64,000 bases of DNA from Legionella quinlivanii (lineage in GTDB: Bacteria; Pseudomonadota; Gammaproteobacteria; Legionellales; Legionellaceae). The notes under the pieces are model-generated. The model saw nothing but the letters and a program-made list of their open reading frames with translations, was not told where the DNA came from and did no database searches. Shown here in pieces: positions 1 to 64,000 of this stretch. The stretch spans positions 3,299,501-3,363,500 of the forward strand of contig NZ_UGOX01000001.1 of assembly GCF_900461555.1 (NCBI RefSeq), written 5' to 3'. The position numbers and the translations under genes are program-made. The number at the start of each line of letters is the position of its first letter. The first letter of the stretch is position 1.

Positions 1-1821
1 GGCGATGTACAGCTGCTGCTTGGATTGATTGAAATGCAGCAGAATAATCTTGCTGAGGCAGAATTCTATCTTCGACAAGTCTTGTCCAATACTCCAACTT
101 ATACCGATGCCCGAGTCGCCTTAATCCGGCTTAAGTTGCGGCAGAGTCTCTTTGCTGAAGCGAATAGGCTATTGATAGAAGGGCTTAAACTTCAGCCCGG
201 ACAAGCTGAATTATTGAAACTACAGAATCAGCTGGTGAAAGCAGAAACGCCTGTTCCCCCACCGCAAAAAGTAGCGAGTATACCTGCCCCTGCCTCCAGA
301 ATAGCACTAAAAATACCCGCCCCCAGCGCTGCCAAAATCGATGATTCAAAAAAACTGCTGGCCGAGCTGCAACAACTCAGGCTAGAGGGAAAACTGGAAC
401 TGGCTAAAGCCAAAGCAATGAGTTACTTAAGTAAAAACCCTGATGATGGTGATGTGACTCTGGTATTAGGACTTATCTATTATCAACAGCAGCAATTTGC
501 CCAAGCCTCCACCTATTTAAAAATGGTACTGGAAAGAACACCTGCCTATGTGGATGCGCGGGCAGCTCTTATTCGCATTCAGCTCATCAATAAGAAATAT
601 GAGGATGCCAGGGAGTTGCTGCAAGCGGGTTTAAAGCTCAATCCTGGTAATCACGATCTGAAAGAGCTCGCAAAAAATCTGGCCTCTTTAACTGTGAGCA
701 AAAATAAAAAGCCAGTTTCCCCTGGACCGGCAACTGTCGACCCCATCGATCCGGAGTTAGTCAAAGTAAACCAGCTGATTAACCAGAAAAAATATGAAAA
801 GGCAAAGATCTACCTGATTCAATTGCTGGAAATCCACCCGGAAAATGCCAGATACCGCATTGCACTCGCTGATCTTTACCTTAACCAACATAATGATATG
901 CAGGCTTTACTTCTTATCAATAAAGGCCTGCGTACCCAGCCTAAGAATATTGATCTATTGCTGAAAAAGGGCGAAATTAACACTATCCTGCGCGAATACG
1001 CGGTCGCCGCAGGAATTTATCAGAAAGTTCTGATACTCTCCCCCGACGATCAAGGCGCAAAGGGAATGTTGAATGAGATTAGCAGCATCAGTCCAAGATA
1101 TACTTATGGTGTGAATGAAATTGGCATCGCTTCCGATAACGCCTATGTCGATGATCTTCACTCGATATGGGATTGGTCGACTCTTTACTATAGCCGGGAT
1201 ACGGACTGGGGCCGACTGGGAGGGAGAATTAACTATGCTTCACGACAGAGTCTCAATGCAAACCAATATGAAATAGACATCTCCCCCCGATTCAACCGAA
1301 ATATTTATGCCGATCTGATGGCTGCCTGGTCCGATCAACCGGCCTTGTTCCCTGATTTTACCGGTGCTGCAGAAGGTTATGTCAATATACCCAAATTCTT
1401 TGAATTATCTGCAGGAGCCAAATACGCGCAAATAGCCAGCACCTATCTGAGCACTTATACCGGCTCATTTAATCTATATCCCGGCAGTTTGTGGCTTAGC
1501 TTTCGCCCCTTTTATTTCGTTCCGCGGGATTCAAACAGCAAGTCCTATTTATATACAGGAAGGGTGCGAAAATATTTTTCTACTGACGACCACTATATCG
1601 GTTTGGGCGGGGGTAGCGGCCATAGCCCCGATTTGGCGGATTTATTAACTGTTAATTTCCTGGTTATCAAAAACAGTTTTATTAATGTGAATTATACTTT
1701 TCCAATTTTTAATCATCATCTTGTAGTAGATTTAAGCGCAGGGTATCAGCGTTGGCAATACCCATCTGACCTGGTCCGCCGTTTATACGACGGCAGCCTG
1801 GGTTTACGATACCGTTTTTAG
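1..1821 (+). CDS. TPR / outer-membrane beta-barrel exporter (YaiO/PgaA-like), 5' truncated by window edge
   Basis: The frame is open from base 1 and no convincing start is visible, so the N-terminus lies outside the window. The first part is tetratricopeptide repeats. A unit starting GDVQLLLGLIEMQQ recurs about 149 residues later as GDVTLVLGLIYYQQ, separated by a Pro/Ala-rich linker, with a third TPR block near residues 248-340. From about residue 355 the composition changes to alternating aromatic/polar strands ending in RYRF, typical of an outer-membrane barrel inserted by BAM. TPR-plus-barrel is the architecture of PgaA/BcsC-type polysaccharide exporters and YaiO proteins. The HEAT-repeat gene follows after 7 bp and then a glycosyltransferase, so export of a polymer made by that synthase is the likely role. 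The polymer itself is unknown. Confidence 0.75.
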   Translation, partial: GDVQLLLGLIEMQQNNLAEAEFYLRQVLSNTPTYTDARVALIRLKLRQSLFAEANRLLIEGLKLQPGQAELLKLQNQLVKAETPVPPPQKVASIPAPASRIALKIPAPSAAKIDDSKKLLAELQQLRLEGKLELAKAKAMSYLSKNPDDGDVTLVLGLIYYQQQQFAQASTYLKMVLERTPAYVDARAALIRIQLINKKYEDARELLQAGLKLNPGNHDLKELAKNLASLTVSKNKKPVSPGPATVDPIDPELVKVNQLINQKKYEKAKIYLIQLLEIHPENARYRIALADLYLNQHNDMQALLLINKGLRTQPKNIDLLLKKGEINTILREYAVAAGIYQKVLILSPDDQGAKGMLNEISSISPRYTYGVNEIGIASDNAYVDDLHSIWDWSTLYYSRDTDWGRLGGRINYASRQSLNANQYEIDISPRFNRNIYADLMAAWSDQPALFPDFTGAAEGYVNIPKFFELSAGAKYAQIASTYLSTYTGSFNLYPGSLWLSFRPFYFVPRDSNSKSYLYTGRVRKYFSTDDHYIGLGGGSGHSPDLADLLTVNFLVIKNSFINVNYTFPIFNHHLVVDLSAGYQRWQYPSDLVRRLYDGSLGLRYRF

Positions 1822-1828
1822 GCTTTTT

Positions 1829-2881
1829 ATGGCTCAATTTTTAGGAATCATCAAGCTTCTGGTTCTTTTTCAGTTTGCACTCATATTTATTTTTGTTTTA
1901 GCCATGTATTTTACCCGTGGCTATTTTCACTACCGCGCAGGCAAAACCAAAAAACTGGCCGATGAAATTGCCCAACGCCTGAGCGCTTGTCTTAGTGAAG
2001 AGCAGGAATTACCTGCTAAAAAATTACGCGAATACATCAAAGCCATTGATGTGGTTCTCATGGTACTAAAGACGATGGAAACTCATCATCGGCATGAGGC
2101 TGCTTTTCAGCGGTTCACCATCTATCTCTCCCATAACTTATTACAACCTGCAGCCCGAAATCTATACAATTCCCGTAACTGGCTTAAACGTTATTATGCG
2201 GCGATTTGCCTCAGTTATGGCTTTGAAAAGAGTGATGAAGACAGGCTTAGCCAATTAGTTCGTGACAATACGTTATTAGTATCAATTAATGCGGCAAGCA
2301 CCGGTATCCGATATCAGAATCCAATAGTTATTAATCAATTGATTACCAGTTTTGCCAAAGGCCGTCATCTGCAGCAATCCTTCTTCGCCCAAATATCGGA
2401 AGTGTCCAATTATGATGTGGCAGACATTATCATTACCAGGCTGCAGATTGAAATGGAGCCTTATACCAAGTTATTCTGCTATCGACTCTTGAAACAAATC
2501 CCTTACACCAGACTTCTCGATTGTGCCATTGACGATTTACTGTTTGATCTGGTCGATTTACGTATTGGCATCATTGAATATCTGACAGAAGTACAGGATG
2601 AGCGGAAAAATCAGATTCTTTATGATTTAGCCTTTGTTCCTCAATGGGAGGTACGTGCAGCAGTTGCAAAATCTCTGGCCAGGATTCACAATCCCAGAAG
2701 TATGGATATATTAAGTATCTTATTAACCGATCCGCAGTGGTGGGTGCGCGTGAATTCCGCCACCTCGTTATATGCACAGGGAGAAGCCGGCATAGACATA
2801 TTGAAAGCACAATCGCCAGAGAATGATAAATTCGCTTACGAGACCGCTCAACGAATACTTCTTTCGGGAAATAGAAAATGA
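1829..2881 (+). CDS. Membrane-anchored HEAT-repeat protein of exopolysaccharide operon
   Basis: 350 residues. A single hydrophobic N-terminal segment (about residues 5-27) is followed by a long soluble alpha-helical region. The C-terminal 100 residues contain HEAT-like helical pairs, for example WEVRAAVAKSLARI and WWVRVNSATSLYAQG, each with the conserved V-R-x-x-A pattern. HEAT repeats are protein-protein scaffolds and no catalytic motif is visible. The gene begins 7 bp after the exporter and ends in an ATGA overlap with the glycosyltransferase, so the three are translationally coupled. I infer a bridging role between inner-membrane synthase and exporter, comparable in position to accessory subunits of Pga/alginate systems, without sequence evidence for homology to them. 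Confidence 0.7.
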   Translation: MAQFLGIIKLLVLFQFALIFIFVLAMYFTRGYFHYRAGKTKKLADEIAQRLSACLSEEQELPAKKLREYIKAIDVVLMVLKTMETHHRHEAAFQRFTIYLSHNLLQPAARNLYNSRNWLKRYYAAICLSYGFEKSDEDRLSQLVRDNTLLVSINAASTGIRYQNPIVINQLITSFAKGRHLQQSFFAQISEVSNYDVADIIITRLQIEMEPYTKLFCYRLLKQIPYTRLLDCAIDDLLFDLVDLRIGIIEYLTEVQDERKNQILYDLAFVPQWEVRAAVAKSLARIHNPRSMDILSILLTDPQWWVRVNSATSLYAQGEAGIDILKAQSPENDKFAYETAQRILLSGNRK

Positions 2882-4260
2882 CAGGTGTATTATTTTTTAT
2901 CTCGATTTGTATCCTGGTCTATTTTACGTTCCTTGGGCTTTGGTATTCCTTGCTGCTGATACTTTCCTTTCCTGAGGTTATCAAGAAGTTTCGCGAAGTG
3001 ACACTGGGTGATATCAGCCTGTTTATTGATCAACTGACTCAGATACCGATTACCATTGTCACCCCCGCTTTTAATGAGCAGCATCGCATTCTTTCCATGC
3101 TTTACAGCGGCTTAAACAGCAATTATAAAAATGTTCGTTTTATTGTAGTGAATGATGGTTCAACCGATAAAACGATGGAAATATTGATTGATGAATTCCA
3201 GTTGTATGAAATTCCTGCGGTAATTAAGCAGACCATACCTACTTGCAAAGTCAGGCACTGCTTTCAATCAGCTCGCTTTCCTAATCTGATGGTCATTGAT
3301 AAAGAGCATTCGCCCTATCATTGCGCGGCGGACTCCGTCAATGTCGGCTTAAATGCCTGTCAAACCCCCATTATGCTCACAGTGGACGCCGATACAGTTC
3401 TCGAGCCAGAGGCTTTGACTCGCATGATGTTCAGTTTTTTATCAAAAGGCCATTGTATTGTCGTTAGCGGGTCTGTGTATGTACTGAATGAAAATAAAGT
3501 CCAGAATGGACGTTTACTAACCACCGATTTACCCAAACGCTTCGTGCCTGCCGTGCAGGGTTTGGAATACTTGCGCTCCTTTCTTTATGGAAGAGCCGGA
3601 CTCAATGTGCTAGGCGGAGCCATGTGCTATCCCGGCGCATTTACGTTATTTGAAACACAAAGCCTTCGCGAGGTCGGCGGCTATGATTCGCAAAACTTTT
3701 CCTATGATGCGGAGATTACGCTCAAACTGCATCGTTATATGATCAAAAACAGATTCCCTCATTCTCTGAATCATTCACCCAATGCCTTTTGCTGGACAGA
3801 AGTTCCCTCAACAGCCAAAAGCTTCTGGAATCAGCGTGATAAATGGCAGCGCGGCATGTGGCGAAGTGCCATGAAATTTATCACAATGTTCGGCAACCCT
3901 CGCTATGGAATTGTAGGTTTAATAAGCTTTCCAGCCTTTGTGCTTTTTGAAATTTTAGGGCCAGTTGTCGAGTTCTGCTCTTATTGCACCTTTATCATTG
4001 CCTATTTTATTGGGGATATCGACTATCAGGTGATTTTCTGGTTTCTGGTGATGGCCTGGGGATATCTTGCCTATATTACCGTGGCGATGATTTTTCTGAA
4101 CCTGATTACGTTTAATAAATACCATCGCATGAAAGATGTATTTCGCAGTATCTGGTTGATTCTTGCGGAGATGCTCTGGTTCAGGGAATTTCGTGCCGCC
4201 TGTTGTGCAAGGGGAACCTTAAGGTATTTTGTTAACCGCCTTCTGGGAAAACCGCTTTGA
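2878..4260 (+). CDS. Processive family 2 glycosyltransferase (PgaC/IcaA-like)
   Basis: 460 residues. One N-terminal membrane helix (about 5-28), a cytoplasmic GT-A domain, and C-terminal helices (about 345-370, 375-410) match polymerising synthases that also translocate their product. Visible motifs are VNDGSTDKT for the nucleotide, DADTVLE as the DxD metal/UDP site, SYDAE in place of the usual TED (the Asp is retained), and QRDKW in place of QxxRW (Arg to Lys). It starts inside the stop of the HEAT gene (ATGA). By family it should polymerise a UDP-hexosamine or related sugar at the inner membrane; the substrate cannot be read from the sequence. No PgaB deacetylase or PgaD subunit is encoded nearby. 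The motif substitutions could mean altered substrate or reduced activity. Confidence 0.8.
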   Translation: MTGVLFFISICILVYFTFLGLWYSLLLILSFPEVIKKFREVTLGDISLFIDQLTQIPITIVTPAFNEQHRILSMLYSGLNSNYKNVRFIVVNDGSTDKTMEILIDEFQLYEIPAVIKQTIPTCKVRHCFQSARFPNLMVIDKEHSPYHCAADSVNVGLNACQTPIMLTVDADTVLEPEALTRMMFSFLSKGHCIVVSGSVYVLNENKVQNGRLLTTDLPKRFVPAVQGLEYLRSFLYGRAGLNVLGGAMCYPGAFTLFETQSLREVGGYDSQNFSYDAEITLKLHRYMIKNRFPHSLNHSPNAFCWTEVPSTAKSFWNQRDKWQRGMWRSAMKFITMFGNPRYGIVGLISFPAFVLFEILGPVVEFCSYCTFIIAYFIGDIDYQVIFWFLVMAWGYLAYITVAMIFLNLITFNKYHRMKDVFRSIWLILAEMLWFREFRAACCARGTLRYFVNRLLGKPL

Positions 4261-4295
4261 CAGGCGATAAATTAAGGAAGTACGCTAAAAAAATC

Positions 4296-4318
4296 CTCTC
4301 TCCCCTCAGGGGAGAGAG
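4296..4318 (+). terminator. Stem-loop after the exopolysaccharide operon
   Basis: CTCTCTCCCC and GGGGAGAGAG form a perfect 10-bp hairpin with a 3-nt loop, 35 nt beyond the glycosyltransferase stop. No strong T-run follows, so it may be a processing or protective hairpin rather than a classical intrinsic terminator. Confidence 0.4.
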
Positions 4319-4408
4319 TTAGAGAGAGGGGTTTAAAATCAACACTCCTACTCCTACGTGCCTCGGTTTGTCCCTGAGAGATGGTCGCAAAATTTAACCA
4401 TCCTATTA

Positions 4409-4526
4409 GAGCCTACGTACCCCGCTTTATGCGGGGTATCCAAGTAATGCGTCTGATTGGCAAAAGCATTTTAAAACTCACTGCCATTGTTATGGATACC
4501 CCGCATAAAGCGGGGTACGTAGGCTC
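4409..4526. repeat. Family B MITE-like repeat, copy B1 (118 bp)
   Basis: The ends are inverted repeats of about 33 bp: the left starts GAGCCTACGTACCCCGC and the right is its reverse complement ending GTAGGCTC. Each arm carries an internal CCCCGC-TTTAT-GCGGGG hairpin. The core between the arms reappears in reverse orientation at about 16515-16630 with only a few substitutions. It sits in the 408-bp gap between the glycosyltransferase and the epimerase. The rest of that gap holds only the stem-loop at 4296 and unassigned sequence. There is no ORF inside, so this is a non-autonomous element or REP-type repeat. Confidence 0.8.
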
Positions 4527-4668
4527 TTACGAGGGACGTAGGTAAATATCTTAAGTGCCATTTGCCCAGGGGCCCGGCTTACATAGCTTCCTTAACTTAA
4601 TGGCACTGTTCCAGCTTGGGAGAGGAAATTTTCTTTTAACTCCCCGCAGCCAAAATTCATGCTCAATT

Positions 4669-5628
4669 TCAGCAAACCACATGTTCAAGCATTTCAGTGA
4701 TTGTCTTTTCCAATGACCAATGATGCCGATAGCTAATTAAAGAACGTAGTTTGCTTAATTCAGGCTTGCGATTCTGGATATTGATGTAACCGTCGCCGTA
4801 GGTTTCTTCCAGGCTTTGAAACTGGATTTCAGAATTTGATTCGGCCAGATGCTTCACCAGGTTGGCAAGTTCAATAATGCTGATACTGTGATCGCTGCCG
4901 ACATTGACCACTTCCCCCACCGCTTTATTGCTAAGGCTTAATTCGCGCATAATCTGACAGGTATCTCTGACATCGCAGAAAGAGCGTGTCTGACTGCCAT
5001 CTCCAAACACTGTGATTGGCTCACAATGCGTCGCCTGCTTGATAAAACGCGGCAACACCATTCCATAGCGGGATGATTGCCGACGACCTACGGTATTAAA
5101 AATCCTCATAACAGTGACTGGCACCTGCATTTCATGATAATAAGCCATTCCTGCCACCTCATTACAGAGCTTGGAAACAGGATAGCTGGCATGGGCTTTT
5201 CCACTGGCTTCAACATGTAAAGGATCTGTTTCTTTCATAGCAGTAGGTTTTGAACCATAAACCTCAGAGCTTGAGGCTAATAGTACGCTCGGTTTTTCCT
5301 GCAGACGTGAAACCGCCATCAGTAAGCGCTCTGTGGACTGCATATTGACCTCAAGGGTCGCAATCGGTCTTTGCAGAACATTAAACATACCCACAATAGC
5401 AGCGAGATGAAAAATAACTTCGCACTTCTGCACGATAGGATCCAGAGGTATCTCCAGCAGATTGGAATGATGAAATTTGAAGTTTTTATTGGAAAGAAAA
5501 GGTTCTATATTGCGTAGTTTACCAGTACTCAAATCATCTACTACAATCACTTCCTCATTTAAATTCAAATATAACTCAGCCAGATTTGAACCGATGAATC
5601 CAGCGCCGCCAGTAATTAGAATAGCCAT
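4669..5628 (-). CDS. NAD-dependent nucleotide-sugar epimerase/dehydratase (extended SDR, TviC-like)
   Basis: About 319 residues when started at the ATG at 5628, which has AAGGA five bases upstream; a longer frame adds 16 residues that are unlikely to be translated. The Rossmann motif GGAGFIG is at residues 7-13, the Ser region ASSSEVYG near 119-125, and YPVSK supplies the catalytic Tyr149/Lys153, all as in extended SDR sugar epimerases. It lies 84 bp downstream of the nucleotide-sugar dehydrogenase on the same strand. The same pairing (TviB then TviC) makes UDP-GalNAcA in Vi-antigen synthesis. I infer C4-epimerisation of the dehydrogenase product, but decarboxylase or 4,6-dehydratase activity cannot be excluded from sequence alone. 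Confidence 0.75.
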   Translation of the reverse strand: MAILITGGAGFIGSNLAELYLNLNEEVIVVDDLSTGKLRNIEPFLSNKNFKFHHSNLLEIPLDPIVQKCEVIFHLAAIVGMFNVLQRPIATLEVNMQSTERLLMAVSRLQEKPSVLLASSSEVYGSKPTAMKETDPLHVEASGKAHASYPVSKLCNEVAGMAYYHEMQVPVTVMRIFNTVGRRQSSRYGMVLPRFIKQATHCEPITVFGDGSQTRSFCDVRDTCQIMRELSLSNKAVGEVVNVGSDHSISIIELANLVKHLAESNSEIQFQSLEETYGDGYINIQNRKPELSKLRSLISYRHHWSLEKTITEMLEHVVC

Positions 5629-5712
5629 ACTAGTCCTTGTTATTAACAACAGCAGGAATACACTTGATTGCAGCAATCCCCTGCATTTGGATTACACAAC
5701 CAGTGTAGCGAA

Positions 5713-6990
5713 TTAAAGCCCCCAGTAAAACACCCCGGGTTCATCCAGTTTTTCCTCAGCAAACAAATTGGGAATATCCATAATAACCGCCGGGCGCTGA
5801 CATTTCGTCACTAAGGACTGCAAACCTTTCTGCCGATAGTAGTCATGCCCTACGACCACAATCGCTGCAGAGAGGGTATTCACTTCGTCATAATCCACCA
5901 GATGGATATCATATTTTTTCTCAACGTAGTCCCTGTCGGCAAAAGGATCGTGCACCTGACACTGGAAACCTGCCAGTTTTAATTCCTTGATAAATTTTAA
6001 TGCCAGGCTGCTTCTGATATCCGCCGCATTTTCTTTATAGGTAATCCCAAAAACACCCACCGGGCAATGTTTCACCGGAATATCATACTTGATCAAAGCC
6101 TGTACTAATTGGCTGATAACAAAATAAGGCATCCCGTCATTCACTTTTCGCGCCGTTAAAATTAAGTCGTGCGGAACGCCTATCCGCTTTGCCTTGAATG
6201 CCAGATATAAGGGATCAACGGCAATACAATGGCCGCCGACAAATCCAGGTTTGAAAGGCACAAAACTCCATTTGGTTTTAGCGGCCTGTAAAATTTCATG
6301 AACATTTAAATCAAGTCCGTGCATGATTTGTGCAAATTCATTCATGCAGGCGATATTAATATCGCGCTGGGTATTTTCCAGAATCTTCACCGCTTCGCCG
6401 GTTTTGATGCTGGAAACAGGATATAAGGTATCACAGCAGTTTTTATAAACATCCTCTATCTGTTTTAAGGTTTCCTGATTCTGCGCAGAGATCACCTTAA
6501 TAATGTTTTTTAAATTATAATGCGGATCATGAGGGCTAATCCGTTCAGGTGAGTAACCTATATTGAAATCAGTTTGGCAACGTAAACCGCTCATTTCCTC
6601 CAGTAGCGGCTGACATACCTCTTCGGTAGTGCCGGGATAAACAGTCGATTCATAAACAACAATATCGCCTTTCTTCAAAATATTGCCTACCGCTTTCGTC
6701 GCATTAATCACCGGTTCGAGATTAGGCAGCTCATAAAAAAAGGCAGGGGTAGGAACGGTAACAATAAAGAAATTAGCGGTACGAATCTCATGCGTATTGC
6801 TGGTAAAAAAAACTGGACTGTCTTGCAACTCTGCCTCATTGACCAGATTGTTTTTGTCAAAACCTTTTTTTAGTTCCTGAATTCGGCTTTCGGAAATATC
6901 ATAACCATAGACCTTGTATGTTTTACTTAAAGCCGTCGCGAGACTTAGGCCCACATATCCCAGACCGATTATCGCAATTTCCCTATTCAT
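5713..6990 (-). CDS. tviB: UDP-N-acetylhexosamine 6-dehydrogenase (TviB/WbpO family)
   Basis: 425 residues, the same length as Salmonella TviB. The NAD-binding GLGYVGLS is at residues 9-16, and the catalytic Cys255 lies in GFVGGHCIAVDP, the signature of UDP-sugar dehydrogenases that oxidise C6 to a carboxylate in two NAD-dependent steps. The C-terminal NAD/substrate domain includes the ITYKENAADIR segment. GGGA lies about nine bases before the ATG. It is the upstream gene of a pair with the epimerase, converging on the glycosyltransferase operon. The family is split between UDP-Glc, UDP-GlcNAc and UDP-ManNAc dehydrogenases; similarity in length and neighbourhood favours the GlcNAc/GalNAc type. 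It probably supplies an acidic amino sugar for the adjacent polymer. Confidence 0.78.
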   Translation of the reverse strand: MNREIAIIGLGYVGLSLATALSKTYKVYGYDISESRIQELKKGFDKNNLVNEAELQDSPVFFTSNTHEIRTANFFIVTVPTPAFFYELPNLEPVINATKAVGNILKKGDIVVYESTVYPGTTEEVCQPLLEEMSGLRCQTDFNIGYSPERISPHDPHYNLKNIIKVISAQNQETLKQIEDVYKNCCDTLYPVSSIKTGEAVKILENTQRDINIACMNEFAQIMHGLDLNVHEILQAAKTKWSFVPFKPGFVGGHCIAVDPLYLAFKAKRIGVPHDLILTARKVNDGMPYFVISQLVQALIKYDIPVKHCPVGVFGITYKENAADIRSSLALKFIKELKLAGFQCQVHDPFADRDYVEKKYDIHLVDYDEVNTLSAAIVVVGHDYYRQKGLQSLVTKCQRPAVIMDIPNLFAEEKLDEPGVFYWGL

Positions 6991-7267
6991 AGATTACGTT
7001 CCCTGATTGTCAATGTTAAAAGTATAGTTGAATTGCCTGTTTCAGGTAATACAAGCGTCTGTTTTTTATCACTAAGTTTCGTTTCACAACTGATAGCTGC
7101 GCAACGTGTTGATTACGGCTTCAGGTTTAATGTTAGCAACCTGGAAAGCTAAATCATAAACAGTATCCGCGAAACAAGAGAAAAGATTGATCTATGCGTG
7201 AATACACCCTAAATTTAATAGAAGAGTCACCAGTTTCGCTTTAGGACTCCCCTGGAAGGATATGGAA
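6991..7267. other. Divergent intergenic region upstream of the GGDEF-EAL gene
   Basis: This stretch must hold the promoters for the leftward sugar-dehydrogenase pair and the rightward signalling gene. I see AT-rich sequence but no hexamer pair good enough to mark, and no riboswitch-like fold. A GAAGGA Shine-Dalgarno at 7255-7260 belongs to the short leader ORF that follows. Confidence 0.4.
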
Positions 7268-7354
7268 ATGTTGAAACCTCATGGATTATTAATGCATCAC
7301 AGAAAACAGGCTCATCATTATCCTCTGACTTGGGGAAATGACTCCCATGATTAA
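7268..7354 (+). CDS. Short His-rich leader ORF overlapping the PAS-GGDEF-EAL start
   Basis: A 28-codon ORF starts at ATG 7268, with GAAGGA seven bases upstream, and runs to TAA at 7352-7354. The peptide is basic and rich in histidine (MHHRKQAHHYP in the middle). Its stop overlaps the preferred start of the downstream gene (ATG 7347), an arrangement that usually couples translation of the two. It may be a leader or translational enhancer rather than a functional peptide. Nothing similar is known to me, and it is short enough to be chance, so the call rests on the SD site and the overlap. Confidence 0.4.
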   Translation: MLKPHGLLMHHRKQAHHYPLTWGNDSHD

Positions 7355-9698
7355 TGATCTCTCCCATCTGAAAGAGTTTAACTTAAGTAATCAACAGGGA
7401 GTCAGCCAATCTATATTGAGAGATAAAATCCATCTTTTATACAAGCAGCTCCCTGTTGCTATTTTAGCTGAAACCTTCGCGTATATTGTGTTTGCCTCCG
7501 GCATCTCATCCTACGGCCAGCATCTGTTCAGCCTGAAAATCTGGCTGGTTTATATGATTATCGTAACCCTGTTATGGTTAACCTCATACCTCGCCTTTCG
7601 ATTTAAACCGAGCGCATTTTCCTATCCGATATGGTTACTGCAATTTGCTTTGTTTTGTTTTCTGTCAGGAACAGGCTGGGGTCTGGCCAGCGTGCTGCTT
7701 TTACCTGCAGACAGTATCCTGCACCAGGCATTTGCCATTATCCTTATTTTCGGTCTGCTTGCCGGAGCCGTTCCATTTCTTTCTCCGGTGATTAGTATTT
7801 ACGCTTTGTTTCTATTGCCCACGGCTCTTCCTTTAATAATATGGCTTTTTATGCAAAGTGAAATTCATGTTCTGATTGCCTATTGCGCCATCATATACGC
7901 TTTGGTTGCTTTAGCGAGTAGTCTCTATGCCAATCAATATTTGAGTAATGCACTTTCTCTGGCTTATAAAAATATCAATCTTGACAGCATCAATCAGTTA
8001 CTTGAAAAAAAAGTAGCTCTGAGAACCAGCGAGCTGGAGCAGACCCTTGCCCTGACCCGCTCCACACTGGAGTCCACTGCTGACGGCATCATCGTAGTAA
8101 ATCGCGCAGGAAAACTCGATTACTACAATCAGAGGTTTCTCGACCTGTGGCAAGCAGCCTTCACCAGCCAACCCCGAATCAGCATTCAGGAGTTTTTTCC
8201 AACGCTTTTGCACGAGCTTAAAAATCCGGAAGCGTTTCGAAAGATATTAGAAAAACTGAGCATTGATCCGGAAAGGGAATATGCTGACGAATTTGCTTTG
8301 CGCAATGGCCATATTCTTGAATGGAACTCAAAGCCGCACCGGCTGGGGAATACAATTGCAGGGCGTGTATGGAGTTTTCGCGACATCAGCCAGCGCAAGC
8401 AAATGGAATTGCAGCTTGCTTTTCAGGCTAATCATGATCAGCTGACCGGCCTTCCCAATCGCAAACTGCTCTATGATCGTATTATTCATGGCATTCATTT
8501 TGCCAAACGAAATCATAATAAACTGTTGCTTATTTTTTTGGATATCGATAATTTTAAACTAATCAATGACAATCTTGGCCATGAAATTGGCGATGAGCTG
8601 CTGCAGCAGATTACCCAGCGTCTTAAGCTAGCTACTCGGGAAAGCGATACCCTGGCACGTTTTGGCGGCGATAAATTCGTTGTTTTATATGCAATCAAAA
8701 ACTATCGACATGCTGCCATGCTCTGTAAACGAATTCTGTCGGTAATGACTAAATCGGTTTATATTCATCCTCATGAAATTGTCGTCACGGCGAGCCTTGG
8801 TGTAAGCATATATCCCAAGGACGGCACCGAGGTTGTCACTTTACTGACCAATGCAGAAATGGCCATGTATCAGGCCAAAAATATGGGCAGAAATAACTAC
8901 CAGTTATATGACGAATCCATTCGCAATCAAGCCCGCCAAAGTCTTCAATTACAGATGGAATTGCGCACTGCCCTTGTTAAAAAAGAATTTTTCCTTCTTT
9001 ATCAGCCGATTGTTCAGTTGAGCAGCGGCCGGATTGTTGGAGTTGAAGCCTTACTGCGCTGGCAACATCCCACAAAAGGGATTATTTTACCACATGAATT
9101 TATCACCATAGCAGAAGACTCCGGTATTATTATACCGCTTGGTGAATGGATTTTTAAAACGGCCTGCACCCAGAATAAAATCTGGCAAGATCAGGGATTA
9201 AACCCCATTCGCATGGCCATTAACGTTTCCGGAATTCAATTATTAAGAGATGACTTTGCCGCCTGCATCGATCGCTGCCTCGAAGAAAGCGCGCTTCCAC
9301 CCCATTATATTGAAATTGAATTAACAGAAAGCGTGATTATGGACAAACAACAGCAACATATTAATTTGTTGAATGTGCTTAAAAACCGGGGGGTTCAACT
9401 TTGCATTGACGATTTTGGAACCGGTTATTCCAGCCTAAGCTATTTGCGCGATTTCCCTGTTGCAAAGATTAAAATTGACCAATCCTTTATTGAAAAATGT
9501 CCTTTCGATCCTAACAATAACTCCATTGTGGAAGCGATTATTGCCATGAGTCACGGCTTAAAAATGCGGGTTTTGGCAGAGGGAATACAAAACCTGGAGC
9601 AATTACAATTTCTTAAAGACTTGGGCTGTGATGAAGGCCAGGGTTTTTATTTTAATCAGGCGCTTTCAGCGGAAGAAATTGCAAAACTACTTGCCTGA
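7347..9698 (+). CDS. Membrane PAS-GGDEF-EAL cyclic-di-GMP protein with degenerate GGDEF
   Basis: About 783 residues from ATG 7347, which has GGGGA at an ideal distance; ATG 7338 is almost on top of that SD. The N-terminus has five or six hydrophobic helices (about 1-205), then a PAS-like sensor (about 230-350), a GGDEF domain and an EAL domain. The cyclase signature reads GGDKF, losing the acidic residue needed for diguanylate cyclase activity. The EAL domain keeps EALLRW, DDFGTGYSS and the late AEGI and DEGQGF segments, so phosphodiesterase activity is likely, with the GGDEF domain perhaps sensing GTP. It sits beside exopolysaccharide genes, and such systems are often c-di-GMP controlled. 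No PilZ receptor was seen nearby. Confidence 0.85.
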   Translation: MINDLSHLKEFNLSNQQGVSQSILRDKIHLLYKQLPVAILAETFAYIVFASGISSYGQHLFSLKIWLVYMIIVTLLWLTSYLAFRFKPSAFSYPIWLLQFALFCFLSGTGWGLASVLLLPADSILHQAFAIILIFGLLAGAVPFLSPVISIYALFLLPTALPLIIWLFMQSEIHVLIAYCAIIYALVALASSLYANQYLSNALSLAYKNINLDSINQLLEKKVALRTSELEQTLALTRSTLESTADGIIVVNRAGKLDYYNQRFLDLWQAAFTSQPRISIQEFFPTLLHELKNPEAFRKILEKLSIDPEREYADEFALRNGHILEWNSKPHRLGNTIAGRVWSFRDISQRKQMELQLAFQANHDQLTGLPNRKLLYDRIIHGIHFAKRNHNKLLLIFLDIDNFKLINDNLGHEIGDELLQQITQRLKLATRESDTLARFGGDKFVVLYAIKNYRHAAMLCKRILSVMTKSVYIHPHEIVVTASLGVSIYPKDGTEVVTLLTNAEMAMYQAKNMGRNNYQLYDESIRNQARQSLQLQMELRTALVKKEFFLLYQPIVQLSSGRIVGVEALLRWQHPTKGIILPHEFITIAEDSGIIIPLGEWIFKTACTQNKIWQDQGLNPIRMAINVSGIQLLRDDFAACIDRCLEESALPPHYIEIELTESVIMDKQQQHINLLNVLKNRGVQLCIDDFGTGYSSLSYLRDFPVAKIKIDQSFIEKCPFDPNNNSIVEAIIAMSHGLKMRVLAEGIQNLEQLQFLKDLGCDEGQGFYFNQALSAEEIAKLLA

Positions 9699-9780
9699 TT
9701 TCATATCATAAATTCTAGTTTTTTTACAACTAAAAATAAATAGGCTAAAATGAATCCTTTTTAAATAACAAGGTTAGTTA

Positions 9781-11007
9781 ATGTTTCTCGTAAAAAAAGC
9801 CATTCGGCTTATTAAATTCCCTTCTTCAAATCCATTTGACAATGTAGATTCAACGAGCCTTTATACAACATTATTACAAAGCGAATCGCCCCAGGAACAA
9901 GCCATTTATTCTTTATTTACACGTAACAATACCATTGCTCGTTCATTGCAGGAAAAATTACTGTTTCTCTGGATTCAAAATCCTTCAAGATTAACCAATG
10001 CAAATTGCAGTAAATTCTATGAGATTTTAAACAATTCCCTAAGCAATTCGGCCATCAGTCCTCGCTATAAAATGCGTGCTGGATGGCTAATGGCTATTTT
10101 ATCCAATACACTTCCTGAAGAATTCAAAAACACGGTCGCTTCTATTGATCAGGACTCTTTTATTCCAGGTTTCGCAGATTTCTACCCCACTAGAAAAGTG
10201 TTAGAGTTCTTACAGGCTATGCGAGTGAGGGCTGAGAATCCATCAGGGTTGATTACGAATTACTATTTCGTGTCTACAGCCCATCTTAAAGTCGAGGATA
10301 TAGAGGAAATTTTACCCATGTACCTGGGAGATTTTAGAAAAAATCAACCCACTTTAGATCTTAACGATCAGCTTTTTCCACTCCTGGCTTTTCTTGAATG
10401 CATGAGTGATGAACAACGCCTTAAAGCATTTAATCAGATTGTAAAATGCGTGCAAATCGAACCCTTATCCTTTATAAAAGAAATCCTCAGCCGATTTCTG
10501 GCACAAGCCAGCGATAATTTGGTCGCTCAAATTAAAAACCAGGTCGCTGATGACTTTGTGAAAAGAAACTCTCCTGAGCATCAAGGGTCCATTAATGAGA
10601 AATATTACAGGATCTATGATCTGCATAATTTTATGAATACTCTTATGGAGCAAACTCATCAAAAGAAAATAGCCGACATTGCTACACCAGCGAACCAAAA
10701 TGAATTATCGCGCTTCATTGATGATTTATTTAAAAATCTCCAAACGTATCCGAGAACATTGGCTGCCTATGAAGGAGCTTTTAGAACCTTAATGCAACTA
10801 GTGTTTAGCAATGATCAAGCAAGAGTAATCATTAAAGAGAAAATTGATCAGAACTATGACGCTCAAAAATGCAATATCTATTGTCGCTTCCAGCAGCAGC
10901 TAAGGGCGGCCTGCATACTGAAAACCTGCCTTCCCAATGTGCTTCAAGCACATCAGGAAATAGACGATACTGAAACCATGCAGATTGAGGCAATCGCCTC
11001 ACATTAA
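9781..11007 (+). CDS. Hypothetical helical protein
   Basis: 408 residues, ATG preceded by AAGG at seven bases. No signal peptide, membrane segment, repeat or catalytic motif that I recognise; composition is rich in Asn, Gln, Leu and Phe and predicted to be mainly helical. The last 15 residues are acidic and polar (EIDDTETMQIE), which is compatible with, but not proof of, a Dot/Icm secretion tail. It converges on and overlaps by 4 bp the small coiled-coil gene on the opposite strand. No function is assigned. Confidence 0.6.
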   Translation: MFLVKKAIRLIKFPSSNPFDNVDSTSLYTTLLQSESPQEQAIYSLFTRNNTIARSLQEKLLFLWIQNPSRLTNANCSKFYEILNNSLSNSAISPRYKMRAGWLMAILSNTLPEEFKNTVASIDQDSFIPGFADFYPTRKVLEFLQAMRVRAENPSGLITNYYFVSTAHLKVEDIEEILPMYLGDFRKNQPTLDLNDQLFPLLAFLECMSDEQRLKAFNQIVKCVQIEPLSFIKEILSRFLAQASDNLVAQIKNQVADDFVKRNSPEHQGSINEKYYRIYDLHNFMNTLMEQTHQKKIADIATPANQNELSRFIDDLFKNLQTYPRTLAAYEGAFRTLMQLVFSNDQARVIIKEKIDQNYDAQKCNIYCRFQQQLRAACILKTCLPNVLQAHQEIDDTETMQIEAIASH

Positions 11008-11534
11008 AAATGCTGATTAATTGCCTTGGCGTAGGTTTCCTGCGCCTCGGTTAAACGTTTTTCTGCTGCACCCAATTCGGCCATCAGCACCAGTTGCTGC
11101 TCTTTTCTGTCGTCAAGCGCAGATAATCTTGCCGCCAGCGCATCTCGCTGTTCCGTGAATGATTGAATCTGCTCTTCAAGAGACGCCAGCCATTGCTGGC
11201 GAGTGCTCAGAGCCTGCAGCATAAAGCTGGCCGTGTCTTCTGTCTTCTTAATAGACGCCTTACACTGACATAATCTGACCAGAATATTAATTTTCTGATG
11301 GATACGCTCTGCAAGATAATTGGCAGCCTGTGAATTGACTTGTATGGCCAGCCGCTCAATATCCCTTTTAATTTCGTCAATAAAATTCTCGGCTTTTGGC
11401 TCAAACTGATAGTGAAAAATGCCCGGCGGCAGGCTTTGCCAGGATATCTGGACGCCCGGCTTGCTCAGATTCCAGGCTAGCTCAGGCAGTCTGGATTTAA
11501 GACCTTGCAGCATTACTTCTATGTTTTCTAGCAT
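11004..11534 (-). CDS. Small coiled-coil protein
   Basis: 176 residues. The second half (about 95-170) is a strongly charged heptad-like helix with Glu, Gln, Lys and Leu, including repeated AALRERL-like stretches, so a coiled coil is likely; the first half is mixed. It overlaps the preceding gene at 11528 by 7 bp on the same strand, so the two are translationally coupled. The partner gene is also orphan, and together they look like a two-component module of unknown purpose. No signal peptide. Confidence 0.55.
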   Translation of the reverse strand: MLENIEVMLQGLKSRLPELAWNLSKPGVQISWQSLPPGIFHYQFEPKAENFIDEIKRDIERLAIQVNSQAANYLAERIHQKINILVRLCQCKASIKKTEDTASFMLQALSTRQQWLASLEEQIQSFTEQRDALAARLSALDDRKEQQLVLMAELGAAEKRLTEAQETYAKAINQHF

Positions 11535-12436
11535 GGGCTTATACCCGGTAGTGTTTCTGGTTCCTCAAATTCTTTCACATCCACTTGCTCAGGCTTTTGA
11601 ACCAGCTCATGCATTTTCCACCTATTCAGTAAATAGCGGGAAAACTGTCGGCCGCTTTCTTTTGGAAAATCATTCTCAAGCAGATATTGATGTACATCAC
11701 TGAGAGCATTTGTGTTTAAAAAATTAAGCCACAGCGGATATTTAGTCAGAATAGTGAGCATCACTGATCGATCATAGCGTACCAGTCCATTAATTGCTTT
11801 ACTCATTTTTGAGTCGCAGTCAGGATCCTCGCTATTGGCTACCTGTTCCAGGGAGCGATATAAATAACTCACCTGCCATTTTTTTTTCAAAAGCGGCAGA
11901 GATTGCGGATTCCCATCCAGCAGCTCGCTTATCGCCTGCTGAATATCCTTTCGATCTTGTAAATAACGCTGAACCTTTCTTTTCGACTGGTCTGAAAAAT
12001 TGTTTTTGTCCATGAAAGAATGAATCGATTCAAGCGCTTTAATTTCCAATCGATGCAGCCAATGAAAATATTTGTCAAAAATGAGTAAACAACTGGTTTC
12101 ATTATATTGAATGAGCGTTATTATCGCGCCCGGGATTTTTTTTGAATAGTCGTCAGACTCTTTCGCTTTCAGGATAAAGCGTTGCAAACCCTGATATAAA
12201 TACTCTAACTGCCAGGGTTTAAAAAAGCTCAGCCATTCGGGATAGTGAGTCAGCAGATCTAAAATTGCCTCATCACAATGGTTCATTAAAGTGAACAATT
12301 GCAAGCCCTCAGGCTCTTTTTCAAGTGAGTCTTCCAGCATAAGCCAGACATTTTTACGATTGTTTCGATACCCTTTGGAGCGAACATAGTAGTCTTCACT
12401 CAAAAAAGTCTTAAAAAAAAGATTCATATTTAACAT
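11528..12436 (-). CDS. Hypothetical helical repeat-like protein, upstream partner of the coiled-coil gene
   Basis: 302 residues from the ATG at 12436, which has GAAGG seven bases upstream; a GTG at 12535 would add 33 residues but has no clear SD. The protein contains internally similar blocks: LEYLYQGLQRF with LLIFDKYFHWLHRLEIKAL, then VSYLYRSLEQV with MLTILTKYPLWLNFLNTNAL. This suggests a tandem duplication of a roughly 110-residue helical unit built on YP-LW-FL motifs. No catalytic site is recognised. It overlaps the coiled-coil gene by 7 bp. Confidence 0.55.
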   Translation of the reverse strand: MLNMNLFFKTFLSEDYYVRSKGYRNNRKNVWLMLEDSLEKEPEGLQLFTLMNHCDEAILDLLTHYPEWLSFFKPWQLEYLYQGLQRFILKAKESDDYSKKIPGAIITLIQYNETSCLLIFDKYFHWLHRLEIKALESIHSFMDKNNFSDQSKRKVQRYLQDRKDIQQAISELLDGNPQSLPLLKKKWQVSYLYRSLEQVANSEDPDCDSKMSKAINGLVRYDRSVMLTILTKYPLWLNFLNTNALSDVHQYLLENDFPKESGRQFSRYLLNRWKMHELVQKPEQVDVKEFEEPETLPGISPC

Positions 12437-12637
12437 GTCTGCGCCTTCACCGACTCGCAAAATTAATCGAACACCATGATGTATTGTAAGCCTTTTGAGC
12501 AACTTTATAAATAAGAGTTCCAGCTCCACTTCCACTCAGAGCTGTTTCATTTTAATTACTAATGCTCTTTTCTTCCGTTTGCGGGAGAAGGGAGCAAAAG
12601 TTAAGATCTGGAAGACTGCCCTTTCACTAAAAAGCGC

Positions 12638-12665
12638 TTGAATTTTTTGTTTAAAAAGGTATGCT
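12638..12665 (+). promoter_or_regulatory. Promoter of tRNA-Lys
   Basis: TTGAAT at 12638-12643 and TATGCT at 12660-12665, spaced 16 bp, place transcription start about five bases before the mature tRNA 5' end. Confidence 0.6.
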
Positions 12666-12676
12666 TTGTAATTGTG

Positions 12677-12752
12677 GGGCCGTTAGCTCAGCTGGTAGAG
12701 CAGGAGGCTCTTAACCTCTGTGTCATAGGTTCGATCCCTATACGGCCCACCA
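12677..12752 (+). tRNA. tRNA-Lys (anticodon CUU)
   Basis: A full 76-nt cloverleaf can be drawn. The acceptor GGGCCGT pairs with ACGGCCC, D-arm GCTC/GAGC, anticodon stem GGAGG/CCTCT (one G-T pair) with loop CTCTTAA giving anticodon CTT, and T-arm ATAGG/CCTAT with loop TTCGATC. CCA is encoded. It decodes AAG. Confidence 0.95.
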
Positions 12753-12755
12753 TAT

Positions 12756-12781
12756 AAAATCAAGTCCTTAGCTTGATTTTT
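12756..12781 (+). terminator. Intrinsic terminator of tRNA-Lys
   Basis: AAAATCAAG and CTTGATTTT form a 9-bp stem with a 7-nt loop immediately after the tRNA, and the 3' arm merges into a T-run. Confidence 0.7.
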
Positions 12782-12880
12782 CCCAAAAACCTACTACCCG
12801 TGACAATATTGTGTCAGAATTGCCTTTCTTGTTTCTGCTTTAAAGAGAGCCTAAGACATTTACAAATATCTTTAATAAAT

Positions 12881-14119
12881 TCAGGGGGCGCTAATATTGT
12901 TCTGGTTCGTGAAGCGCTCTAATAACGCCGTTATTTTGGCATCAAACGTCTCTATAGTTTCTCCTCGTATTGCAAGCTTGCCAGGAAGCATTAAAGCAGC
13001 CATTTTAGATTCCTGAGTTACTTCGACTGCTATGCCAGCGCTTTTTATTAAATCGGCGCATTGATTAATTACTGCTATCTGTGTTCCCGGTGTGAACTCA
13101 ATATAAATACCTAAATAAGGTGAGTGGTTAAGTCTACAGTTTTGCTCAAAAAGCATGTGAATCTTTTGTTCTAATGAAACATGTTGGCTTTGATTTTTCT
13201 TCCAGCCATAAGAAAAAAAATGTCCCTCTACTAAACTTTCTTTTGGTTCACCTTTTAATGCACTTAGCACTAGAGTTGCTTGATTTTGTAAATGCAGAGA
13301 TAAATTTCGAAAAAAGTGGTTTATACGGATGAGCATAACAGGATTACTTAAATTGTTTTTAGTGATGGCCTTAATAATTTCTTCAATGTGTTCTCGTGAG
13401 CGAATATAAGCGCTTACGACCTCTCCTTCGGTCTCTGCTAAAGAAATGGCGATACGTGAATTTTTAGTTGCAACGGCTATAATATCTTCAAAGCTCGAAA
13501 TTAATCTAATAAATTGTTTGTGGTTTTGTCTGATAAAGTAATCTACTTGTCCTATCAATTCCTGATTATTAGCTAAAATACCACAGTCAATTAAATCAAG
13601 AAGCTGGGTAATAGTGGCAAAAGATGCTGCTAACTGCGTGTGAAGTTTTTCTTTTGAAAAACTATATTGAAAGAGAAAGGCTACTATGGTTGGATTAATC
13701 GCCGCAAGCGGTAATAAATGAGATATTTTAAATAATTCCTGGCGTTCATCGTCTATTACCAGGCTAAAAATATGCTTCATCAATAAAGCGCTTTTGTCAA
13801 CCTGACATAGCTTTACTAGTTGTTTACACTTTAAAAGTTCAACTACATCCCTTAATTCTTGTAGGCCATCTGACTCCAGGAGGTTAGTCATAGCGGCAGA
13901 AGACTTCTCAGCAATGGCGACAAGCGTTTCTGGTGTATCGATACGCTTTACAAGCTTAAGATACTCACGGCGATATTTTTCATTAACAGCGCTATAGTCA
14001 GGCAAATCCTCAAAATCTGGATTGGCTTTGACATAGGCTTCATCTATTTGATTTATCTCTAATTGGCGCTCCCTGTCTAGTCGTTCATATTCAGATATAA
14101 TGATATCGCTTAGATGCAT
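12881..14119 (-). CDS. Hypothetical protein, possible effector
   Basis: About 412 residues from ATG 14119 (AAAGGG six bases upstream); the longer frame begins at a TTG. It is predicted mostly helical, soluble, with no signal peptide. A segment near residue 290 reads GHFFSYGWKKNQ, resembling short FF/WF-K modules in two other orphan proteins here (16656-17804 and 18939-20609). After it comes a mixed alpha/beta tail containing GIYIEFTPGTQIAVINQ. No catalytic motif recognised. Unlike its neighbours it has lower GC and many AT-rich codons, compatible with recent acquisition. Function unknown. Confidence 0.6.
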   Translation of the reverse strand: MHLSDIIISEYERLDRERQLEINQIDEAYVKANPDFEDLPDYSAVNEKYRREYLKLVKRIDTPETLVAIAEKSSAAMTNLLESDGLQELRDVVELLKCKQLVKLCQVDKSALLMKHIFSLVIDDERQELFKISHLLPLAAINPTIVAFLFQYSFSKEKLHTQLAASFATITQLLDLIDCGILANNQELIGQVDYFIRQNHKQFIRLISSFEDIIAVATKNSRIAISLAETEGEVVSAYIRSREHIEEIIKAITKNNLSNPVMLIRINHFFRNLSLHLQNQATLVLSALKGEPKESLVEGHFFSYGWKKNQSQHVSLEQKIHMLFEQNCRLNHSPYLGIYIEFTPGTQIAVINQCADLIKSAGIAVEVTQESKMAALMLPGKLAIRGETIETFDAKITALLERFTNQNNISAP

Positions 14120-14474
14120 ATCATGCCCTTTATAATACAAAATGACCTATATTTTAACACATCGAAGGCAAAAGATTAACCCTGAATTACAGTGTTAAGT
14201 TTTCTTTAGGAAAATTGTTATGTAAATCTATTAGCTAGATGCAGAAATGATGTCTACAGCGCTTATTGCAATGAATTCCTTCATAGTGAACTCACCCTTA
14301 CAGAGTTGGCGTAAAGGAAAAAATGATTGCTCCTTTTGATCAGTCGTTAATGAACTATTACGATTAGAGTGGATAGATAGGCGGTTTTCAATGCACCGCG
14401 AAAGTTTTAAATTCATATCCTTTATTTAAGAAAAAATCTACCTTTCTATTAAATCTCTTTCTCAATGAAAAAGC
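14120..14474. other. AT-rich intergenic region
   Basis: No convincing gene. A 61-codon frame on the minus strand (14231-14416) has AAAGG only two bases from its ATG and no recognisable content; it could be a small gene or chance. The region ends at the MerR-type promoter. Confidence 0.35.
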
Positions 14475-14505
14475 TTGACCCTATAGTAACTATAGGCTTT
14501 ATCTT
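14475..14505 (+). promoter_or_regulatory. MerR-type promoter/operator with 19-bp spacer
   Basis: TTGACC (14475-14480) and TATCTT (14500-14505) are separated by 19 bp, longer than the standard 17 and diagnostic of MerR-family promoters. The spacer contains the dyad CCTATAG-TAA-CTATAGG. It lies just upstream of the MerR-type gene, so autoregulation and co-regulation of the following SDR gene are expected. Confidence 0.75.
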
Positions 14506-14533
14506 GTTCATCAACAGGCAGGAGATAAGAACA

Positions 14534-15490
14534 ATGGCTGAATGGCTGGTTAAAAATTTAAGTCAATTGACGGGGGTTTCTGTGCAAACATTGCATCATT
14601 ATGATCGCATTGATCTGTTAAAACCGTCGTTACGTCTTGCTAATGGGTATCGTGTTTATACAGAAAAAGATTTATTAAAACTTCAGCAAATCATTGCCTT
14701 GAAATTTTTCGGATTTGAGCTGTCACATATTAAAGAATTAGTCGAGGATGAGGGTGATGCCCTGCAACACTTTGCTACCCAGGCACAGGTATTGGAAAAA
14801 AAGGCGCATGCGTTGCTGGAAGGTGCTAAAGCCTTGAGGAATATTACCTCAGCGATGAATAAGAGCCAAGCAATCCCCTGGAAAACGCTGATTGAGCTTA
14901 TTGAGGTATATCAGATGACAGTCAAACTCGAGCATTCATGGGTTAAAGATATTTTTACCCCTGAAGAATTAAGAGAATATGCGGCTTTTAAAAAAGAAAC
15001 GGATGAATCAAAGCAACGCGCTCTTTTTGAAAAAAAACTATCTTATTTAATCCATGAAGTGGGCAGAAATTTACATTGTGATCCTTCTTCCGAGATTGGT
15101 ATTCATTTGGGCGAAGAATGCATGAAGAATATCAACCAGTTATATGGAAAGAAATATGCTCATTTGCGAACTAAACAGTTTGAAAAAGGATTTGCCAATG
15201 GATTAGGACTTAAAGAAAGAGGTCTGACTTCTGAAATTGTGAACTGGATGCAAAAAAGTATTAGCGCTTACTGGCAGGCCACTTTTTATGAACTGATTAA
15301 AACCTTTGGAGAAATTCCTGACAACGAATTTTTATCGCGCTGGAATGAATTAATCGATGAGCGCTGCGGGAATAATTTTGAGCATAAGCAAAGGGTATAT
15401 GAACAGCTTTTAAATGATGACAAAGTACCTGATGAAATAAAAAACTGGTTAAACCATTTAATGACAAATAACAATAATATAGGGGGTTAA
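14534..15490 (+). CDS. MerR family regulator with TipAS-like effector domain
   Basis: About 318 residues from ATG 14534 (AGGAG eight bases upstream). Upstream in-frame codons overlap the promoter and cannot be translated. The N-terminal 70 residues form a MerR winged helix-turn-helix (LSQLTGVSVQTLHHYDRIDLL, then NGYRVY), then a dimerisation coiled coil (about 75-115). The C-terminal half (about 155-310) is all helical and resembles TipAS antibiotic-sensing domains, with no cysteine cluster for metal sensing. It ends 1 bp before the SDR gene, so both form an operon. The ligand is probably an organic molecule, by analogy with TipA-type activators. Confidence 0.82.
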   Translation: MAEWLVKNLSQLTGVSVQTLHHYDRIDLLKPSLRLANGYRVYTEKDLLKLQQIIALKFFGFELSHIKELVEDEGDALQHFATQAQVLEKKAHALLEGAKALRNITSAMNKSQAIPWKTLIELIEVYQMTVKLEHSWVKDIFTPEELREYAAFKKETDESKQRALFEKKLSYLIHEVGRNLHCDPSSEIGIHLGEECMKNINQLYGKKYAHLRTKQFEKGFANGLGLKERGLTSEIVNWMQKSISAYWQATFYELIKTFGEIPDNEFLSRWNELIDERCGNNFEHKQRVYEQLLNDDKVPDEIKNWLNHLMTNNNNIGG

Positions 15491-15491
15491 A

Positions 15492-16466
15492 ATGAAAAAT
15501 AAACCGGAAACAGTGGTTGTTGCAGGTGCAACCCGCGGCATTGGTTTAGGTTTCGTAGAAAAGTTTTTAGCTTTGGACTGCAAAGTAATTGCCACATACC
15601 GAGCGACTAGTAACCTGCTTAATTTAAAAGAACAACAGGAACGTTATGGCGATAAGCTGATTATGTTGCCACTGGATTTAACTGATACAACTCAAATTGA
15701 CGCGTTCACCAAAAAGCTTCATGAATCTGAAGAAAAAATAGATTTATTGATATTAAATGCCGGGACAACCGGAAATAATGATGTACTTAAGTTAGAGCCA
15801 AAACCGCTGGATCCAGCCACATTCTGGCCAGAATTGGAACTTTCCAGAAAGGTGCACGAGGACGGACCATTGCGGCTGATCCTGGGCTTAGAGAATAAAA
15901 TGCAAAATAAAAATGCCTGCATCGTCTATTTAACCACGCCTCATGGCCTTGGTTCAAAAACTGTAGGCATTGATGCGCATGCTATGTCAAAAGCTGGAGG
16001 TCAGAGTATGATTTATAGCCGTTGCAAAGCGATGGTTAAAAAGTGGACCGATGCCTGTAAAGAGCCGGAACAACTGGCGCAAGCACCAGGCGCCTTCGCA
16101 ATTTATCCTGGTTGGGTGAAAACAGATATGGGCGGTTCAAATGCCCGTCTTACAGTAGCGGACAGTGTTGATTCTATGGTTAAAGTAATTGACACTGTTA
16201 TTGGTAATAAGAAATTCGCTGCAGTTTATTCATATAATGGCTCGGCTTTGAATCGTGATTCCTATGTCGCTTCAGAAGAGCTGACAAAAGTCATTGCCGC
16301 AGCAGAATCAGCAAAGGAAATAAGCGCGCAGAACCAACAGATGCCCAATGCCATTCTCCCGACATTGTCTCTTTTTGCGCACAAAGAGGCAGATGTGCGT
16401 ACTAGCCCTCACACCGGCAATTCTATTCCTAATACAAGCTATGCCCCTTCCGGGTCACAAATTTAA
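15492..16466 (+). CDS. SDR-fold protein with altered catalytic triad
   Basis: 324 residues, with GGGG before the ATG. The cofactor motif GATRGIG (12-18) and NAG (89-91) are typical of classical SDRs. The usual YxxxK is HAMSK, so the catalytic Tyr is His163 while Lys167 stays, and the usual Ser is Thr (YLTTPHG). A 50-residue Ser/Pro-rich tail exceeds the normal family length, and its last codons lie in sequence that also flanks repeat B1, suggesting the 3' end was modified by the repeat. It is co-transcribed with the MerR-TipAS regulator. It could be a reductase with unusual chemistry or a non-catalytic NAD(P)-binding protein. Confidence 0.75.
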   Translation: MKNKPETVVVAGATRGIGLGFVEKFLALDCKVIATYRATSNLLNLKEQQERYGDKLIMLPLDLTDTTQIDAFTKKLHESEEKIDLLILNAGTTGNNDVLKLEPKPLDPATFWPELELSRKVHEDGPLRLILGLENKMQNKNACIVYLTTPHGLGSKTVGIDAHAMSKAGGQSMIYSRCKAMVKKWTDACKEPEQLAQAPGAFAIYPGWVKTDMGGSNARLTVADSVDSMVKVIDTVIGNKKFAAVYSYNGSALNRDSYVASEELTKVIAAAESAKEISAQNQQMPNAILPTLSLFAHKEADVRTSPHTGNSIPNTSYAPSGSQI

Positions 16467-16477
16467 CCATCGTATAA

Positions 16478-16630
16478 GAGCCTACGTTACCCCTAAGAGC
16501 CTACGTACCCCTAAGAGCCTACGTACCCCGCTTTATGCGGGGTATCCATAACAATGGTAGTGAGTTTTAAAATGCTTTTGCCAATCAGACGCATCGCCTG
16601 GATGCCGCGCATTAAAGCGCGGTACGTAGG
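16478..16630. repeat. Family B repeat, copy B2, with three tandem copies of its left end
   Basis: The element from 16515 to about 16630 matches B1 (4409-4526) in reverse orientation, including the shared core TTTTGCCAATCAGACGCAT. Its right arm is diverged (GCCGCGCATTAAAGCGCGG), but the compensating changes keep the hairpin. The first 18-19 bases of the left end are tandemly repeated, starting at 16478, 16497 and 16515. The right end is near the stop of the next gene, so it lies between the convergent SDR and 16656 genes. Confidence 0.8.
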
Positions 16631-16655
16631 GAACGAAGGATAAAGCAGAAAAATT

Positions 16656-17804
16656 TTAATCAAAACCCAAGTCTACACCGCGAGCGGTATGACTTTGTAC
16701 AAACTCACCGACTTTTTCAGAACTGGTTATCGCTGCCAATTCTTTCGCATTGAAGCTGGTCTCCGGCATTTTCCAGCCGCGCGCGCTTATATACTGATTG
16801 AACTCATTGAGGCTATGAGGTGAATAGAAACCCACCGCATTTCTTTTTGTTTCGCAGACGGATTTAACCAGGGACAAAATGACGTTAATTTCAGCGTTAT
16901 TTAATTGATCTTTACTTTCTAACCACTCATTGATTCGATTTAAGGCTGCTGCCTTGGCATCAGAACCGCTGTTAAACCATTGCTTTCGGCCGTTCTTTTT
17001 GTCTTTAATATTCTCTGACAAATCAGCAATCAGCTGTTTAATCTGAGCAAGCGGCGATAGAATATGTATCTCTACCCGGGAGGATTCGGCAGTATTTGCA
17101 GCCCTTACAAACTCAATATCATTATCTTCCAAAATTTTTTCGAGCACCGGAATATGCTCCTCCCTGATTTTTAATTTATAACGGGAAGGCACAATAACTA
17201 ATGAATCATAGAATCGCATATCCTCTTCGTGACGCATCAACGTCATCGTCAAATTTAGCAACTTAGTGAAGATCAAAGCATTCGTGTAGCCAATACTGAC
17301 CAAACCCTCAGCAATTCTGGATTTTTTCTCTTTGTTTTCTGAAAACATAGAGATCAGTTCTGCCGTTTGCTCATCAGAAATAGCGCTGACTTCCAAATCG
17401 CCCAGCAGCCCTTGCTGGCGATATTGATTAAGTGCTGTCGCTAAATGCAAAAGGAAGTTATCAGCAGTAACGATTAATTTCTGCCTCTCCAATAAAGCAT
17501 CTCTCAGCAGCAAAGCAATTACAGTCTGTCCCTCCATTGAAAAAGTTCCATTTTCCCCATCTACCTCACAATGAATCCTGGGGATTGTAAGTTGATTAAG
17601 TTGATCATGAGCAATAATCCTTCTCATTACCTTTGTTATCCGTTTTCCTCTTTCCAAGGAGTCCATGTTTTCCTTTGACTCGTGTTCTGCAAACAAAGGG
17701 ATTACCAAATTTTCACCAATTTTATAATTAGTAATAGCAGCGGTGATTAACTGGACACAAGTTTGCTCTTCCGGGTTCATATCTTCAGGCATTAGCCAAG
17801 GCAT
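16656..17804 (-). CDS. Hypothetical protein with C-terminal WF/helical module
   Basis: About 382 residues from ATG 17804 (GGAG six bases upstream; the longer frame starts at TTG). Largely helical, soluble, no signal peptide. Around residues 275-345 there is a module starting GRKQWFNSGSDAKAAALNRI and running into SVCETKRNAVGFYSPHS, reminiscent of short repeats common near the C-termini of Legionella orphan/effector proteins. Nothing catalytic is recognised. The gene stands alone between a convergent SDR and a LuxR-type regulator on the same strand. Confidence 0.6.
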   Translation of the reverse strand: MPWLMPEDMNPEEQTCVQLITAAITNYKIGENLVIPLFAEHESKENMDSLERGKRITKVMRRIIAHDQLNQLTIPRIHCEVDGENGTFSMEGQTVIALLLRDALLERQKLIVTADNFLLHLATALNQYRQQGLLGDLEVSAISDEQTAELISMFSENKEKKSRIAEGLVSIGYTNALIFTKLLNLTMTLMRHEEDMRFYDSLVIVPSRYKLKIREEHIPVLEKILEDNDIEFVRAANTAESSRVEIHILSPLAQIKQLIADLSENIKDKKNGRKQWFNSGSDAKAAALNRINEWLESKDQLNNAEINVILSLVKSVCETKRNAVGFYSPHSLNEFNQYISARGWKMPETSFNAKELAAITSSEKVGEFVQSHTARGVDLGFD

Positions 17805-17927
17805 AAAAGACTCCAAATTTTTGACGACAATCGAATCGGCCTATTATCGCATAACCCAACCGTATTTGTCGATATTTTAACCAAAATGTATTTTATTAGC
17901 CGGTACAGCATCATATTACAAAATCTA

Positions 17928-18806
17928 TCAAGGATGCCCTTTTTGTATAAAATCATTGATAGCCATATTGGTTCTCAGCAAATGGGGAATAATATGACCT
18001 GTGCTTTCGCAATGAAGCTTTCTTTTGATGTTTTCAAAATGCTTGTCGACCGTGCGTTTTGAAATGTCGAGAATATCGGCCATTCTCTGGAAATTGAAAC
18101 CAAAATAATAAAGATAAATTAGCTCTCTTTCTTTATGGGTTAATTCCTTATTGGCGATAAAATTAAACGGTAATATATTAAAATCAAAAGCCTCATCATT
18201 TACCATCGACTGGAATCGTTTATCTGATTGTTTAAGCTCTAAAATAGCATCCTGTAAATAGTTTGTATGAGCTCTTTTATGCAGCTCGAACACTTCATTC
18301 ATCTGCACAATAAAATCGGCCGGCAAAATCAAGGTGTTCTCATTAGTTAATAATTTTCGGCAACGCTTGCCCAAATCCTGGCTGATTAGCTTTAACATAT
18401 CCAGGTTATTCAGGGCAAAATTACCGCCCTGCAAGGGATCGCAATGTGCAGCAAAGGTGTATATCTCGGTATAGTCAGGCTGCTTATTAGCAATATCAAA
18501 AAAATATCGATACTTATTATCCACCAGCACTTCTTTGATCGCATTAGGCAGGAGCGAGTCCTGCAAGACATCGCAGGAATAATAATTCCCGTAATCATTG
18601 GAAAGATTATCGATAATTTGTGCAGCGTATAATTCATTCTCCAAAAATACATCAATTAAGGTATTGTCGGAGATAATCTGTAAATAGCGTCCCTGTAAAT
18701 CAAAATACAAATAGCCCCAATTGCAGATTACTGTTTTGTCAAAAATGTGCTGATAACAACCCTTGAGATAGGAGGTATACATTTTCATGTGCTTGTAACA
18801 GTTCAT
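17928..18806 (-). CDS. LuxR-family helix-turn-helix regulator
   Basis: 292 residues, ATG at 18806 with GGTGAG a few bases upstream. The last 65 residues form a GerE/LuxR HTH: LTHKERELIYLYYFG, then MADILDISKRTVDKHFENIK, with the typical K-x-x-x-H/N-I-x-x-K-L ending. The N-terminal 200 residues have no receiver Asp pattern and look like a PAS-like or ligand-binding domain (LYFDLQGRYLQII near the start). It is divergent from the kinase-like gene across 132 bp, so it may control it. The regulatory ligand is unknown. Confidence 0.75.
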   Translation of the reverse strand: MNCYKHMKMYTSYLKGCYQHIFDKTVICNWGYLYFDLQGRYLQIISDNTLIDVFLENELYAAQIIDNLSNDYGNYYSCDVLQDSLLPNAIKEVLVDNKYRYFFDIANKQPDYTEIYTFAAHCDPLQGGNFALNNLDMLKLISQDLGKRCRKLLTNENTLILPADFIVQMNEVFELHKRAHTNYLQDAILELKQSDKRFQSMVNDEAFDFNILPFNFIANKELTHKERELIYLYYFGFNFQRMADILDISKRTVDKHFENIKRKLHCESTGHIIPHLLRTNMAINDFIQKGHP

Positions 18807-18938
18807 TGAAGCTCACCAGGCAACGCGATTCTTTTTAGTATAGCTCGGGCATTCAATCATAAAACCGTAAGTACAGATAGATCATTTTAAGAACAAATAT
18901 GATATAATATATACATCCAAGGCAATCGCGGTGTATCT

Positions 18939-20609
18939 ATGCCAAGAAAACATATCGATCCACAAAAATTTACTCTTAAGAGGAATGCGCTTAATAAGAC
19001 CACGGTTAAAGCAGAAAAAACTGCAAAACCAGGTTCCCAATGGTATTACAAACATCCAAATAATGTCCGATCTCCGGAAAATACACTTCCGAACCAGCAT
19101 GCCTATGAACTGGAGGCCATTGCCAGTGACTTATTCCGTTTTATTCTCGGTCTCTCACGGGCGGCCAAAACACGCGTAGTAAAATCAGACTCTGTCGAGG
19201 CTGTCGCATCGCAACACAATCCAGCGGGATACAGAACGGCCAGCCCGAAAGAGTTCGAGGACAACATCATGAACGATCCCGGAATGGTGTGGGCCCTGTC
19301 TGTGCTCAATGAAGGCGATTTGAATCCTGCTAATTTTGGCGTTAATGACAACAACGAAACGGCACATATTGATTTTGATTTAAGCCTGCAACGCTTAAAG
19401 GCCAAAATGTATGGAGCTACAATAGGTAGTATACACGGTTCAATGAATACAATACCCAGTGATTTGTTAGCCGCTTTGCTCCCCATATTGGAAAGGGATG
19501 AAAAGGACCTACAATCAGAACCAACAAAGATAGAAACCCGGAAAAAACTCTTTCCCATCTTGCTCAAAAGCCTTCTGCTCACTCCAGATGTCCTGGATAC
19601 TATTAGCGCCCGTCATACCGAGCTCCCCTTATTACGAGAGGGCTTAAAAACCTTCATGTCTGAGCAACTGGATCCTGTGGATGCGCTTCTAGGCTCAAAA
19701 GCCCTTGCTGAATACCTCATCAATACCGATTTTCAGCAACTCGAACCTGAGCTTAGGCAGTTTTTTAAATTTGAACAATTGAATGCGCGCGAAGCAGACA
19801 GATTATTGGCAGCCATTGAGGATCGCTTTATCAGCGTAAAACTTTTATCCTTTGATAAAAACCCGGAATTGCTAAACCGCTTTGTAGAAACGCCCAGAAG
19901 TGAGGAAGCTCAGGCAAAACTCCTGAAAAATATGAGACTGCTGGCAGCTACTCATTCACTTGAAAATATACCAGCCGTATTGCATCGACTGGGTAAGGAC
20001 CATTACACACTTAGTGATTTTAATGATGCCAAAACACTGGAAAGCTACCTGCCGAAAATACGGCAGGGCGATGCCACTCAGTGCAGACAAGTCCTCGGTG
20101 AACTGTACCGGGAAACGCAGGCACCTGATTTTACAGGCGACAACCAAACGTCTGTTCTAATCAAAAAAAATTTGCTGGGCCATCAACTGGAATCCAATGA
20201 TTTCAGGGCAATCAAGGTAACACACTATACGGTAGACACCTTTGCAGACGACCCGGATTTATTGAAGAAGTATTTAACCCAATATCATCAGAACGATTAT
20301 GAGCAGTACAGCGTCATTCTCAAACAATTATACGAACAGGCGCAGCAAAGCAATATTCCAAAAGACTCTTCCCAGTATCGTCTGCTCAGTAAATTGCAGC
20401 AGCTGGATGAGTACAAGCAACAGCGAAAAGGACAAGCAGAATACAAGCATTATCACGGGTACTTTTTCGGCTATTCCAAAACCGAAAAGCTGGCGGCTGT
20501 AAAAGGAGGAGAGGAGCAGCTGCTTGGCATTACTGCCGTTCTTGATAAAAAACAGGAGCAAGCCTTAAATCAGGGTGAGTTAAAAAGCAGATGGAATGGC
20601 CCATCCTGA
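18939..20609 (+). CDS. Kinase-like protein, candidate Dot/Icm effector
   Basis: 556 residues. A conserved-looking Lys in GSQWYYKHP (about 32-40) is followed by a Glu-containing helix. EGDLNPANFGV (125-135) and HIDFD (143-147) resemble the catalytic GDxxxxN and HIDFG elements of phosphoinositide 3/4-kinase-like folds. The remaining 400 residues are helical. The C-terminus (YFFGYSKTEKLAAVKGG) resembles a short module I associate with Legionella effector-type proteins. A TATAAT lies about 30 bp upstream of the start codon. It is divergent from a LuxR-type regulator. A host-lipid or protein kinase role is an inference; a degenerate pseudokinase is possible. No signal peptide. Confidence 0.6.
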   Translation: MPRKHIDPQKFTLKRNALNKTTVKAEKTAKPGSQWYYKHPNNVRSPENTLPNQHAYELEAIASDLFRFILGLSRAAKTRVVKSDSVEAVASQHNPAGYRTASPKEFEDNIMNDPGMVWALSVLNEGDLNPANFGVNDNNETAHIDFDLSLQRLKAKMYGATIGSIHGSMNTIPSDLLAALLPILERDEKDLQSEPTKIETRKKLFPILLKSLLLTPDVLDTISARHTELPLLREGLKTFMSEQLDPVDALLGSKALAEYLINTDFQQLEPELRQFFKFEQLNAREADRLLAAIEDRFISVKLLSFDKNPELLNRFVETPRSEEAQAKLLKNMRLLAATHSLENIPAVLHRLGKDHYTLSDFNDAKTLESYLPKIRQGDATQCRQVLGELYRETQAPDFTGDNQTSVLIKKNLLGHQLESNDFRAIKVTHYTVDTFADDPDLLKKYLTQYHQNDYEQYSVILKQLYEQAQQSNIPKDSSQYRLLSKLQQLDEYKQQRKGQAEYKHYHGYFFGYSKTEKLAAVKGGEEQLLGITAVLDKKQEQALNQGELKSRWNGPS

Positions 20610-20680
20610 GTAGACAGGCGCCTGACAATTTCACATCGATTTCGTTTCCACGCAGGTGGTAATAAGTCAAACCCCCTATC

Positions 20681-20785
20681 CCTACATTCCCCGCTTTATG
20701 CGGGGGATCCAGTTAATCTACAATATTTGCCTAACTTAAAGGCAGTGACTTCTGGATCCCCCGAACAAGTCGGGGGACGGAGAGC
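20681..20785. repeat. Family B repeat, diverged copy B3
   Basis: Begins CCCTACATTCCCCGC with hairpin CCCCGC-TTTAT-GCGGGG and ends with GGATCCCCCGAACAAGTCGGGGG, so the second hairpin is a CCCCCGA/TCGGGGG variant. It fills most of the 314-bp gap between the kinase-like gene and guaC; the rest of the gap is copy B4 and short unassigned sequence. Confidence 0.65.
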
Positions 20786-20856
20786 TTGGATTGGGCCGAA
20801 AGCCTTGGTTAGGGAGTAGAGGCTGGGCTGGGATATAGGAGCTTAGATCGGGACGT

Positions 20857-20912
20857 GGCTCCTACGTTCCCAGCTTTATGCGGGGAATCCATTAGGTCGG
20901 GAATGTAGAGCC
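20857..20912. repeat. Family B partial repeat, copy B4
   Basis: GGCTCCTACGTTCCCAGC with TTTATGCGGGGAATCC is one diverged arm of a family B element, ended by GTAGAGCC. It abuts the 3' end of guaC. Confidence 0.55.
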
Positions 20913-20923
20913 TAGCCTGATGT

Positions 20924-21937
20924 TTAACCCTCCATCAGCTTATGCGGCAAACTTTCCAGACGACCAGCCTGAGTAACCACAACGTAGTCGAGTTTGCGTT
21001 GTAATTCGCTGATGCTATCAGCACCTGCATAGGTTAAACCGGAACGTAAACCGCCGATAATGTCAGCAATGGTGGCATCCTGTGTATCACGATATTGCAC
21101 TTCAGTCGCCACGCCTTCCGCTGTCTTCCATTCATTCATTTGTCCGTGGAAATCTTCCTGAGCTTCACGCGAAGCCATGCCGCGATAGCGCTTAACCTTG
21201 CGTCCATCTTCTTTGGTAATGACTTCTCCGGGGGTGGGCTCAGAACCCGCCAGCATACCGCCGATCATTACAAAATCAGCGCCAAAGGCGAGCGCTTTTA
21301 CGATATCTCCGGAGGTTCTAATCCCGCCGTCCGCGACAATGGAACGATCGGTGCGTGCACAATCCTGAATACAGGTTAACATCGGAATACCGAAGCCGGT
21401 TTTAATCCGCGTGCTGCATACCGAGCCGCCGCCCACTCCGGCTTTAATGATATCAGCACCGCAAGAAGCCAGATAATCAGCGCCGGCATAAGTAGCCACA
21501 TTTCCTGCCATAATACAGCGATCACCGACAATTCTGCGAAGCTCCTTAAGCATCTTGCCTACATATTTGGCATGACCGTGCGCCACATCCACGCAGAAAT
21601 AATCAGCACCCGCATCACGCAGCGCCTCAGCTCGTTGCAATTCTGCATCAGAACACCCCACCGAAACGAACACGGGTCCAAGACATCGCTTGAACTCGCT
21701 GATATTCTCCTCGATACTTAAAAAGCGATGCAAAGCGCCCATGCCGCCTTTGCTGTGCATGAAATTGGCCATCTTGCTTTCTGTGATCGTGTCCATGTTG
21801 GAGCTAATCACCGGCAATTGCAGCTTAAGCTTACCCAGTCTGTCTTGCATGCTGATATCAACGACACGCCGTGATTCATGGTGATTGTAAGCAGGCACCA
21901 ATAAGACGTCGTCAAATGTAATGGCTTGAGTGTGCAT
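20924..21937 (-). CDS. guaC: GMP reductase
   Basis: 337 residues, AAGGA six bases before the ATG. An IMPDH/GMPR TIM barrel without the CBS domains of IMP dehydrogenase. ITFDDVLLVPAY opens the barrel, and the catalytic Cys174 is in GGGSVCSTRIKTG. VADGGIRTSGDIVKALAFGAD and GGMLAGSE bind the nucleotide phosphate. It converts GMP to IMP with NADPH, feeding guanine nucleotides back to the adenine branch. It lies 24 bp downstream of the PhoH gene on the same strand, so co-transcription is possible. Confidence 0.9.
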   Translation of the reverse strand: MHTQAITFDDVLLVPAYNHHESRRVVDISMQDRLGKLKLQLPVISSNMDTITESKMANFMHSKGGMGALHRFLSIEENISEFKRCLGPVFVSVGCSDAELQRAEALRDAGADYFCVDVAHGHAKYVGKMLKELRRIVGDRCIMAGNVATYAGADYLASCGADIIKAGVGGGSVCSTRIKTGFGIPMLTCIQDCARTDRSIVADGGIRTSGDIVKALAFGADFVMIGGMLAGSEPTPGEVITKEDGRKVKRYRGMASREAQEDFHGQMNEWKTAEGVATEVQYRDTQDATIADIIGGLRSGLTYAGADSISELQRKLDYVVVTQAGRLESLPHKLMEG

Positions 21938-21961
21938 TGTTTATCCTTTGTAAAACGCGTA

Positions 21962-23353
21962 CTATAAATGGTCTGCAGCATAATGTGCAAGCCTTGATCG
22001 CTCTCCACGCGTTAAAGTCATATGCGCACTGTGTTGCCAATGCTTAAATCGATCCACCGCAAAGGTCAGTCCTGAAGTTCTTTCTGTTAAATAAGGCGTA
22101 TCAATCTGCTTGATATCTCCAAGGCAAATGATCTTGCTTCCCGGACCTGCGCGAGTTACCAGGGTTTTAATCTGTTTAGCGGTCAGATTCTGCGCTTCAT
22201 CGATAATGATATAGCGGTTTAGGAAGGTGCGGCCGCGCATGAAGTTCAGGGAGCGGATTTTGATTTTATTCTGCAGTAAATCCTGGGTGGCGCCCCGCCC
22301 GAAACTTCCCCCTTCCTGCGAACTGTGAAGCACCTCAAGATTATCCATTAGCGCCCCCATCCAGGGGGTCATTTTTTCTTCTTCAGTGCCGGGTAAAAAT
22401 CCAATATCCTCACCCACTGGAATGGTGATGCGAGTCATCAGAATTTCATTATAACGATTCTGATCCAATACCTGCGTCAGGCCGGCAGCGATAGTCAGCA
22501 GCGTCTTACCGGTACCTGCAGAACCTTGCAGAGTGACGAAATCAATATCCTGATCCAGCAAGAGATTTAAAGCGAAATTCTGCTCGCGATTACGCGCATT
22601 AATTCCCCAGACCCCATGTTTGGCCTGCGTATAGTCTCTGGCAACCTGAACCACCGCATGCTCAGGGGTTAGTTGCTTAACAATACCCTGGAATTGATTA
22701 TCGCGGGTACTGATGCAGTCATTATAATACCAGTGCTTAATCAGCGGACCGCTGATTTTATAATATGATCGTCCCCCTTCCTGCCAGGCATTCATATCTT
22801 TGCCATGTGCATCCCAAAAGTCATTTTCCAGAATATGGAGACCGCTATGTAAAAGATTAACATCATCAACTACCAGATCATTGTAATAATCTTCCGCTAA
22901 AATCCCGAGAATTCCGGCTTTTATACGCAGGTTGATATCTTTTGAAATAATTATCACCTGGCGTGGGGCAAACTGCTTCTGCAGGCCCAATGCCGTCGCA
23001 AGAATAGTGTTATCCGCTTTGTGTCCGGGGAGGGAAATCGGCCTCACCCCTTCAAATTCATGGGTTTGAAAAAACAGACGGCCGCTGCCTTTATGATCAT
23101 GATTATTGAGAACGCCATTTAACGGCAAACCGGCCACCACCTCCTGATGAGTGGCATGCGCCATTAACTCTACCAGCATACGGTTTACCTGACGCACGTT
23201 CCGCGCCACTTCCGACAAACCGGTTTTGTGACTGTCGAGCTCTTCGAGAACAACCATAGGTAAGTAAATATCGTGTTCGTCAAAACGATAAATAGCAGTG
23301 GGATCATGCATCAGGATATTGGTGTCGAGTACAAATAACTTTTTAGTATCCAT
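21962..23353 (-). CDS. PIN-PhoH ATPase/ribonuclease-type protein (PhoH2)
   Basis: 463 residues. The N-terminal PIN domain (1-150) has the acidic residues of a Mg-dependent nuclease (FVLDTNILMHDP, LEELDSHK, SKDINLRIKA). A PhoH domain follows, with Walker A GSAGTGKT (277-284) and Walker B YIIIDEAQN (about 384-392). This fusion is found in PhoH2 proteins, reported to be RNA-directed helicase/ribonucleases. It stands 50 bp downstream of bcp on the same strand. The cellular target is unknown; the older annotation, phosphate-starvation induced, is not supported by anything here. Confidence 0.88.
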   Translation of the reverse strand: MDTKKLFVLDTNILMHDPTAIYRFDEHDIYLPMVVLEELDSHKTGLSEVARNVRQVNRMLVELMAHATHQEVVAGLPLNGVLNNHDHKGSGRLFFQTHEFEGVRPISLPGHKADNTILATALGLQKQFAPRQVIIISKDINLRIKAGILGILAEDYYNDLVVDDVNLLHSGLHILENDFWDAHGKDMNAWQEGGRSYYKISGPLIKHWYYNDCISTRDNQFQGIVKQLTPEHAVVQVARDYTQAKHGVWGINARNREQNFALNLLLDQDIDFVTLQGSAGTGKTLLTIAAGLTQVLDQNRYNEILMTRITIPVGEDIGFLPGTEEEKMTPWMGALMDNLEVLHSSQEGGSFGRGATQDLLQNKIKIRSLNFMRGRTFLNRYIIIDEAQNLTAKQIKTLVTRAGPGSKIICLGDIKQIDTPYLTERTSGLTFAVDRFKHWQHSAHMTLTRGERSRLAHYAADHL

Positions 23354-23403
23354 AAGACCGCCTTATCATAGTAGTCATCAACACAACTCACTCCCTGCAT
23401 AGA

Positions 23404-23868
23404 TCATGCCTGAAGTGCTTTCAACTCATCCAGAACTTCCTTCACGTGATTGTCCACGCTCACCTTGCGCCATTCCTTGCGTAAAACCCCTTCAGGATCA
23501 ATCAGGAATGTACTGCGCTCAATCCCTCTGACCTGTTTGCCGTACATCATTTTCATTTTAATGACATCAAATAAATTACAAATGGCCTCATCCTGATCGC
23601 TGATTAGTTCAAACGGCAATTCCTGCTTGCATTTGAATTTATCATGCGAGCTTAAGCTGTCGCGGGAAATTCCCAGAATTTCAGCATTCAGATGTTTAAA
23701 TTTGGAATGGGCGTCGCGAAAATTCTGGCTCTCCAGAGTGCAGCCTGGCGTCGCGTCTTTTGGATAAAAATAAAGCACAAGCCATTTGCCGCGATAATCA
23801 CTAAGTTTCTGCTCAAGATCATTTGTGGCAACAAATTGAAAATCCTTAACCAGTTCACCTGTTTTCAT
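23404..23868 (-). CDS. bcp: Thiol peroxidase Bcp (peroxiredoxin Q)
   Basis: 154 residues, GGGA seven bases before the ATG. The peroxidatic Cys43 is in ATPGCTLESQNF, with LVLYFYPKD ahead of it. The resolving Cys usually found five residues later (CTxxxC) is absent here (ESQNF), so the enzyme may use another cysteine (one lies in KFKCKQ) or an external thiol. It reduces hydrogen and organic peroxides using thioredoxin. It is transcribed away from smpB across 132 bp. Confidence 0.9.
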   Translation of the reverse strand: MKTGELVKDFQFVATNDLEQKLSDYRGKWLVLYFYPKDATPGCTLESQNFRDAHSKFKHLNAEILGISRDSLSSHDKFKCKQELPFELISDQDEAICNLFDVIKMKMMYGKQVRGIERSTFLIDPEGVLRKEWRKVSVDNHVKEVLDELKALQA

Positions 23869-23964
23869 AGTAATTCCCTGATTTAAAGTTAATATCCTAG
23901 TACAATTCGCAAGAAATAACCTCTCTTTTTATTAATCTGCATACTATAAATCACGTACTCAGAG

Positions 23965-23970
23965 TATAAT
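23965..23970 (+). promoter_or_regulatory. Candidate -10 element of smpB
   Basis: A consensus TATAAT lies 30 bp upstream of the smpB ATG. The expected -35 position has no good match, so this is a weak call. Confidence 0.35.
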
Positions 23971-24000
23971 TCCAACATTTGGTAATCCGAAGAATTCATT

Positions 24001-24468
24001 ATGTCAAACGACAACTCTAAAAACTCAAGCATTGCGCTTAATAAAAAAGCACGCTTTGATTATTTCATTGAAAATGAATACGAGGCGGGAATCGTTCTGC
24101 AGGGATGGGAAGTCAAAAGCCTGCGGGCAGGAAAAATTAATTTGTCTGATGCGCATGTGATTGTAAAATATGGCGAAGCCTTTTTACTGGGCGCCCAGAT
24201 TCAACCCTTGCCCACTGCCGCCGCTCATTTACAGCCAGATCCCACTCGCACCCGTAAATTACTATTAAACCGCCAGGAGCTTAATCAACTCATCGGCAGC
24301 GTCGAGCGCCAGGGATATACGTTAATCCCCTTGTCTCTGTATTGGAAAAAAAATCGCGTCAAAATGAAGCTGGCTTTGGCAAAAGGTAAAAAAACACATG
24401 ACAAGCGGGATAGTATCAAAGAACGTGACTGGCAGCGTGAGCGCGCGAGGCTGATGAAGAAGCGTTGA
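24001..24468 (+). CDS. smpB: SsrA-binding protein SmpB
   Basis: 155 residues, the usual family length. Starts [32 protein letters not shown], the OB-barrel that binds tmRNA, and ends in the basic tail [20 protein letters not shown] that inserts into the ribosomal mRNA channel. It delivers tmRNA to stalled ribosomes for trans-translation. No tmRNA gene (ssrA) is seen in the flanking 400 bp. Confidence 0.95.
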
Positions 24469-24541
24469 TGATTTGGTTTGGACCAAGATGCAATTCTGCA
24501 CGCGAAATTTACCCCCAATTTCTTTTAAAGACAGGATATAT

Positions 24542-24571
24542 TTGACAATAAATCATTGAGAGTTCTAATCT
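24542..24571 (+). promoter_or_regulatory. Candidate promoter for GDSL lipase
   Basis: A perfect TTGACA (24542-24547) and TAATCT (24566-24571) with an 18-bp spacer give a sigma-70 type promoter. It would make a 5' leader of about 300 nt containing repeat A1. Confidence 0.4.
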
Positions 24572-24650
24572 AAATGGATGAGGGCTGGTGCTACTGTCAT
24601 TCCCGCGCGGGGGCGTTGTTGCGTGAATAGAACCAGGCAATTAACCTGTC

Positions 24651-24733
24651 GTCTTTGCGAACGAAGTGGAGCAATGCAGATCGGAATTTGAACAAAGTAA
24701 GAGCTGGATTGCTTCGCTAACGCCCGCAAAGAC
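24651..24733. repeat. Family A palindromic repeat, copy A1 (83 bp)
   Basis: Imperfect inverted ends GTCTTTGCGAACG and CGCCCGCAAAGAC, with GCAATG/GATTGC further in. It lies in the 410-bp gap between smpB and the GDSL gene, downstream of the candidate promoter. The rest of the gap contains a CCCGCGCGGGGG palindrome and unassigned sequence. Confidence 0.75.
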
Positions 24734-24878
24734 AGTTTTTTGCGTACCTATCTTTATTCACGCAACAACTGCGCGGGCATGAAAGTTTAATGCTTAACTT
24801 ATGGACGTGATCAGCAGCCCATGCTACACCCCTGTTCTTTAAGCAAGAGCAGGTTTTACCGACTCTAAGGAGAGAGCT

Positions 24879-26180
24879 ATGCCAAACTGCACCAGGATGT
24901 GCCGGTTTTTGTTCGTTATTATGCTGTGGCTGCCTTTTGGCCTTTCTGCTGCACCAGCAGTTAAAGCAATGGTAATTTTTGGCGACAGTTTGTCTGACAC
25001 AGGCAACACAACCCACCTGCTCAAAGCATTGCGGCAAGATGAGCATCCCGCCTTTCTGGTTAAACCACTCAAAGTGTTTGTAATAAACAAAATGACTGAA
25101 TTTGCCAATGATTACTATGTGCCGCAGATGGTGCTGGATTCTGGTATCGAGTTGGTCACTCATTTTTTTGATGAGGATTTGGCCCCTTTATTAGCCAATT
25201 TAATCGGTAAAGTCAGACAGGTCCCTGTATTGCCGGGTGATCCCTACTGGCAGCATCATTTCTCCAATGGCCGTATCTGGAGTGAATACCTGGCGCCGAT
25301 GCTTAATGTTGATCGCGAGGATTTGCGCGTTTTCGATGATCAGGCATTTGGCGGCAGTTGGGCGGTGAGCTATGATTATCAGCTTACCGTGTGGAATTTA
25401 ATCCGTCATCCAATCAATACGCTTAAAACATTGGTGGTCGGAAAATTAATTCCCCCAAGTCTTGGATTGACAATTCAATCCTATCTGCTGGTCCATGAAC
25501 GCCTGGACAGCCAGACCATTTATTTTGTGTTCAGCGGCGCTAATGACTATGTAAACGTTTTAAAATTCGAAGATAATTATAATCCGGCGGTGATGAACAG
25601 CTATATTGACAATGTGCTGGACGGCCTGGGTTCCGGGGTAAAAAAACTGGTCAGCGCAGGAGCCACCCATATCGTGGTCATTGGCTTGCCTGAAATTGGT
25701 CATATTCCCAAATTCAACCGTACCTATGACCGCCCTGTTCTTAATAACGCTATTCAGCAGCATAATGAACGCCTGGCTCTTCGAGTTGAAGAATGGCGGC
25801 TGATCATGCCTCAGGCGGACTTTCTCTTCATCCCCGTTCAGTCTTATTTTGAAAAAGCCTTAAACAATCCGGAACAGTTTGGCTTAAACAATACCATGGA
25901 TGCCTGCATTGATATTAAACTGCCAATGTTCCATACGCTTGCCGGTTCACCATTCGCAGGAAACTACGTTCTTGAGTATTTGCAGGTTCTTCACTATCGC
26001 GACAGTAATTTTGCGGCAGGTGATAAAAATTATCATGTCTGCGATAATCCGGACGCCTATTTATTCTGGGACGAATTGCATCCTACAACCCGTGTTCACC
26101 GCTATCTCGCCTATGAAATTTGCGAGGCAATGAAAGAGCATGGTTACCGAACTCAATGCCAGACCCCCACAAATCTCTAG
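24879..26180 (+). CDS. Secreted GDSL/SGNH lipase-acyltransferase (PlaA/PlaC/PlaD family)
   Basis: 433 residues with strong SD AAGGAG seven bases upstream. A signal peptide (about 1-25, hydrophobic FLFVIMLWLPFGLSAAPA) directs Sec export and probably type II secretion. Block I is IFGDSLSDTGN with nucleophile Ser37, the block III SGANDY is near 220, and block V DELHPTTRVH near 398 provides the Asp and His. These GDSL proteins hydrolyse phospholipids and some transfer acyl groups to cholesterol. Several Cys residues in the C-terminal half are compatible with disulfides. It stands alone upstream of glmS. Which of the Legionella GDSL enzymes it matches cannot be settled without comparison. Confidence 0.85.
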   Translation: MPNCTRMCRFLFVIMLWLPFGLSAAPAVKAMVIFGDSLSDTGNTTHLLKALRQDEHPAFLVKPLKVFVINKMTEFANDYYVPQMVLDSGIELVTHFFDEDLAPLLANLIGKVRQVPVLPGDPYWQHHFSNGRIWSEYLAPMLNVDREDLRVFDDQAFGGSWAVSYDYQLTVWNLIRHPINTLKTLVVGKLIPPSLGLTIQSYLLVHERLDSQTIYFVFSGANDYVNVLKFEDNYNPAVMNSYIDNVLDGLGSGVKKLVSAGATHIVVIGLPEIGHIPKFNRTYDRPVLNNAIQQHNERLALRVEEWRLIMPQADFLFIPVQSYFEKALNNPEQFGLNNTMDACIDIKLPMFHTLAGSPFAGNYVLEYLQVLHYRDSNFAAGDKNYHVCDNPDAYLFWDELHPTTRVHRYLAYEICEAMKEHGYRTQCQTPTNL

Positions 26181-26195
26181 ATTGTGGGAGTTTTT
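26166..26195 (+). terminator. Intrinsic terminator of the GDSL lipase gene
   Basis: CCCACAAATC and GATTGTGGG pair around TCTA with a single bulged A, and the stem overlaps the stop codon. AGTTTTT follows. Confidence 0.6.
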
Positions 26196-26281
26196 GTGGC
26201 ATAATTTCAGGTTCTTTACAATGAATAAAAAGCCAGGTCTTGTTATATAGGCAATAATTAAAATATGAAGGAGCCATTATT

Positions 26282-28096
26282 ATGTGTGGAATCATCGGAG
26301 CAATCTCCCAACGAGATGTGAGTCGTATTTTGCTGGAGGGTTTGCGCCGTCTGGAATATCGTGGATATGATTCAGCAGGTATTGCAGTTATCGATTCGCA
26401 TAGCCGTCTGAAACGCGTTCGCATGCAAGGCAAGGTTCAGGCATTGGCAGACGCCATGCAGGAAACCGCCATTGCCGGTACGACAGGAATTGCACACACT
26501 CGCTGGGCAACTCACGGAAAACCCTGCGAACTTAATGCGCACCCTCATTTATCACATAATGAAATCGCCATAGTCCACAACGGTATCATTGAAAACCATG
26601 AGGCACTCCGCGAAGATCTAAAGACTAAAGGCTATCAATTTACCTCAGAGACCGATACAGAAGTCGCCGCTCATTTAGTTCATCACTATTATCAGCAGCA
26701 TGAAAACCTTTTGCGTGCTGTTCAGGAAGCAGGCTCTGCCATGCATGGCGCTTTTGCAATTGGAGTGATCCATCAGCAACGTCCTCATGAGCTCATCGCA
26801 CTACGCAAGGGAAGCCCGCTTGTGATTGGCATAGGAATCGATGAGATGTTCATTGCCTCAGATCCGCTGGCCTTGCGCTCGTTCGCGCAATCGGTGATTT
26901 ATCTGGAGGAAGGCGATAGCGCCCGGCTGCATAAAGGACAGATAGAGCTGTTCAATGGACAGCTAAAGCCCGTTAAACGCCCCCATCATCCGCTTGAAGA
27001 TGATGGCCAGTCTGCCTGCAAAGGTCCCTATCGCCATTTTATGCTGAAAGAAATTTACGAACAAACCAAGGTTTTGACCGATACGCTGGAGGGCCGTATT
27101 CAAAGCATCGATATACTCAAAGCCAGTTTTGGGGACCGTGCGAATCACATTTTTCCGCAAGTCAGGCAAATTCACATTGTCGCCTGCGGCACCAGCTACC
27201 ATGCCGGATTAGTCGCCCGCTATTGGCTGGAGTCTCTAACAGGCATTCCCACTCAGGTAGAAATTGCCAGCGAATATCGATACCGCGATGTGGTTGTTGA
27301 AAAAAACACCCTATTTATCACTGTTTCTCAGTCCGGTGAAACAGCCGATACGCTGGCCGCTCTTTACAAGGCAAAAAACTCAAACTATCTGGCCACATTG
27401 TCCATTTGCAATATTGCCACCAGCACTCTGGTCAGAGAGTCTGATTGTGTTTTCCTGACCCGCGCCGGTTTAGAGATTGGCGTGGCATCCACCAAGGCAT
27501 TTACTACGCAATTGGCCTCCTTTTTAATGCTGGCCGCTGCATTATGTAAAGACGAGAGAACGAATACAGTATTGCAGCAGTTACAGGAATTGCCCACATG
27601 CTGTGAGCGCGCTTTGCAAATGAGTAATGAAATTGAGAGCTTATCGGCATTATTCGTTTCAAAATCCCACACCCTGTTTCTGGGAAGAGGAACGCAATAT
27701 CCCGTCGCTCTGGAAGGCGCACTCAAATTGAAAGAGATCTCCTACATTCATGCGGAGGCCTATCCCGCCGGTGAGCTTAAACATGGTCCTCTGGCGCTGG
27801 TTGACAAAAATATGCCAGTCATTGCCGTCGCTCCCAATGATGAATTACTTGATAAATTGAAGTCCAATCTTCACGAAGTCAGTGCACGTGGCGGCCAGCT
27901 GATTGTTTTTGCGGACGACTCTCACAAATGGCAGCCTAATGGAGCCAGACTCATTCCTGTTCCCGCCTGCGGATCATGGATAGCACCGATTGTTTATACC
28001 ATTCCCTTGCAGTTACTTGCCTACTATGTAGCCGTAGCAAAAGGCACGGATGTGGATCAGCCGCGCAATTTGGCCAAGTCAGTAACGGTCGAGTGA
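26282..28096 (+). CDS. glmS: Glutamine-fructose-6-phosphate aminotransferase
   Basis: 604 residues, with AAGGAG nine bases upstream. MCGIIGA places the nucleophile Cys at residue 2 after Met removal, and the glutaminase domain continues with GYDSAG and the THTRW-type AHTRWATHG. Two SIS domains follow (about 285-425 and 455-600) with SQSGET and the C-terminal QPRNLAKSVTVE. It makes glucosamine-6-phosphate from fructose-6-phosphate and glutamine, the first step to UDP-GlcNAc for peptidoglycan, LPS and the exopolysaccharide at the window start. No glmS ribozyme is apparent in the 100-base leader. Confidence 0.97.
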   Translation: MCGIIGAISQRDVSRILLEGLRRLEYRGYDSAGIAVIDSHSRLKRVRMQGKVQALADAMQETAIAGTTGIAHTRWATHGKPCELNAHPHLSHNEIAIVHNGIIENHEALREDLKTKGYQFTSETDTEVAAHLVHHYYQQHENLLRAVQEAGSAMHGAFAIGVIHQQRPHELIALRKGSPLVIGIGIDEMFIASDPLALRSFAQSVIYLEEGDSARLHKGQIELFNGQLKPVKRPHHPLEDDGQSACKGPYRHFMLKEIYEQTKVLTDTLEGRIQSIDILKASFGDRANHIFPQVRQIHIVACGTSYHAGLVARYWLESLTGIPTQVEIASEYRYRDVVVEKNTLFITVSQSGETADTLAALYKAKNSNYLATLSICNIATSTLVRESDCVFLTRAGLEIGVASTKAFTTQLASFLMLAAALCKDERTNTVLQQLQELPTCCERALQMSNEIESLSALFVSKSHTLFLGRGTQYPVALEGALKLKEISYIHAEAYPAGELKHGPLALVDKNMPVIAVAPNDELLDKLKSNLHEVSARGGQLIVFADDSHKWQPNGARLIPVPACGSWIAPIVYTIPLQLLAYYVAVAKGTDVDQPRNLAKSVTVE

Positions 28097-28316
28097 GCCT
28101 ATAATTAATAATTGAAAAGCGGTATTGATCATAAATATTTATTGATTGAATTCATCTGGCCTGAGCGTTTACGATCGGGCTATGTAAAAAGATAAATCAA
28201 TGAGTACTCCCAAATACCTGCTTATTGTATATAATCACCGCTGAAAATATCGCAAATTAAATACTGATAAGTATATAATGCTGGCGATTTAACAGTTTTG
28301 TATTACGGGGATGTGA

Positions 28317-30677
28317 ATGTCACAAAAAATGCTGTCGGCTGCAACCATCATTGCACAGGAATTGAAAGTGAATGTTTCTCAGGTAGAAACCAGCATTCGC
28401 TTATTGGATGAGGGCGCCACTGTTCCTTTTATTTCCCGCTATCGTAAAGAAGTAACGGGCGGACTTGATGACAACCAATTGCGGCACCTGGAATCGCGCC
28501 TCTATTATCTGCGTGAAATGGATGAACGCCGTAATGTCATTCTTCAGTCGATTAAAGAGCAGGAAAAATTAACACCAGAGCTTGAAGCCAGCATTCTTGC
28601 CGCTGACACCAAAACAAGGCTTGAGGATTTATATCTGCCGTACCGCCCCAAACGCCGCACCAAAGCACAGATTGCCCGTGAAGCAGGACTTGAACCGCTG
28701 GCCACATCGCTGTTGGCAGATCCTAACTTATCTCCCGAGCAGGAAGCGCTCAAATTCATTAATGTTGAAGCAGGCATTGAAGATGAAAAAGCAGCACTGG
28801 AAGGTGCACGACAGATCCTCATGGAGCAATTTGCCGAAAATGCCGAACTGATTAACGAGCTGCGCGAGTATTTATGGCAGCATGCTGTTTTAAAATCAAC
28901 AGGCAGTGCCGCCAGCAGCGACAAGAAAAATAATGCCAGCAAATTCTCGGATTATTTTGCCTATGAAGAACCACTAAGAAAAATTCCTTCTCACCGTGCC
29001 TTGGCATTATTCCGCGGGCGCCGCGAAAGCGTCTTACAATTATCGCTTCAGCTCAATGAAAATGAGAATTACGGTGAAGAGCATGTTGCCCGCTATTTCG
29101 GTATTGTTGATCAAAAACGTGCGGCCGATGCCTGGCTTCAGGAAACAGTCCGCATGACCTGGAAAATTAAATTATTCACCAAGCTTGAGCTCGAATTGCT
29201 GGCCCGTTTACGAGAAGCAGCGGATGAAGAAGCTATCCAGGTGTTCGCCAGAAATTTACGCGGCTTATTGCTCGGTGCCCCAGCCGGACAAAAAGTTACC
29301 ATAGGCCTTGATCCCGGCATCCGCACTGGCGTGAAGGTGGTAGTAGTCGATATCACCGGAAAACTGCTGGACTACACTACGATTTTTCCTTTTGCACCAC
29401 ATAATGAATGGCATCAGTCCATCGCTGAGCTGGCCAAACTGGCAGCCCGCCATAATGTCAATCTACTCAGTATCGGCAACGGAACTGGCTCCAGAGATAC
29501 CGAGCGCCTGGTTGCTGATCTGATGAAAATGTACCCTGACCTGAAATTGACTAAAATCGTCGTGAATGAAGCAGGTGCCTCTGTCTATTCTGCTTCTGAA
29601 TTGGCTGCCAATGAGTTTCCTGATTTGGACGTGACATTACGCGGCGCTGTTTCGATTGCCAGACGTCTTCAGGATCCTCTGGCAGAGCTGGTTAAAATTG
29701 AGCCGAAGTCAATTGGTGTAGGACAATATCAGCATGATGTAAATCAGACGCGTCTGGCGCGTAGTCTGGACGCTGTGGTGGAAGACTGTGTGAATAGCGT
29801 TGGTGTTGATGTCAATACGGCCTCGGTTTCTCTGCTGACTCGTGTTTCGGGCTTAAATGAAACCTTAGCGAAAAATCTGGTGCAGTATCGCGATGAAAAT
29901 GGTGTATTTAGCAGCCGTGAAGAACTGAAAAAGGTTCCGCGCATGGGAGAGAAAACCTTCCAACAGGCTGCCGGTTTTCTGCGCATTATGAATGGCGCAA
30001 ATCCACTTGACGCTTCTTCAGTACATCCGGAAGCCTATCCTCTGGTTGAGAAAATACTGGCCAAACATAATATTGAAATCCGACAAATCATTGGAAACCA
30101 TAAGCTGCTGAACAGCGTAAATGCCGCCGAGTTTGCCGATGAGCAATTTGGTTTACCCACCATTCGTGATGTGCTTCGAGAGCTGGAAAAACCTGGACGC
30201 GATCCACGTCCCGAGTTCAAAACCGCCTCTTTCAAAGAGGGTGTGGAAGATATTAGCCAGCTGGAAACAGGTATGATTCTCGAAGGCGTCGTCAGCAATG
30301 TGACCAACTTTGGCGCCTTTGTCGACGTCGGTGTTCATCAGGATGGTTTAGTTCATATTTCAGCAATGACTAATCGCTTTATCAGTGATCCGCACACCAT
30401 TGTAAAAGCCGGCGATATTGTCAAAGTGAAGGTGGTCGAAGTCGATAAAGAAAGACGACGAATTGGCTTAAGCATGATTCTTGATGAGGAAAAGTCAAAC
30501 ATTCCAGCGCGAAAACCCGGTAAGCCCAGCGATTCAGGCAAAAACTCGGTGTCCAAAAAAGTATTAAAAAGCTCCAAGCCAGCCCAGGATAAGAAACAAC
30601 CTGAAAAGCAGGTTAAGAAAGGCGTGTTTAATACGGCAATGGCCGATGCCCTATCCAAATTGAAACGTGGTTCCTGA
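28317..30677 (+). CDS. tex: Tex-family S1 RNA-binding protein
   Basis: 786 residues, ATG with GGGG six bases upstream. The order is the Tex helical N-terminus ([15 protein letters not shown] near 40), a YqgF/RuvC-like domain ([12 protein letters not shown], about 325-450), helix-hairpin-helix motifs (about 490-560) and an S1 domain ([21 protein letters not shown], about 655-720). It has a Lys/Ser-rich tail. Tex binds nucleic acids and affects transcription and toxin expression in several pathogens. The stop is followed immediately by the YciA-like gene. TATAAT-like elements lie about 40 and 85 bp upstream. Confidence 0.95.
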
Positions 30678-30678
30678 T

Positions 30679-31065
30679 ATGACTGATACTCCGCGCGGCG
30701 AAATTACCATTCAAACATTAGCCATGCCTGCCTCAACTAACGCCAACGGCGATATTTTTGGCGGCTGGATTGTTTCGCAAATGGACCTGGCGGCCGGAGT
30801 ATTGGCAAAGAAGATATCTCATGGCCGCGCAGTTACCGTGGCGATTAACTCAATGACTTTTCTAAAGCCCGTTCATGTGGGTGATGTAGTCAGCTGTCAT
30901 GTTGAGTTAATCAAAACAGGTAAAACCTCAATGACCATCGCTGTTGAGGTTTGGGCGGAGCCTGGCGCCGCTGTATCTGGAAAATATAAAGTAACCGAAG
31001 GTATATTTGTTTTTGTAGCTATTGACGAACATGGAGCGCCAAGACAGGTACCTGACACCCCATGA
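30679..31065 (+). CDS. yciA: YciA-like acyl-CoA thioesterase
   Basis: About 128 residues from ATG 30679, one base after the Tex stop; the longer GTG frame runs back into tex. Hotdog fold with the family motif ANGDIFGGWIVSQMDLAAG, whose Asp is catalytic, and HGRAVTVAINSMTFLKPVHVGD. It hydrolyses acyl-CoAs, probably short to medium chains as in E. coli YciA. It overlaps the next gene by ATGA, so tex, yciA and the orphan form one transcription unit. Confidence 0.88.
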   Translation: MTDTPRGEITIQTLAMPASTNANGDIFGGWIVSQMDLAAGVLAKKISHGRAVTVAINSMTFLKPVHVGDVVSCHVELIKTGKTSMTIAVEVWAEPGAAVSGKYKVTEGIFVFVAIDEHGAPRQVPDTP

Positions 31066-32699
31066 CTGAAGACTTTACGAAACTAAAACAATGGATTGAG
31101 CAGATGGCGGCGTTAATTGAAAATAATGCCGATCCAGAACCCCATTATGTGAATTCTTTTCTGCAGGAACCTCATTTGGCTTCTCAGCTGGTTGATCTGC
31201 TCGATCATATGTCTGAAGAGAAACTGGAGGAGACACGCTCCTATTATTCAGCCTGCATTTATGCATTGGATATTTGTGTCGCTCAACTCCAGTCTGCACT
31301 GGAAAGCGGCAGTAAATCGGCGATTAAAATTCTTGATCAGCTGATGTCGCATCTTGCTCGTACGATCAGAACCGGCTCGCACACCCTGAGTTTCTGGTTG
31401 CCTATTTTGAATGCCTTTTACGACGTGCATGCCGAACTGTCAGACGAATTACGCGACGCCTATCTGGAGCTGGCAGGGCAGGAAGAAGAGATTAGTCCCG
31501 AAGAAGAGGTTAATCATCTTAAAGCCATCCAGGATATGATCAATGAATTATCAGAGCTCAGTATTTTCGATATCGCCGAAAACTTTTTTGCCCAAAGTTA
31601 TGCCATGCCGGTGGAGTTCTTTGCCGATTTAGTTTTTGATCTCTACAGCATTCCTGAAGGTCAGGATATTGCCCTACTCATGTTGCTTCACCCCAAACAC
31701 TTTGTTCGGGAAATAGTAATCGCAGCCCATGAGGAAATTGTTAGCGGCGTGACTTTCAGCTCTGCATCGCTGACCCGTTTGCAGGCTATCAAGAATTGGT
31801 ATCCTGCAGAATATCATGAGCAGTTTAATCGCTGGATTAAAATCCAGCGGAAAAAAGGAGTCATTCTGCAGCCTCCCCCTCACGGAGAGATCAAGCGAAT
31901 CAAGGCCAGTGAAGTCGATGGAAGCGGCGCTCAGGGGGTATTTATTCATGTAAAGCTGGGGCGAAACAACCGACTTTGCGGCTTGCTATTCAAAGATGAA
32001 ATAGGAATAAAGGATGTCTGGGTCACCCCAATAATGACCACTGCAGAAATTAATCGTTATTATGAAGAGGCCTTTGACGATAGTGTGACCTTGCGTGTGG
32101 TCGACCTTGATTTCTACCGTGTGATTTGTGAGCATTTTCTGGCGATGACGCTAGCCAAAAACGAGGTTCCTGACTTGCATTTTCTTGAAATGCAGGAACT
32201 GCTTGGAGTGCATTTCACGCCACAGGCAATCGATATTGCAGCCTTAATAGAGGATCTCTCGGTTCAAATTCATCCATTTACTCCTGAAATTGTGGATATG
32301 TCTTTCAAGCGTTCAAAAAGCTGGTTGAAAAATAAATCATTCACCGAGTCCTGGTATATCGAGAACGCTCATGTGGATAAGCTGGTCAACCGATGCAGCA
32401 GTTTTGTCGAAGGGATTAAAGTGTGTTCTATCGATGAAGCAACCGAAGAAGTGTTTTCAGAGGAGTTTGAAGCCCGTCGAGAGAAATGGCTCTTTCATTT
32501 TTTATGGATTGCACTGTGGTTAAAAGCCTCCAGCCGAACCAATGAAAAACTGTGGCAAGACAGTTTTTTCATTGCACACGCCATCTTCAATGGCACTCCG
32601 CTCAAAGATATTCCGGTAATGCAGGAAATTGTCCGCCAGACAATCTATAACAGTATCGAAACAATGAACGAACGCCGCACGCATCTGAACCAGGAATAA
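31062..32699 (+). CDS. Hypothetical helical protein downstream of yciA
   Basis: 545 residues beginning in an ATGA overlap with yciA. Mostly helical with acidic stretches (AGQEEEISPEEEVNHL near 140-155), and no membrane segment, signal or catalytic motif that I recognise. A central beta-rich part (IKASEVDGSGAQGVFIHVKLG, about 287-310) might be a small barrel. C-terminal residues 440-530 contain a hydrophobic helix FHFLWIALWLKASS that may be buried. Strict coupling to tex-yciA suggests a conserved local function, but none can be named. Confidence 0.7.
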   Translation: MTEDFTKLKQWIEQMAALIENNADPEPHYVNSFLQEPHLASQLVDLLDHMSEEKLEETRSYYSACIYALDICVAQLQSALESGSKSAIKILDQLMSHLARTIRTGSHTLSFWLPILNAFYDVHAELSDELRDAYLELAGQEEEISPEEEVNHLKAIQDMINELSELSIFDIAENFFAQSYAMPVEFFADLVFDLYSIPEGQDIALLMLLHPKHFVREIVIAAHEEIVSGVTFSSASLTRLQAIKNWYPAEYHEQFNRWIKIQRKKGVILQPPPHGEIKRIKASEVDGSGAQGVFIHVKLGRNNRLCGLLFKDEIGIKDVWVTPIMTTAEINRYYEEAFDDSVTLRVVDLDFYRVICEHFLAMTLAKNEVPDLHFLEMQELLGVHFTPQAIDIAALIEDLSVQIHPFTPEIVDMSFKRSKSWLKNKSFTESWYIENAHVDKLVNRCSSFVEGIKVCSIDEATEEVFSEEFEARREKWLFHFLWIALWLKASSRTNEKLWQDSFFIAHAIFNGTPLKDIPVMQEIVRQTIYNSIETMNERRTHLNQE

Positions 32700-32786
32700 T
32701 ACTCATTTGACCAATTTTCTACTATCCGGCAAAAGAAATACAAATTGCGTCATTGTTTTGTAAATGAAAAGGGTATGCAAGAGGCT

Positions 32787-32869
32787 GTCTTTGCGAGCGT
32801 AAGCGAAGCAACCAACTCATAACCCTGCTCAAAGTTTGATCTGGATTGCTTCACTTTGTTCGCAAAGAC
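32787..32869. repeat. Family A palindromic repeat, copy A2 (83 bp)
   Basis: Ends GTCTTTGCGAGCG and CGCAAAGAC with internal GGATTGCTTC. It lies in the 307-bp gap between the orphan gene and the adenylate kinase-P450 frame. I see no gene in the remainder of that gap. Confidence 0.75.
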
Positions 32870-33006
32870 TACATATTAGCGCGGAAATGACATATAGCAA
32901 TATAAGCTTCTCCCCGTAAACATTACGGGGCGTAGTCAATACGGGAACAAAAAATAATTGAAAGTGAATATCATGAACTCATCATTTATTTGCGATGAGG
33001 TCAATC

Positions 33007-33876
33007 ATGAAAATCGTTTTATTAACTGGCGCACCCGGCAGCGGTAAAAGTACTCAGGGCAAAGCCTTAATGGCATTGAACAGCCAGTTTAAGCATTTGT
33101 CTCTGGGCGAAGTGGTTCGTCGTTCTCTGGATAATCCTGAACATCCGATCACAAAAAAATACAAATCTTTGATAAGTGAGGGAAATTTATTGCCAGATCA
33201 AGTTATTAAACAGATCCTGGCTGAAGAATTAGGCGCAATTAGTAACCAGGACAGCGTGATTTTACTCGATGGCTATCCACGCACCGAAGCACAATACCAG
33301 GACTTCATTGAAGGATGGGGGCAGCCTGCAGCTTTAATTCATCTGGATATCGACCAGGAGTCACTTGAAGGACGTCTGGCTGTTCGTGAGGATTCTCGCT
33401 GTGATGATAATCAGGATGCAATTCAAAGACGTTTGAATTTTTACCAGCAAGCGACTCTGCCCTTGATCAATCAGATCAAGGAAAATCTAGGAAAAAAAGC
33501 AATCAGTGTCCACCGTGCAGAAGCCATCCGACCCACCAGCCTTTTTATTTATGCGAACTTGCAGCGAATCGATGAAGTTCATGAGGTCTTGCAAAAGGCC
33601 AATGAAGTTCCAGTACAACAACCCGTTATTGACAGCGAAATTACGCCTGTCGGCTTAAGTTCTGTTATATCGCAACTGTGGAAAACCGGCATTGAGTACA
33701 AATCAATCAAGTCCTTGCAGGAAAATTATAAGGCACAGAATCTATCCTTTTCCCTGTTTAATAAAAAAATGGTATATCTTGAAACCGCAGCAGAAGTAAG
33801 AAAAGTACTGGAGTCTAAGAGCCATTTAGGTCATGTGTACCGGCATTTCTCACAGGCTGCCGGCTTGAAATACTAG
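33007..33876 (+). CDS. Adenylate-kinase-like domain plus P450 N-terminal segment (first half of amber-split fusion)
   Basis: 289 residues from ATG 33007, which has GAGG six bases upstream; ATG 32995 overlaps that SD. Residues 1-185 are an adenylate-kinase fold: P-loop GAPGSGKST (8-16), LLDGYPRTEAQ (AMP site) and a short-LID sequence REDSRCDD with the IQRRLNFY helix. Residues 205-289 are not adenylate kinase: NLSFSLFNKKMVYLETAAEV and KSHLGHVYRHFSQAAG resemble the start of a cytochrome P450. The frame stops at TAG 33874-33876 and continues in frame into the next entry. It is probably one gene with a nonsense codon, or a readthrough product. Confidence 0.65.
   Translation: MKIVLLTGAPGSGKSTQGKALMALNSQFKHLSLGEVVRRSLDNPEHPITKKYKSLISEGNLLPDQVIKQILAEELGAISNQDSVILLDGYPRTEAQYQDFIEGWGQPAALIHLDIDQESLEGRLAVREDSRCDDNQDAIQRRLNFYQQATLPLINQIKENLGKKAISVHRAEAIRPTSLFIYANLQRIDEVHEVLQKANEVPVQQPVIDSEITPVGLSSVISQLWKTGIEYKSIKSLQENYKAQNLSFSLFNKKMVYLETAAEVRKVLESKSHLGHVYRHFSQAAGLKY
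33874..33876 (+). other. In-frame amber codon inside the adenylate kinase-P450-APRT frame
   Basis: TAG separates two coding halves that share the same frame (32995 and 33931 differ by 936, a multiple of 3). The 18 codons between the TAG and the next possible start (33931 GTG) read as P450-like sequence and contain no stop. The GTG has no SD site. One base change would restore an open frame of about 826 codons from 33007. Confidence 0.8.
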
Positions 33877-35478
33877 TTTGTCGCCACTGATTCTGGCGAT
33901 AACCGTCATTTTGTCGATCAACAACAGCAGGTGAATGTATGGAAATTAATCCATAGTGCTTTCGGACAAACGATTAAGAGCGATCGCCAACGCATTGAAC
34001 GTTTAATCGATGAGCATCTGGATCGCAACTTTTTCGCCACAAAAACCTTTGAACTGGATACGGCATTCGATACATTTTTCAGCAGCTTCTGGTCAGAATA
34101 TCTATTTGGAAATCATGTATCTTTAGATGCTTATCAGCACACACGCCATCAGATACTGTCGGCAATGAAACAATGCTTTTATAGCAATTATTACAAGAGC
34201 CTCGATCCAAGCGGCTTAACGTCCTGGCTCTATGAGCTCCCCGTTAATAAAGAACTGCAAGACGCTAAAAAAGCGATTCAGGAATACATCGGCAAAGCAA
34301 CAAGTCAGTCGATGGTCAAACGCTTTGAGACGGACTTGAATTATTTCAATGAGAAAGAGCAGCTGGGTCTGGATGCGAAAACAATCGCGGCAATTGTTTC
34401 ATATTGTGTTTTTGATCTGATTTTTGAGCCTGATTTTCTTGAGAATGTCATGTATGAGGGGCTTGCTATAGCTGTAAAAGAACATACTGATCTTCGCGTT
34501 CCATCAGCGCGCGCCCGAATTTATGAACAGGGACTCGATAAAGGCTACCTCTTTCCCATCCGCTCCCGGATTCTGGATGAAGATATTCAATTGGCTGACG
34601 GTACCAGCCTCTCCGCCGGCACAATGGTCTGTCTGAACCTCAAGCAAGCAGGCATTTATCATTCGGCAGGCCCAAGACGTTGTGTGGGTCAGGCTTATAC
34701 GCATTATTTTAAAGAACATTTTTTCAACCGAATTGAGGCCGTTGACTTTAAAGTAAAGGAAGTCACAGAACCTGCGGACAGGCAAATCGGAAACGAAAAT
34801 GTACCTGTTTCACCAGAGCGGTATCTGGTGAGCTGGAAGTTAAGACGCGATGAAGCCATGCGCAATATGTCTCATCACGCCTACAAGGGAAACCGCTTTT
34901 TTGATGTATTAAAGTTACATGAAAATGCTGGTTTAAATAACCATATGGTTAAACAGATGACATTGAAAATTCAGCGCTATATAGAGAAGAACAATCTGCC
35001 ATGGAAAGATGTAGTCATTGCTACCGCTGAGGTGCGCGGGATTCCCATTGCCTCTCAGATCGCAGGTCAATTGCAACTGCCTCTTTACACTATTCGCAAA
35101 AAAGGGGGATATAAGATGCCTGATGAGGCAGTGCAACGCGAAAATATACAAAAAGGCTATGGCGATCCGGATGTACTAGAGCTTCCCACTGATAAGATTA
35201 AGTCTCTGGCAGGTAAAACGGTTATTTTTCTGGATGATGGTGTCGCGAGCGGCGAAAGCGCCGAAGCTTGCATCAAACTACTGGAAAAGCCTGTTTCCGA
35301 AGGCAAGAAGCCTGCAGTAGTTAAAATGTTAATGGCATTGTTACAGCACGATTATGTACAAACAAGCAAATTATCCCGGCTCCCTCTGGTAAAAACCTTG
35401 TTTGATTGCCGTTCCAAGGCAGCGCTGGTAACTGAAACGCATCAGGCCTCAGAACAGACTGGGTTAATTATGCGATAA
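33877..35478 (+). CDS. Cytochrome P450-like domain fused to adenine phosphoribosyltransferase-like domain (second half)
   Basis: Open from the TAG, with the first possible start at GTG 33931 (515 residues). The numbering here is from the GTG. WKLIHSAFGQTIKSDR continues the P450 C-helix region. The heme-binding loop is HSAGPRRCVGQ with Cys251, matching GxRxCxG except that Phe is His. The K-helix ExxR is degraded to TDLR and no AGxxT I-helix motif is found, so oxygen activation is doubtful. Residues 310-500 match an adenine phosphoribosyltransferase: EVRGIPIASQIAGQLQLPLY, RKKGG, and the PRPP loop VIFLDDGVASGESA (431-444). It would bind a purine base and PRPP. The combination with adenylate kinase points to an adenine-nucleotide theme. 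Confidence 0.65.
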   Translation, partial: FVATDSGDNRHFVDQQQQVNVWKLIHSAFGQTIKSDRQRIERLIDEHLDRNFFATKTFELDTAFDTFFSSFWSEYLFGNHVSLDAYQHTRHQILSAMKQCFYSNYYKSLDPSGLTSWLYELPVNKELQDAKKAIQEYIGKATSQSMVKRFETDLNYFNEKEQLGLDAKTIAAIVSYCVFDLIFEPDFLENVMYEGLAIAVKEHTDLRVPSARARIYEQGLDKGYLFPIRSRILDEDIQLADGTSLSAGTMVCLNLKQAGIYHSAGPRRCVGQAYTHYFKEHFFNRIEAVDFKVKEVTEPADRQIGNENVPVSPERYLVSWKLRRDEAMRNMSHHAYKGNRFFDVLKLHENAGLNNHMVKQMTLKIQRYIEKNNLPWKDVVIATAEVRGIPIASQIAGQLQLPLYTIRKKGGYKMPDEAVQRENIQKGYGDPDVLELPTDKIKSLAGKTVIFLDDGVASGESAEACIKLLEKPVSEGKKPAVVKMLMALLQHDYVQTSKLSRLPLVKTLFDCRSKAALVTETHQASEQTGLIMR

Positions 35479-35489
35479 TCCCGGACTTA

Positions 35490-35518
35490 CATCATTCCTG
35501 CATTAGGCGGGAATGATG
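35490..35518 (+). terminator. Stem-loop downstream of the P450-APRT gene
   Basis: CATCATTCC and GGAATGATG pair over an 11-nt loop about 12 bases past the stop. The following sequence lacks a T-run. Confidence 0.35.
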
Positions 35519-35575
35519 AGTAAGGCAGTGCGAAATAGAGAGCTCTTTTGCCGCATCTCTGTCTGAGCAAGAATA

Positions 35576-35722
35576 TTAATGTAACCAGAAAAGATTAACC
35601 CAGACATACAAAGCAATCATGCCAATAACGGGAATTATCAGGAAGGCAAGAAATACATGGGTTTGTATACGGTTTTCGGCACTTGCCCGATAGAATTTTC
35701 TGAGCTTTTTTAAAAGAGCCAT
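35576..35722 (-). CDS. Small single-pass membrane protein, possibly NapE/TorE-like
   Basis: 48 residues from ATG 35722, with GAGG seven bases upstream; the longer frame adds 22 residues without an SD. A basic cytoplasmic start (MALLKKLRKFYR) is followed by one hydrophobic helix (HVFLAFLIIPVIGMIALYV) and a short tail. The pattern of a charged segment, FLxFLxxP and a single helix resembles NapE/TorE-type small proteins, but no nitrate or TMAO reductase genes are nearby, so the name is a guess. Confidence 0.5.
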   Translation of the reverse strand: MALLKKLRKFYRASAENRIQTHVFLAFLIIPVIGMIALYVWVNLFWLH

Positions 35723-35812
35723 GTTTATACCTCGTTTTATTAAAGAGAATTGCAGCCTCAAGTGAAGGCTTGCAGTTATTTCTCTCATAGTCTTCAGTAT
35801 AACATCCTCTGC

Positions 35813-36697
35813 TTAAATAAGGGGTTTCTTTCCATAAAACTCCAGAAAAGCACGTACTTTTGGCAATTCATAATCATAGGGTTGGTAAAACAGATAAATT
35901 TTATAAGTTCTGAACTCTAGCTTGGGCAATATTTGAATTAACTCGCCACTGTCCAGTTCATTTATTACTAACAAATCACCCGTCAGAAACAGGCCATGCC
36001 CATCTTTACAAGCTTGATTAAGCGCATCGAATTCATTCATCAATAAGACCGGACGATTAATTGAAATAAAACTCCCATCAGCCAAAGGGAGCTGATGATT
36101 TGGCTGTCTGAGCGTATGAGAAATAAAATGAGCATTGGCAAGATCTCCTTTGCTGGCAGGCAAACCATAGCGCTGTACATAACTGGGTGCGGCGCAGAGA
36201 ATGTTCTTAACGGTGGATACGTAACGTGCTTTTAAGTTATTGGTATAAGGAGGAATTTCAGGAAAACCCATCATTATATCTGCTTTGGCATCTGCCAAAT
36301 CGCCATCTTCTTCGGTCAAAATGAGTTCCAGTTCAATTTTTGGAAAACGCTCTCTGAAATCCTTCAAATGAGCAAACAGCCATTTTCTGGCCAGAATTGT
36401 TGAAACTAAAACCCGCAAAACGCCCTGAGGCTCCGCTCGTCTGTTTTCAATAAACTGATCCAGCTTGTTCATTTCATTTTCAATGACCCGGCATCTCTGG
36501 TATAGCCTTTCCCCCATTTCAGTTAACATAACTCGGCGAGTACTGCGCTTGAAAAGCTGGACCCCGATTTGCTCCTCCAAGGATTTAATTTGCTTGCTTA
36601 GTGCGGTAGGAGTAACGTGCAGCAGAGCTGCTGCACTGGCGAAATGCAGTGTTTCCGCCGCTTTAATAAAGCACTGCAGCGACTGATTAATCCTCAT
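35813..36697 (-). CDS. LysR-family transcriptional regulator
   Basis: 294 residues, SD GAGGG seven bases before the ATG. The N-terminal 60 residues form the LysR winged HTH: FASAAALLHVTPTALSKQIKSLEEQIGVQLFKRST, with the typical RRVMLTEMGERLY extension. The remaining 220 residues are the two-lobed substrate-binding domain (VSTILARKWLFAHL, then EIPPYTNNL). It is divergent from a VOC-family gene across a 113-bp region with a dyad, the standard LysR arrangement, so that gene is its likely target. The inducer is unknown. Confidence 0.9.
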   Translation of the reverse strand: MRINQSLQCFIKAAETLHFASAAALLHVTPTALSKQIKSLEEQIGVQLFKRSTRRVMLTEMGERLYQRCRVIENEMNKLDQFIENRRAEPQGVLRVLVSTILARKWLFAHLKDFRERFPKIELELILTEEDGDLADAKADIMMGFPEIPPYTNNLKARYVSTVKNILCAAPSYVQRYGLPASKGDLANAHFISHTLRQPNHQLPLADGSFISINRPVLLMNEFDALNQACKDGHGLFLTGDLLVINELDSGELIQILPKLEFRTYKIYLFYQPYDYELPKVRAFLEFYGKKPLI

Positions 36698-36712
36698 GAT
36701 GGGCCCTCGATA

Positions 36713-36733
36713 TTATGAACTTCAGGTTCATAA
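36713..36733. promoter_or_regulatory. Dyad operator between LysR gene and VOC gene
   Basis: TTATGAAC and GTTCATAA form a perfect 8-bp inverted repeat around TTCAG, 16 bp upstream of the LysR start codon. The symmetry fits a LysR binding site. Confidence 0.6.
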
Positions 36734-36810
36734 ATTATGGAAAACAAATCGTTTTATAAAGAGTATACCATCAATTTATAATGTACATAGATAACACAGG
36801 AGTTAAAAAA

Positions 36811-37191
36811 ATGAGCTATCAATTTCATCATGTGGGTATTCCAACTACTGAGGTTCGGCCCGGCGAGCGATACAGTGCCCCATTTAAAATGTACACATCG
36901 GGCGGAGAGGCTCCAACACGTATTCAGTACCATCGCTTTGAAGAAGGTTGTCCTTTGCATCCACTGCTGCAGAGCAAACCTCATGTTGCATTCAAAGTCG
37001 ATAGCATTGATGAGGCAATACGCGGGAAAAATGTCATCCTGGGACCTTACTTTCCTTTCGAGGGGTTTAGAGTAGCGGCGATTGAAGAAAACGGCTGGCC
37101 TATCGAATTTATTGAAACCACCTTGTCCGAAGAAGAAATTTGGAGTGGCAGCGCTTATAAAAATTCGGTAATTTATCCTGAAGGAGAATAA
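36811..37191 (+). CDS. VOC/glyoxalase-fold protein
   Basis: About 126 residues from ATG 36811 (GGAG nine bases upstream; the longer frame adds ten residues with no SD). YQFHHVGIPTTEVRPGERY begins the first beta-alpha-beta unit, and HVAFKVDSIDEAI and WPIEFIE the second, giving the VOC fold. Candidate metal ligands are His residues in FHHVG and HVAF and Glu in EFIE. It is probably a small lyase, isomerase or resistance-type protein. It is divergent from the LysR regulator that likely controls it. Confidence 0.75.
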   Translation: MSYQFHHVGIPTTEVRPGERYSAPFKMYTSGGEAPTRIQYHRFEEGCPLHPLLQSKPHVAFKVDSIDEAIRGKNVILGPYFPFEGFRVAAIEENGWPIEFIETTLSEEEIWSGSAYKNSVIYPEGE

Positions 37192-37216
37192 ACAGCCAAT
37201 GCATTAAAACTGCATT

Positions 37217-37343
37217 CTGTGGATAAGTTTGTTCATAAAATTAGTAAAGCATACGAATTATGTATTAACTAATGAACAAGCTATTGATTTTAAATTAATT
37301 TTTATTGTGCAGGCAAAATGCCCATCCTGTGGATAAGTTTGTT
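37217..37343. promoter_or_regulatory. Pair of perfect DnaA boxes in an AT-rich gap
   Basis: CTGTGGATAAGTTTGTT occurs as direct repeats at 37217-37233 and 37327-37343. Each contains TTATCCACA (minus strand, 37218-37226 and 37328-37336), the strongest DnaA box. The 93 bp between are very AT-rich. It could be an upstream regulatory or DnaA-titration site for the HD-domain gene. An origin is less likely because dnaA, dnaN and gyrB are absent. Confidence 0.65.
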
Positions 37344-37464
37344 AATACTTTGCTGATTGTTTTAATAAACGGGAACTTATCATGATGCTTCTCTGGCAGA
37401 ATCGCCAGGCTGCGTCATGGCGAGTTGGATCAGCTGGGTAATTGTCGGATTAATAAGGAAAATT

Positions 37465-38577
37465 ATGGCCGCTACAGAAGACAGAGTGTTTGATGATCTC
37501 TTTGTACAAATTTCCAAAAACTATCGTAATTTGTTAAAGACTAATCTTGCAGTATATTTAAACGAGTTTCCTGATTTTCCTGAGCTTCTTGATTTGCTAA
37601 AGAAAAAAGGGTTTTTTAAGGAGAAGGAAGCTATTCCTTATACAGCCGCTGACTTTATCAAATCATTAAATTTAAGTGAGCAGCAATTGCAGGCCACACC
37701 GGTCGAGTTGCTGACTTCTCCTTCACCTATTCTTGATGAAGCAAAAGAATATTCTTTCCCTGCCGAATTGAGCGATCTTCATCCGAGCTTAAATTGTTAT
37801 GCAGAAGTCATTACCGATGTTCTGCAAAATAAACTGGCCCAAAATCCTTATGAAAACCCCGGGGCCCAGGAAAATGTCACCGAGCAGGAACATGCGCTTG
37901 AAGCGGGGAAGCTGAGTTTGATATTACTGAACCGATTAGAGTATGTCCTGGGCCTGCTGTTTCATGACATAGCGCGTCCCTCTATAAGTGACCCTGAGCA
38001 TGGCCATTCCAGGCATTGTCAGGAAGGAAGTGATATTCTGGCTCCCCTGGGCTTAAGTCTGGACTATGCAGGTCATCATGCCTTCGCCAAATATTTACTT
38101 TATTTGTGCTGCCCTTCTTACAAACAGTTGCTTAGCAATACTTCCAAATCCACTTTAAAAATTCAGGAACAAGGGCTTTCGGCAGAAATTGAGGATTTAA
38201 ACAGTATGGAAATGCCAAGCCTCGCTAAAACATTTTACATGCTAATGTTTATGAGATTAATCGATGATGAGAGTAAAGTTTCTATCATTGACGTAAAAAG
38301 GCAGTTGCGGGGCCAACCGCTCGATTTTTTTGATGCAGAAACAATTCAAACCCTGGTTTGCAGGCAACTTGCAAGGCATCTGCAGGAGCGGCTGGCTAAA
38401 GGCGAAGTCGTTAAGGAAGTTAGAGACTCGATGGAATTGAAACTTAACAAAGCTTTTACGCTACTATTACGTGCCAGAGACGCAAGCAATGCTCCCTATT
38501 TGTATGAAAAATATCAGTCTGTTTTAGCTGACATAAAATCCACTAGCCTGTCTGCTCAAGAGCAGATGACAATTTAG
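37465..38577 (+). CDS. HD-domain phosphohydrolase-like protein
   Basis: About 370 residues from ATG 37465 (AAGGA about six bases upstream; the longer frame adds 16). The central region has LFHDIARPSI followed by HGHSRHCQEGSDILAPLGL, which matches the H...HD...H pattern of HD-type metal-dependent phosphohydrolases. The N-terminal 150 and C-terminal 130 residues are helical, without other recognised domains. The substrate is unknown, possibly a nucleotide. DnaA boxes precede it. Confidence 0.65.
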   Translation: MAATEDRVFDDLFVQISKNYRNLLKTNLAVYLNEFPDFPELLDLLKKKGFFKEKEAIPYTAADFIKSLNLSEQQLQATPVELLTSPSPILDEAKEYSFPAELSDLHPSLNCYAEVITDVLQNKLAQNPYENPGAQENVTEQEHALEAGKLSLILLNRLEYVLGLLFHDIARPSISDPEHGHSRHCQEGSDILAPLGLSLDYAGHHAFAKYLLYLCCPSYKQLLSNTSKSTLKIQEQGLSAEIEDLNSMEMPSLAKTFYMLMFMRLIDDESKVSIIDVKRQLRGQPLDFFDAETIQTLVCRQLARHLQERLAKGEVVKEVRDSMELKLNKAFTLLLRARDASNAPYLYEKYQSVLADIKSTSLSAQEQMTI

Positions 38578-38582
38578 TGATA

Positions 38583-38665
38583 GTCTTTGCGAGCATTAGC
38601 GAAGCAATCCAGATCCTACTCTATTCAGGTTTCGATCTGGATTGATTCACTTCGTTCGCAAAGAC
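38583..38665. repeat. Family A palindromic repeat, copy A3 (83 bp)
   Basis: Ends GTCTTTGCGAGCATTAGCG and TTCGTTCGCAAAGAC. It lies just after the HD gene stop, between convergent genes. Confidence 0.75.
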
Positions 38666-38744
38666 GATATTAGTGGTTTGATCCTGTTTATGTACCAAGC
38701 CAGCCCACAATGACTGTTAACCAGGCAGATCATTCAGCAGGCTT

Positions 38745-39101
38745 CTAGTGCTGAGATCTGCTCGGCATAGTACCATAGTGTTTATGAATCGCAGTCATCC
38801 AGCTTGGATTAGACATATCTGGCCAGTGATCTTTATCGAATCCCGGAGACTTCTTCAAGGTTTCTTTATCGACACTGATAACAAAGCAATCCTGAGCGGG
38901 ATCATAGGAGAAAATACTCCAGGGCATCGCAAAAAGCTTATCCCCCATTCCCAGGAAACCACCAAAAGACAATACTACATAGGCCACTTGTCCCTGATAT
39001 TTATCGAGCATTAAAGCCTCGATTTTTCCCAGACTGTCTCCTTCACGATTCTTTACATCCACACCGATCACATTGTCGGCATTTACAATTTGTCTGCTCA
39101 T
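38745..39101 (-). CDS. PRC-barrel domain protein
   Basis: 118 residues with GGGAGAG before the ATG. The PRC-barrel is residues 8-80: VIGVDVKNREGDSLGKIEAL, VAYVVLSFGGFLGMGDKLFA and the PWSIF turn. The C-terminal tail (PGFDKDHWPDMSNPSW) is typical of the small stand-alone stress-type PRC proteins. PRC barrels are protein or ligand binding modules; the partner is unknown. It is likely cytoplasmic. Confidence 0.85.
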   Translation of the reverse strand: MSRQIVNADNVIGVDVKNREGDSLGKIEALMLDKYQGQVAYVVLSFGGFLGMGDKLFAMPWSIFSYDPAQDCFVISVDKETLKKSPGFDKDHWPDMSNPSWMTAIHKHYGTMPSRSQH

Positions 39102-39527
39102 AACTACTCTCCCTTTGGCAAATTAAATCCCGGATCAATCAACCGTTGCTTTTGCTTACTGGAGGATTTACTAAATGTTACATAATGAGGTGAGCAAAAG
39201 CGAAGGAACCAAATGTTTTATTACCATCCATACGATTGCAGTTTCCGGACCTTCCTTGTCTTTTGATAAAAAAAGCTTAACACTTAAATTTTAGACCAAT
39301 TACCGTTAAGTGCCAAATAAAGGAAACTGAGCATAACACTAACCTTAACGGCCACTCCTTTTGCGAAAGCAGAGGAGTTGGCAGTTTCACAATAACCTGT
39401 CTTGCAATTTCCAAGCTAATTGCAGTTCCACATTGCTGGCAGCGAGCTTGGTATTTTTTGAACATTCTATATAATTTTCCAGGTGGGTCCCATATTACTA
39501 TTTTTCTTTAACGAAAAGGACACCGTT
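39102..39527. other. Intergenic region with one doubtful small ORF
   Basis: Nothing certain. A 62-codon minus-strand frame (39277-39465) has CQQCGTAISLE, a Cys-x2-Cys pair reminiscent of a zinc ribbon half, and a hydrophobic C-terminus, but its GGAA is ten bases from the ATG. It could be a gene remnant. Confidence 0.3.
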
Positions 39528-40706
39528 GTGAAAACTTTCAAACCCGAAGTAAACAAAGCACTGGACGCAAAAAAGAGAGAACAGACTTGTCTGGCAATCA
39601 ATCAACAGCTGAGCAAGTATCATCACTTCAAACTGGATGAAATTCTGTCTCTGCCAGGCGAGGAGCTCGCGGCTCTGGAGAATTTTTTACAGGATATATT
39701 CACTAATAAAGAAATTCTGCGTCACTTCAATCTCACAATGCTATACCATTTCAGAAAGATTCAGCAATTAAGGACCCCCTGGTCAGGCTTTCGCAATTTT
39801 AGTGACCTCGCTTCCTTATCAAAAGACGGGCTAGGATTTCTATTAAATTTTGTCCTTCAATCACCGCATAGGCAAGGCAGTATGCAACTGGCATTTGCTG
39901 AGGCTCTGACAATGGTTAAATCCTTGCGTCCTCCCCAACTTGCATTTCTGCACTCACTTCCCTACTCCTTCTATCCTCTGGTATTAGAGAGTAACACTGT
40001 AAACTTAAGAACTTTAAATCTTTTGTGCAGGCTTTCTCATTCGGCAAAAACAATCCTCTTTTCTCAGGCAGCCAATGAGGATTTATTTCATTCGATACAG
40101 TCCGTTGCTCAATTACGCTCGATTGATAAAGAGCGCCTCGAGATCCTGTTTAACAGCCATTACTTACTCAGCAAACAATCATTTTGCACTTCGCCTGAAT
40201 TGGAAATCCTTTTGAATAGGGAATTAACTACGGATCAGCTAAAGCCTGTTTTTTGGCTACCCAAAGAAGAGGCCGCTGTTAGGATACCGATTATTCTCAG
40301 CGCGCAAGGAGTTGAGTGCCATCGCCAGGCTTATTGTGATTTTTTAACTCAGCTTCAAGTCTGTCCCGAAATTTTATCTTTTTATCAACAGTACTTATTA
40401 AATGTAAAACGCCCCTCCGATGAGAAAGAGCGGGGACTATTCTCTAGCCCGCAATTTGTGAAGGCTTATAAAAAGAATTTTTTTGATATCGACTATTTAA
40501 CAGGCTGCACCACCACTGAAATGAAATTGCTTGCTAACTGCTGGGAAAGAGCCAGTCAAAAGAGCATTCGCAATGTCTGGGATTCAAAATTTGCTGCCTT
40601 TATGCGAGCTCAGGAAACGCAGGCAAGCAGCAATCATCGCCTGATGCCTGCCCCTTCGCCGATCTGCGCGGCTCCTAAAGCCTGCATTAAATCTCCGGTG
40701 ATCTGA
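39528..40706 (+). CDS. Hypothetical helical protein
   Basis: 392 residues from GTG 39528, with AAAAGGA seven bases upstream; the longer frame from GTG 39483 has no SD. Soluble, helical, Leu/Phe/Ser-rich, with many FxxL patterns such as LLNFVLQSPHRQG and ELEILLNREL. The last 60 residues are polar with SNHRLMPAPSPICAAPKACIKSP, a flexible, possibly secretion-related tail, but no motif is recognised. It resembles 9781-11007 in style rather than in clear sequence. Function unknown. Confidence 0.55.
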   Translation: MKTFKPEVNKALDAKKREQTCLAINQQLSKYHHFKLDEILSLPGEELAALENFLQDIFTNKEILRHFNLTMLYHFRKIQQLRTPWSGFRNFSDLASLSKDGLGFLLNFVLQSPHRQGSMQLAFAEALTMVKSLRPPQLAFLHSLPYSFYPLVLESNTVNLRTLNLLCRLSHSAKTILFSQAANEDLFHSIQSVAQLRSIDKERLEILFNSHYLLSKQSFCTSPELEILLNRELTTDQLKPVFWLPKEEAAVRIPIILSAQGVECHRQAYCDFLTQLQVCPEILSFYQQYLLNVKRPSDEKERGLFSSPQFVKAYKKNFFDIDYLTGCTTTEMKLLANCWERASQKSIRNVWDSKFAAFMRAQETQASSNHRLMPAPSPICAAPKACIKSPVI

Positions 40707-40712
40707 ATCTGA

Positions 40713-40743
40713 ATGAAACCGGTTGTCTGCAACCGGTTTCATT
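40713..40743. terminator. Perfect hairpin shared by convergent genes
   Basis: ATGAAACCGGTTG and CAACCGGTTTCAT pair perfectly around TCTG between the 39528 and 40743 genes. It can act for both strands, although T-runs are short. Confidence 0.6.
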
Positions 40744-41699
40744 TACTGTATTTGTTTGTTATAACGATCATATTCCTGAACAAAGAAATCATTAAGATCA
40801 CGCATATCCAAAACTGAACCGTTATAGGCCATAAAATCAGTCTTCATGTCAGGAATATTATAGAAGTAAATATTACTCGAATCGCTGGCAAGGGTATGCT
40901 GGCGTTTAATCGAACTTAATTCGGCGACAGAATTCCCATAGGTCTTCACGAATGCTCTTTTAGCACGTAAGTAGCGGCCATTAAAACGGGCGGAATCTTT
41001 CAGGCAGACATCAATTTTGTTAGCCACACCGCCAAGCTGAATAAAGGTTTGGCCACCTGCTCTGATGGTCAGCGTATCACTTTTTATCCAGTACATACTT
41101 AATGCGCCATCCCCCTCCAAGTCAAGCGTATTAATCCGCTCAATGCCGGCTAGCTTAACGCGCGGCTTTCCCGACATGCGCAGGTGCAGATTGCGCGAGT
41201 GCACCCCGTTAATTTCGGTATATCCCCCACCCCTCACCTCCAGCACGCCGATATTAATGTGGCCACCGAGCACAGTCCTGCCTTCATTCTCAAGATAAAG
41301 ATCAAGAAGCCCTGAGTTTAATCGCGGCCCGGTCACAATTCCTGCGCCTTCATAGCGGAAGGTATTTAGAAAGCGCCCGCGAATATCCACCGTCACACTG
41401 CCATAGCGTGGGTATCCACTGCCCAAATTCACCACCAGCGTATAGTTCTGGACTTGGGTACTCACCTGCGCCAAATCGCGGGGATCGCCATGTAAAATAA
41501 CCTGCGGCTTTGAATAGCCGGTATGCAGTACCACATTCAGGCGGCCGCTAGCTGATACCTTATTAAACGAAGGCATAGAACGAGTCTGCTGCGTTTTACT
41601 CACCGGCACAGGGGGCTGTTCTGTAGAGCTCACAGCAGAGTGTCTGCAGGCTGACAGGAGAAATAAAATACAAATCAAGGAGATAACACGGGTTAACAT
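40743..41699 (-). CDS. GIN-domain (DUF2807) lipoprotein
   Basis: 318 residues from ATG 41699; the longer frame starts at TTG. A lipobox LLSAC (near residue 17) after a hydrophobic signal peptide predicts SPII processing and a lipid-anchored protein. The rest is a long run of beta-strands with short turns (NKVSASGRLNVVLHTGY, VDIRGRFLNTFRYEGAG, GGHINIGVLEVRGGGYTEI), matching the putative adhesin-like right-handed beta-solenoid of the GIN/DUF2807 family. Surface or periplasmic; role unknown. Confidence 0.8.
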   Translation of the reverse strand: MLTRVISLICILFLLSACRHSAVSSTEQPPVPVSKTQQTRSMPSFNKVSASGRLNVVLHTGYSKPQVILHGDPRDLAQVSTQVQNYTLVVNLGSGYPRYGSVTVDIRGRFLNTFRYEGAGIVTGPRLNSGLLDLYLENEGRTVLGGHINIGVLEVRGGGYTEINGVHSRNLHLRMSGKPRVKLAGIERINTLDLEGDGALSMYWIKSDTLTIRAGGQTFIQLGGVANKIDVCLKDSARFNGRYLRAKRAFVKTYGNSVAELSSIKRQHTLASDSSNIYFYNIPDMKTDFMAYNGSVLDMRDLNDFFVQEYDRYNKQIQ

Positions 41700-41878
41700 A
41701 AGCCGACATTCCAAACCAGGTTAAGCTCCTACATTAGAATAACTTGGAAAATTGCGCAAGCAATTATCGTTTACTTTGATATCACCGCTTGTCTCGCGTG
41801 GAATTGTCCTTTTAAGGTAATTTCGTCATTTCAGAGAAGGTGTTGGTTGCATAAATGAAGATGGGTGCACAAAAAACT

Positions 41879-41963
41879 GTCTTTGCGAGCGTTAGCGAAG
41901 CAATCCAGCTTCTTACTTTGTTCAAGTTTCGATTTGGATTGCTTCGCTAACGCTCGCAAAGAC
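41879..41963. repeat. Family A palindromic repeat, copy A4 (85 bp)
   Basis: The most symmetrical copy: GTCTTTGCGAGCGTTAGCG and its near-perfect reverse complement at the other end, CGCTAACGCTCGCAAAGAC. It lies upstream of the GIN lipoprotein and downstream of the T2 RNase. I see no gene in the rest of this 297-bp gap. Confidence 0.8.
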
Positions 41964-41996
41964 ACAGGCCAGTTGTGCTGAGCAGGCATTCTATAT

Positions 41997-42980
41997 CTAA
42001 TACCAGGACTCGCTATTAAAATCAGAAATACCTACTTTAGCCGGACATCCTTCATAACGCTTGGCGTCAGGGGCTTGTTCAACCAGTTCTGCCAAAGAGT
42101 CCTGTTCGGGAATTAAAGCGGGTAATTGTACAAAAATATCAACTAGCATCCCATTTTTACAGCCCAGATATACCTTTCTGGTGCTGGCGTTTCCAAAAGA
42201 CTGTCGTACCAGCTCCTGCAATTGCAGGCGATCCACCGTTTCGCCGACATGCTCGTGTAAAAATTTCCCTAAAGCTGTTTCTTCCATGTCTTCAGTCAAA
42301 CGGATCGCCAAAGCGAAATAGTCGTCAGCGGATAGCAATTGACAGCTTCCATGCTTATTCCATTCGTGGCGCTCCAGACAGCTGCCATGAGAGTAACTGG
42401 GCATAAAATATTTAAGCGAAGCAGATACTGGTTCTTTCAAGCTCAGGGGCGGGTAATCGCAATGATTAGTGCGAGGACTTGTGCCGCAGAAACCATAATG
42501 CTCCCCGCATTGTTCCTGATTTGGCCATAAGCCATGTAAAACCAGATGACTGGCCTGGTAGGAGCGAGACGGCAAATGAAGGCATTCAGGTTTTCCAGCT
42601 TCATACCCATAGGTCTGACAGAATGCAGGCTGCCAGCTAAAGGCAAGCACATAGGAATCCGCAAGTCCGGGGCTTTGCTGACAACGCGGAGCAGGACTGG
42701 GATGATAGGATGCATCGCCACATTCACTACTTACCCAGCGAAGCGACGTTGAGCTATCAGGCAGATACACGCGAAACCAGTCCGGATTATGTTCGCGGTT
42801 AATTTCCCGAATTTCATAAACCTGTCCAGGCTGTACATACACGTTGTCAGGATTGGTTTTTTTGTTTTTTGAAATATAGGCGGGGCAGGATTTCTCTATG
42901 CTAAAACTGCCGGATGCCGGCGCAGCCAGAGCAATTGAAGGGAAAAGACCAAAAAAAACTACAAAAATCCATGTACGCAT
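41997..42980 (-). CDS. srnA: Secreted T2-family ribonuclease (SrnA-like) with N-terminal SH3-like domain
   Basis: About 327 residues from ATG 42980; four more codons are possible upstream. A signal peptide (WIFVVFFGLFPSIALA) is cleaved before APASG. Residues 25-95 look like a small SH3-type domain (VYVQPGQVYEIREI, WFRVYL, WVSSECG). The T2 nuclease follows, with CAS I LVLHGLWPN near 147 and CAS II ERHEWNKHGSC near 205 supplying the two His and the Glu, plus several disulfide Cys. It cleaves single-stranded RNA. SrnA of L. pneumophila is exported by type II secretion and helps growth in amoebae; this is the likely counterpart. Confidence 0.87.
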   Translation of the reverse strand: MRTWIFVVFFGLFPSIALAAPASGSFSIEKSCPAYISKNKKTNPDNVYVQPGQVYEIREINREHNPDWFRVYLPDSSTSLRWVSSECGDASYHPSPAPRCQQSPGLADSYVLAFSWQPAFCQTYGYEAGKPECLHLPSRSYQASHLVLHGLWPNQEQCGEHYGFCGTSPRTNHCDYPPLSLKEPVSASLKYFMPSYSHGSCLERHEWNKHGSCQLLSADDYFALAIRLTEDMEETALGKFLHEHVGETVDRLQLQELVRQSFGNASTRKVYLGCKNGMLVDIFVQLPALIPEQDSLAELVEQAPDAKRYEGCPAKVGISDFNSESWY

Positions 42981-43042
42981 AAATCCATCCATTTTCTATT
43001 GGTGTTTGAGTATAAACTGATTTGCCGATTTGGCAAAAACTC

Positions 43043-44074
43043 TTATTTATCAATATAAAAAGGGAGGCCTTCACGAATGACAAAAAACTGTTTCTCTGCC
43101 AACCCGTATTTTTTGCGGGCTAGAGCCAAATCATTTACGGGCTGATTAAAATCTTCTGCACCCAATTGAAAGGTTCCCCAATGAATGCCAATTGATCTAT
43201 TACTGCCCAAGTCCAGATGCGCTCGAACAGCATCAGCAGGATTCAAATGATAGGGTTTGGCTAGTGAGCGTGGCTCATAGGCTCCAATAGGTAAAAATGC
43301 GAGCCGGGGTGTTCCCCATCGCTTTCTGATTTCTCTGAAATGTCCGGAATAGCCTGTATCTCCGGCAAAATATATTTTTCTACCGCTAATCTCTACACCA
43401 AAAGATCCCCAAAGTGTTTTATTAAGATCATAAAGCCAACGCTGCGAATCATGATGAGCAGGTAACAGGCTGATTTTCGTCTCTTTTACATTCATAGATT
43501 GCCACCAATCCAATTCAGTGACCTGTTTAACTCCACTTCGCTCCAAGAATACCTTATTACCCAAAGGTACAATAAATTGAGGATGGTATTTTTGTTGCAA
43601 TTTCTTAATAGTTTCCAAATCCATATGATCGTAGTGATTGTGGCTTATGAGCACCAGATCAATGGTTGGCAGCGCATCAAACAAAAGGCCTGGCTCGCGA
43701 TGCCGTGCCGGCCCAATCCATTGAAACGGGCTCGCACGATAAGAATAAATCGGATCAATGAGTATATTAATTTTTTTGCTTTGAATAAGCACTGTAGAAT
43801 GATTAATGAAAGTAACCATTGCGCCATCAGGATAATTAGCCGGTAATAGCGGATAAGAAATTTCGGGTAAACTTGCTGGCCATTGATTTTGCAGCACGGA
43901 AATCCATAGATTGACCAGATCATAATTGCCGTCCCGTTTTTTACCTGCCTCGTCCGGATTATAGAATGTTTTACCATCAAAATGGTCAGAGGGAGGCCCT
44001 TTGTAAAACCCGCTCTGGCAACCAGATAGAAGACAAATAATTACAAGCCATAGAATTTTAAGAATGACTTCCAT
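43043..44074 (-). CDS. Metallo-beta-lactamase-fold lipoprotein (NAPE-PLD/UlaG-like)
   Basis: 343 residues. The lipobox LLSGC near residue 19 predicts an outer-membrane or periplasmic lipoprotein. The MBL fold starts TFINHSTVLIQ, with metal motif SHNHYDHMD (about 140-148), LPAHHDSQRW, AGDTGYSGHF and IHWGTF, matching NAPE-PLD-type phosphodiesterases. The substrate could be a lipid or a sugar-phosphate derivative. It is 52 bp from the RNase gene on the same strand, which may link them in transcription. Confidence 0.83.
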   Translation of the reverse strand: MEVILKILWLVIICLLSGCQSGFYKGPPSDHFDGKTFYNPDEAGKKRDGNYDLVNLWISVLQNQWPASLPEISYPLLPANYPDGAMVTFINHSTVLIQSKKINILIDPIYSYRASPFQWIGPARHREPGLLFDALPTIDLVLISHNHYDHMDLETIKKLQQKYHPQFIVPLGNKVFLERSGVKQVTELDWWQSMNVKETKISLLPAHHDSQRWLYDLNKTLWGSFGVEISGRKIYFAGDTGYSGHFREIRKRWGTPRLAFLPIGAYEPRSLAKPYHLNPADAVRAHLDLGSNRSIGIHWGTFQLGAEDFNQPVNDLALARKKYGLAEKQFFVIREGLPFYIDK

Positions 44075-44213
44075 TTCAATAGAATTCCAGATGGGATTAG
44101 ATTTTGACTACAGCCCGGAGCTTAAGAGCGATAAAAGCACTCTATCATACCTGCTAGCATTCGCAGGCTCAATATGTTGAAGCTTAAAATTAAATAAACA
44201 AGGAACTATCATT

Positions 44214-44246
44214 CCCCTCTTATTTTTGAGTAAAGAATAAGAGGGG
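44214..44246 (-). terminator. Stem-loop after the cold-shock gene
   Basis: CCCCTCTTATT and AATAAGAGGGG make an 11-bp stem over an 11-nt loop, 40 bases beyond the csp stop on the minus strand. There is no strong T-run. Confidence 0.45.
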
Positions 44247-44286
44247 ACGATTTCAGAAAAAACTCAGAATACTTAAGGCCTAAATA

Positions 44287-44505
44287 TTAGACCGCAGTAA
44301 CTTCCTCAGCTTGCAAGCCTTTCGGACCTTTAGTTACCAGGAATTTTACACGTTGGCCTTCATGCAGTGTTTTACGACCAGATGTTCCTACGATTGAACG
44401 AAAATGTACGAACACATCATCTTGGCCATTGTCACGGCTGATAAAACCATAACCCTTGTCATCGTTAAACCATTTAACGGAACCAGTTTCTACTATAGCA
44501 GACAT
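44287..44505 (-). CDS. Cold-shock domain protein (CspA family)
   Basis: 72 residues from ATG 44505 with GGAAAG four bases upstream; the extra four codons of the longer frame start at [18 protein letters not shown] holds RNP1 (KGYGFI), and DVFVHF is RNP2, the aromatic RNA-binding face. It binds single-stranded RNA/DNA and melts secondary structure. A TATAAT on the minus strand near 44665-44670 would give a leader of about 150 nt, as usual for regulated cold-shock mRNAs. Confidence 0.95.
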
Positions 44506-44752
44506 TATACTTTCCAAAAAAAATTAAACATAAACCTGTACAAGCAAACGAGCCTGAATTGCCGTTGACAGAACGCGATATTTTCACTACTTTGGAAACA
44601 CAAAAGGAGGGATTTTTCACGAATAACGCTCATTCAATCTTGAACACTTGATACAAGTGATTACATTATAACTTACTGAAGTTTAAATAGCGAGAATTGC
44701 AGCTAAATTATTTATAACTTTACAATTCATTCAACGTAGGCCGTTATTTGAG

Positions 44753-46390
44753 CTATTGCGGGTGAATAGGCGGCAATTCAGAGACAGGCTTTCGCTTACT
44801 TGTTGTTTGCGACAAATGGGGCTGTAAAGCCTGCCACAATCCGCTTCCCTGCCATGATTTCTTTTGCTGATGATAAAGCGCTTCCGACAAAGCATTAATC
44901 TGTTTTTTGAGATTCATATCATAGATTTGCTCACAGATATCAGCCAAGCTTAAAATTCGCTTTTCTGGCCAATGAAGTGAAGCCCATTCAATTAATGCCT
45001 GTTGCGCTTCGACCGGCTGATTATTCAGGCAGGCGCTCTGCAGGCGCTTTAATACTGCCTTGTTACCTGCTCCTTTGTGCAGCTTAAAATAAGGAAGATT
45101 AAATCGGCCCAATTTAAGAGTTAACAGCCAGGCCAGTGCGAACAATGCGGCAACTCCCCAGGCTAACCAGGTACTGGCCGGCGCTTCCTTGTCAGTTGAG
45201 GGTGTTTCTGCAGGAACTTCTGCCGCCACGTCCTGCGGTTCAGACTGCGCTTTCACTGAACTATCGGCGCTATTCGCTGTAGCCTGAACCTGAATAACCC
45301 GGGGAGCTAAAACGGCTACTTCATTCTTTTGAGTCACCGTATTAAACCAGGGTAAACGCAATTCGGGGATGGTAATTTTTCCGGCTTTATTAAACAGATA
45401 AGTCACTTTCAGCGTTTTCGTGCCTACCAAATAAGGTTGACGATAACTGTTTTTCTCCGCTGCTTTTTCTGGATAAACTGAAAAGCTGTCCTTGCTGCTA
45501 AAATCCAGCGAGGGCAATAATTGAGCAGGCATGCCGACCACTTCCAGGTTAACTGTTCGGGTTAATGTATCTCCCTGCTTGATATTAACGGGCTCTCGAT
45601 CATACTGGTCACTCAGTATGACTTCATTGGCGGGCAGCCACTCTTTGCCAGTGAAACTGGCGGGCACCGATTTTACCTTGAGAGTGAGCGGATCTGCACT
45701 GATTTTGGTTTTATGGGGCATTTGATCATAAACCAGGGCGCTGAATACCGGAGGAGTCACAGTTAGTTCACCGCTTTTCTGTGGAAAAATAGCATATTGC
45801 TGTTCCACGACTGAAAAAAGTCGGCCATTTTCCGTGGCTTGATATTGTTTACCATCGCCCAGAGGCACCAAAAGCGCATTATCAACCTGAGGCGCCTGAA
45901 AATCAGTGTCTAATAACTGTAAACTGTTATACAGTTTGACCGTGTAAATCACTTGCTGATTAACATAGGGCGTCTTGTTATCCACCTCAACCAGCAGCTG
46001 CAGATCGTCCTGTTTCGTCAGAGGTTTGCCGCTTTGTACTGCAGAAGCAGTGACCTCTATTGTGGAAGGCGTCGTACTTTCCTGCCCGACCTGAAGAGAG
46101 GGTATGGAAATAGTGCCCATTTTGAGAGGAACCAGAAAAACCGTCCATTGATTGACGGTGCGAGCCTGCCCATTAATAATGCTGTAATTTGTACTGCGTT
46201 CGGTTCCAACGATCTGAAAATTTTCCTGCAAAGGAGTTAAATCCGGTACTGCATTCGTCTGGCCATCCATAGTCAATACCAGGCGGAACGATTGACCTAT
46301 CTGTACTTTACTGCTCTCTATTTGCATGCTGAGCCCTGCAAACAGCATTCCGGAATAAAAGAGAATGAAAATGCGGATTATTTTTTTCAT
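44753..46390 (-). CDS. batD: BatD oxygen-tolerance protein
   Basis: 545 residues from ATG 46390. A signal peptide (IRIFILFYSGMLFAG), then beta-sandwich repeats with LSMQIESSKVQIGQSFRLVL and TVNQWTVFLVPLKMGTISIP, typical of BatD. One helix near residue 400 (TWLAWGVAALFALAWLLTL) anchors it in the inner membrane, with a cytoplasmic tail of about 120 residues. Last gene of the Bat operon, overlapping the TPR gene by 4 bp. Bat proteins act with a MoxR ATPase in envelope stress tolerance; the mechanism is not established. Confidence 0.88.
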   Translation of the reverse strand: MKKIIRIFILFYSGMLFAGLSMQIESSKVQIGQSFRLVLTMDGQTNAVPDLTPLQENFQIVGTERSTNYSIINGQARTVNQWTVFLVPLKMGTISIPSLQVGQESTTPSTIEVTASAVQSGKPLTKQDDLQLLVEVDNKTPYVNQQVIYTVKLYNSLQLLDTDFQAPQVDNALLVPLGDGKQYQATENGRLFSVVEQQYAIFPQKSGELTVTPPVFSALVYDQMPHKTKISADPLTLKVKSVPASFTGKEWLPANEVILSDQYDREPVNIKQGDTLTRTVNLEVVGMPAQLLPSLDFSSKDSFSVYPEKAAEKNSYRQPYLVGTKTLKVTYLFNKAGKITIPELRLPWFNTVTQKNEVAVLAPRVIQVQATANSADSSVKAQSEPQDVAAEVPAETPSTDKEAPASTWLAWGVAALFALAWLLTLKLGRFNLPYFKLHKGAGNKAVLKRLQSACLNNQPVEAQQALIEWASLHWPEKRILSLADICEQIYDMNLKKQINALSEALYHQQKKSWQGSGLWQALQPHLSQTTSKRKPVSELPPIHPQ

Positions 46391-47208
46391 TGGTACCACC
46401 CTCGTTGCCGGCGTATATGATCACGTAGAAACTTTTCACGAAGTAAACCGCCTGGATCGTCAGGAATTAATTTAAGCCATTGTTCTTTGGCCTGTTGTTG
46501 TTCTTTATCTGACAGAGACGATTGTGCTTGTGCTGCAGCTTGTTTTGTTTCATCTTCATTGGTCTTTGACGCATTGTTTTGCTGTTCCTGCTTTTCTTTA
46601 TTTTTCTTCGCAGAAGCCTCTTTTTCAGCCTGCTGCTCCTGCTGGCTTTTCTCTTTATTCATCTGTTGTTCAGCACCAGAATTGTCTGATTGCGGCTGAT
46701 TTTGTTGTTGCTGCTGATCATTTGGTTGATTGGCGCTGGACTTCTGACCCTGCTTCTGCTGATCCTGCTTATTTTTCTGATCCTGAGTTTGTCCGCCATT
46801 CTGCTCTTTATTTTGCTGTTTCTCTTTGTCTTTTTTTAGTAAATCAGCAACGAGCGCTCGGTTAAATCGGGCGTCCTGATTATGAGGGTTTAATTTCAGG
46901 GCCTGATCGTAGGCCTTTAAAGCCTCTTCATATTTACCCTGATGAGCCAATGCATTTCCCGCATTATAAAACCCTGTTTCATTATGGAGTGATTGGTAAG
47001 CCTGAGCGGCCTGCTGATAATTTCCTGCACGATACGAGGCGGCAGCCTGCCAATCCTCCTGCTTAAATAATTCACCCGCTTTATTATATTGCCCCTTTTG
47101 CATCATCTCAGCCGCCTGCTGATCAGGTGTGTACCATAAATCCTTCCAGCTGAAGGACCAGGTCGATGTACTGGCGAAAATCATTATTACTGATAACAAA
47201 ACTCTCAT
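46387..47208 (-). CDS. BatC-like TPR protein with Gln/Asn-rich tail
   Basis: About 273 residues from ATG 47208. A signal-like start (VLLSVIMIFASTSTWSF) precedes TPR units (QYNKAGELFKQEDWQAAASY, KYEEALKAYDQALKLNPHN). The second half (about 140-250) is low complexity, almost all Gln, Asn, Lys, Glu and Ser. It ends with a basic FLRDHIRRQRGWYQ. This tail is common in Bat TPR proteins of Proteobacteria. It lies between batB and batD, overlapping both by about 4 bp. Confidence 0.82.
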   Translation of the reverse strand: MRVLLSVIMIFASTSTWSFSWKDLWYTPDQQAAEMMQKGQYNKAGELFKQEDWQAAASYRAGNYQQAAQAYQSLHNETGFYNAGNALAHQGKYEEALKAYDQALKLNPHNQDARFNRALVADLLKKDKEKQQNKEQNGGQTQDQKNKQDQQKQGQKSSANQPNDQQQQQNQPQSDNSGAEQQMNKEKSQQEQQAEKEASAKKNKEKQEQQNNASKTNEDETKQAAAQAQSSLSDKEQQQAKEQWLKLIPDDPGGLLREKFLRDHIRRQRGWYQ

Positions 47209-48134
47209 AACTGCACCCTCTGCAGCCAACCTCTTCTAAACACTGGCATAAGAAACAGCAATGCGGGAATCAAAAACCAGCGCCCTTCATCCTGCCATAC
47301 TGGAATTTCGTTTTGCTCACTCAAGGTATATTGTTTGCTGGTTATTGCCCGGCTCAACCAGCGGTTTAACGAAGCATTTTCATTATTTAAATCAAGCAAC
47401 ATTCCCTTGCCGGCATTAGCTAAGGGTTTGAAAATAGGATATACAGCGGAATCTGCCAAAACGGGCATAATAGAGGTTTCGATTCCCTGATTGGCCAGCC
47501 TTGACGCTGCTTTCAAAGCCGATGCATCGGGGGGAGTGGCCGTCAGCACCAGGATTTGTCCGCCCGAAAACCCAGCCTGTTCAATCAATTGGGCAGCCTG
47601 CTGCAGCGCAATCGATAAATCCTGGCCATTTACTGGCATAATTTGTGGATTCAAGGAGTCCAGCAAGCTATCAATGGTTTTAGCATCCTCCGTCAATGGC
47701 GACACTACAAAGGATTCACCTGTATAAACTATGAGGCCTGTTTGTCCTGTGTCTTTACGGTTGAATAAATCATGCAAAATGAACCTGGCCCGTAATAAGC
47801 GATTGGGTTTTAAATCCTCCTCAAGCATGGCATCGGATAAATCCAGCACGATGATTCTGGGCTGCAATAATTTAAAGGCCGGCACAGGCAACTTTTTCCA
47901 TACCGGTCCGGCGAGAGCAATAATAATTAACCCAAAACTGGCTACTAACAGCAATAAGGAATGCTGCCTTTTTCCAGAGTGCTGATTTTTGATTAACTGC
48001 GATAATAAATGCGGATCACAGATGGCAGCCCAGGCTTGCAAAGGAGCTTTCTGCTTCCAAAGGCGCCAAAATAACCAGCAAAGCGGTAGAAAAGCCAGTA
48101 GCCATAGTGGACGAAGAAAATGAAAGTCAATCAC
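47205..48134 (-). CDS. batB: BatB-like VWA membrane protein
   Basis: 309 residues. Two N-terminal hydrophobic segments (LRPLWLLAFLPLCWLFW, LLLLVASFGLIIIALAG), a von Willebrand A domain, and a C-terminal helix (FLIPALLFLMPVF). The MIDAS is IIVLDLSDAM, so DxSxS is DLSDA with the last Ser lost, whereas BatA next door has DLSGS. The metal site may therefore be weak. It overlaps batA by 4 bp. Confidence 0.85.
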   Translation of the reverse strand: MIDFHFLRPLWLLAFLPLCWLFWRLWKQKAPLQAWAAICDPHLLSQLIKNQHSGKRQHSLLLLVASFGLIIIALAGPVWKKLPVPAFKLLQPRIIVLDLSDAMLEEDLKPNRLLRARFILHDLFNRKDTGQTGLIVYTGESFVVSPLTEDAKTIDSLLDSLNPQIMPVNGQDLSIALQQAAQLIEQAGFSGGQILVLTATPPDASALKAASRLANQGIETSIMPVLADSAVYPIFKPLANAGKGMLLDLNNENASLNRWLSRAITSKQYTLSEQNEIPVWQDEGRWFLIPALLFLMPVFRRGWLQRVQL

Positions 48135-49159
48135 AATCCTTTCTCCCGGTACTCAGTGTTTCGCTGCAATACATAATTAAACAGGCCCAGGCTGTTTAAA
48201 AGCCACATCATGATCAGAGCCAGGGCAAAAGCCAATGGCCAGGGATAATATTCGTGCTGCGGTCTGAGTGTTGTGTGTTCCTGCTGCACAGTTTCAAGCT
48301 GATTAATTTTTTGATAAATCGACTCCAGTGAACTTGAATCGGTTGCCCGGAAATATTGGCCGCCTGTGATTGAGGCAATCTCTTTTAGTGTATCTTCATC
48401 CAAATCAGCCCCGGCGCCCATGTTAATAAATGGGCCCGACATCATTTGAGGATCCGCTTCAGAGCCTAAGCCAATCGTATATACCTTGATTTGTTCGGAT
48501 TTTGCCAATTCCGCCGCTTTTAGGGGTAGCAAGACACCCGAATTATTGGCTCCATCGGTTAATAAAATTACCACGCGGCTACTTTTGGGAACATCTTGCA
48601 GACGCTTGACCGCAAGACCCAGCGCATCCCCAATTGAGGTAGTTTTCCCGGCCAGGCCCACAGTGGCATCTTCAATACGCAATAACACACTGTGGCGATC
48701 ATAGGTTAGGGGCGTTTGCAGATAGGCCTGACTGCCAAACAAAATAAGGCCAATTCGATCACCAGCCCTCTCTTTGACAAATTGCTCAGCAGCATGTTTA
48801 ACAACAGCGAGGCGTGACACCGGTCTGCCATTCATTAACATATCATTTAATTCCATACTGCCTGATAAATCGAGAACCATCATAATATTGCGGCCCTCTC
48901 TTTCCAAAGGTAAAGGCTCTCCCACCCAGCGCGGGCCAGCAGCAGCCAGAACCAGTAACGCCCACACCAGAAACCAAAAACCAAGACCGGATTTTTTACT
49001 CAGAACAGGTTGGTCCTGTTCAGCGATGGCGCGCATGGATTGATAAAACGGAACCTGTAATGCCGCAGGCAGGCTTGAACTGGCTCGCGGTATTAAAAAC
49101 CAGAGGATTAGCGGTAGACCGAGTAAAAGAAAAACCCAAGGGGAAGCTATTTCAAACAT
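48131..49159 (-). CDS. batA: BatA-like VWA membrane protein
   Basis: 342 residues. N-terminal helices (WVFLLLGLPLILWFLI and FWFLVWALLVLAAAG), a VWA domain with intact MIDAS VLDLSGSM and LLTDGANNSG, and a C-terminal helix (PLAFALALIMMWLL). VWA domains bind partners through the metal. It overlaps the DUF4381 gene by 13 bp. Confidence 0.9.
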   Translation of the reverse strand: MFEIASPWVFLLLGLPLILWFLIPRASSSLPAALQVPFYQSMRAIAEQDQPVLSKKSGLGFWFLVWALLVLAAAGPRWVGEPLPLEREGRNIMMVLDLSGSMELNDMLMNGRPVSRLAVVKHAAEQFVKERAGDRIGLILFGSQAYLQTPLTYDRHSVLLRIEDATVGLAGKTTSIGDALGLAVKRLQDVPKSSRVVILLTDGANNSGVLLPLKAAELAKSEQIKVYTIGLGSEADPQMMSGPFINMGAGADLDEDTLKEIASITGGQYFRATDSSSLESIYQKINQLETVQQEHTTLRPQHEYYPWPLAFALALIMMWLLNSLGLFNYVLQRNTEYREKGL

Positions 49160-49635
49160 CGTTTACCCCGTTGTTTTATCCAGGTTTTTGCTCGCGCAAA
49201 TAAAGGCGCCAGGCTAACCTGGCTGTTTGAAGGTTGATAGGGGAGCTCTAGCAGCAATTGACGCACCGCATTAAAATTTAGTTTGCTTCCCGTTCGGTTC
49301 AGGAAATTAATCCATTCCTCTCCCTGCAAACTGGCCACTGTTTCACGTGAAAAATACACCAGCGCAACCCGTTTTAACAATTCAGAAACCCGGGAACAAG
49401 CCAACTGACTGTTTCCGTTGCGCTGATACTCTTCCTGATATTGAGCAAGTAATTTAAGTGCATGCCGTTTGGGCTTGCCGTTCTTTTGATACTCAATGAA
49501 ATAGTACAGTCCCCCGGCAAAGAACAAGAGAACAAGGATTAGCAAAATATACCAGCCTGGCGCCAAAGGCCACCAGCCAATAGCCTCCGGCAGGTGAATA
49601 TCACGCAGATTATCCAGAGCATTCGTCTTAGTCAC
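49147..49635 (-). CDS. DUF4381 membrane protein of Bat operon
   Basis: 162 residues with one helix near 27-48 (GWYILLILVLLFFAGGLYYF) followed by a basic cytoplasmic part with LLKRVALVYFSRETVASLQGEEWINFL. Standard third gene of MoxR-type Bat loci. It overlaps the DUF58 gene by 8 bp. Confidence 0.82.
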   Translation of the reverse strand: MTKTNALDNLRDIHLPEAIGWWPLAPGWYILLILVLLFFAGGLYYFIEYQKNGKPKRHALKLLAQYQEEYQRNGNSQLACSRVSELLKRVALVYFSRETVASLQGEEWINFLNRTGSKLNFNAVRQLLLELPYQPSNSQVSLAPLFARAKTWIKQRGKRCLK

Positions 49636-50542
49636 GTTTCCTCCGGGGAAATGTCTGGTAAATCACCTGAGGGATATCGTTTTCACCATTAACCTGCACA
49701 TATTGAATACGCAGCCTTTTAAATAAGTGCTGTAGACTCTGCTGACGCTGATCGCACCATTGCTGATAATCTGCTTTAACCTTCGGATTAGCTGTATCAA
49801 GCAGTAACTCCTGATGGCCATCGGTGATGGCATAAAGTGCGGGTAATGGCGAGTTTAACTCTAAAGGATCAATAATCTGATAGGCCAGAATGTCATTATG
49901 TTCATGTAAGCGGCTTAAATGTTTTTCAGCTTCACCATTCATATGATAGAAATCACTGAGCACAACAATGATACTGCCTGGTTTTACCACCCTTCTTAAT
50001 CTGCTCAATGCTTCGCCCAGAGGTTTTGGAGGGCGCTCTGTCATCATGCCGCTTGCTTGATTAGTGTATTCCATCAGCCCTGCCAGGATAGGCAGGACAC
50101 CTCCCTCACGCGACCTAGGAATATATTCATTATGCCGTTCAGAGGAGTAAAGCAGGGCACCAATTTTGTCACCCTGCTTGACCGTAGTCCAGGCAATCAT
50201 CGCCGCCAATCTGGCAGCGATCACCGATTTAAATGCCTTGCGGGTACCGAAATACATGGAGGGATTAAAATCAACGACAATAACCACTGGCCGTTCGCGC
50301 TCTTCCTGGTAAAGCTTGATGTGAGGCCGCCCCGTGCGTGCGGTGACACGCCATTCCATATGGCGGATTTCATCGCCGGCCTGGTAATTTCTGACCTCCG
50401 AAAAATCCATTCCCCGGCCACGAAATTTTGATAAATGATTGCCGCTGCCAGGAACTCCCTTCTCTGGTTTGTATGCCATTTTGCGAGCGAAACGTTTAAA
50501 TGCAATCAGTTCCGCGAGATCAATTGACACGCCGTTTACCAT
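49628..50542 (-). CDS. DUF58 (VWA-like) protein of Bat operon
   Basis: 304 residues, no membrane segment. Begins SIDLAELIAFKRFAR, then GRGMDFSEVRNYQAGDEIRHMEW, the conserved DUF58 signature, and a VWA-like domain with VVDFNPSMYFGT. It acts with the MoxR ATPase. It is separated from moxR by 164 bp containing repeat A5, so expression of moxR and the rest may be uncoupled. Confidence 0.88.
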   Translation of the reverse strand: MVNGVSIDLAELIAFKRFARKMAYKPEKGVPGSGNHLSKFRGRGMDFSEVRNYQAGDEIRHMEWRVTARTGRPHIKLYQEERERPVVIVVDFNPSMYFGTRKAFKSVIAARLAAMIAWTTVKQGDKIGALLYSSERHNEYIPRSREGGVLPILAGLMEYTNQASGMMTERPPKPLGEALSRLRRVVKPGSIIVVLSDFYHMNGEAEKHLSRLHEHNDILAYQIIDPLELNSPLPALYAITDGHQELLLDTANPKVKADYQQWCDQRQQSLQHLFKRLRIQYVQVNGENDIPQVIYQTFPRRKRD

Positions 50543-50592
50543 ATTTCTTTTTCCAATTCACCGCTCATTTATAGAACCAATCAACTAACCTC

Positions 50593-50675
50593 GTCTTTGC
50601 GAACGAAGTGAAGCAATCCAGATCGAAACCTGCACAAGCGAGGATCTGGATTGCTTCGCTAATGCTCGCAAAGAC
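50593..50675. repeat. Family A palindromic repeat, copy A5, inside the Bat operon
   Basis: Ends GTCTTTGCGAACGAAGTG and GCTCGCAAAGAC with GATCTGGATTGC. It lies between moxR and the DUF58 gene. In RNA it would form a long hairpin in the operon mRNA. Confidence 0.75.
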
Positions 50676-50706
50676 GGTTTTTGTTCATCTATTTTTATCC
50701 CGAGTC

Positions 50707-51702
50707 TCAGGGAACTGCCACCAGACGCAATAAATGATCAATAAAATCATCGCTGCTAATCCCTTCGGCCTCTGCTTCAAAGCTTAGTAATACGCGATGC
50801 CGTAGCACATCATGGGCAATGACATGAATATCTTCCGGCGTTACATAATCCCGGCCAGCCAGCCAGGCATGAGCCTTGGAGCAGCGATCCAGAGCAATAG
50901 TCGCCCGCGGACTGGCACCAAAACGCAACCATCTCGCCAGCTCTTTGCTATACATTCCCGGATTTCGGGTAGCAACAACCAATTGAACCAGATAATGTTC
51001 CAATGCCGGGCTGGTATGGACCTTCAAAACCTGATTGCGTGCATCAAATAATACGCGTTGGGGCAACGGCTTAATTTTCGCAGGCGCAGCCTGTACAGGA
51101 TCCATTGCTTCCCGTCTGGCCAAGGCCAGAATATCCTGTTCTATAGCCGCATCCGGGTAACCGATCTTAACATACATCAGGAAACGGTCGAGCTGCGCCT
51201 CCGGCAGGGGGTAGGTTCCTTCCTGTTCGATTGGATTCTGAGTCGCCATAACCAGGAATAATTCAGGCAGAGGATAGGTCTTACCCCCGATGGTTACCTG
51301 ACGTTCCGCCATTGCTTCCAGAAGCGCAGACTGCACTTTAGCCGGCGCACGATTGATTTCGTCTGCCAGTAATAAATGATGAAATACAGGCCCTGGCTGG
51401 AATACAAAAGTACTGGTTTCAGGGTGAAACACATCGGTTCCAGTTAAATCGCCGGGCAAAAGATCGGGTGTAAACTGAATGCGATGAAAATTGCCTTCAA
51501 TCAGAGCGGACAGTTCCTTAACCGCCCGTGTCTTGGCAAGCCCTGGCGCTCCTTCCACCAAGAGATGTCCATCTGCGAGCAAGGCAATCAGCAGGCGAGA
51601 TACCAAAGCGCGCTGGCCAAGGATGCGATCATTTAAAAAATGACTAATACGCAAAATTTCCTGCTGCACAGATTGTATTGTCGTTTCCTGCAGTTGCTCC
51701 AT
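50707..51702 (-). CDS. moxR: MoxR-type AAA+ ATPase of Bat operon
   Basis: 331 residues. Walker A is the MoxR form GAPGLAKT (about 55-62). LLADEINRAPAKVQSALLEAM is Walker B, ATQNPIEQEGTYPLPEAQLDRF has sensor 1, and the C-terminal lid follows. It probably remodels a target together with the VWA proteins; the target is unknown. First gene of the operon, divergent from the DJ-1/PfpI gene. Confidence 0.93.
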   Translation of the reverse strand: MEQLQETTIQSVQQEILRISHFLNDRILGQRALVSRLLIALLADGHLLVEGAPGLAKTRAVKELSALIEGNFHRIQFTPDLLPGDLTGTDVFHPETSTFVFQPGPVFHHLLLADEINRAPAKVQSALLEAMAERQVTIGGKTYPLPELFLVMATQNPIEQEGTYPLPEAQLDRFLMYVKIGYPDAAIEQDILALARREAMDPVQAAPAKIKPLPQRVLFDARNQVLKVHTSPALEHYLVQLVVATRNPGMYSKELARWLRFGASPRATIALDRCSKAHAWLAGRDYVTPEDIHVIAHDVLRHRVLLSFEAEAEGISSDDFIDHLLRLVAVP

Positions 51703-51895
51703 TTATTCAACCTCGTGCAAAAAAACATAATCCTAGCGTGAATCCCTGTTCGTGCCAAGATCTGGTTGTTGTCAAAAGGCAGTTAACGGTCTTCAGCGCA
51801 GTTTTTAGACTACAATTATAGGAATACGAGGCTGCCATTGAGCAATAGATCGCAAGATCGCAGCACATCAATTCACCTCAGGGAGGAGGACTCTA

Positions 51896-52429
51896 ATGAA
51901 TAAATTAAAAGGAAAAAAAATCGCCATACTTGCCGCCAATGGCTTTGAGCAGGTTGAAATGGAAGCACCTCGCAAAGCACTGGAAAATGAGGGCGCAGAA
52001 ACTTTCCTGATCTCACCTGAAAAAGAGGAAGTACAAGGCTGGCATCATTTTGAAAAAGGGGACAAATTCCCGGTAGATATTCCGCTTAAAGAAGCCAAGG
52101 CTGAACATTTTGATGCGCTCTTACTTCCTGGCGGCGTGATCAATCCAGACCAGCTGCGTCTGCTGCCAGAGGCTGCAGAATTTGTCAAATCAATAAATAT
52201 ACAAAATAAGCCCATTGCAGCAATCTGCCACGGCCCCTGGTTATTAATCAATGCAGAACTGGCCAAAGGCAGGAAAATGACTTCCTGGTTATCGATCAAA
52301 ACCGATTTAATCAATGCAGGGGCTGAATGGGTTGATAAACCGGTTGTTTGCGATCAGGACATTTTAACCAGTCGAAAACCGGATGATATTCCCCAATTCA
52401 ATGAAGCAATGATCCGGCTTTTTGAATAG
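51896..52429 (+). CDS. DJ-1/PfpI family protein (YhbO-like)
   Basis: 177 residues, strong SD GGGAGGAGG. The class I glutamine-amidotransferase-like fold has the nucleophile elbow AAICHGPWLLI near residue 110 and Glu in FEQVEMEAP near residue 19. PfpI-type proteins are described as peptidase, chaperone or deglycase in stress. It ends 21 bp before ligD, so both are likely co-transcribed. Confidence 0.88.
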   Translation: MNKLKGKKIAILAANGFEQVEMEAPRKALENEGAETFLISPEKEEVQGWHHFEKGDKFPVDIPLKEAKAEHFDALLLPGGVINPDQLRLLPEAAEFVKSINIQNKPIAAICHGPWLLINAELAKGRKMTSWLSIKTDLINAGAEWVDKPVVCDQDILTSRKPDDIPQFNEAMIRLFE

Positions 52430-52450
52430 CTCCACAGTGGAGGGGAATCG

Positions 52451-54940
52451 ATGAGTCTTGACCGTTATCAGAAAAAAAGGGATTTTCATAAAACCCCCGA
52501 GCCTAAGGGCCGTGTTCACCGAAAACACCGCTTTCTCTATATCATTCAGAAACATGCTGCCAGCCATTTACATTATGATTTTCGCCTGGAACTGGATGGC
52601 GTTTTAAAGAGCTGGGCAGTTCCTAAAGGCCCTTGCCTTGACCCGGCTGTGAAGCGGCTGGCAGTACAAGTAGAAGATCATCCGGTTGAATACGGCAGTT
52701 TTGAGGGAATTATTCCCAAAGGCGAGTATGGCGGCGGTACGGTCATGTTATGGGACAAAGGCAAGTGGAAGCCCCTGGATGATGATCCGGCCAAAGCCTA
52801 TGAAAAAGGGCATTTACATTTTGAATTGCAGGCTGAAAAACTTAATGGTCAGTGGGATTTGATTCGCTTTAAGGAAAAGCAGTGGTTCCTCATTAAACAT
52901 CGAGACGCGGAAGCAAGACCCCTTGACGAATATGATATTACAAATGAAGAGCCGAATAGCGTGGTCAGCCATCAAAGCTTAGACGAAATAAGCCGGAACT
53001 ATCAATCCGTCTGGCACAGTAAAGAAAGTTCCCAAAATAATAGCTCTGTTAAATCTCCTAAAAAAAAACAGAAAAAGTATACGCTGGCTCTGCCTGCCAG
53101 CCCATTTTTGCAGAATTGCCCAGTCGAATTAGCAACCCTGACCAATAAAGCCCCCATTGGTGACGACTGGTTGCATGAACTGAAATTTGATGGCTACCGC
53201 ATCATAGCCTACAAACGGCATGCGCAAATCCAGTTGCTCTCCCGTAATCAACTGGACTGGACAAGAAAATTTCCGAATGTCATCAATGCTCTGAAAAGCC
53301 TGCCCGTGGACAATATCATTGTGGATGGTGAAATTACCGTTCTGGATGAAAACTCGCGCTCAAGTTTTCAGTTGCTGCAAAATGCCATGAGTAATGGGGC
53401 GCAAACCCATTTTACCTATTATCTTTTTGATTTGCTCTACCTTGAGCAATACGATACCCGCTCTCTCCCGCTCCTCGAAAGAAAAAAACTGCTCGCTGAT
53501 TTGCTCGAGGATGCAGAGGAAAGCCTTCGTTACAGTGACCATATACTGGGCGATGGGGAAAGCGTTTTCAAACAGAGCTGCGATTTTAATCTGGAAGGGA
53601 TTATCTCCAAGGACATTCATAGCACTTATCAAGGTAAGCGAAGCAGGAAATGGCTTAAAATAAAATGCAGTAAGCGTCAGGAGTTTGTCATTGGCGGTTT
53701 TACCAAATCAGAGAAAAATCGCACTGGGTTTCGTTCCCTGCTTTTGGGTGTTTATGATGATAAAGGGCAGCTTAATTATTGCGGCAAAGTGGGTACAGGC
53801 TTCACTGAAGCCTCCTTAAAATCTATTGCCAGACAATTAGAACCCCTGCAAATGGCAAAGAATCCTTTTAATATTAATCCGCCGGGAGTCAGAAGCAGCA
53901 CCTGGGTGAAGCCCGAACTAATCGCCGAAGTGGAATTTAGTGAATGGACAGACGACGGCCATTTAAGACACCCCAGTTTCAAAGGTTTAAGATTGGATAA
54001 AATGGCGCAAGAGATCCGGAACGAACAGGAAATACCGCTAAAAAAAATAACGCCCGGCAAGGGGAAGAACATGCCCGCAATCAAATTGAGCAATCCCGAT
54101 AAAATGATTTATGCTGAAGACGGCATTTGTAAAAAGGAGCTGTTTGATTATTATCAAGCCATTAGTTCCTATATTCTACCCTATATTCGCAATCGGGCAT
54201 TAACCCTGGTTCGCTGTCCCTCTGATTATAAAGACTGCTTTTATCAGAAACACCTCAATCAGCAAAATCCTGGCGGCCTTTATACGATTGAAGTGGAAAG
54301 CAAACGCACTGAGAACATTGAACACTGCATCTATCTCAAAGAGGAGGAAGGATTGCTTGCTCTGGCGCAAATGGGAGTGCTGGAAATTCATCCCTGGGGC
54401 AGCACCGTCGAGCATCTTGAGCAGCCTGATATTCTGGTGTTTGACCTCGATCCGGATCCTGAAGTCAGTTGGAAAATGCTGGTGGATGCCGCTTATGAAA
54501 TCCGCGAGGAGCTTGAGCAATTAAAACTATCTGCATTTATTAAAACGACAGGCGGTAAAGGCCTGCATGTGGTCATTCCGATTCAGGTCAAATATAACTG
54601 GGAGTCAGTCAAAGAATTCACTCATGTCTTTGTAGAATATCTGGAAAAAAAATATCCCAAAAAATACACCAGCAATATGGCGAAGGCCAAACGCAAGGGA
54701 AAAATTTTTGTCGATTACCTCCGAAATCAGCGCCAGGCAACCGCCATTGCGCCCTATTCGCCCCGCGCAAGACTACATGCACCGGTAGCAACGCCTGTGC
54801 ATTGGGAGGAACTGACCGATAATCAGAATGATTCATTCTATACCATACGAACTATCTTCAAGCGGCTTGAGCAATTGAAAGACGATCCCTGGAAAGAATT
54901 CTGGACAATTAAACAAAACCTGCCCTTAGACAAAATCTAA
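52451..54940 (+). CDS. ligD: Multifunctional DNA ligase D (phosphoesterase-ligase-polymerase)
   Basis: 829 residues, GGAGGGG upstream. The 3'-phosphoesterase domain (about 30-180) has LHYDFRLELDG and GEYGGGTV. The ATP-dependent ligase core (about 215-520) has the catalytic Lys245 in ELKFDGYRI, the EGIISK motif and WLKIKC. The C-terminal primase-like polymerase (about 555-829) has LVFDLDPDP for metals and TTGGKGLHVV. This PE-Lig-Pol order is the Pseudomonas type. It repairs double-strand breaks by end joining with Ku; no ku gene is within the window. Confidence 0.95.
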   Translation: MSLDRYQKKRDFHKTPEPKGRVHRKHRFLYIIQKHAASHLHYDFRLELDGVLKSWAVPKGPCLDPAVKRLAVQVEDHPVEYGSFEGIIPKGEYGGGTVMLWDKGKWKPLDDDPAKAYEKGHLHFELQAEKLNGQWDLIRFKEKQWFLIKHRDAEARPLDEYDITNEEPNSVVSHQSLDEISRNYQSVWHSKESSQNNSSVKSPKKKQKKYTLALPASPFLQNCPVELATLTNKAPIGDDWLHELKFDGYRIIAYKRHAQIQLLSRNQLDWTRKFPNVINALKSLPVDNIIVDGEITVLDENSRSSFQLLQNAMSNGAQTHFTYYLFDLLYLEQYDTRSLPLLERKKLLADLLEDAEESLRYSDHILGDGESVFKQSCDFNLEGIISKDIHSTYQGKRSRKWLKIKCSKRQEFVIGGFTKSEKNRTGFRSLLLGVYDDKGQLNYCGKVGTGFTEASLKSIARQLEPLQMAKNPFNINPPGVRSSTWVKPELIAEVEFSEWTDDGHLRHPSFKGLRLDKMAQEIRNEQEIPLKKITPGKGKNMPAIKLSNPDKMIYAEDGICKKELFDYYQAISSYILPYIRNRALTLVRCPSDYKDCFYQKHLNQQNPGGLYTIEVESKRTENIEHCIYLKEEEGLLALAQMGVLEIHPWGSTVEHLEQPDILVFDLDPDPEVSWKMLVDAAYEIREELEQLKLSAFIKTTGGKGLHVVIPIQVKYNWESVKEFTHVFVEYLEKKYPKKYTSNMAKAKRKGKIFVDYLRNQRQATAIAPYSPRARLHAPVATPVHWEELTDNQNDSFYTIRTIFKRLEQLKDDPWKEFWTIKQNLPLDKI

Positions 54941-54944
54941 GGGC
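54922..54944. terminator. Hairpin at the ligD 3' end
   Basis: GCCCTTAGA and TCTAAGGGC pair over CAAAA, overlapping the ligD stop. It lies between convergent ligD and the ankyrin gene. Few T residues follow. Confidence 0.45.
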
Positions 54945-54976
54945 TATTCTGAAATATCTATCGTTCTCGAACTTTC

Positions 54977-56626
54977 TTACAGGCCTAATCCAGTACGAAT
55001 TAAACCGGTTCGAGAGTCGGCATCGGCGTTTTCGATCACGGTTTTCGCATTATCTGTAAGCAATTCATGTCCATTCAGGCTGCGTTTAAAAAAGCCGCTA
55101 TGCTGATAAGCATACTGATGAATCTCCCTGACTAGATTGATATCATCCATCCGGTCCTTGTATTTTAAAGTGAGTTCCGCGGCAAATTTCGAGCGTGAGA
55201 AAGGTCTCTCAGCAATATGCTGTCGAATATCCGCTCTTGTCAGCGTTAGATGCTGGTCTATGAAGTTGCTGGACTTGAACCAAGAGGATTGCCCCATATA
55301 CAAGGCCTGATAAATTTTCTTAAACGCCGCGACAAAACGCTCATTCTCTGCCGGCACCAGTTCAGGGTAAGCCGCCTCCCATAGTAATTCCAACTCCTCT
55401 GTTTTTAATGCATTGGCCGCCCGGGCCGCTTCATAAGCTGCTGTGTATCCCGCTGCCTGAGGATCAGACGGTGTCATTTTTGCGAAATGAGGCAGCAGAT
55501 GCCAATGCTTTAAATCAACAGCCCATTCTATCGGCGTTCTATTTTCATATTTTACCAGCAACGAGTCCTTACTGGTGGATTGGTTATACCGGACTGCCAA
55601 AGCAACTAAAAATTTTTCCTGATTTTCCTGTACAGCAATATGAAATGCGTTGATAGCCCCGTTCTCAGTATTATTAAATTTCCAGTCAAGATTTGCCCCC
55701 TTTGCTGCTAAAGCGCTAGCCAGTTCAAACTGCTTATGATGGGCAGCCGATACCATCGCTGAACCATATTGCAGCCTGTCGGTCTCATCTGTCTGTTCTT
55801 TTGTCAGAAACTCAACAGTGTTCCAATCGCGAAGCTGTGCGGCCAATCGCACTGGGGAAAAGCCTGCGCGATTCTGTAAAGTCCTGGCTGTGCACCTGGA
55901 CAAACAGGGCTCTTTCGCAAAGTTAATAATGGCCTCTTTATTGCCCCTCAGAATCGCCAGATGAAGGGGGCTTACCTCCCGCTTTCTCTCTTCATTCTCA
56001 TAGAGCCATAAGGTTTCTGGACTAATGCCCGCAAGAATTTTCCCAGAGAGTTCAGTGAGTCCTTCATCCTCAGCACGAAAAATTACTTCAGCATATGCCT
56101 GGGAATCTTCAACATCATTGAAGCCATTAATGAATGCCTCAACCAAATACCATTTTTTAAAATAAGCCGCTAAAAGAATAGGCGTATATCCATTATCAGT
56201 GGTATGACTACAACTTGGCTGGATACCCGGCAAAGCCAGTAACTTCTGAATCCAGCGAAGAGCTATCGCTTTTTTTTCAGTTGAGGAATTGGGATAAGGA
56301 GCATGTAAGGCTGCATAGTGGAGGATATTCCATCGCCCAATCCGCTCCTCTCTGGATGCATTGTTGATTTTTAATAAACGGATTGCCAGCTCCATTTTGC
56401 CGGCTTTGGCAGCCAAAAGAGCTGCCCGTCCAAACTGTTCAGCATCTCCCTCACTTACCTCGGTGATGCAAGTGAACGCAGCCACTTTATCCCAATCGCT
56501 TTTTGCTGCGTAAAACATAATGGGGGTTTGGTTTTCGGAATTGATTTGGCTTAACTCTGATTTATCGTCTAAAGTTTCCAGCATGTTTTGTAATTCTTCA
56601 ACCGATTTTGCACCGAATAAACGCAT
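54977..56626 (-). CDS. Ankyrin-repeat protein, candidate effector
   Basis: 549 residues from ATG 56626 (GGAG eight bases upstream); the longer frame adds 24 residues lying in repeat-flanking sequence. Several ankyrin-like helices, e.g. NGYTPILLAAYFKKWYLVEA, VSPLHLAILRGNKEAIINFA and NRTPIEWAVDLKHWHLLPH, are spread irregularly. The C-terminal region has GQSSWFKSSNFIDQ and ERPFSRSKFAAEL, a WF-plus-SRS module reminiscent of other Legionella effector tails. No signal peptide. A translocated host-interacting role is inferred from type and family only. Confidence 0.65.
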   Translation of the reverse strand: MRLFGAKSVEELQNMLETLDDKSELSQINSENQTPIMFYAAKSDWDKVAAFTCITEVSEGDAEQFGRAALLAAKAGKMELAIRLLKINNASREERIGRWNILHYAALHAPYPNSSTEKKAIALRWIQKLLALPGIQPSCSHTTDNGYTPILLAAYFKKWYLVEAFINGFNDVEDSQAYAEVIFRAEDEGLTELSGKILAGISPETLWLYENEERKREVSPLHLAILRGNKEAIINFAKEPCLSRCTARTLQNRAGFSPVRLAAQLRDWNTVEFLTKEQTDETDRLQYGSAMVSAAHHKQFELASALAAKGANLDWKFNNTENGAINAFHIAVQENQEKFLVALAVRYNQSTSKDSLLVKYENRTPIEWAVDLKHWHLLPHFAKMTPSDPQAAGYTAAYEAARAANALKTEELELLWEAAYPELVPAENERFVAAFKKIYQALYMGQSSWFKSSNFIDQHLTLTRADIRQHIAERPFSRSKFAAELTLKYKDRMDDINLVREIHQYAYQHSGFFKRSLNGHELLTDNAKTVIENADADSRTGLIRTGLGL

Positions 56627-56778
56627 TAAGTTTCTCCGCAGGTGGGGATAAGGGTATGTGAGTGAGCTATTTTTGCACAAAACCAGGTTATGAATCAATA
56701 CCAGAATTGCCTATCCCGAGCATCGTTCAGTGTAAGAACTGCGGTTTGACTTTCCTCCAGGTGTCGCGACCTGTCCCC

Positions 56779-56946
56779 CACGTACCCCGACTTACCTCCT
56801 ACGTACCCGACTTACCTCCTACGTACCCCGACTTACCTCCTACGTACCCCGACTTACCTCCTACGTACCCCGACTTACCTCCTACGTACCCCGACTCACC
56901 GCCTACGTACCCCGACTTACCGCCTACGTACCCCGACTTGTTCGGG
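56779..56946. repeat. 21-bp tandem array (8 copies) derived from the family B end
   Basis: Unit ACGTACCCCGACTTACCTCCT starts at 56780, 56801, 56821, 56842, 56863, 56884, 56905 and 56926; the second copy lacks one C, so one step is 20 bp. It is non-coding: a reading frame with YPDLPPT repeats passes through it but is disturbed by that deletion. The last unit runs into CCCCGACTTGTTCGGGG. Six consecutive starts fall at exact 21-bp spacing. Confidence 0.85.
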
Positions 56947-57041
56947 GTATCTATAGTTTCTATATCAAGACGATAGACTTTACCAGGGCTGGCTCTACTT
57001 CAGGCATTGCCTGGATGCCCCGGACAAGCCGTGGCACGTAG
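56926..57041. repeat. Family B repeat, copy B5
   Basis: The left hairpin is CCCCGA-CTTGT-TCGGGG, and the right end contains GCCTGGATGCCCCGGACAAG as in copy B2. It lies between the ankyrin gene and the next gene in a 438-bp gap. Together with the tandem array it explains most of that gap; the sequence from 56627 to 56778 is unassigned. Confidence 0.65.
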
Positions 57042-57064
57042 AATCTAAGATGCTATAACACAAG

Positions 57065-57505
57065 CTATTTCTGATAATCATTTTGCAGTTCTAAAGGCAT
57101 CATTGCCTGCAGGCGCTCATACAAATCCAGTAAATCTGCACAAAACACCTGAAATTGCTGGCGAGTCTGCCACAGTTCGTAATTGACTCCCTTACGAAAA
57201 GCCAGTTGCCTTGATAACATTTTGAATAGCTGTAAGTCCTGACTGGAAAAACTGAGATCCTGGTTCATCTCCAAAAGCTCAATCAAGGTTTTATTTTGTT
57301 TGACCGGACGATGAACGTGCAGCAAATAAGCCTGCAGGGTCAATTGAAAGGCAATATACATTAAAGAACTGATTGGGTTTAAATTGTCTTTGACATGTCC
57401 TTCAATAAAATCATCGCGTAAATTACTCATCAAATGATCAGCGGCATAGGCATGCTGAGTAGCTATTTTTAACAACTCCAGTGGTGAGTAGTAATGTTTA
57501 TCCAT
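57065..57505 (-). CDS. Hypothetical helical protein
   Basis: About 146 residues from ATG 57505, with GGG seven bases upstream. Entirely helical with His and aromatics at the start (KHYYSPLELLKIATQHAY), and no signal or membrane segment. It faces the Dus gene across about 50 bp. Helical bundle of unknown role; HEPN-like or regulatory folds are possible but unsupported. Confidence 0.6.
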   Translation of the reverse strand: MDKHYYSPLELLKIATQHAYAADHLMSNLRDDFIEGHVKDNLNPISSLMYIAFQLTLQAYLLHVHRPVKQNKTLIELLEMNQDLSFSSQDLQLFKMLSRQLAFRKGVNYELWQTRQQFQVFCADLLDLYERLQAMMPLELQNDYQK

Positions 57506-57558
57506 TAGATGCCCAATTTGATACAATGCTCAATTAATCAGAACGCGGATTCTGCCAG

Positions 57559-58590
57559 ATGTTTACTGAAATTGCGAGCACAGATAATAGTTCCCTTCCC
57601 TGGTTCCTTGGCGCAATAAATATGCCGCATCGCCTGATTCAGGGGCCGCTGGCGGGCTTTAGCTGTTCGCCCATGCGGGCTTTGTTTTCTCGTTACACCC
57701 CTCCAGCCTACTGCGTCTCGGAAATGATTTCAGCGCATGATGTTATTTACAAGCACAGCGCAGAAAACCGCTACCTGCATCGCGCACTGGATGAAGACAG
57801 ATTGTGTTATCAGCTATCGGGAAATGATGGGGAGCTAATGGCAAAGGCTGCAAAAAAACTGGAAATTCTCGGGGCTGATCTGATTGATATTAATTGCGGT
57901 TGTCCTAAAGCTAAAATCAGAAAACGCGGTGCCGGAAGCGCCCTTCTGGAGACACCCGATCATTTGGTTCGAATCGTGGAAAAAGTACGCGATGCGCTCC
58001 AATGTCCTTTAACAATAAAAATCCGCCTGCAGAATACTGATTCTGATCTCGCCTTAGCTCAGGCATTGGAAAAAACCGGCATCAATGCGCTGATTGTACA
58101 CGGGCGGCGCTGGCAGGATGATTACGATGTAGCCTGCAACTGGCAGGCTATTCGTCTGATTAAAGAAGCGGTGAAGATTCCGGTCATCGCCAATGGCGAT
58201 ATTTGCGGAAGAAATTCTTTAGCAGCTGCCCTGGCTGCAACCGGCTGCGATGCATTCATGATTTCACGAGCAGGCACGGGGAAACCCTGGCTTTACCAGC
58301 ATTTATTGAGCCCCAATGGCTTCGAGGTTCTGCTGGATGAGCGCATTGAATTATTCCTGAAGCATCTTGAGGAGCTATCCTGGCTTGAAAATGAGTTTCA
58401 GGCCGTGCTGCAAAGCAAAAGCCTGATACGCTATTATTTTCGCGAACTTGGATCAGTGCAATTGCAGACCTATTATTCCCTGAACTCATTGGAATCGATC
58501 AAAGAGTACATGACCAGGATGAATAAAAATCTGACACCGTCTAGCGCAGACTACGTCCTCCATCCACATTCAATACCTGGCCGGTTATAA
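57559..58590 (+). CDS. tRNA-dihydrouridine synthase (DusB/DusC-like)
   Basis: 343 residues from ATG 57559; ATG 57622 (MPHRLIQGPLAGFS) is the alternative and begins nearer the barrel. TIM-barrel flavoenzyme: GPLAGF, CVSEMIS, DINCGCPKAKIRKRGAGSALL with catalytic Cys, IHG-type VHGRRW, IANGDI and RAGTGKPWL for FMN phosphate. It reduces uridine in tRNA using NAD(P)H. Its 3' end overlaps the convergent SDR gene by 50 bp. Which uridine is modified cannot be told. Confidence 0.88.
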   Translation: MFTEIASTDNSSLPWFLGAINMPHRLIQGPLAGFSCSPMRALFSRYTPPAYCVSEMISAHDVIYKHSAENRYLHRALDEDRLCYQLSGNDGELMAKAAKKLEILGADLIDINCGCPKAKIRKRGAGSALLETPDHLVRIVEKVRDALQCPLTIKIRLQNTDSDLALAQALEKTGINALIVHGRRWQDDYDVACNWQAIRLIKEAVKIPVIANGDICGRNSLAAALAATGCDAFMISRAGTGKPWLYQHLLSPNGFEVLLDERIELFLKHLEELSWLENEFQAVLQSKSLIRYYFRELGSVQLQTYYSLNSLESIKEYMTRMNKNLTPSSADYVLHPHSIPGRL

Positions 58591-59293
58591 ACTCATTGTT
58601 CGCTATAGACAGAACTGCCTTGGCAATAAAATCAGGATGACCATGGCGTTTCAAAGGGGTTTCAGCGATGATTTTCTGCTGCATTTGTTCTGATAAGCGA
58701 TTTTCTTTTTCTGGCCAGGCAATCGAGCCGGGGGCTACTGCATTGACCCGCACCAGTGGCGCGAACTCCTTTGCCAAGGCACGGGTTTGCATCAGGAGAG
58801 CCGCCTTGGTTTGACAATAAATTGCATATTCCTTCAGGGGAATTTCTGCATGAATGTCAGTGATATTAACAATTACACCCTGCTGTTTTTTCAAATAAGG
58901 CAGGGCTGCCTGGCTGAGCTGATAGGGAACTTGTGTATTCAGCTTGAACAGCGTATGCCACAGGGTTTCATCAAAGTTCTCAAAATGGTTTTTAGTAAAC
59001 TGAGACGCGTTATTGACTAGCAGATCAAGCCGGCCGGCCCAGTTGATCACCGGTTCAATAAGCTGCTCCCCCTTCTCCAGGCTGGATAAGTTCTGACAAA
59101 AAATCCGGGCCGAGTCGGCTTGCTGCTGATTAAATTGTAATGCCAGACTATTCGCCTCTGCCTCCGATTGATGGTAATGAATAGCCACCCGATAACCTGC
59201 CTGATGCAAATGTCCGGCAATGACTGCGCCAATGCGCCGGGCCGCGCCAGTAATCAATGCTACTTTTCTGACTTGTTTCCTGTTCCGATTCAA
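58541..59293 (-). CDS. Pteridine-reductase-like SDR (FolM-type)
   Basis: 250 residues, probable TTG start at 59293 with GGGGGAA about seven bases upstream. TGAARRIG, the pteridine-reductase variant of the SDR glycine motif, is at residues 15-22 and is followed by AIHYHQSEAEAN. NNAS, ITDIH and YCQTK give the Asn, Asp/Ser and Tyr-x3-Lys of the active site. It reduces dihydro- or biopterins with NADPH. The next gene on the other side, divergent by 28 bp, is MidA-like, and a PTPS-like gene follows, so a pterin link is plausible. Confidence 0.78.
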   Translation of the reverse strand: MNRNRKQVRKVALITGAARRIGAVIAGHLHQAGYRVAIHYHQSEAEANSLALQFNQQQADSARIFCQNLSSLEKGEQLIEPVINWAGRLDLLVNNASQFTKNHFENFDETLWHTLFKLNTQVPYQLSQAALPYLKKQQGVIVNITDIHAEIPLKEYAIYCQTKAALLMQTRALAKEFAPLVRVNAVAPGSIAWPEKENRLSEQMQQKIIAETPLKRHGHPDFIAKAVLSIANNEFITGQVLNVDGGRSLR

Positions 59294-59321
59294 GGTATGT
59301 TCCCCCTTTTACCCGTTAATT

Positions 59322-60431
59322 ATGAATGTACCAACACCCTTAATCGCGCATCTCAGAAAGAATGAGGCCATTTCCTTTGCAGAATTTATGCATCTTGCCT
59401 TGTATTCACCGGAATATGGCTATTACACCTCCGCTCATCCCAAGTTCGGTGCCTTAGGTGATTTTATTACAGCGCCGGAGTTAAGTCCGCTTTTTTCACA
59501 AACTCTGGGCGAACAATGCCGTGAAATTTTAAAGCACTTGGGTTCAGGTATCATCCTCGAGTTTGGAGCAGGCTCTGGTAAGCTGTGCGTCGAGCTGCTG
59601 AAACAGCTCGCCAGAAAAGAGACACTGCCAGAAACTTATTACATTCTTGAAGTCAGCGGTCATTTACGCGAACGGCAGAAACAACTTGTGCAGCAGGAAA
59701 TTCCTGAGCTGGCCTCCAGGGTAGAATGGATTAGCGAATGGCCAAAGGCCTTTTCGGGAATTATTCTGGCCAATGAAGTTCTCGACGCCATGCCGGTGCA
59801 TCGTTTTCTGCAAACCGACGACGGCATTTGTGAAAGCTATATCGTCCTTGACGAGCAGGAGCAATTGAAGGAAATCTTCAAACCCTGCACCAATTCCCGT
59901 CTTCTTGCCTATCTTGGCGAAGTCTTGCCGAAAGAATTTTCTCCCTATTTGTCGGAGGTCAATTTATATGTGGAAGGCTGGATTAAGCAATGTGCCGCCA
60001 GTCTCGAACAAGGGGTCATGCTCTTAATTGATTATGGTTTTCCTCGTTCCGAATTCTACCATCCCGATCGAAATCAGGGCACACTCATGTGCCATTATCA
60101 GCACCAGGCCCATACCAATCCCCTTGTTTACATCGGCCAGCAGGATATTACCGCTCATGTTGATTTCACGCAGATTGCCGAAGCGGCGATTACAGCAGGC
60201 CTTGATGTGAGCGGCTATACCAATCAGGCTGCTTTTTTGCTGGGGAATGGTTTGCTAAGCTTACTGGAAGCGATTCAGGACGAAGGGCAGCGCCTGAGAG
60301 CCGCACAAGCGGTCAAACAACTGATTCAGCCTGGTGAAATGGGTGAATTATTTAAAGTAATTGCCCTGTCAAAGCACTATGACGGAGACTTGGCGGGCTT
60401 TCAATTACAAGATAAACGAGCGAGCTTATAA
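59322..60431 (+). CDS. MidA/NDUFAF7-type SAM-dependent methyltransferase
   Basis: About 369 residues from ATG 59322; the longer frame enters the divergent SDR gene. AEFMHLALYSPEYGYY opens as in the DUF185/MidA family, then GDFITAPELSPLFSQ, the SAM loop LEFGAGSGKLCVELL near 80, and ILANEVLDAMPVHRF. Mitochondrial members dimethylate an Arg of complex I. The bacterial target is not established. It ends one base before the PTPS-like gene. Confidence 0.85.
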   Translation: MNVPTPLIAHLRKNEAISFAEFMHLALYSPEYGYYTSAHPKFGALGDFITAPELSPLFSQTLGEQCREILKHLGSGIILEFGAGSGKLCVELLKQLARKETLPETYYILEVSGHLRERQKQLVQQEIPELASRVEWISEWPKAFSGIILANEVLDAMPVHRFLQTDDGICESYIVLDEQEQLKEIFKPCTNSRLLAYLGEVLPKEFSPYLSEVNLYVEGWIKQCAASLEQGVMLLIDYGFPRSEFYHPDRNQGTLMCHYQHQAHTNPLVYIGQQDITAHVDFTQIAEAAITAGLDVSGYTNQAAFLLGNGLLSLLEAIQDEGQRLRAAQAVKQLIQPGEMGELFKVIALSKHYDGDLAGFQLQDKRASL

Positions 60432-60432
60432 A

Positions 60433-60942
60433 ATGAATAAATATTTAACTACCGTCGAATTGCAGAAAGAATCCATGAAATTTTCCGCAGGACACACCAC
60501 TATATTTTCGGCCACCGAAAGAGAACCCCTGCATGGCCATATGTATGGCGTGTATCTGGCGTTAACTACCTGGGTAGAAGAAAATGGAATGACCTTTGAC
60601 TATCGCTATTACAAACAGCGCATCCATAATCTTTGTCGTTTTTTGAATCAAACATTTCTGATGCCCCAGTATTCTCCGTTTCTTACATTTTCAGAAGATG
60701 AAGAATATTATTATTTTGTGTTTAACAAGAAAAAAATACCCTTCCTGAAAGAAGACGTCACCTTAATGCCTTTGACCAATATCACCGTAGAAGAATTATC
60801 GCGCTGGTTTGTTGAGGAATTAATTAAGGAAAAAGAAGAATTGGACAGGCACCGTATTGAAAAAGTCCTGGTAAAAGTGTTTTCAGCTCCCGGCCAATCA
60901 GCAAGCCATGAGTGGCAGCGGCAACCACAGGCAGGCAAATGA
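60433..60942 (+). CDS. 6-pyruvoyl-tetrahydropterin synthase / QueD-family protein lacking the catalytic Cys
   Basis: About 169 residues from ATG 60433. Zinc ligands: FSAGH and the HGH of PLHGHMYGVYL. The Cys that lies four residues before HGH in QueD-type enzymes (CGRLHGH) is replaced (REPLHGH), with Glu nearby as in PTPS-III proteins that replace FolB in folate synthesis. FDYRYYKQRIHNL is the second conserved block. It overlaps priA by ATGA. Confidence 0.75.
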   Translation: MNKYLTTVELQKESMKFSAGHTTIFSATEREPLHGHMYGVYLALTTWVEENGMTFDYRYYKQRIHNLCRFLNQTFLMPQYSPFLTFSEDEEYYYFVFNKKKIPFLKEDVTLMPLTNITVEELSRWFVEELIKEKEELDRHRIEKVLVKVFSAPGQSASHEWQRQPQAGK

Positions 60943-62918
60943 CTGAGGTTCTTAATGTGTGCATACCCCATACCATGCGGGATAGTTTTGACTACCTGGC
61001 CAATGGAATACAGGCAGCTTCCGGCTGCAGAGTCTATGTGTCATTTCGCAATAAAATCCGGCTGGGTATCGTAACCGGCAAGTCAGACTCAAGCCTGCCG
61101 GCAGACAAATTGAAAGCTATTAGTGAGTTGCTGGATGAAGAACCGATCATCAGTGACGAGATACTGAAACTTTGTCGTTGGATCAGTCAGTATTACCAAT
61201 CCCCACTTTCCGAGGTGTTGCCGCTGGCCTTGCCTAAAAAGCTGCGTGATGGAAAAAACTTAAAACCCTTAACTATCGAGCCATTACTGCCCCTGGAGGA
61301 AAATCAGGTTAAAAACCCTCTTTTGCTCAATGAACAACAGGCACTGGCCGTTAAGGAAATTCAGGCACATCTTCACCATTACCATTGTTTTCTGCTTTAT
61401 GGGGTAACCGGCAGCGGCAAAACCGAAGTGTATTTGCAAACCATCAGCAAAGTGCTTGCCCAGGGACGGCAGGTTCTCATTCTGGTACCTGAAATTGGCT
61501 TAACACCGCAATTGCTGCGACGATTCCAGGAACGTTTTGACTACCCAATGGCGGTTATTCACTCGGGGCTTAATGAAACCGAACGAAGCAAGGCATGGCA
61601 ATTAGCCGCAGCGCATCAGGTGGGGCTTGTCATTGGAACCAGAGCCGCTGTCTTTACACCTATGCCCCGGCTAGGCCTAATCATCATCGACGAGGAACAC
61701 GATAGTTCATTAAAACAAATGGAAGGCGTGCGTTACTCGGCCCGCGATACCGCTTTAATGCGTGCTCATACCGCCAATATTCCGGTTATTCTGGGTTCTG
61801 CCACCCCCAGTCTCGAAACACTTCACAATACCAGACTGGGAAAATATACAAATCTGCCTTTAAATCACAAAGCACTGAATCAATCCGCTTTACAATTTCA
61901 GGTCATTGATCTGCGAAATACCCTCCTTAATCAGGGATTGGCACCGGCGACCCTGCAGGCAATTAAAGAACAGCTTCAGCAAAACAATCAGGTCCTCATC
62001 TTTATTAACCGCCGCGGTTTTTCTCCTGTATTATTCTGCCAGCTCTGTGGATGGATAGCGGATTGCCCTGGCTGCGACAGCCATTTGACCTTTCATCGGC
62101 AAATTAATCGGCTAATTTGTCATCATTGCGGCTTTAATCAGTCAGCGCCTTCGGGCTGCAGGAAATGCAACAGTCCGGGACTTCTGCCTTTGGGTACAGG
62201 TACCCAGCGCCTGGAAGAGTTTTTGCAGGACGAATTTGCCGATTATCAGATTATGCGGGTAGATCGTGATGAAGTGAGTCGAAAAAACGAGCTTAGCAAG
62301 CGGCTTGAGCTAATCACCAAAGGGGAAGCACAACTCATTGTCGGCACCCAGATGATGGCCAAGGGACATCACTTTCCCAAACTTACTTTGGTGGTTATTG
62401 CCGATGCGGACGCCGGCTTTTTTCACCCCGATTTCCGAGCTATTGAACAGTTAGGTCAATTATTGACTCAGGTTTCGGGACGCGCCGGCAGAGCCTCCCT
62501 GGCTGGAAAAGTGATTATTCAAACGCATGTTCCGCAAAATCCCTATCTTAATTTGTTGATTAGAGAAGGTTATAACGCTTTTGCCGATGCCTTGTTAACA
62601 GCGCGTCAGCAGGCCGCCTTGCCTCCCTTCCACTATATGGCTTTAATCCGGGCACAGGCACGACAACCCGATAAAGTGATGGCGGCCCTGCAGGAAATGA
62701 AAAACCGTTTGTCTACTTCCCGGATTACTGTCCTTGGCCCGGCACCGGCTCCGATGGCGCGAAAAGGCCATCAGCATCGCATGCAGTTATTGCTTAAGTC
62801 GCCCACGAGAAAGCCGCTGCAAAATGCGTTGACCCAACTTCGTGAATGGTTAACAATAGATAAAACCCATTCCAGCGTTCGCTGGAATGTTGATATTGAT
62901 CCTCTGGATTTATCATGA
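60939..62918 (+). CDS. priA: Primosomal replication protein N' (PriA helicase)
   Basis: About 659 residues from ATG 60939, overlapping the PTPS-like gene by ATGA. DNA-binding N-terminus, Walker A GVTGSGKTEVYL (about 155-166), DEEH box IIDEEHDSSLKQ (about 250), GTRAAVF, and the zinc-binding cluster CQLCGWIADCPGC / CHHCG / CRKC (about 368-415) with helicase motif VGTQMMAKGHHFPKL. It restarts stalled replication forks. Coupled to a thioesterase gene by another ATGA overlap. Confidence 0.96.
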   Translation: MTEVLNVCIPHTMRDSFDYLANGIQAASGCRVYVSFRNKIRLGIVTGKSDSSLPADKLKAISELLDEEPIISDEILKLCRWISQYYQSPLSEVLPLALPKKLRDGKNLKPLTIEPLLPLEENQVKNPLLLNEQQALAVKEIQAHLHHYHCFLLYGVTGSGKTEVYLQTISKVLAQGRQVLILVPEIGLTPQLLRRFQERFDYPMAVIHSGLNETERSKAWQLAAAHQVGLVIGTRAAVFTPMPRLGLIIIDEEHDSSLKQMEGVRYSARDTALMRAHTANIPVILGSATPSLETLHNTRLGKYTNLPLNHKALNQSALQFQVIDLRNTLLNQGLAPATLQAIKEQLQQNNQVLIFINRRGFSPVLFCQLCGWIADCPGCDSHLTFHRQINRLICHHCGFNQSAPSGCRKCNSPGLLPLGTGTQRLEEFLQDEFADYQIMRVDRDEVSRKNELSKRLELITKGEAQLIVGTQMMAKGHHFPKLTLVVIADADAGFFHPDFRAIEQLGQLLTQVSGRAGRASLAGKVIIQTHVPQNPYLNLLIREGYNAFADALLTARQQAALPPFHYMALIRAQARQPDKVMAALQEMKNRLSTSRITVLGPAPAPMARKGHQHRMQLLLKSPTRKPLQNALTQLREWLTIDKTHSSVRWNVDIDPLDLS

Positions 62919-63307
62919 CACAAAAAAATAAAGTACATCAGCGCATTTTTTCCATTGTCTGGGGCGATATGGATGCCCTGGGGCATGTCAATAACGCACG
63001 CTATTTTGACTATTTTCAAGAAGCGCGGATTGAATGGCTGGCAACGCTGAACATTGATCTCAAAAAAAATACAGGACCTGTGGTTATTCATACTGCTTGT
63101 ACCTATTTAAAGCCGGTTATTTATCCCGCTACTCTGGTGCTCGATAGCAGCATTCACAGTATTGGCCGCTCAAGCTTTGTCATTGACCATGACTTGTTTC
63201 AAAATGAGGAATTAATGGCCCAGGGCATCAGCAAAGTGGTCTGGGTGGACTATAAACTGAATAAATCCATTCCTATTCCTGATGAGATTCGGAACTGTTT
63301 CATTTAA
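62915..63307 (+). CDS. 4HBT/YbgC-type acyl-CoA thioesterase
   Basis: 130 residues starting in the priA stop. Hotdog fold with WGDMDALGHVNNARYFDYFQEARIEWL, whose Asp is catalytic, and KPVIYPATLVLDS. It hydrolyses an acyl-CoA of unknown chain. The coupling to priA is probably transcriptional. Confidence 0.85.
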   Translation: MTQKNKVHQRIFSIVWGDMDALGHVNNARYFDYFQEARIEWLATLNIDLKKNTGPVVIHTACTYLKPVIYPATLVLDSSIHSIGRSSFVIDHDLFQNEELMAQGISKVVWVDYKLNKSIPIPDEIRNCFI

Positions 63308-63352
63308 TTGAGCGGGGGGGAGTTTTCGCAATTATCTGTAGGTCCGTGGTTT

Positions 63353-64000
63353 TCACACCGTTGCAGTTCTCACCGGAATATCGATTAACTCATGACCATC
63401 TTCTTTTTTAAGCTGAATAAAAATAACGATTGAGGCAAAAGTCAGTAGGGACATGGCAATAAAGGTCAAATGAAAACTTCGAATGCTCAACGCCGGATCA
63501 TGGCCCAGACTCGCTGAAATTCTGATAAGCAATGCCGCGGCGGCGACCCCGAAACTTTGTGCGAGCTGCTGAGTGGTACTGACAATACTGGTCGCCGCAC
63601 TCATTTCTTCTGCATCGACATTCGCATAAGCCAGAGAATTCATTCCGGTATATTGCAAGGATATTAATAATCCGTAAAAAAAGCTGAGCAGTCCTATCGC
63701 GACGAAGGAGGTCTGTGCGTTAATGAATGCAAACATGCCAAGCGCGATACCTACCAGTATTGTATTTACAATTAACAGTTTTTTATAACCGAGCCAGCGC
63801 AGGATATGCACCGACAAGGGTTTTACGATCAGCACTCCCAAAGCCGTAGGGGCCAGTAATAATCCGGAAGTCTGCGAGTTATACCCAAGGCCGATTTGGA
63901 GTAACAGCGGCAATAAAAAAGGAAAGCCTCCGAATCCAAGCCTGGCAAACAGATTCCCCAGTATTGATACCCGAAAGGTTCGTATGCGAAATAGTTCGAT
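63353..64000 (-). CDS. MFS transporter (DHA2/EmrB-like), N-terminal part beyond window
   Basis: 215 codons are visible and the frame is open to the edge, so the 5' end is outside. Five to six hydrophobic helices remain, with FGGFPFLLPLLLQIGLGY and SGLLLAPTALGVLIVKPLS as in multidrug efflux pumps of 14 helices. The last 15 residues are polar. Drug or metabolite exporter; substrate unknown. Confidence 0.8.
   Translation of the reverse strand: MELFRIRTFRVSILGNLFARLGFGGFPFLLPLLLQIGLGYNSQTSGLLLAPTALGVLIVKPLSVHILRWLGYKKLLIVNTILVGIALGMFAFINAQTSFVAIGLLSFFYGLLISLQYTGMNSLAYANVDAEEMSAATSIVSTTQQLAQSFGVAAAALLIRISASLGHDPALSIRSFHLTFIAMSLLTFASIVIFIQLKKEDGHELIDIPVRTATV

What the first reader, a model, noticed from the sequence alone, without database searches (positions are those of the whole stretch)
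33007..35478. Adenylate kinase-cytochrome P450-adenine phosphoribosyltransferase fusion split by one in-frame TAG
Two adjacent ORFs share one frame, separated by TAG at 33874-33876 and 18 stop-free codons. The P450 homology starts before the TAG (residues 205-289 of the first ORF) and continues after it, with heme Cys in GPRRCVG. A C-terminal APRT-like domain (VIFLDDGVASGESA) and an N-terminal P-loop kinase bracket it. I know no described protein with this order. All three end domains handle AMP or adenine, so a purine-base modification or signalling role is an attractive inference. The P450 has lost ExxR (TDLR) and the I-helix AGxxT, so it may be a peroxygenase, isomerase or heme sensor. The downstream GTG has no SD, so the TAG either kills the gene, is read through, or is a sequencing error.
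Basis: partly seen in the sequence, partly recalled or inferred. Interest (0 to 1): 0.85.

Follow-up and report, generated by a model that had tools for sequence, protein, structure and literature searches.

The report
Legionella kinase–P450–APRT fusion, broken here
Some Legionella bacteria carry one large protein that joins an adenylate kinase, a stripped-down cytochrome P450 fold and an adenine-salvage domain; in this genome the gene is interrupted by a single stop codon, while several relatives keep it whole.

Summary
A 5' ORF (33007-33873) and a 3' stretch (33877-35475) share one frame, split by one TAG (33874-33876). They are pieces of one gene: 10 of 143 Legionellaceae genomes carry the family, 7 as a single open frame of about 820 codons, 3 broken differently. 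The ends are adenylate kinase and adenine phosphoribosyltransferase (APRT) domains. The middle matches no Pfam family, but profile comparison and a fold search with a modelled relative indicate a P450 fold. It keeps the Cys heme loop and lacks a conserved ExxR and AGxxT; its meander is short.

Context: only 12 of 143 Legionellaceae genomes have an APRT match, and in 9 of 10 carriers the fusion is the only one. Six of 7 intact copies, and none of 3 broken ones, sit beside a PAS-LuxR-type regulator gene; in two genomes a PRPP-synthetase-like gene follows.

Most likely this is a PRPP-dependent adenine-type salvage and activation enzyme with a non-canonical heme domain, recently inactivated in this strain unless the TAG is a sequencing error. 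The activity is inferred.

The parts
32997..33000 (+). Shine-Dalgarno-like GAGG before ATG 33007
   Evidence: read directly
33007..33873 (+). 5' piece of the gene (289 codons): adenylate kinase domain, linker, start of the P450-fold domain
33028..33054 (+). P-loop GAPGSGKST of the ADK domain (residues 8-16)
   Evidence: translation; ADK match residues 6-159
33874..33876 (+). in-frame TAG, the only stop inside the frame
   Evidence: row for G000 ('1 TAG')
33877..33930 (+). 18 stop-free codons between the TAG and the next listed start codon; protein sequence similar to that of the nearest relative
33931..35478 (+). downstream ORF from GTG, stop codon included; no Shine-Dalgarno-like run before the GTG
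33619..34850 (+). approximate extent of the P450-fold domain, interrupted by the TAG
   Evidence: by alignment with relatives; fold evidence
34660..34689 (+). heme-loop-like motif HSAGPRRCVG; Cys codon 34681-34683
34852..35367 (+). APRT domain
   Evidence: NF002636 match, residues 326-497 of the 3' piece
35221..35262 (+). PRPP-binding motif VIFLDDGVASGESA
   Evidence: the homologous stretch of a relative aligned to APRT structures

Best explanation
This is a three-domain protein of about 820 residues found so far only in Legionellaceae: short-type adenylate kinase, P450-fold domain, APRT. Supported by computation: domain identity, single-frame homologues, the lesion, and the neighbourhood. Inferred: the APRT end joins an adenine-type base to PRPP, giving a nucleoside monophosphate that the kinase end phosphorylates. 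The middle domain binds heme through the conserved Cys loop but has lost the ExxR and part of the meander, so it more likely senses a ligand or redox state, or does a non-monooxygenase reaction, than acts as a classical P450. A PAS-LuxR-type regulator and PRPP-synthetase-like proteins probably belong to the same functional neighbourhood. In this genome the gene is interrupted by one recent nonsense codon (or a sequencing error) and is otherwise open; it is not a natural two-gene arrangement.
For: 7 of 10 carriers have one open frame. ADK and APRT motifs are conserved. P450 fold. Heme-loop G.R.C.G is present in 9 of 9 relatives and in the window. The fusion is the only APRT match in 9 of 10 carriers. 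A PAS-LuxR-type gene is adjacent in 6 of 7 intact copies. A PRPP-synthetase-like gene follows that regulator in G002 and G008. Against the relative whose 3' piece is 94% identical, dN/dS is 0.23 and 0.17 for the two parts of the 5' piece and 0.07 for the 3' piece.
Against: No activity, heme binding or expression is shown. P450 is not found by sequence search. The structure model is of low confidence and the Foldseek TM-scores are modest, 0.30-0.50; the full-length model was poor. The N-terminal half alone matches P450s only weakly (P 0.02). All APRT matches of the fusions are below the TIGR01090 cut-off. The intact copy of G110 has no PAS-LuxR gene in the 613 bases upstream and none on that contig. 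Three of 10 carriers are broken, all in the first third or so of the gene, so the kinase end may be dispensable; it is also the least constrained domain in one intact pair (dN/dS 0.29 against 0.12 and 0.12).
Confidence: 0.5

Rival explanations
1. The TAG is a sequencing or assembly error and this strain's gene is whole.
For: It is the only stop in the frame, and the 18 codons after it resemble the relative's. Read accuracy of the assembly cannot be seen here.
Against: Two other carriers are also broken, each in its own way, so loss seems to occur in this family (their breaks could be errors too). Like them, the window copy lacks the PAS-LuxR neighbour.
Confidence: 0.3
2. The P450-fold domain is an active oxygenase or peroxygenase that modifies an adenine-type base or nucleotide, and the two end domains handle its substrate or product.
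For: The Cys heme loop is present in 9 of 9 relatives, and both neighbouring domains belong to families that handle adenine or AMP.
Against: No ExxR at the expected place, AGxxT in at most 2 of 9 rows against 19 of 23 P450s, and an Arg-to-Cys distance at least 18 residues shorter. None of the neighbours that were Pfam-scanned is a redox partner; not every neighbouring ORF was scanned.
Confidence: 0.2
3. The TAG is a natural boundary, and the P450-APRT part is translated separately by re-initiation.
For: In the two other broken carriers the lesion lies in the kinase region and leaves a long 3' frame.
Against: No Shine-Dalgarno-like run at GTG 33931; by alignment the start of the P450 fold lies before the TAG; 7 of 10 carriers have one frame.
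Confidence: 0.07
4. The protein is delivered into host cells as an effector.
For: Patchy distribution limited to one family of intracellular bacteria in the genomes searched.
Against: No secretion signal was tested. Both end domains look like metabolic enzymes, and APRT is otherwise nearly absent from the carriers, which fits a role in the bacterium.
Confidence: 0.08
5. The TAG is read through or recoded.
For: Only that the frame goes on.
Against: TAG ends 9 of 41 long ORFs of the window, this one included. The only tRNA gene found in the window is a tRNA-Lys; the whole genome was not scanned for suppressor tRNAs.
Confidence: 0.03

Closest known systems
Short-type adenylate kinase (AK1-like, Pfam PF00406)
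   Same: P-loop, LLDGYPRT and R..SRxDDN stretches; best solved relatives are AK1-type
   Different: N-terminal part of a fusion; below the NCBIfam adk cut-offs
Adenine phosphoribosyltransferase (TIGR01090, PF00156)
   Same: E.RG, RKKG, YG.D.ELP and DDGxASGxSA stretches align with APRT structures
   Different: C-terminal domain of a fusion; score far below the apt cut-off (58 against 185.85 bits)
Cytochrome P450 (Pfam PF00067)
   Same: Fold by Foldseek and VIA-align, heme-loop G.R.C.G, weakly colinear N-terminal part
   Different: No PF00067 hit; no ExxR or AGxxT; Arg-to-Cys distance 40 against 58-79 in 23 P450s
APRT / NTPase_I-T / PRPP-synthetase-like fusion beside a PAS-LuxR gene in genome G106 (L109)
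   Same: APRT-type domain, PAS-LuxR neighbour, same bacterial family
   Different: Other domain order; no kinase or P450 domain among its Pfam hits

Membership tests
Adenylate kinase | Pfam ADK gathering score and characteristic motifs | tested here: met
   93.4 bits against a cut-off of 26.8; a relative's motifs aligned to solved kinases
Adenylate kinase | NCBIfam adk curated cut-off (TIGR01351) | tested here: not met
   107.9 bits against 168
Adenine phosphoribosyltransferase | PRTase domain over the Pfam cut-off with PRPP-binding motif | tested here: met
   40.3 bits against 26.3; for a relative
Adenine phosphoribosyltransferase | TIGR01090 equivalog cut-off | tested here: not met
   55.1 bits against 185.85
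Cytochrome P450 | P450 fold | tested here: met
Cytochrome P450 | Cys heme-ligand loop G.[RHK].C.[GA] | tested here: met
   9 of 9 relatives and the window
Cytochrome P450 | ExxR of the K helix | tested here: not met
   only E..R pair in more than 1 of 9 rows lies after the heme Cys
Cytochrome P450 | PF00067 gathering score | tested here: not met
Cytochrome P450 | heme binding and oxygen activation | not testable with these tools
   needs protein

The most novel reading that the evidence does not exclude
A heme-thiolate purine-processing enzyme: a P450-fold domain freed of the ExxR/meander lock works between a phosphoribosyltransferase and a nucleotide kinase, under a PAS-LuxR-type regulator and with PRPP-synthetase-like partners, to make or sense a modified adenine nucleotide in Legionella.
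Probability: 0.2. Interest if true: 0.85.

Novelty: new variant of a known kind. Interest (0 to 1): 0.6.

Why it matters
A P450-fold domain without ExxR and with a shortened meander is a natural test of what those elements are needed for, and its fusion between two adenine-nucleotide enzyme domains points to a substrate class. The near absence of APRT from Legionellaceae outside these fusions gives a sharp metabolic prediction. No paper describing this domain order turned up in the literature searches made (listings and starts of abstracts only), which cover an open-licence library.

Tried and rejected
Sequence-only P450 detection failed (Pfam; PDB profile searches, no hit, and 42, four weak hits to other proteins). 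Full-length structure prediction was poor in the middle (mean pLDDT 53.7, pTM 0.32), and its PDB search listed only nucleotide kinases in the 50 rows shown. Viral contigs gave no relative, phage records one match, to the APRT part, plasmids no relative of the middle domain; with the full protein 199 plasmid records matched, none over 80% of the query, and the 20 listed cover only the kinase end. A pattern-based scan of 84,980 species genomes returned five loci, all Legionella. Wider searches for the middle domain found nothing convincing outside Legionellaceae: 369 class-level genomes gave the own genome and one weak fragment, 398 phylum-level genomes only the own genome at 1e-6. Direct profile comparison with the two other P450-like proteins of the own genome matched only the heme loop. 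Papers on cytokinin, P450 and APRT (listing and starts of abstracts) gave no bacterial counterpart; the cytokinin idea was dropped for want of evidence. A listing on P450s lacking ExxR was not read further. Of PMC4256840 I saw three passages: a table there lists a protein of unknown function with a P450 domain under an lha tag (L. hackeliae by recall); whether it is related was not tested.

Full report
Observation. The 5' ORF (33007-33873), the TAG (33874-33876), 18 stop-free codons and the GTG at 33931 are as described, and both sides are in one frame. The 5' piece is an adenylate kinase domain followed by a further stretch; the 3' piece ends in an APRT-like domain (motifs of a relative).

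Relatives. A search of 143 Legionellaceae genomes with the middle domain found it in 10; with the whole-length profile the same ten appear plus one genome with a kinase-only match. Seven have one open frame of about 820 codons (G001, G002, G008, G080, G110, G123, G151). Three are broken: the window by a stop; G007, which corresponds to L. quinlivanii ID143958 (L032), by a frameshift at a G run in the kinase region; and G106, which corresponds to L. rowbothamii (L035), by a frameshift a little further on. The equation of G handles with named strains rests on matching reading frames and is an inference. Outside the family nothing convincing was found.

Selection. Between the window and L. quinlivanii, dN/dS is 0.23 and 0.17 for two parts of the 5' piece and 0.07 for the 3' piece from the GTG on; four neighbouring genes give 0.025-0.143. 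In the intact pair G002/G008 it is 0.29 for the kinase, 0.12 for the middle and 0.12 for APRT. These ratios average over the time before any inactivation. The other three pairs are near or at synonymous saturation: the ratio was undefined for the middle in two of them and for APRT in one, and otherwise 0.09-0.19.

Context. TIGR01090 finds an APRT in only 12 of 143 Legionellaceae at 1e-5: the ten carriers, G150 with a true apt (the only one over the curated cut-off), and G163 with a fragment; 13 of 14 control genomes ring. In 9 of 10 carriers the fusion is the only match; G106 has a second APRT in a 1,060-residue APRT / NTPase_I-T / PRPP-synthetase-like fusion. More divergent APRTs could be missed. 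A LuxR-type regulator gene with a PAS-like region lies beside the fusion in six intact carriers: divergent in five, same strand in G080, where the regulator itself appears split into two frames. Its PAS part is over the Pfam cut-off in G151, G123 and G080, and weaker in G001, G002 and G008, whose membership rests on similarity to the others. The intact copy of G110 has no such gene in the 613 bases before it, where a 620-base control stretch detects it in three other carriers. None of the three broken copies has the neighbour. Six of 7 against 0 of 3 gives a one-sided Fisher probability of 7/210, about 0.03 (worked by hand), but the window and G007 are close kin, so the events are not independent. 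In G002 and G008 a PRPP-synthetase-like gene follows the regulator. Relatives of it occur in 7 of 143 genomes; all seven have a LuxR-type gene of this kind beside them (G007 by coordinates only, and the PAS part is below the cut-off in four of the others). Five of these seven genomes carry the kinase-P450-APRT fusion. In the window's genome that pair lies about 670 kb from the fusion.

Reading. The end domains suggest base to monophosphate to diphosphate, with PRPP perhaps supplied by partners. The P450-fold domain probably binds heme but is not a classical monooxygenase. The TAG is a recent lesion or a sequencing error: TAG is a normal stop here (9 of 41 long ORFs of the window, this one included).

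Noticed in passing
   Followed up: partly
L138:2222-5473, L139:4121-6349, L140:137-2215: PRPP-synthetase-like proteins, each next to a LuxR-type gene with a PAS-like region; L139 is in the window's own genome (L140's protein was not Pfam-scanned).
   Followed up: partly
L020:1357-2010, L046:1468-2082: A second, divergent adenylate-kinase-like gene in several Legionellaceae.
   Followed up: no
window 36781-37188: Protein without a Pfam hit whose look-alike (by eye) lies beside the second adenylate-kinase-like gene in L020:937-1329.
   Followed up: no
L090:1000-2862, L091:1204-2865: Two further P450-like proteins in the window's own genome, both over the Pfam cut-off.
   Followed up: partly
L095:9857-10342: The regulator gene next to the G080 fusion appears split between its PAS and HTH parts.
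   Followed up: no
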